A DNA stretch of 13,646 nucleotides, taken from assembly GCA_927798255.1 (NCBI GenBank), contig CAKMMH010000028.1, positions 1-13,646 on the forward strand, in the 5' to 3' direction. Made by a program: the position numbers and the translations under genes. The notes below the pieces were generated by a model. That model was not told the origin of the DNA. It saw only the letters and a list, made by a program, of their open reading frames with translations, and did no database searches. Numbering within the stretch: position 1 is the first letter of the stretch; the number at the start of each line of letters is the position of its first letter. The stretch is from an uncultured bacterium (GTDB lineage: Bacteria > Bdellovibrionota_C > UBA2361 > CAKMMH01). Below are positions 1 through 13,646 of this stretch, one piece after another.

Positions 1-2
1 AG

Positions 3-167
3 GGAACGACTATAGAACAGGCAAAGTTATACGCTAAATCCTTAGCTAAGATTCTTTTTGGTTACCATTTTCGCGAAACTGAGTTCCAAACTGATCCAAT
101 AAATGTGGGATTGGAAATTATAGGGGTAACAGATTACTACATTGCAAGCTTTGCTTGTAGTAGGTAG
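3..167 (+). CDS. C-terminal end of an unrecognised protein (5' truncated by window edge)
   Basis: An open frame enters from the left edge and gives 54 residues before a TAG stop at 165-167. The other two plus-strand frames are closed within the first 40 bases. The visible peptide includes IEQAKLYAKSLAKILFGYHF and ends YYIASFACSR. I do not recognise a family. It has an amphipathic, Lys/Ala/Leu-rich helical start and no clear membrane segment. A good intrinsic terminator begins 23 bases after the stop on the same strand, which supports a real transcribed gene ending here. The last codons overlap a small hairpin (arms 135-141 and 156-162). Function unknown. Confidence 0.45.
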   Translation, partial: GTTIEQAKLYAKSLAKILFGYHFRETEFQTDPINVGLEIIGVTDYYIASFACSR

Positions 168-190
168 TTTGTCGCTCCTTACCAATAGCT

Positions 191-228
191 TGTGCCTCGT
201 ATCTTTTTGATGCGTGGCACATTTTTTT
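191..228 (+). terminator. Rho-independent terminator of the leftmost gene
   Basis: The arms TGTGCC and GGCACA (191-196 and 216-221) are extended inward by CGTAT pairing with ATGCG, with one T-T mismatch and one G-T wobble. A run of seven T follows directly at 222-228. The T-run lies only on the plus-strand side, so it serves the gene ending at 167. On the minus strand it lies just beyond the metK stop, where the stem alone might still have some effect. Confidence 0.8.
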
Positions 229-242
229 ATAAATACTTTATT

Positions 243-1400
243 TTATAATTTTTTAACTTTTTCCCAAGTAAAATATCCATTTTCTGCTTTTCGTCCAAAG
301 TGTCCACCACTTGTTGTTACGGTGTAAATTGGTCTTAATAAATCTAAATGCCTTATTATTCCAAGAGGAGTTAGATCAAAATTATCTTTAACCTTTTTAA
401 CAATTTCATCTTTAGAAATTTTCTCTGTATTAAATGTGTCAACCATAACTGAAACTGGCTCCGCAACGCCTATTGCATAAGCAATCTGTATTTCGCATTT
501 GTCTGCAAGATTTGATGCAACTATGCTTTTTGCAATATGGCGTGCCATGTAAGCTGCGGACCTATCAACTTTACTTGGATCTTTCCCCGAGAATGCGCCG
601 CCTCCGTGATGTGCATATCCACCGTATGTATCAACAATTATTTTTCTTCCTGTAAGGCCACTATCTCCAACTGGGCCTCCGATTACAAAGCGACCTGTTG
701 GGTTAATTAAAAATTTTGTATCTTTATCTATAAGGTTTTTATCGATAGTTTTTTGTACGATTTCTTCAATTATATAATCTTTTAAATCATCATATGAAAC
801 GTCTTCTGTATGTTGTGATGAAAGTACCACAGTATCTATCTTATAAGGTTTTCCATTTATATACTTAATACTAACTTGTGCTTTTGCATCAGGACGTAAA
901 AAAGTATTTTTATCACTTTTTCTTATTTCTTTATGCCTATTTATTAATTTGTGAGCAAGAAAAATTCCAAGAGGCATATATTCTGCATCATAATTCATTG
1001 CTTCATTAGATGCATAGCCAAACATTAGTCCTTGATCTCCTGCTCCCATTTCTTTAAATAATCCTTGGCCTTCAGTTACTCCTTGGCTAATATCAGGAGA
1101 TTGTTCAAATATGAATTTCGTAATATTACAAGTTTTATAATAAAAACCTAAATCTTCTTTATCGTATCCAATTTCTTTTATTGCGTTTCTTACGACTTTA
1201 TCATAATCAATTGTTGCTTTTGTTGTAAGCTCTCCTGCAACTACGACCTCGTTGTTTTTTACTAGCGTTTCGATTGCTACTCTTGAGTAGGGGTCTTGAG
1301 TTAAAGCTTCATCTAAAATACTATCACTTATTTTATCGCAAACTTTATCTGGGTGTCCTTCTGAAACTGATTCAGATGAAAAAATAAAATCATTTGACAT
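243..1400 (-). CDS. metK: S-adenosylmethionine synthetase (methionine adenosyltransferase)
   Basis: This cytoplasmic enzyme makes S-adenosylmethionine from methionine and ATP with release of phosphate and diphosphate. It is 385 residues long; E. coli MetK is 384. The family signatures are intact: GHPDK (15-19) near the N terminus in the ATP site, GAGDQG (119-124), and the glycine-rich [19 protein letters not shown] loop (266-284). The ATG is chosen because it gives the standard [15 protein letters not shown] start and is preceded by GGAG eight bases upstream (minus strand). It is a single-gene unit, divergent from the efflux locus. A long inverted repeat and a possible promoter lie in its 5' region. 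I see no frameshift or missing catalytic block. Family assignment is secure. Confidence 0.98.
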
Positions 1401-1420
1401 AAATACAAGCTCCTAGTTTG

Positions 1421-1475
1421 AATATCTTTAAATTACAAATTAATATACACCATTTAATTTCAAGTTAAAGATATT
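1421..1475 (-). promoter_or_regulatory. metK 5' region: inverted repeat overlapping a possible promoter
   Basis: An 11-bp perfect inverted repeat, AATATCTTTAA (1421-1431) and TTAAAGATATT (1465-1475), flanks 33 bases. On the minus strand a possible -10 (TATATT, 1442-1447) and a weak -35 (TTTAAC, 1464-1469) with a 16-base spacer fall within or at the edge of it. The right arm would then overlap the -35 and the left arm would lie in the leader. It could be an operator or an RNA stem. I could not match it to a known SAM or SAH riboswitch. Promoter placement is tentative. Confidence 0.3.
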
Positions 1476-1498
1476 TTCTAAAAATAAAAATATGTTTT

Positions 1499-1524
1499 GC
1501 TTAATTAAGCGTGTTATAAAACAC
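1499..1524. repeat. Two abutting inverted repeats in the metK/tetR interval
   Basis: GCTTAATTAAGC (1499-1510) is a perfect 12-bp palindrome. It is followed without a gap by GTGTT-ATAA-AACAC (1511-1524). They abut the first of the two operator-like 16-mers. They may be protein-binding sites in this divergent intergenic region, but short AT-rich palindromes are frequent by chance in such DNA. Confidence 0.3.
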
Positions 1525-1592
1525 TAAATCATTTGATTGACTTTTTTGCTAAAAAATTGTAAAACATAAAAGATTTTAAATCATTTGATTGA
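1525..1592 (+). promoter_or_regulatory. Two identical 16-bp palindromic operator-like sites with embedded promoter elements
   Basis: TAAATCATTTGATTGA occurs exactly twice, at 1525-1540 and 1577-1592, starts 52 bp apart (about five helical turns). Each has the dyad core AATCA-TT-TGATT. The 3' end of the first copy forms TTGACT (1537-1542), a near-consensus -35 with TAAAAC (1560-1565) 17 bases on. The second copy similarly gives TTGAAT (1589-1594). Placement just upstream of a TetR-family gene is what is expected for autoregulatory operators, as TetR proteins bind short dyads over promoters. That the adjacent regulator binds them is inference. Confidence 0.6.
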
Positions 1593-1607
1593 ATAATACA
1601 GTTTTTG

Positions 1608-1631
1608 TTTTCATTAAAAAATTAATGAAAA
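1608..1631. repeat. Perfect 10-bp inverted repeat just upstream of tetR-family start
   Basis: TTTTCATTAA (1608-1617) and TTAATGAAAA (1622-1631) are exact inverted complements around AAAA. The repeat lies 19 bases before the regulator ATG, so it would fall in the 5' untranslated region or over a -10. It may be another protein site or an RNA stem affecting translation, since no clear Shine-Dalgarno is present there. Confidence 0.4.
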
Positions 1632-1650
1632 TAATAAACTAAAAAAAATA

Positions 1651-2298
1651 ATGACAATGAAAAAAGAAAGTACAAAGGAAAAGTTATTAAAAGTAGCTAG
1701 TGTGCTTTTTTCGCAAAAATCTTTTAGCGACCTTACTACTCGTGAGATTGCAAATAAAGCAAAAGTTAATCTTTCAGCGATTAAATATTATTTTTCTTCA
1801 AAAGAAAATTTATTCATTGAAACATTAACTTTGCTTTTACAGGATATTAAAGAAAAAAACATAGATTACTTACAATTTGAAGGTGAAATTTCGCAAGAAG
1901 AAGCAATAAGTAAATTTAAAAGCTTTGTTAAAAATTTAAATTCTCTTATGTCGCTTCCAAGAACTGTCCATCCATTTAAAATTATGCTAAGGGAGGTTCT
2001 TGCAATAAATAAAAAGAATAAAAAAATGTGCGAAATTATGATTGATATCATTACTAATGAATTTATGAAACCTTTTGAAGAAAAAGGAGTTAGGCTTATA
2101 GGCTTTATAGCTCCACATCTTTCTAATGAAGATAAAGTGAATGCTATTAATGCAGTTTGTTCTATGTGTTCACATTATTTAATTGCTGGGGATTTTATTA
2201 AAAGTATGCGTGGAATAAATATAAGTGATGGTGATACATTAGATAAGTTCTCAGATTTTATAACAAACTTTACTTTGAAAGGTCTAGGCATAAATTAA
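1651..2298 (+). CDS. TetR/AcrR-family transcriptional regulator (CerR/CecR-like)
   Basis: This 215-residue protein has a typical TetR layout. Its N-terminal helix-turn-helix covers about residues 8-55, with LTTREIANKAKVNLSAIKYY and FSSKENLF matching the TetR signature. The remainder is an all-helical ligand and dimerisation domain. The C-terminal part, with HPFKIMLREV in the middle, resembles the CerR/DUF1956-type domain, though I judge this by eye. It is followed after 59 bases by the efflux membrane-fusion gene on the same strand, so it is probably the local repressor of the pump. An ATG two codons downstream (1657) is an alternative start; neither has a clear Shine-Dalgarno. Duplicate palindromes upstream suggest autoregulation. 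The inducer is unknown. Confidence 0.9.
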   Translation: MTMKKESTKEKLLKVASVLFSQKSFSDLTTREIANKAKVNLSAIKYYFSSKENLFIETLTLLLQDIKEKNIDYLQFEGEISQEEAISKFKSFVKNLNSLMSLPRTVHPFKIMLREVLAINKKNKKMCEIMIDIITNEFMKPFEEKGVRLIGFIAPHLSNEDKVNAINAVCSMCSHYLIAGDFIKSMRGINISDGDTLDKFSDFITNFTLKGLGIN

Positions 2299-2357
2299 TA
2301 ATTTAAGATGTTCTAATAAAGAATGTCATTTTATATTGTATTTTTTAGGGTAATTTT

Positions 2358-3485
2358 ATGAAAATTAAATATATATTTTGTGGTGTTCTTGCTTGCGTTT
2401 TGCTAGGTGGTCTTTTGTTTGGTGTTAAATATAAACAAATAAGAGATTATACAATAAAAATGCAAAGCCAGGTTCAACCTCCAGTAAAAGTTACATCATA
2501 TACGGTAAAGAAAAGTACATGGAAAAATACTATAAAGGCAGTAGGGGGGTTAGAAGCAACACAAGGTGCAATGCTTAGTGCAGAGGCTGATGGAAGAGTT
2601 GTACAAATCGCTTTTGATTCGGGAAAAATTGTTAAAAAAGATGATTTACTTGTAAAATTAGATACAAGTGTTGAAGAAGCAGAGCTTGTAGGTGCAAAGG
2701 CAAGATTAGAGCTTTCTCGCTTAAATTTAGAAAGGCAAAAAGCATTAAGAGAAAAAAATGCGAATTCAAAAATGGATTTAGATAATGCTGAATCTGAATT
2801 TGAAAATTCAAAGGCAGCTGTTGAACAATTAGAAGCAATAATAAAGAAAAAAAATATTACAGCCCCTTTTGATGGAATTGTTGGTATTAGACTTGTAAAT
2901 GTAGGGCAAATGATAACAACAGGAACAAATATTGTTGCAGTTCACACACTTGATCCTTTATATGTTAATTTTAACTTACCTGAACAAGATTTAGCAAAAA
3001 TTAAAATAGGAAATAAAATAAATGTCAATGTTGATGCATTTCCTGATAAAACATTTGAAGCTACACTAACTGCAATTGATAGCTATGTAGACCCTAAGAC
3101 AAGAAATATTTTAGTGCAAGGTACTCTTAGCAATCCTCAAAATATTCTACGTTCAGGAATTTATGCAAGAGTACAAGTCGATTTAGGAAATGATAGGGAA
3201 GTTAAAGCGATTCCTATATCTTCTATAAATTACTCTCCTTATGGAAATAGCGTATATGTGATTAGTAAGGCTAAGGATTCTAAAGATCCTCAAAGAACAG
3301 CAGTATCAAAATTTATTAGACTTGGTGAAAAGCTTGGTGATATGACAGAAGTTCTTGAAGGCTTAGAAGATGGAGATGAAATAATAAGTTCTGCAACATT
3401 TAAAATTATGAACAATGGTAGTGTTATAGTTGATAATACGATTCAGCCATCGGATGAAATTAATCCAAATCCGGAAAATTCATAA
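2358..3485 (+). CDS. RND efflux periplasmic adaptor (membrane-fusion protein, AcrA/MexA family)
   Basis: This 375-residue adaptor would link the inner-membrane RND permease to the outer-membrane channel. Residues about 3-22 form an N-terminal hydrophobic anchor. There is a Cys at 12, but the stretch before it is too short for a convincing lipobox. A biotinyl-lipoyl half follows (GRVVQIAFDSGKIVKKDDLL), then a Lys/Glu-rich alpha hairpin (about 105-165). The returning lipoyl half is ITAPFDGIVGIR, and beta-barrel and membrane-proximal domains follow, with LYVNFNLPEQDLAKI and the common YVDPKTRNILVQGTL segment. AGGG stands shortly before the ATG. Upstream is the TetR gene and downstream the permease, 70 bases away, in one apparent operon. 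The substrate cannot be read from sequence. Confidence 0.96.
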   Translation: MKIKYIFCGVLACVLLGGLLFGVKYKQIRDYTIKMQSQVQPPVKVTSYTVKKSTWKNTIKAVGGLEATQGAMLSAEADGRVVQIAFDSGKIVKKDDLLVKLDTSVEEAELVGAKARLELSRLNLERQKALREKNANSKMDLDNAESEFENSKAAVEQLEAIIKKKNITAPFDGIVGIRLVNVGQMITTGTNIVAVHTLDPLYVNFNLPEQDLAKIKIGNKINVNVDAFPDKTFEATLTAIDSYVDPKTRNILVQGTLSNPQNILRSGIYARVQVDLGNDREVKAIPISSINYSPYGNSVYVISKAKDSKDPQRTAVSKFIRLGEKLGDMTEVLEGLEDGDEIISSATFKIMNNGSVIVDNTIQPSDEINPNPENS

Positions 3486-3555
3486 TATTAAAATTTAGGA
3501 TTTAGTTAATTAAAAAAAATGATAAATTACAAAAAATTAGAAAGGTAAAAAATAG

Positions 3556-6500
3556 ATGAAAGTTACAGATATATTTATTAAAAGACCTGTGCTTGCAATA
3601 TGCGTAAACTTAATCATATTGATTGCAGGGCTTCAATCAATAAATAAACTTACCACAAGACAGTATCCACAAAGTGATTCTGCAAAAATTACTGTTACGA
3701 CATCTTACGTAGGAGCAAGTGCTGACCTGGTAAGAGGGTTTATTACTACACCACTTGAGAGAGTTATAGCAAGTGCAGATGGTATTGATTACCTAGAGTC
3801 GTCAAGTGCGCAAGGAATTAGTACAATTACTGCAAACTTAAAATTAAACTATCCTGTTACAGATGCTCTTACACAAATTCAGTCAAAGGTAAATCAGGTT
3901 AAGAATGAGCTTCCTGAAGGTTCTGAAGAACCTATAATTGATATGCAAAATACAAATGATAAGTTTGCATCATTATTTATTAGTTTTTATTCTGATGAAC
4001 TTACAGCAAATGAAATTACTGATTATTTAATTAGAGTAATACAACCAAAATTTTCAGCTGTTCAAGGTGTACAAAAGGCAGACATCTTAGGAGGTCGAAC
4101 ATTTGCCATGCGTGTTTGGATGGACCCAGATAAGATGGCATCAATGAATATCCGTGCAGTTGATGTTTACACTGCATTAAAACAAAACAACTACCTTTCA
4201 GCTCTTGGTAGTAGTAAGGGTAATATGGTTAAGGTTGTACTTAATGCTAATACCGATGTACAAGATGTTGCAGGTTTTGAAAATCTAGTAATTAAAGATG
4301 AAGATGGCACGCTTGTTAGATTAAAAGATATAGCAAAAGTAGAACTTGGTGCAGAAGATTATGATACTGATACTCGTTTTGAAGGAAAGTCAGCAACATT
4401 TATTGGTATTTGGCCACTTCCTAATGCTAACTCACTTGATGTTATTAAAGATATTAGAAAACTTCTTCCTGAAATTGAAAGGATACTTCCAGGGAGTATT
4501 AAATTTAAAGTTAATTATGATGCAACAGATTATATTAGAAATGCAATTCATGAAGTAATTGATACATTAAAAGAAACTATCGTGCTTGTTATGATAGTTA
4601 TCTTTTTGTTTATTGGTTCTTTTAGATCAGTTTTTGTTCCAATTGTTGTAATTCCACTTTCACTTGTTGGTGCGTTTGGTCTTATCTTAATGATGGGATT
4701 TTCAATTAACCTTTTAACACTCCTTGCCATCGTACTTGCTGTAGGACTTGTGGTGGATGACGCAATTGTGATGCTTGAAAATGTTGAGCGTCACGTGTCA
4801 GAGGGAAAGAAACCGTTTGATGCAGCAATTATTGCTGCTCGTGAACTTGCAGCTCCTGTTATCACTATGACAATTACTCTTGCTGCTGTGTATGCACCAA
4901 TTGGGCTTCAAGGAGGATTAACAGGAACACTTTTTAAAGAGTTTGCGTTCACTCTTGCAGGAACAGTGTTAATTTCAGGATTTATTGCACTTACATTATC
5001 TCCTATGATGAGTTCAAAACTTGTTAGTATGCAAAAAAGTCCGCTTAAAAAACTTGTGGAGGAAACTTTTGAACTAATAAGAAAATTTTATGAAAAATTA
5101 CTTCTTATTTCTTTAAATGCGAGAAGTGGCGTTTTAATTTTTGCAGTATTTGTGATGCTTTTAATATTTCCACTTTATAAATTTTCAAAAAGTGAACTTG
5201 CACCTAGTGAGGACCAAGGTGCGATGTTTGCAAGCATCGAATCGTCAGTAAATTCTACAATTGAACAAACTGAACGTTATGTAAAACCTATTGAAGATAT
5301 TTTAAGATCGTTTGATGAAGCGGAAGTATTCTTTAACGTTGTTCAACCGAGTAATGGTTTCTCTGTTATTACATTAAAGCCATGGAAAGAGCGTGAAAGA
5401 CATGTTGAGGAACTAAAAATGATAGCTCAAGCGCAGGTAGCACAAGTTGCAGGTATTAGAACTAATATAATGACACCTCCTGCACTTCCTGGTGGTAGCA
5501 TATTTCCGATTGAATTTGTTATCACTTCAACTGATGAGCCAAAAGAGTTACAAAAATATGCAAATGAGCTTATTAGTGCTGCGTATGCAAGTAAAAAATT
5601 TATGTATATAGATGCGGATTTAAAATATGACTATCCTCAAACTAAACTTATGATTGATCATGAAAAGATTGGTACAATGGGATTAAATTTAAGTGAAATA
5701 GGACGAGATGTTTCTATTTTCTTAGGTGGTAATTATGTAAATAGGTTTAATATGCAAGGAAGAAGTTACAAAGTTATACCTCAAGTGAATAGAAAAAGTA
5801 GATTAAATCCTGAACAATTAAATGATTTATATATTAAAGGTAATGGTGATAATTTAATTAAACTTTCAACTGTAAGTACATTAGAAGACAGTGTTGAACC
5901 TAGAGAACTTAAAAAATTCCAACAGCTAAATTCTGTAAAACTTCAAGGCTTACTTCCTAATGGTATAACTTTAGATGAAGGTTTAAAAGTTCTTGAAGAT
6001 GCTGCCAAAAATCTTCCATCTAGTTATCAGATAGACTATGCTGGCCAATCAAGACAACTTAGAACAGAAGGAGATTCTTTAACAACAACTCTTATTTTGT
6101 CTTTTATTTTGATTTATCTAGTTTTAGCTTCTCAATTCGAAAGTTTTAGAGATCCATTTATCATATTATTTGGTTCAGTACCACTTGCGCTTTCTGCAGC
6201 TTTAGTATTTTCTTTCTTAGGGTTTACTACAATGAATATTTACTCACAAGTTGGACTTGTGACACTTATAGGGCTTGTTTCTAAGAATGGAATTTTAATT
6301 GTAGAGTTTGCAAATGTGTTAAGAGAAAAGGGACTTTCAAAACTTGATGCTATTAAACAATCATGTTTAACAAGACTTAGACCTGTTTTAATGACATCGG
6401 TTGCAACGGTTGTAGGTCACCTTCCATTAATGTTTGCAAAAGGGCCAGGAGCTGGTGCTAGAAATAGTATAGGTATGATGCTTGTAACTGGTATGTTCAT

Positions 6501-6594
6501 TGGAACTATTTTTACATTATTTGTTGTACCATGTATTTATACAGTGGTTTCAAAAAATAAATGGGTAAAAAAAGATATTGAAGTAAAATTTTAA
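3556..6594 (+). CDS. RND multidrug efflux permease (HAE1 / AcrB family)
   Basis: At 1012 residues this proton-driven inner-membrane pump is close to the usual 1,020-1,050. It opens with DIFIKRPVLAICVNLIILIAG, the standard first membrane helix, followed by a large periplasmic porter loop. The TM4 segment GLVVDDAIVMLENVERH carries the proton-relay pair Asp401-Asp402. TM10 has GLVSKNGILIVEFAN with Lys910, the equivalent of AcrB Lys940, so the proton path looks intact. The second periplasmic loop lies at about 535-840. AGAAAGG lies upstream of the ATG. It belongs with the preceding adaptor and the following outer-membrane factor. The HAE1 class suggests drugs, detergents or bile-like amphiphiles rather than metals. 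The substrate itself is unknown. Confidence 0.97.
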   Translation: MKVTDIFIKRPVLAICVNLIILIAGLQSINKLTTRQYPQSDSAKITVTTSYVGASADLVRGFITTPLERVIASADGIDYLESSSAQGISTITANLKLNYPVTDALTQIQSKVNQVKNELPEGSEEPIIDMQNTNDKFASLFISFYSDELTANEITDYLIRVIQPKFSAVQGVQKADILGGRTFAMRVWMDPDKMASMNIRAVDVYTALKQNNYLSALGSSKGNMVKVVLNANTDVQDVAGFENLVIKDEDGTLVRLKDIAKVELGAEDYDTDTRFEGKSATFIGIWPLPNANSLDVIKDIRKLLPEIERILPGSIKFKVNYDATDYIRNAIHEVIDTLKETIVLVMIVIFLFIGSFRSVFVPIVVIPLSLVGAFGLILMMGFSINLLTLLAIVLAVGLVVDDAIVMLENVERHVSEGKKPFDAAIIAARELAAPVITMTITLAAVYAPIGLQGGLTGTLFKEFAFTLAGTVLISGFIALTLSPMMSSKLVSMQKSPLKKLVEETFELIRKFYEKLLLISLNARSGVLIFAVFVMLLIFPLYKFSKSELAPSEDQGAMFASIESSVNSTIEQTERYVKPIEDILRSFDEAEVFFNVVQPSNGFSVITLKPWKERERHVEELKMIAQAQVAQVAGIRTNIMTPPALPGGSIFPIEFVITSTDEPKELQKYANELISAAYASKKFMYIDADLKYDYPQTKLMIDHEKIGTMGLNLSEIGRDVSIFLGGNYVNRFNMQGRSYKVIPQVNRKSRLNPEQLNDLYIKGNGDNLIKLSTVSTLEDSVEPRELKKFQQLNSVKLQGLLPNGITLDEGLKVLEDAAKNLPSSYQIDYAGQSRQLRTEGDSLTTTLILSFILIYLVLASQFESFRDPFIILFGSVPLALSAALVFSFLGFTTMNIYSQVGLVTLIGLVSKNGILIVEFANVLREKGLSKLDAIKQSCLTRLRPVLMTSVATVVGHLPLMFAKGPGAGARNSIGMMLVTGMFIGTIFTLFVVPCIYTVVSKNKWVKKDIEVKF

Positions 6595-6607
6595 TGTATG
6601 CATTTTT

Positions 6608-6636
6608 TATAAATAGATGTTAATTTATAGTATAAT
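6608..6636 (+). promoter_or_regulatory. Possible internal promoter for the outer-membrane factor gene
   Basis: A consensus -10 TATAAT lies at 6631-6636, 27 bases before the ATG, with only a weak -35 (TATAAA, 6608-6613) at 17-base spacing. It could let the channel protein be made independently of the pump. In such AT-rich DNA a TATAAT by chance is likely, so confidence is modest. Confidence 0.3.
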
Positions 6637-6663
6637 GTTTTTATAATAATCATAGGATTTGTT

Positions 6664-8085
6664 ATGTTAAAAAAAAGTAAATTTGTTTTAGCTTGTTTTT
6701 TAATTTTATTATGTTCAGCTTGTGCTGTCGGGCCTGATTATGTAAAACCTCAAATCTCAACACCAGACACATTTGAAGCATTGAATAATCCAGATTTCGT
6801 ATCTGAAAAGTTTGATACTGCTTGGTGGGGATATTTTGATGATAAGACACTTGTAAAATTAATAGAAGATGCAGTAGCAGAAAATAAGGATGTTAAACAA
6901 GCGCTTTCAAGAGTAAATCAAGCAAGGGCATTATTAAGCGAAGCAACTGCTAAATTGTTGCCTTCAACTTCATCTTCGTTTATTGGTCAAAAGGTTAACG
7001 AATATGGTCATAGTAGAATAAAAGGAATGCCTCTTACTTCTTACGATACGTACGCTGCTTCACTTGATGCAAGCTGGGAAATTGATATCTTCGGAAAACT
7101 TAGAAGGAATAGAGAGGCTCAGGGTGCTTTAGTTGATGCAAGTGTTGCAAATATGTACGATGCAATAAGAATTTTAGTTACCGATATTGCAAATACTTAC
7201 TTTTCTTTAAGAAGCTATCAAGAACAACTTGAAATTGCAAAAAGAAACATTAAAGCCCAAAAAGAAACTTTAGATATAGTAACTGCTAAATTTAACGCTG
7301 GACAAGTTAGTGAGCTTGATAAAGTTCGCGCCGAGACACAACTTGAAGCTACTAAATCAATTATGCCACCTTTAGAATCTTCTATAGAAGTTAGTATGCA
7401 TCGTTTAGCTGTACTTTCTGGAAAATTTCCAAATGAATTAAATGATGTGTTAAAAAAATCAAAACCTATGAAATTGTTTAACGGTCCAGTTAGTATTACA
7501 GATGCAGAAAGTCTTTTAAAATCAAGGCCGGATATAATGGTAGCAGAACGAAACTTGGCAGCTTATACTGCACTAATTGGTTTTAATAAAGCTGATTACT
7601 TCCCTCGCGTAACAATTGGAGGTTCTTTTTCATTAACAAGTGATGATTTATCAAGAATGTTTCATAATGGTTCTAAGCTTGCAACAGGTCCAAGTATTTC
7701 ATGGACACCATTTGATTTTGGGCAAATTAGAGCACGTGTAAAAGCAAGTGAAGAAAGAGTTGATGAGGCATTATCAAATTACGAAGGAACAATTTTAAGA
7801 GCATTTGAAGACGTGGAAAACTCTTTAACTAAATTCTCATCTGAAAGAAAACGTTATGTTATGCTTAAAAAAACCTTCGAGCTTTCACAAAAATCATACC
7901 ACCTTGCAATGGATCAATATAAAGAAGGAGTGCTTGATTTTATTTCAGTTCTTACTGCACAAAGCGATATGTTAAATAATGAGAATAACCTTTGCCAAAG
8001 TAAAGAGAAGCTTAATGAGTCAGTAGTTTCGATATACAAAGCTTTAGGTGGGGGGTGGGAAGCCTGGCAACTAGTCAAAAATTGA
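6664..8085 (+). CDS. Outer-membrane efflux lipoprotein (NodT / OprM-type outer-membrane factor)
   Basis: This is a 473-residue TolC-superfamily channel that completes the tripartite pump. The signal sequence ends LLCSAC-AVGPDY. Cys20 is the likely lipidated residue, since AVGPDY following the Cys is the hallmark of this family, although position -3 is Cys instead of the usual Leu. Two tandem outer-membrane efflux repeats follow. They include SLDASWEIDIFGKLRR in the first and GPSISWTPFDFGQIRARV in the second, and the chain ends near the common ALGGGWE. AGGA stands seven bases before the ATG. The final codons and the TGA stop lie inside the left arm of the long inverted-repeat element that follows. 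It is last in the efflux operon, 69 bases after the permease. Confidence 0.95.
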   Translation: MLKKSKFVLACFLILLCSACAVGPDYVKPQISTPDTFEALNNPDFVSEKFDTAWWGYFDDKTLVKLIEDAVAENKDVKQALSRVNQARALLSEATAKLLPSTSSSFIGQKVNEYGHSRIKGMPLTSYDTYAASLDASWEIDIFGKLRRNREAQGALVDASVANMYDAIRILVTDIANTYFSLRSYQEQLEIAKRNIKAQKETLDIVTAKFNAGQVSELDKVRAETQLEATKSIMPPLESSIEVSMHRLAVLSGKFPNELNDVLKKSKPMKLFNGPVSITDAESLLKSRPDIMVAERNLAAYTALIGFNKADYFPRVTIGGSFSLTSDDLSRMFHNGSKLATGPSISWTPFDFGQIRARVKASEERVDEALSNYEGTILRAFEDVENSLTKFSSERKRYVMLKKTFELSQKSYHLAMDQYKEGVLDFISVLTAQSDMLNNENNLCQSKEKLNESVVSIYKALGGGWEAWQLVKN

Positions 8086-8203
8086 CAATAAATCAAAAAA
8101 TACTTCGTTATTTGAAGGATGAGCCGTCCTCGCTGTACTTGAGTACAGCTCCGGGTGCTCACCCTCAAATGCCTCGTCTTTTTTGTTTCTTGTCAATTTT
8201 TGA
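8075..8203. repeat. Long imperfect palindrome (~129 bp), probable bidirectional terminator or palindromic mobile-like element
   Basis: The two halves are near reverse complements. The outer arms TCAAAAATTGACAA (8075-8088) and TTGTCAATTTTTGA (8190-8203) match perfectly. Next come an A-run on the left and a T-run on the right, then ATTTGAAGG/CCTCAAAT and GAGC/GCTC, and a perfect core GCTGTACT-TG-AGTACAGC (8132-8149). The GC-rich core flanked by an A-run before and a T-run after is the layout of a terminator working on both strands, fitting its place between convergent genes. Its size and terminal repeats also suit a small palindromic repeat family scattered in the genome. The left arm overlaps the stop codon of the upstream gene. 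Confidence 0.8.
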
Positions 8204-8462
8204 AGCTTCTTGTCTCTCCTGTGTCTCGCTAATTTTTTATTCAATCACTCTTTTTTTGAAGGTTCTTGTCTTTTCTGTGTCTAGCTAATTTTTCAAATAG
8301 CACTCCCTAGCAACTTTTAATACAAACAAATTAATCTTTACAATCAATAATATTTTACTCGCGACATTAAAAATGCTTCGTATTTTAGGCGCCTCGCTAG
8401 TTTTTTATTCAATCACTCTTTTTTTTGAAGGTTCTTGTCTCTTCTGCGTCTTGCTAATTTTT
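8197..8462. repeat. Three degenerate copies of a 41-bp repeat, two inside a 68-bp direct repeat
   Basis: The unit TTTTTGAAG followed by (C/G)TTCTTGTCT, a pyrimidine stretch and GCTAATTTTT occurs at 8197-8237, 8253-8293 and 8422-8462. A longer 68/69-bp direct repeat (8226-8293 and 8394-8462) contains ATTCAATCACTC and differs by about four substitutions and one T. Extra partial copies of the GCGC(C/T)TCGCTAGTTTTTT end occur at 8389-8406 and 8493-8510. The first copy overlaps the end of the long palindrome. The DNA between (about 8294-8388) is AT-rich with no ORF I can support. This is non-coding repeat DNA, not CRISPR. Confidence 0.75.
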
Positions 8463-8558
8463 ATGAATTAGTATAATATCACTTCTTTTTTGGCGCTTCG
8501 CTAGTTTTTTAACTTGTTCTTTCTTTTTCCTATTTTCCGTGTCAGGAAATTTTTTATT

Positions 8559-8671
8559 TTACTCGAAGAGTAACCCATAGCGCGAAGCGCGGTGCCAGGG
8601 CCGGGTGAACGGAGCGAACCCGGTTGAATGAATACATCTCCGCCCTCCATTAACCACCCCTTTAAGGGGGG
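8559..8671. repeat. GC-rich cluster of small hairpins in AT-rich intergenic DNA
   Basis: Within about 115 bases there are four inverted repeats: TTACTC-GAA-GAGTAA (8559-8573), GCGC-GAA-GCGC (8580-8590), CCGGGT...ACCCGG (8601-8623) and CC(A)CCCC...GGGGGG (8654-8671). Base composition is strikingly GC-rich against the surroundings. The last hairpin lies 17 bases beyond the aroQ stop and may help end that minus-strand transcript, but no T-run follows it in that direction. The cluster may be a repetitive palindromic element or a structured RNA. I cannot name a family. Confidence 0.6.
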
Positions 8672-8687
8672 CCTAATATATATTTAT

Positions 8688-8963
8688 TTATAAATTTTTT
8701 TGTTTTTCTTCTAAAGCCACTGATTGAGCCATAATTAAGGAAAATAGCTTACGCACAAAATTCGATTCAAGCCCAAGCTCTTTGGCAACTTGAGTACAAT
8801 GACTTAATACTTCTTCTTCACGTTCAGGAACCTTTAATGCTTGTCCATTTTTTAACTTAACAATACCAATCTTTTTACAAAATTCAAAACGCTTTGTAAG
8901 TACATTTAATAATTCTTTATCTAATTTATCTATCTCTTGACGCATATCTGTTATTTCTGCCAT
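8688..8963 (-). CDS. aroQ: Chorismate mutase, stand-alone AroQ class
   Basis: This 91-residue all-helical protein converts chorismate to prephenate, the branch to phenylalanine and tyrosine. It aligns without gaps to the mutase domain of E. coli PheA with an offset of three. Arg8, Arg25, Lys36, Arg48 and Glu49 correspond to Arg11, Arg28, Lys39, Arg51 and Glu52. Two site residues differ: Asp48 is Val45 here, and Gln88 is Glu85, as in yeast chorismate mutase. There is no fused dehydratase or dehydrogenase domain. The start is set by AGGT eight bases before the ATG and by its fit to the first helix. A Phe-rich short ORF lies 107 bases upstream on the same strand, suggesting feedback by attenuation. 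The gene is convergent with the efflux operon. Confidence 0.92.
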   Translation of the reverse strand: MAEITDMRQEIDKLDKELLNVLTKRFEFCKKIGIVKLKNGQALKVPEREEEVLSHCTQVAKELGLESNFVRKLFSLIMAQSVALEEKQKNL

Positions 8964-8984
8964 ATTTCTATACCTATTAAAATT

Positions 8985-9014
8985 TAAATAATAATAAATT
9001 ACTATTATTATTTA
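8985..9014 (-). promoter_or_regulatory. Inverted repeat in the aroQ leader (A/T-only stem)
   Basis: TAAATAATAATA (8985-8996) and TATTATTATTTA (9003-9014) form a perfect 12-bp inverted repeat with a six-base loop. It ends ten bases before the AGGT ribosome-binding site of aroQ. On the minus strand it is followed by AATTTTAA, only a weak U-tract. It might act as an attenuator stem or modulate access to the ribosome site. Alternatively it is simply low-complexity AAT repeat DNA. Confidence 0.35.
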
Positions 9015-9070
9015 TTTCATTTTTATATTTATTTTTACTTGTTGTGATTTGGATATAATGATTATGAAGC

Positions 9071-9190
9071 TTAGAAGCTTCTAAAGGCAAAAGGAAAGAA
9101 ATTGAAAACTTCGATGTTAATTAATCTAATATTACTTTTATTTTCTAACTTCCAAATATCTTTATAAATACCACAATCAATCACAATCAT
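9071..9190 (-). CDS. Candidate Phe-rich leader peptide upstream of chorismate mutase
   Basis: This 39-codon ORF begins MIVIDCGIYKDIWKL and ends VFNFFPFAFRSF, with six Phe among the last eleven residues. GAAAGGA sits eight bases before the ATG (9199-9205), one of the best ribosome sites in the window. It lies on the aroQ strand and stops 107 bases before it. A hairpin GAAGC-TTCTAA-GCTTC spans the stop codon. A possible -10 (TATAAA, minus strand, 9237-9242) lies upstream. Phe-rich leaders control pheA, which carries a chorismate mutase domain, in enterobacteria; the same logic is inferred here. Against it: no strong GC-rich terminator is visible before aroQ, and the Phe run comes from a pyrimidine tract, so chance is possible. 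Confidence 0.45.
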   Translation of the reverse strand: MIVIDCGIYKDIWKLENKSNIRLINIEVFNFFPFAFRSF

Positions 9191-9391
9191 ATGTGTATTC
9201 CTTTCAAATTAAATATATTTACAATCTGAAAACTATTTTATAATAAATTAATTTTTTATTCTACATGTTTTTACTGACATCTTATTACAAAAAAAAAGAG
9301 CATATTTGTATAAAACTAAATAATTATAAAAAACTTACAAAAATTTCTCTTTATAAAAATGGTCTATCAAGAAATATTATCTTTTTTTTTA

Positions 9392-9407
9392 TGGCATAAA
9401 GATTGCT
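9392..9407 (+). promoter_or_regulatory. Sigma-54 (RpoN) promoter of the fliK-like gene
   Basis: TGGCATAAAGATTGCT matches the sigma-54 consensus TGGCAY-N5-TTGCW. The -24 GG (9393-9394) and -12 GC (9405-9406) are separated by exactly ten bases. The predicted start at about 9418 leaves a leader of about 28 bases before the ATG at 9446. Hook and basal-body genes are RpoN-dependent in several flagellated proteobacteria, so the context agrees. Transcription would need an enhancer-binding activator of the FlbD/FleQ/FlgR kind. I saw no clear activator site in the AT-rich 200 bases upstream, which hold no other gene I can support. Confidence 0.8.
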
Positions 9408-9445
9408 TTTATATGTTAAAGTTAATATTTTATAAGCGTTAATAT

Positions 9446-10957
9446 ATGGAAAGTAAATTAGAAAATATATCAAATAATCAATGGGTTATGGACATATTTA
9501 AAGGTCTAATAGGCTCTAATCTTAGCTTAAAAAATGGTATTGAAAGTGATAATTTTTCTTCTATGCTAGAAAAATTTTCCTCCAAAAATTCAAATGACAA
9601 AAATTCTAATAATATTAAGAAATCTGATAATAAGTCATCGTATAATAAATACTCAAGTGAAATAAATGATAGAGTTAGAAAAAATGAAATAAAAAAAGCC
9701 CAAGAAGATAATAAAATTAAACCTATAAAAACAGAATATAAAGAGGATGCAAAAGAAATTGAAAAATTTAATGAAGTTAATGAAACAGCTGAAGAAAATG
9801 AAACAATTGATGAAAATAACAAGGATGTAATTTTAAAACTTGACGATGAGTTAATTTCAAAAATTATAAGCACTTTAGAAAATACAAATAAATTTTCTCA
9901 AAATGAACTTCAAACAATAAAAGACGCATTAAAAGAAACTAGTGAAAATTTTCAAGAATTAAATTTAAAAGACTTATTTGATAATTTAAAAGATTTTTTA
10001 GAAAGTGCTAATTTAAATGTTGCAAATTTAGATGAGTTTTTAAATGATGTAAAAGATGTAATAAAAGAGTTTTTTGATGAGAATAAAATTACATTAAAAT
10101 TAAATGAAATAAATAGTGATACTAATGAAAAAATTGAGCTGGCAAGTAATAATACTAAAGAAGATACTGAATCTAATGATACGAAATCAATAATTTCAAC
10201 TTTTGAAAAAATATTAAATGATGTTTTTAAATCAAATTTAGTTGGTAGTGAAAATAATGAAAATCAAGATAATACAAATTTAGGCTTTAATTTAGATAAT
10301 TTGTTTAGAAATAATAATAATAAAAACCATTTTGATGTAAAAGATTTGATAAATTCAAGTTTTAACGAATTAATAAAAGAGGGAACAATAGAAAATTCAT
10401 CAATAATGAATTTAGAAAATAATTTTAATAATACACAAGATTTCATAAAGACATTAAATATAGAAGCAAAAAAACTAACTAATATTGATATTAAAAATGA
10501 TACATCATTAAAAAGTATAGATAGTGTAACATCGTCAAGAGTTCTTGAAAGAGTACAGGAAGTGTTAAAGGCTGTATCTTCTTCAAAAGATGGTTCTACA
10601 ATATCTCTAAGATTAGACCCACCAAGCTTAGGAGAAGTTAAAGTAGATATGTCATTTAAAAATGGAAGCTTGTTTGCAAGAATTATTGCAGAATCCCAAG
10701 AAGTAGAAAATTTGCTTAAAAGTAAAGTTAATGAACTTTATCAAGTGTTAAAAGACTCTGGTATTGATGCTGATAATATAAATGTATTTATTGCTTCAAA
10801 AGATAACTTTTTAAATTTTGAAAACGATAATGAAAATCAAAAAGAAGCTTTAGTAAAAAATAGTCTAAAAGTTATAAAAGATAATTCTGATCAAGAAGAA
10901 ACAAGTGAAATAATGCCTAATATCAATCAAATAAGCGATTCTAAGTGGATTGCTTAA
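9446..10957 (+). CDS. fliK: Flagellar hook-length control protein, FliK family
   Basis: This 503-residue protein has a long, poorly conserved Asn/Lys/Glu/Ser-rich N-terminal region (to about residue 365), expected for the ruler part of FliK. The conserved C-terminal Flg_hook domain spans about residues 375-455. The diagnostic stretch ISLRLDPPSLGEVKVDMSF (386-404) is followed by LFARIIAESQEVENLLKSKV and LYQVLKDSGIDADNINVFI. FliK is exported by the flagellar type III system, measures the hook and switches export specificity through FlhB. The ATG is placed just after the sigma-54 promoter; its Shine-Dalgarno is weak. A short tail follows the domain. No other flagellar gene is in the window. Assignment rests on the C-terminal domain and the promoter type. 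Confidence 0.9.
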   Translation: MESKLENISNNQWVMDIFKGLIGSNLSLKNGIESDNFSSMLEKFSSKNSNDKNSNNIKKSDNKSSYNKYSSEINDRVRKNEIKKAQEDNKIKPIKTEYKEDAKEIEKFNEVNETAEENETIDENNKDVILKLDDELISKIISTLENTNKFSQNELQTIKDALKETSENFQELNLKDLFDNLKDFLESANLNVANLDEFLNDVKDVIKEFFDENKITLKLNEINSDTNEKIELASNNTKEDTESNDTKSIISTFEKILNDVFKSNLVGSENNENQDNTNLGFNLDNLFRNNNNKNHFDVKDLINSSFNELIKEGTIENSSIMNLENNFNNTQDFIKTLNIEAKKLTNIDIKNDTSLKSIDSVTSSRVLERVQEVLKAVSSSKDGSTISLRLDPPSLGEVKVDMSFKNGSLFARIIAESQEVENLLKSKVNELYQVLKDSGIDADNINVFIASKDNFLNFENDNENQKEALVKNSLKVIKDNSDQEETSEIMPNINQISDSKWIA

Positions 10958-10959
10958 AA

Positions 10960-10975
10960 AGAAATGTAAATTTCT
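10960..10975 (+). other. Small hairpin after fliK
   Basis: AGAAAT-GTAA-ATTTCT forms a six-pair stem two bases after the fliK stop. No T-run follows, so it is a weak terminator candidate at best; it may mark the mRNA end or slow readthrough into the next gene. Confidence 0.3.
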
Positions 10976-10978
10976 ACC

Positions 10979-11007
10979 TTGTCAATTTTAACTAAAGTGT
11001 ATATCTT
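10979..11007 (+). promoter_or_regulatory. Sigma-70-like promoter of the PBP4-type gene
   Basis: TTGTCA (10979-10984, five of six to the -35 consensus) and TATCTT (11002-11007) are separated by 17 bases. The predicted start near 11014 gives a leader of about 38 bases to the ATG at 11052. It suggests the peptidoglycan genes are expressed independently of the sigma-54 flagellar promoter. Confidence 0.55.
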
Positions 11008-11051
11008 AAAAATGTACTATTTTCTTGCCTTTTATTTAATCAGATATCTTT

Positions 11052-12422
11052 ATGAAGTTTTGTAAATATTTAATATTACTAGTTTTTTATGTTTTTTTAG
11101 TAAATTTCTCATATGCAGATGAGTTCTCATCTTTGTTAAATCAAAGACGAGAACATATTAGCTTTTTCCTATATGATATTGAGTCAAATCGTGTTATTTC
11201 ATCTTATAAAGATAATAGACCTTTAAAGCCAGCTAGCCTTTTAAAAATTCTTACAAGTTTTGCTGCATTAAGAACATTAGGTGCTGAATATACTTTTAAT
11301 ACGAAAGTTTATGTTGAGGGACAAAAGGGAGGATATGTAGATAGGCTTATAATTGAAGGTGGTGGTGACCCAAGTCTTGATATCGAAGAGCTTTGGAAAC
11401 TTGCAAGAGAAATAAAAAAATCAGGTATTCAAAAAATAGGAACAGTTGTTTTAGATGATACTCTTTATATGAATATAAATAAAAGAGAAGGACAGCGAGC
11501 ATATGAGGCAAGAGCCACAGCGATTGCATTAAACTATAATTCAATGGAATTTAAAGTTTGCCCTACAATTTTAGGAAAACCAGCAAGTGTTACAAATGAA
11601 CCATTTGAATATTATGTAAATTATAATGGTAATATAATAACTGATAGTAAAAAACATTTTTACACAATTGATGAAGCAAAAGAGGATAAATTAGCTTCGT
11701 TGTCTAATTTATATAATCTCTCAGGCAATATTAAGTATAATGCTCCATGTGATACATTTTATAGAAGTGTTAGTGACCCTCTTTTATATTTCACTCAAGT
11801 TTTTTATGATTTCTTAAATTATTTAGGTATTCAAACATCAAAAAAATTTGTAGCTAGTGTAAAGCATAATAATGCAAAATTACTATTTACACATACAAGT
11901 ATGCCTTTAAAACAAATTCTTGAAGGTCTAAATCATTACAGCGTAAATGTTACGGCAGATCATCTAGTATATGCAGTCGGAAATACTCAGATGGGTAAGA
12001 ATTTTGATGTAGGTCTTGATGTTTTAAATAATTTTGTAAGAGATTTTGGTTGCTTAAATGGTTGTAATATAGTAGACGGCTCTGGTCTTTCTCATGAAAA
12101 TTTAGTTAACGCAAGGACTCTTGGAAATATATTAGTTTCAATCTCAAAAAATCCAAGCATAAGTATAGAATTTGAAAATTCGCTTCCAACTCTTGGAAAA
12201 AGTGGAACTCTTAAAAACGCTCACTATTTATCCTCAGCTGTTGTCTTAAGAGCAAAGACAGGTACTATAAATGGAGTTAGAGGGCTTGCTGGGTATATAT
12301 ATTCTCAACGTGGTAGAAAGTATGCATTTGTTATAATGCAAAATAATGTTACATACCCAAATGAAATAAGTTTAGAAAAAAAATTAGTAAATTTAATAAA
12401 TAATAGGATTAATAGAAAATAG
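11052..12422 (+). CDS. dacB: D-alanyl-D-alanine carboxypeptidase/endopeptidase, PBP4 class (peptidase S13)
   Basis: This periplasmic penicillin-binding protein trims the terminal D-Ala and cuts D-Ala-mDAP crosslinks in peptidoglycan. At 456 residues it is near E. coli DacB (477). A signal peptide covers about residues 1-22 with cleavage after SYA. The three active-site motifs are present in order: Ser62-Leu-Leu-Lys65 (SxxK), Ser297-Val-Asn299 (SxN) and Lys402-Thr-Gly404 (KTG). The wide spacing between the first two motifs accommodates the extra domains typical of class C PBPs, including GGGDPSLD. Its own promoter lies upstream. The lytic transglycosylase gene begins one base after its stop, so the two are probably co-transcribed. 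A general peptidoglycan maturation role is more likely than a flagellum-specific one. Confidence 0.94.
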   Translation: MKFCKYLILLVFYVFLVNFSYADEFSSLLNQRREHISFFLYDIESNRVISSYKDNRPLKPASLLKILTSFAALRTLGAEYTFNTKVYVEGQKGGYVDRLIIEGGGDPSLDIEELWKLAREIKKSGIQKIGTVVLDDTLYMNINKREGQRAYEARATAIALNYNSMEFKVCPTILGKPASVTNEPFEYYVNYNGNIITDSKKHFYTIDEAKEDKLASLSNLYNLSGNIKYNAPCDTFYRSVSDPLLYFTQVFYDFLNYLGIQTSKKFVASVKHNNAKLLFTHTSMPLKQILEGLNHYSVNVTADHLVYAVGNTQMGKNFDVGLDVLNNFVRDFGCLNGCNIVDGSGLSHENLVNARTLGNILVSISKNPSISIEFENSLPTLGKSGTLKNAHYLSSAVVLRAKTGTINGVRGLAGYIYSQRGRKYAFVIMQNNVTYPNEISLEKKLVNLINNRINRK

Positions 12423-12423
12423 T

Positions 12424-13646
12424 ATGAAGAAGATTGTTCGCTTTATTTTAATATCTTTCTTTTTAATAATAAATTGCGTGTCAAACGCTTTTGCTAGGAA
12501 CCAAGCCTTCGTCGTTCCAAAAGGTATGGAAGGTAGAGTTAATTTTTGGGTTAATGTATTTACAAAATATGGAAAACATCACTATGTACTTCATCATAGA
12601 GCATATCCACAAGTTGTGTTTAAAGTCTTAGATTTTAATGTTTATACGCATAGTATGAGTGCAAACCAACTTGAAAGATATAAAGAGCAAGTAAAGAGAA
12701 ATGAAGTTAAAAAAATACTAAATATGGTAAAAGGATTTAGTTTAGGAAGAAATCCTCAAAATAGTTTTGAAAGAGAAATTTATACAAAGCTTATAAATCT
12801 TCCTGGTGGTAAAAATAATTTTGAAAAAGTTTATAAAGATGAGCTTGTAAGAGCACAAGCTGGAATAAAAGAAGAATATATAGAAGCACTAAAACGTTCA
12901 GGGCGTTATATTTCAATTATGGAAAAGATTTTTGCAAATGAATATCATCTTCCAATTGAGCTTACAAGACTTCCATTTGTAGAATCTTCATTTAATTATA
13001 AAGCTTATAGCGCAGTTGGTGCAGCAGGTATTTGGCAATTTATGCGAAGGACAGGGGCTTCTATGGGCATGGTTATAAATAACGCTGTAGATGAAAGGCG
13101 CGACCCTGTGATTGCAACTCGTGCTGCTGCAAAATATTTAAGATCAAATTATAGAACTCTTGGTTCTTGGGCATTAGCAATTACTGCATATAATCATGGA
13201 GCTGCGGGGGTTGCAAGAAAAGTAAAAGAGTATGGTTCAAATAATATCGCGTATATGGTTGAGCATCCTACAAAAAGGCTTTTAGGTTTTGCATCAAATA
13301 ATTTTTACGCAGAGTTTTTAGCAGCTTTAGAAGTTTACGAAAATATGAATAAATATTTTCCAGGTATTAGACAAGAACCTTCACTTCAATTCTTACAATA
13401 TCCACTTCATTATCCTATAAAAGTCACAGAGGTTTCTAAAAGATTAAATTTAAGTGTTGATGCAATCCAAAAATATAATTACTCACTTACAAATAAAACT
13501 CTAGCTGGTTATTATTTAATTCCAAAAGGCTTTAAAATTAAGCTTCCAAGAGAATATGTTAATAAGCTTTCTTTGTTAAATACACCAGATAAATCTGCAA
13601 AATATGTTGCATCAAAACCTGCTTGGGAAATAAGTCCAAGGTATTA
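12424..13646 (+). CDS. mltD: MltD-like lytic murein transglycosylase (3' end beyond window)
   Basis: The frame is open from the ATG at 12424 to the window end (407 complete codons). An N-terminal hydrophobic signal ends near NAFA (about residue 24). The Cys at 18 lacks a good lipobox, so a lipoprotein form is doubtful. The SLT catalytic domain has LPFVESSFNYKAYSAVGAAG, with Glu187 as the catalytic acid, then IWQFM and AYNHGAAGV (255-263). A LysM-like wall-binding segment starts at about 328 (YPIKVTEVSKRLNL to GYYLIPKGFKIKLP); MltD proteins usually carry one or more. The enzyme cleaves glycan strands to 1,6-anhydromuropeptides. It starts one base after dacB, and an AGGA lies 15 bases before the ATG. 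The C terminus is not seen. Confidence 0.92.
   Translation, partial: MKKIVRFILISFFLIINCVSNAFARNQAFVVPKGMEGRVNFWVNVFTKYGKHHYVLHHRAYPQVVFKVLDFNVYTHSMSANQLERYKEQVKRNEVKKILNMVKGFSLGRNPQNSFEREIYTKLINLPGGKNNFEKVYKDELVRAQAGIKEEYIEALKRSGRYISIMEKIFANEYHLPIELTRLPFVESSFNYKAYSAVGAAGIWQFMRRTGASMGMVINNAVDERRDPVIATRAAAKYLRSNYRTLGSWALAITAYNHGAAGVARKVKEYGSNNIAYMVEHPTKRLLGFASNNFYAEFLAALEVYENMNKYFPGIRQEPSLQFLQYPLHYPIKVTEVSKRLNLSVDAIQKYNYSLTNKTLAGYYLIPKGFKIKLPREYVNKLSLLNTPDKSAKYVASKPAWEISPRY

Follow-up and report, generated by a model that had tools for sequence, protein, structure and literature searches.

In the 13,646-nucleotide stretch of DNA analysed here (the window), a short open reading frame (ORF) whose end is crowded with phenylalanine (Phe) codons precedes aroQ, a gene for a stand-alone chorismate mutase. 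The presence of the ORF in the sequence is confirmed. Its interpretation as a Phe leader for aroQ, at present or in the recent past and whether working, decayed or acting on translation, is a tentative one to which we give a little less than an even chance. A Phe leader is a plausible interpretation, and it is better founded than the initial, sequence-only reading of the window could know, with the switch itself unproven. That reading had proposed a Phe attenuation leader for aroQ. Its proposal draws support from the Phe cluster, from a hairpin across the stop codon and from leaders found in related bacteria, but not from a U-tract terminator, an antiterminator or masking of the gene start.

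The window belongs to contig C28 of a 1.77 Mb assembly that comprises 240 contigs and is 88.55% complete. The aroQ product matches the chorismate mutase type II family (PF01817) with 78.2 bits, and it is the only match to this family that was found in the genome. The upstream ORF (9071-9190, minus strand) begins with ATG, ends with TAA (9073-9071) and encodes a peptide that terminates in VFNFFPFAFRSF. Its description from the letters alone was accurate: a minus-strand frame of 39 codons, a GAAAGGA motif separated from the start codon by 8 nt, Phe at six of the last 11 positions, and a gap of 107 nt (9070-8964) between its stop codon and the ATG of aroQ (8963) on the same strand. The region upstream of aroQ has a GC content of 18%. 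On the other side of aroQ, between this gene and an efflux outer-membrane gene, direct repeats of 25-43 nt occur at 8159-8511; six patterns drawn from these repeats and the DNA that follows to about 8680 had no match in a 363.5-kb sample of the genome.

Table 1. Features of the aroQ region, in window coordinates.
Feature	Position	Strand	Remarks
aroQ, stand-alone chorismate mutase type II, 91 aa	8688..8963	-	PF01817
Weak ribosome-site-like sequence of aroQ, ATAGGT	8972..8977	-	read directly
Perfect 12-bp A-U hairpin between ORF and aroQ	8985..9014	-	resembles the genome's long convergent-gene repeats
6-bp hairpin GAAGCTTCTAAGCTTC across the ORF stop codon	9066..9081	-	-5.5 kcal/mol
Leader-like ORF, 39 codons	9071..9190	-	full peptide MIVIDCGIYKDIWKLENKSNIRLINIEVFNFFPFAFRSF
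Phe-rich ORF end	9074..9106	-	6 of 11 codons Phe (3 TTC, 3 TTT)
GAAAGGA, Shine-Dalgarno-like	9199..9205	-	8 nt 5' of the ORF's ATG

A Phe cluster such as that of the window ORF arises by chance only uncommonly, which makes it rare, not decisive. When the 457-nt upstream region was dinucleotide-shuffled 1000 times, three shuffles reached at least six Phe per 11 residues, and so did one of 356 ORFs of at least 8 aa in 89 upstream regions of the 363.5-kb sample (one of 360 ORFs in 73 regions under an earlier definition, for which the sample included the window itself). This sample consisted of contigs C1-C20, that is, 20 of the 240 contigs and 363,549 of 1,765,608 bases, and any ORF no shorter than 80 or 100 aa was counted as a gene, a crude criterion. 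Upstream regions in the sample contain less A+T than the one at aroQ (GC 26% vs 18%), and the sample is therefore a slightly lenient yardstick; the shuffles preserve composition. When tyrosine (Tyr) is counted together with Phe, 67 of 1000 shuffles reach six. Eight clusters of at least six copies of a single residue were present among the 360 ORFs (one of F, one of I, three of K, two of L and one of S), so that clustering of any residue at all is commoner than clustering of the one that fits. Since the ORF was selected from the whole window, its true rarity lies below the quoted figures. A degenerate pattern of the Phe tract found 24 matching stretches in viral contigs.

The sequence-only reading had named as its own weakness that no classical terminator lies between the ORF and aroQ, and a scan of 8660-9500 for such terminators bore this out, with no sites. 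The spacer does hold the perfect 12-bp A-U hairpin, and a perfect repeat of this length was equalled in 6 of 2000 shuffles of the spacer and, when all 482 nt were shuffled, in 8 of 500 cases. No U-tract follows the hairpin 3' on the minus strand, where the next sequence is AATTTTAATA; the tail on the opposite strand is more T-rich (TTTCATTTTT). Perfect repeats of at least 10 bp number seven in 8.2 kb of convergent and one in 9.2 kb of divergent intergenic DNA in the sample (Fisher p 0.03), nine in 27.6 kb of tandem intergenic DNA and 13 in 303 kb of genes, these classes leaving out 4 of 34 repeats that adjoin stretch ends. Long perfect A+T-rich inverted repeats are thus concentrated between convergent genes (sample L145-L164), several of them having no U-tract, and they may be a terminator type of the host genome. 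The region upstream of aroQ is divergent, a setting in which such repeats are uncommon. Because a rare 12-bp repeat sits there, and such repeats may be terminators, the weakness named at the outset is softened. Elsewhere in the window, an RND efflux gene cluster is preceded by a TetR-family gene, immediately before which lies a perfect 10-bp A-T inverted repeat (1608-1631). A search for promoter-like sites found none upstream of the Phe-rich ORF, in a genome so A+T-rich that such scans say little; one occurs inside the end of the ORF (9090-9061), at chance level (5 such sites in the scan, against 6.9 expected).

Neither of two parts that define a classical, pheL-type attenuator was found in the window: a terminator hairpin with a U-tract between leader and gene, and a ribosome-controlled antiterminator pairing. 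The region after the stop codon and the first arm of the A-U hairpin pair no better than expected by chance (431 of 1000 shuffles did equally well). The A-U hairpin forms with a probability of 0.95-0.97 whatever the position of the ribosome, and whether or not the leader is blocked, so no switch is seen. The hairpin across the stop codon has a pairing probability of 0.97 when no ribosome covers it, and stop-spanning hairpins of -5 kcal/mol or lower accompany 25 of the 356 sample ORFs. The fold of the whole leader is no better than that of shuffled sequences (z -0.56), and its 3' part is somewhat stable (z -2.1). Folds suggested that the Phe tract masks the start of aroQ, a candidate that was dropped after shuffles and a comparison with 97 sampled genes, of which 64, 80 and 88 were equally or more closed on three measures. 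Blocking the Phe codons did not appreciably open the aroQ start. Pairing between the codon run and the ribosome site of the gene, of the LEU-element kind, was no stronger in the window than chance allows, and no Rfam family reached its gathering cut-off there.

Evidence from outside the window comes from bacteria of the same order. A mutase domain was detected in 21 of 27 relatives, with no mutase match in the other six, and in 17 of the 21 it lies within an open frame of 612-737 codons. Frames of similar size beside many of these carry a prephenate dehydratase match; in L002 the order mutase, dehydratase, DAHP synthase was read by eye, these being domain names given without a family model. 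Thirteen of the 21 have an aromatic-rich leader ORF ahead of the mutase gene or of the operon containing it (ten from one genus and three of class B). A full, textbook-like Phe/Tyr attenuator with a conserved terminator is present in 10 of 11 species of that genus (L004, L005, L008, L011, L013, L015, L017, L018, L026, L169), the eleventh (L007) being cut by a contig end. The leader stands ahead either of the mutase gene itself or of a preceding 300-codon ORF that resembles an aminotransferase gene. Leaders from this genus include MKALSYFFYFFSGMP, MNRSFAYFFSYVAQPF and MKVLRNAFYFVFTTWP, and three of the ten contain Trp. GGCAGA directly follows the leader stop codon, and a hairpin (GGCTCTGC...GCAGGGCC or GCGGGGCC) occurs 28-33 nt past the stop, followed by 8-9 T; GGCAGA is able to pair with the first arm of this hairpin. 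As all ten leaders come from one genus, they are not ten independent cases, and because their sequences are so alike, base-pair changes are little informative.

Class-B leaders were found in three species, one from each of three families (L002, L006, L024). They end in YSFYFSA, SSFYFGV and TAFYFGV, with aromatic clusters that 0, 10 and 0 of 100 shuffles, respectively, could match, and carry hairpins across the stop codon of -12.6, -7.3 and -14.7 kcal/mol in the three relatives. A C-rich, G-poor stretch without a terminator follows the hairpin, an arrangement that would fit Rho-dependent attenuation as a possible mode of control. L023 is ambiguous, with an ORF rich in F, whose score was attained by 0 of 100 shuffles, and then a hairpin without a T tract. 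No leader was found upstream of the mutase in L009, L012, L025, L027, L028 and L168 (6 of the 21), where L027 has a 43-aa ORF with four F/Y, mostly Tyr (4 of 100 shuffles), which was left uncounted. Second mutase copies in two genomes (L202 in G026, L203 in G007) were kept out of the tally. Outside the order, none of 10 loci has an ORF with at least five F/Y per 11 residues within 450 nt. Searches of 13 loci, including that of the window's aroQ (L040), gave no Rfam match at E up to 0.1; the 13 take in nine of the ten one-genus attenuator loci. Since aromatic leaders precede the mutase in these relatives and in none of the 10 loci outside the order, Phe/Tyr control before the chorismate mutase gene is a realistic possibility in this order.

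The best-known comparison is with the enterobacterial pheA and pheST operons, which are controlled by attenuators with the leader peptides pheL and pheM, pheL being roughly 15 aa long. As in those systems, the chorismate mutase gene of the window is preceded by a short ORF that has Phe codons clustered towards its end and a ribosome-site-like sequence in front of it. It departs from them in that its gene is a stand-alone aroQ and its leader would be 39 aa long; nor was a G+C-rich terminator with a U-tract, an antiterminator or an Rfam match found. PMC2659441 describes the general mechanism of ribosome-mediated attenuation. With the one-genus attenuators the window shares aromatic codons near the leader end and a downstream hairpin, whereas GGCAGA past the stop, the GGCTCTGC/GCAGGGCC or GCGGGGCC hairpin and the run of 8-9 T belong to those attenuators only. 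The likeness to class-B leaders takes in the aromatic end, the stop-spanning hairpin, a G-poor stretch and the lack of a classical terminator. Class-B leaders, in contrast, mix Phe and Tyr, have stronger and G+C-richer hairpins, precede a fused rather than a stand-alone mutase, and are followed by a C-richer tract (16 C in 60 nt vs 8 in the window).

Leaders that have a codon run and no classical terminator, like that of the window, are treated in PMC1262725, where Rho or start-site pairing is put forward for the actinobacterial leuA LEU element and the Mycobacterium cys leaders. For the LEU element, PMC1262725 proposes that a stalled ribosome frees the gene start. These leaders differ from the window in amino acid and taxa, and start-site pairing is unsupported in the window. 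A limited literature search found no report of a Phe leader before a stand-alone chorismate mutase.

The physiology of the host bears on the proposal in two ways. The other aromatic enzyme found in the genome is a prephenate dehydratase, whose N-terminus was not recognised as a mutase. Since aroQ is the sole mutase found, it could supply prephenate and serve Phe synthesis. In this dehydratase, encoded at 580-1695 of L031, the N-terminal stretch resembles a degenerate chorismate mutase domain, and the small ORF before its gene is reminiscent of a zinc-finger-like anti-sigma protein. On the other hand, the tested chorismate-making enzymes were not found, which weakens the physiology of a Phe leader. 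In this 88.55% complete genome, type I DAHP synthase was not detected by a search with PF00793, which leaves out the class II family and whose single match is a KDO-8-phosphate synthase; AroA was not detected, the single match to the EPSP-synthase family being MurA; and DHQ synthase, chorismate synthase, TrpE and HisG were likewise not found. At such completeness each enzyme might be absent by accident, and the accidental absence of all together is less likely unless their genes are clustered. No Phe leader was found in the 249 nt examined upstream of the host's pheA operon. Upstream of pheS there are short ORFs that contain F/Y, with at most four Phe per 11 residues; one of them (MLKCATFYSVFLDFYTN, in L165), 93 nt before pheS, is reminiscent of pheM leaders.

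Used as a protein query with one extra codon (40 aa), the window's ORF returned one cluster, P0003, identical at 36 of 37 positions, which is the window peptide read from an internal GTG start (37 aa; listed with 3 members and 31 contigs); no diverged homologue was found in this search. Two relatives of AroQ were obtained, one 98% and one 88% identical (P0002). No leader homologue appeared from the lineage of the latter, which is weakly negative because its longest contig has 1609 bases and small ORFs often go uncalled. No aroQ homologue was confirmed in a collection of genome contigs, a search that may omit records very near the window. In a tree of mutase domains, those of the order group together without the window AroQ (support 97/91), and a tree uniting it with them is disfavoured (p 0.046). 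For a grouping picked with the tree already in view, this value is borderline. Inheritance of the window leader from the relatives' leader therefore lacks support.

Taken as a mechanism, the leader reading would run as follows. Translation of the ORF would yield a leader peptide that senses Phe on behalf of aroQ, a diverged form of the aromatic leaders standing before chorismate mutase genes in other members of the order. When Phe is replete, the ribosome would reach the stop codon and open the hairpin that spans it, and RNA polymerase would stop before aroQ, either at the 12-bp A-U hairpin or through Rho, which in that case would act in the G-poor spacer. When Phe is short, the ribosome would pause at the Phe codons, and transcription would continue into aroQ. 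Of this scheme, the ORF, its Phe cluster, the two inverted repeats and the attenuator-like sequences ahead of the relatives' mutase genes are observed; translation, termination and a response to Phe are inferred. Termination is the least secure step; no way was found for a waiting ribosome to prevent it. The fully specified version, in which a reduced genome without chorismate synthesis uses a Phe leader (with the A-U hairpin as terminator, or Rho) to control the use of imported chorismate through the stand-alone mutase, is quite improbable.

The apparent leader has other potential explanations. It could be a chance ORF in A+T-rich intergenic DNA, a pyrimidine tract that happens to read as Phe codons, with aroQ free of leader control; we judge the probability of this to be slightly under one half. 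In a region of such low GC content T-rich codons are abundant, the cluster is reached by 67 of 1000 shuffles when Tyr is admitted, no switch structure was found, and a promoter-like site, of a kind expected by chance, lies within the ORF end. The share of TTC among the Phe codons (3 of 6) exceeds that in the genome's genes (about 12%; binomial 0.024), as non-coding DNA might show. Chance would nevertheless have to produce six Phe in 11 residues, which is rare in the genome's upstream regions, and to do so where Phe fits the role of aroQ and where relatives have aromatic leaders before the same enzyme. A different possibility, and one contained in the 'recently was' part of the leader reading, is that an ancestral Phe attenuator lost its switch together with chorismate synthesis. 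This is unlikely. It would account for a Phe cluster and stop hairpin that persist where no antiterminator was found, and for the failure to find the tested chorismate-making enzymes, but the assembly is incomplete (88.55%), and descent of the window AroQ from the relatives' leader-bearing fused gene lacks tree support.

Control might instead act on translation, the Phe tract folding onto the aroQ start until a stalled ribosome frees it, an idea that overlaps the leader reading. In one fold, TTTTGCC within the Phe tract does pair with GGCAGAA, which lies at the start of aroQ. Pairing between leader and ribosome site is nevertheless at chance level (774 of 1000 codon shuffles and 515 of 1000 ribosome-site shuffles were as good), and the start is neither masked nor appreciably opened when the Phe codons are blocked, which makes this version very improbable. 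Slightly less probable still is a functional small protein unrelated to Phe control. Its ribosome-site-like sequence is good and a 37-aa protein exists in public data, but the ORF peptide had no match in a Pfam search, and the protein search returned only the peptide itself.

Should the leader reading hold, a small, separate chorismate mutase of a reduced and A+T-rich genome would join the targets of Phe attenuation, with a termination signal that departs from the textbook form. Independently of the fate of the window leader, the comparison exposes apparent Phe/Tyr attenuators before chorismate mutase in the relatives.
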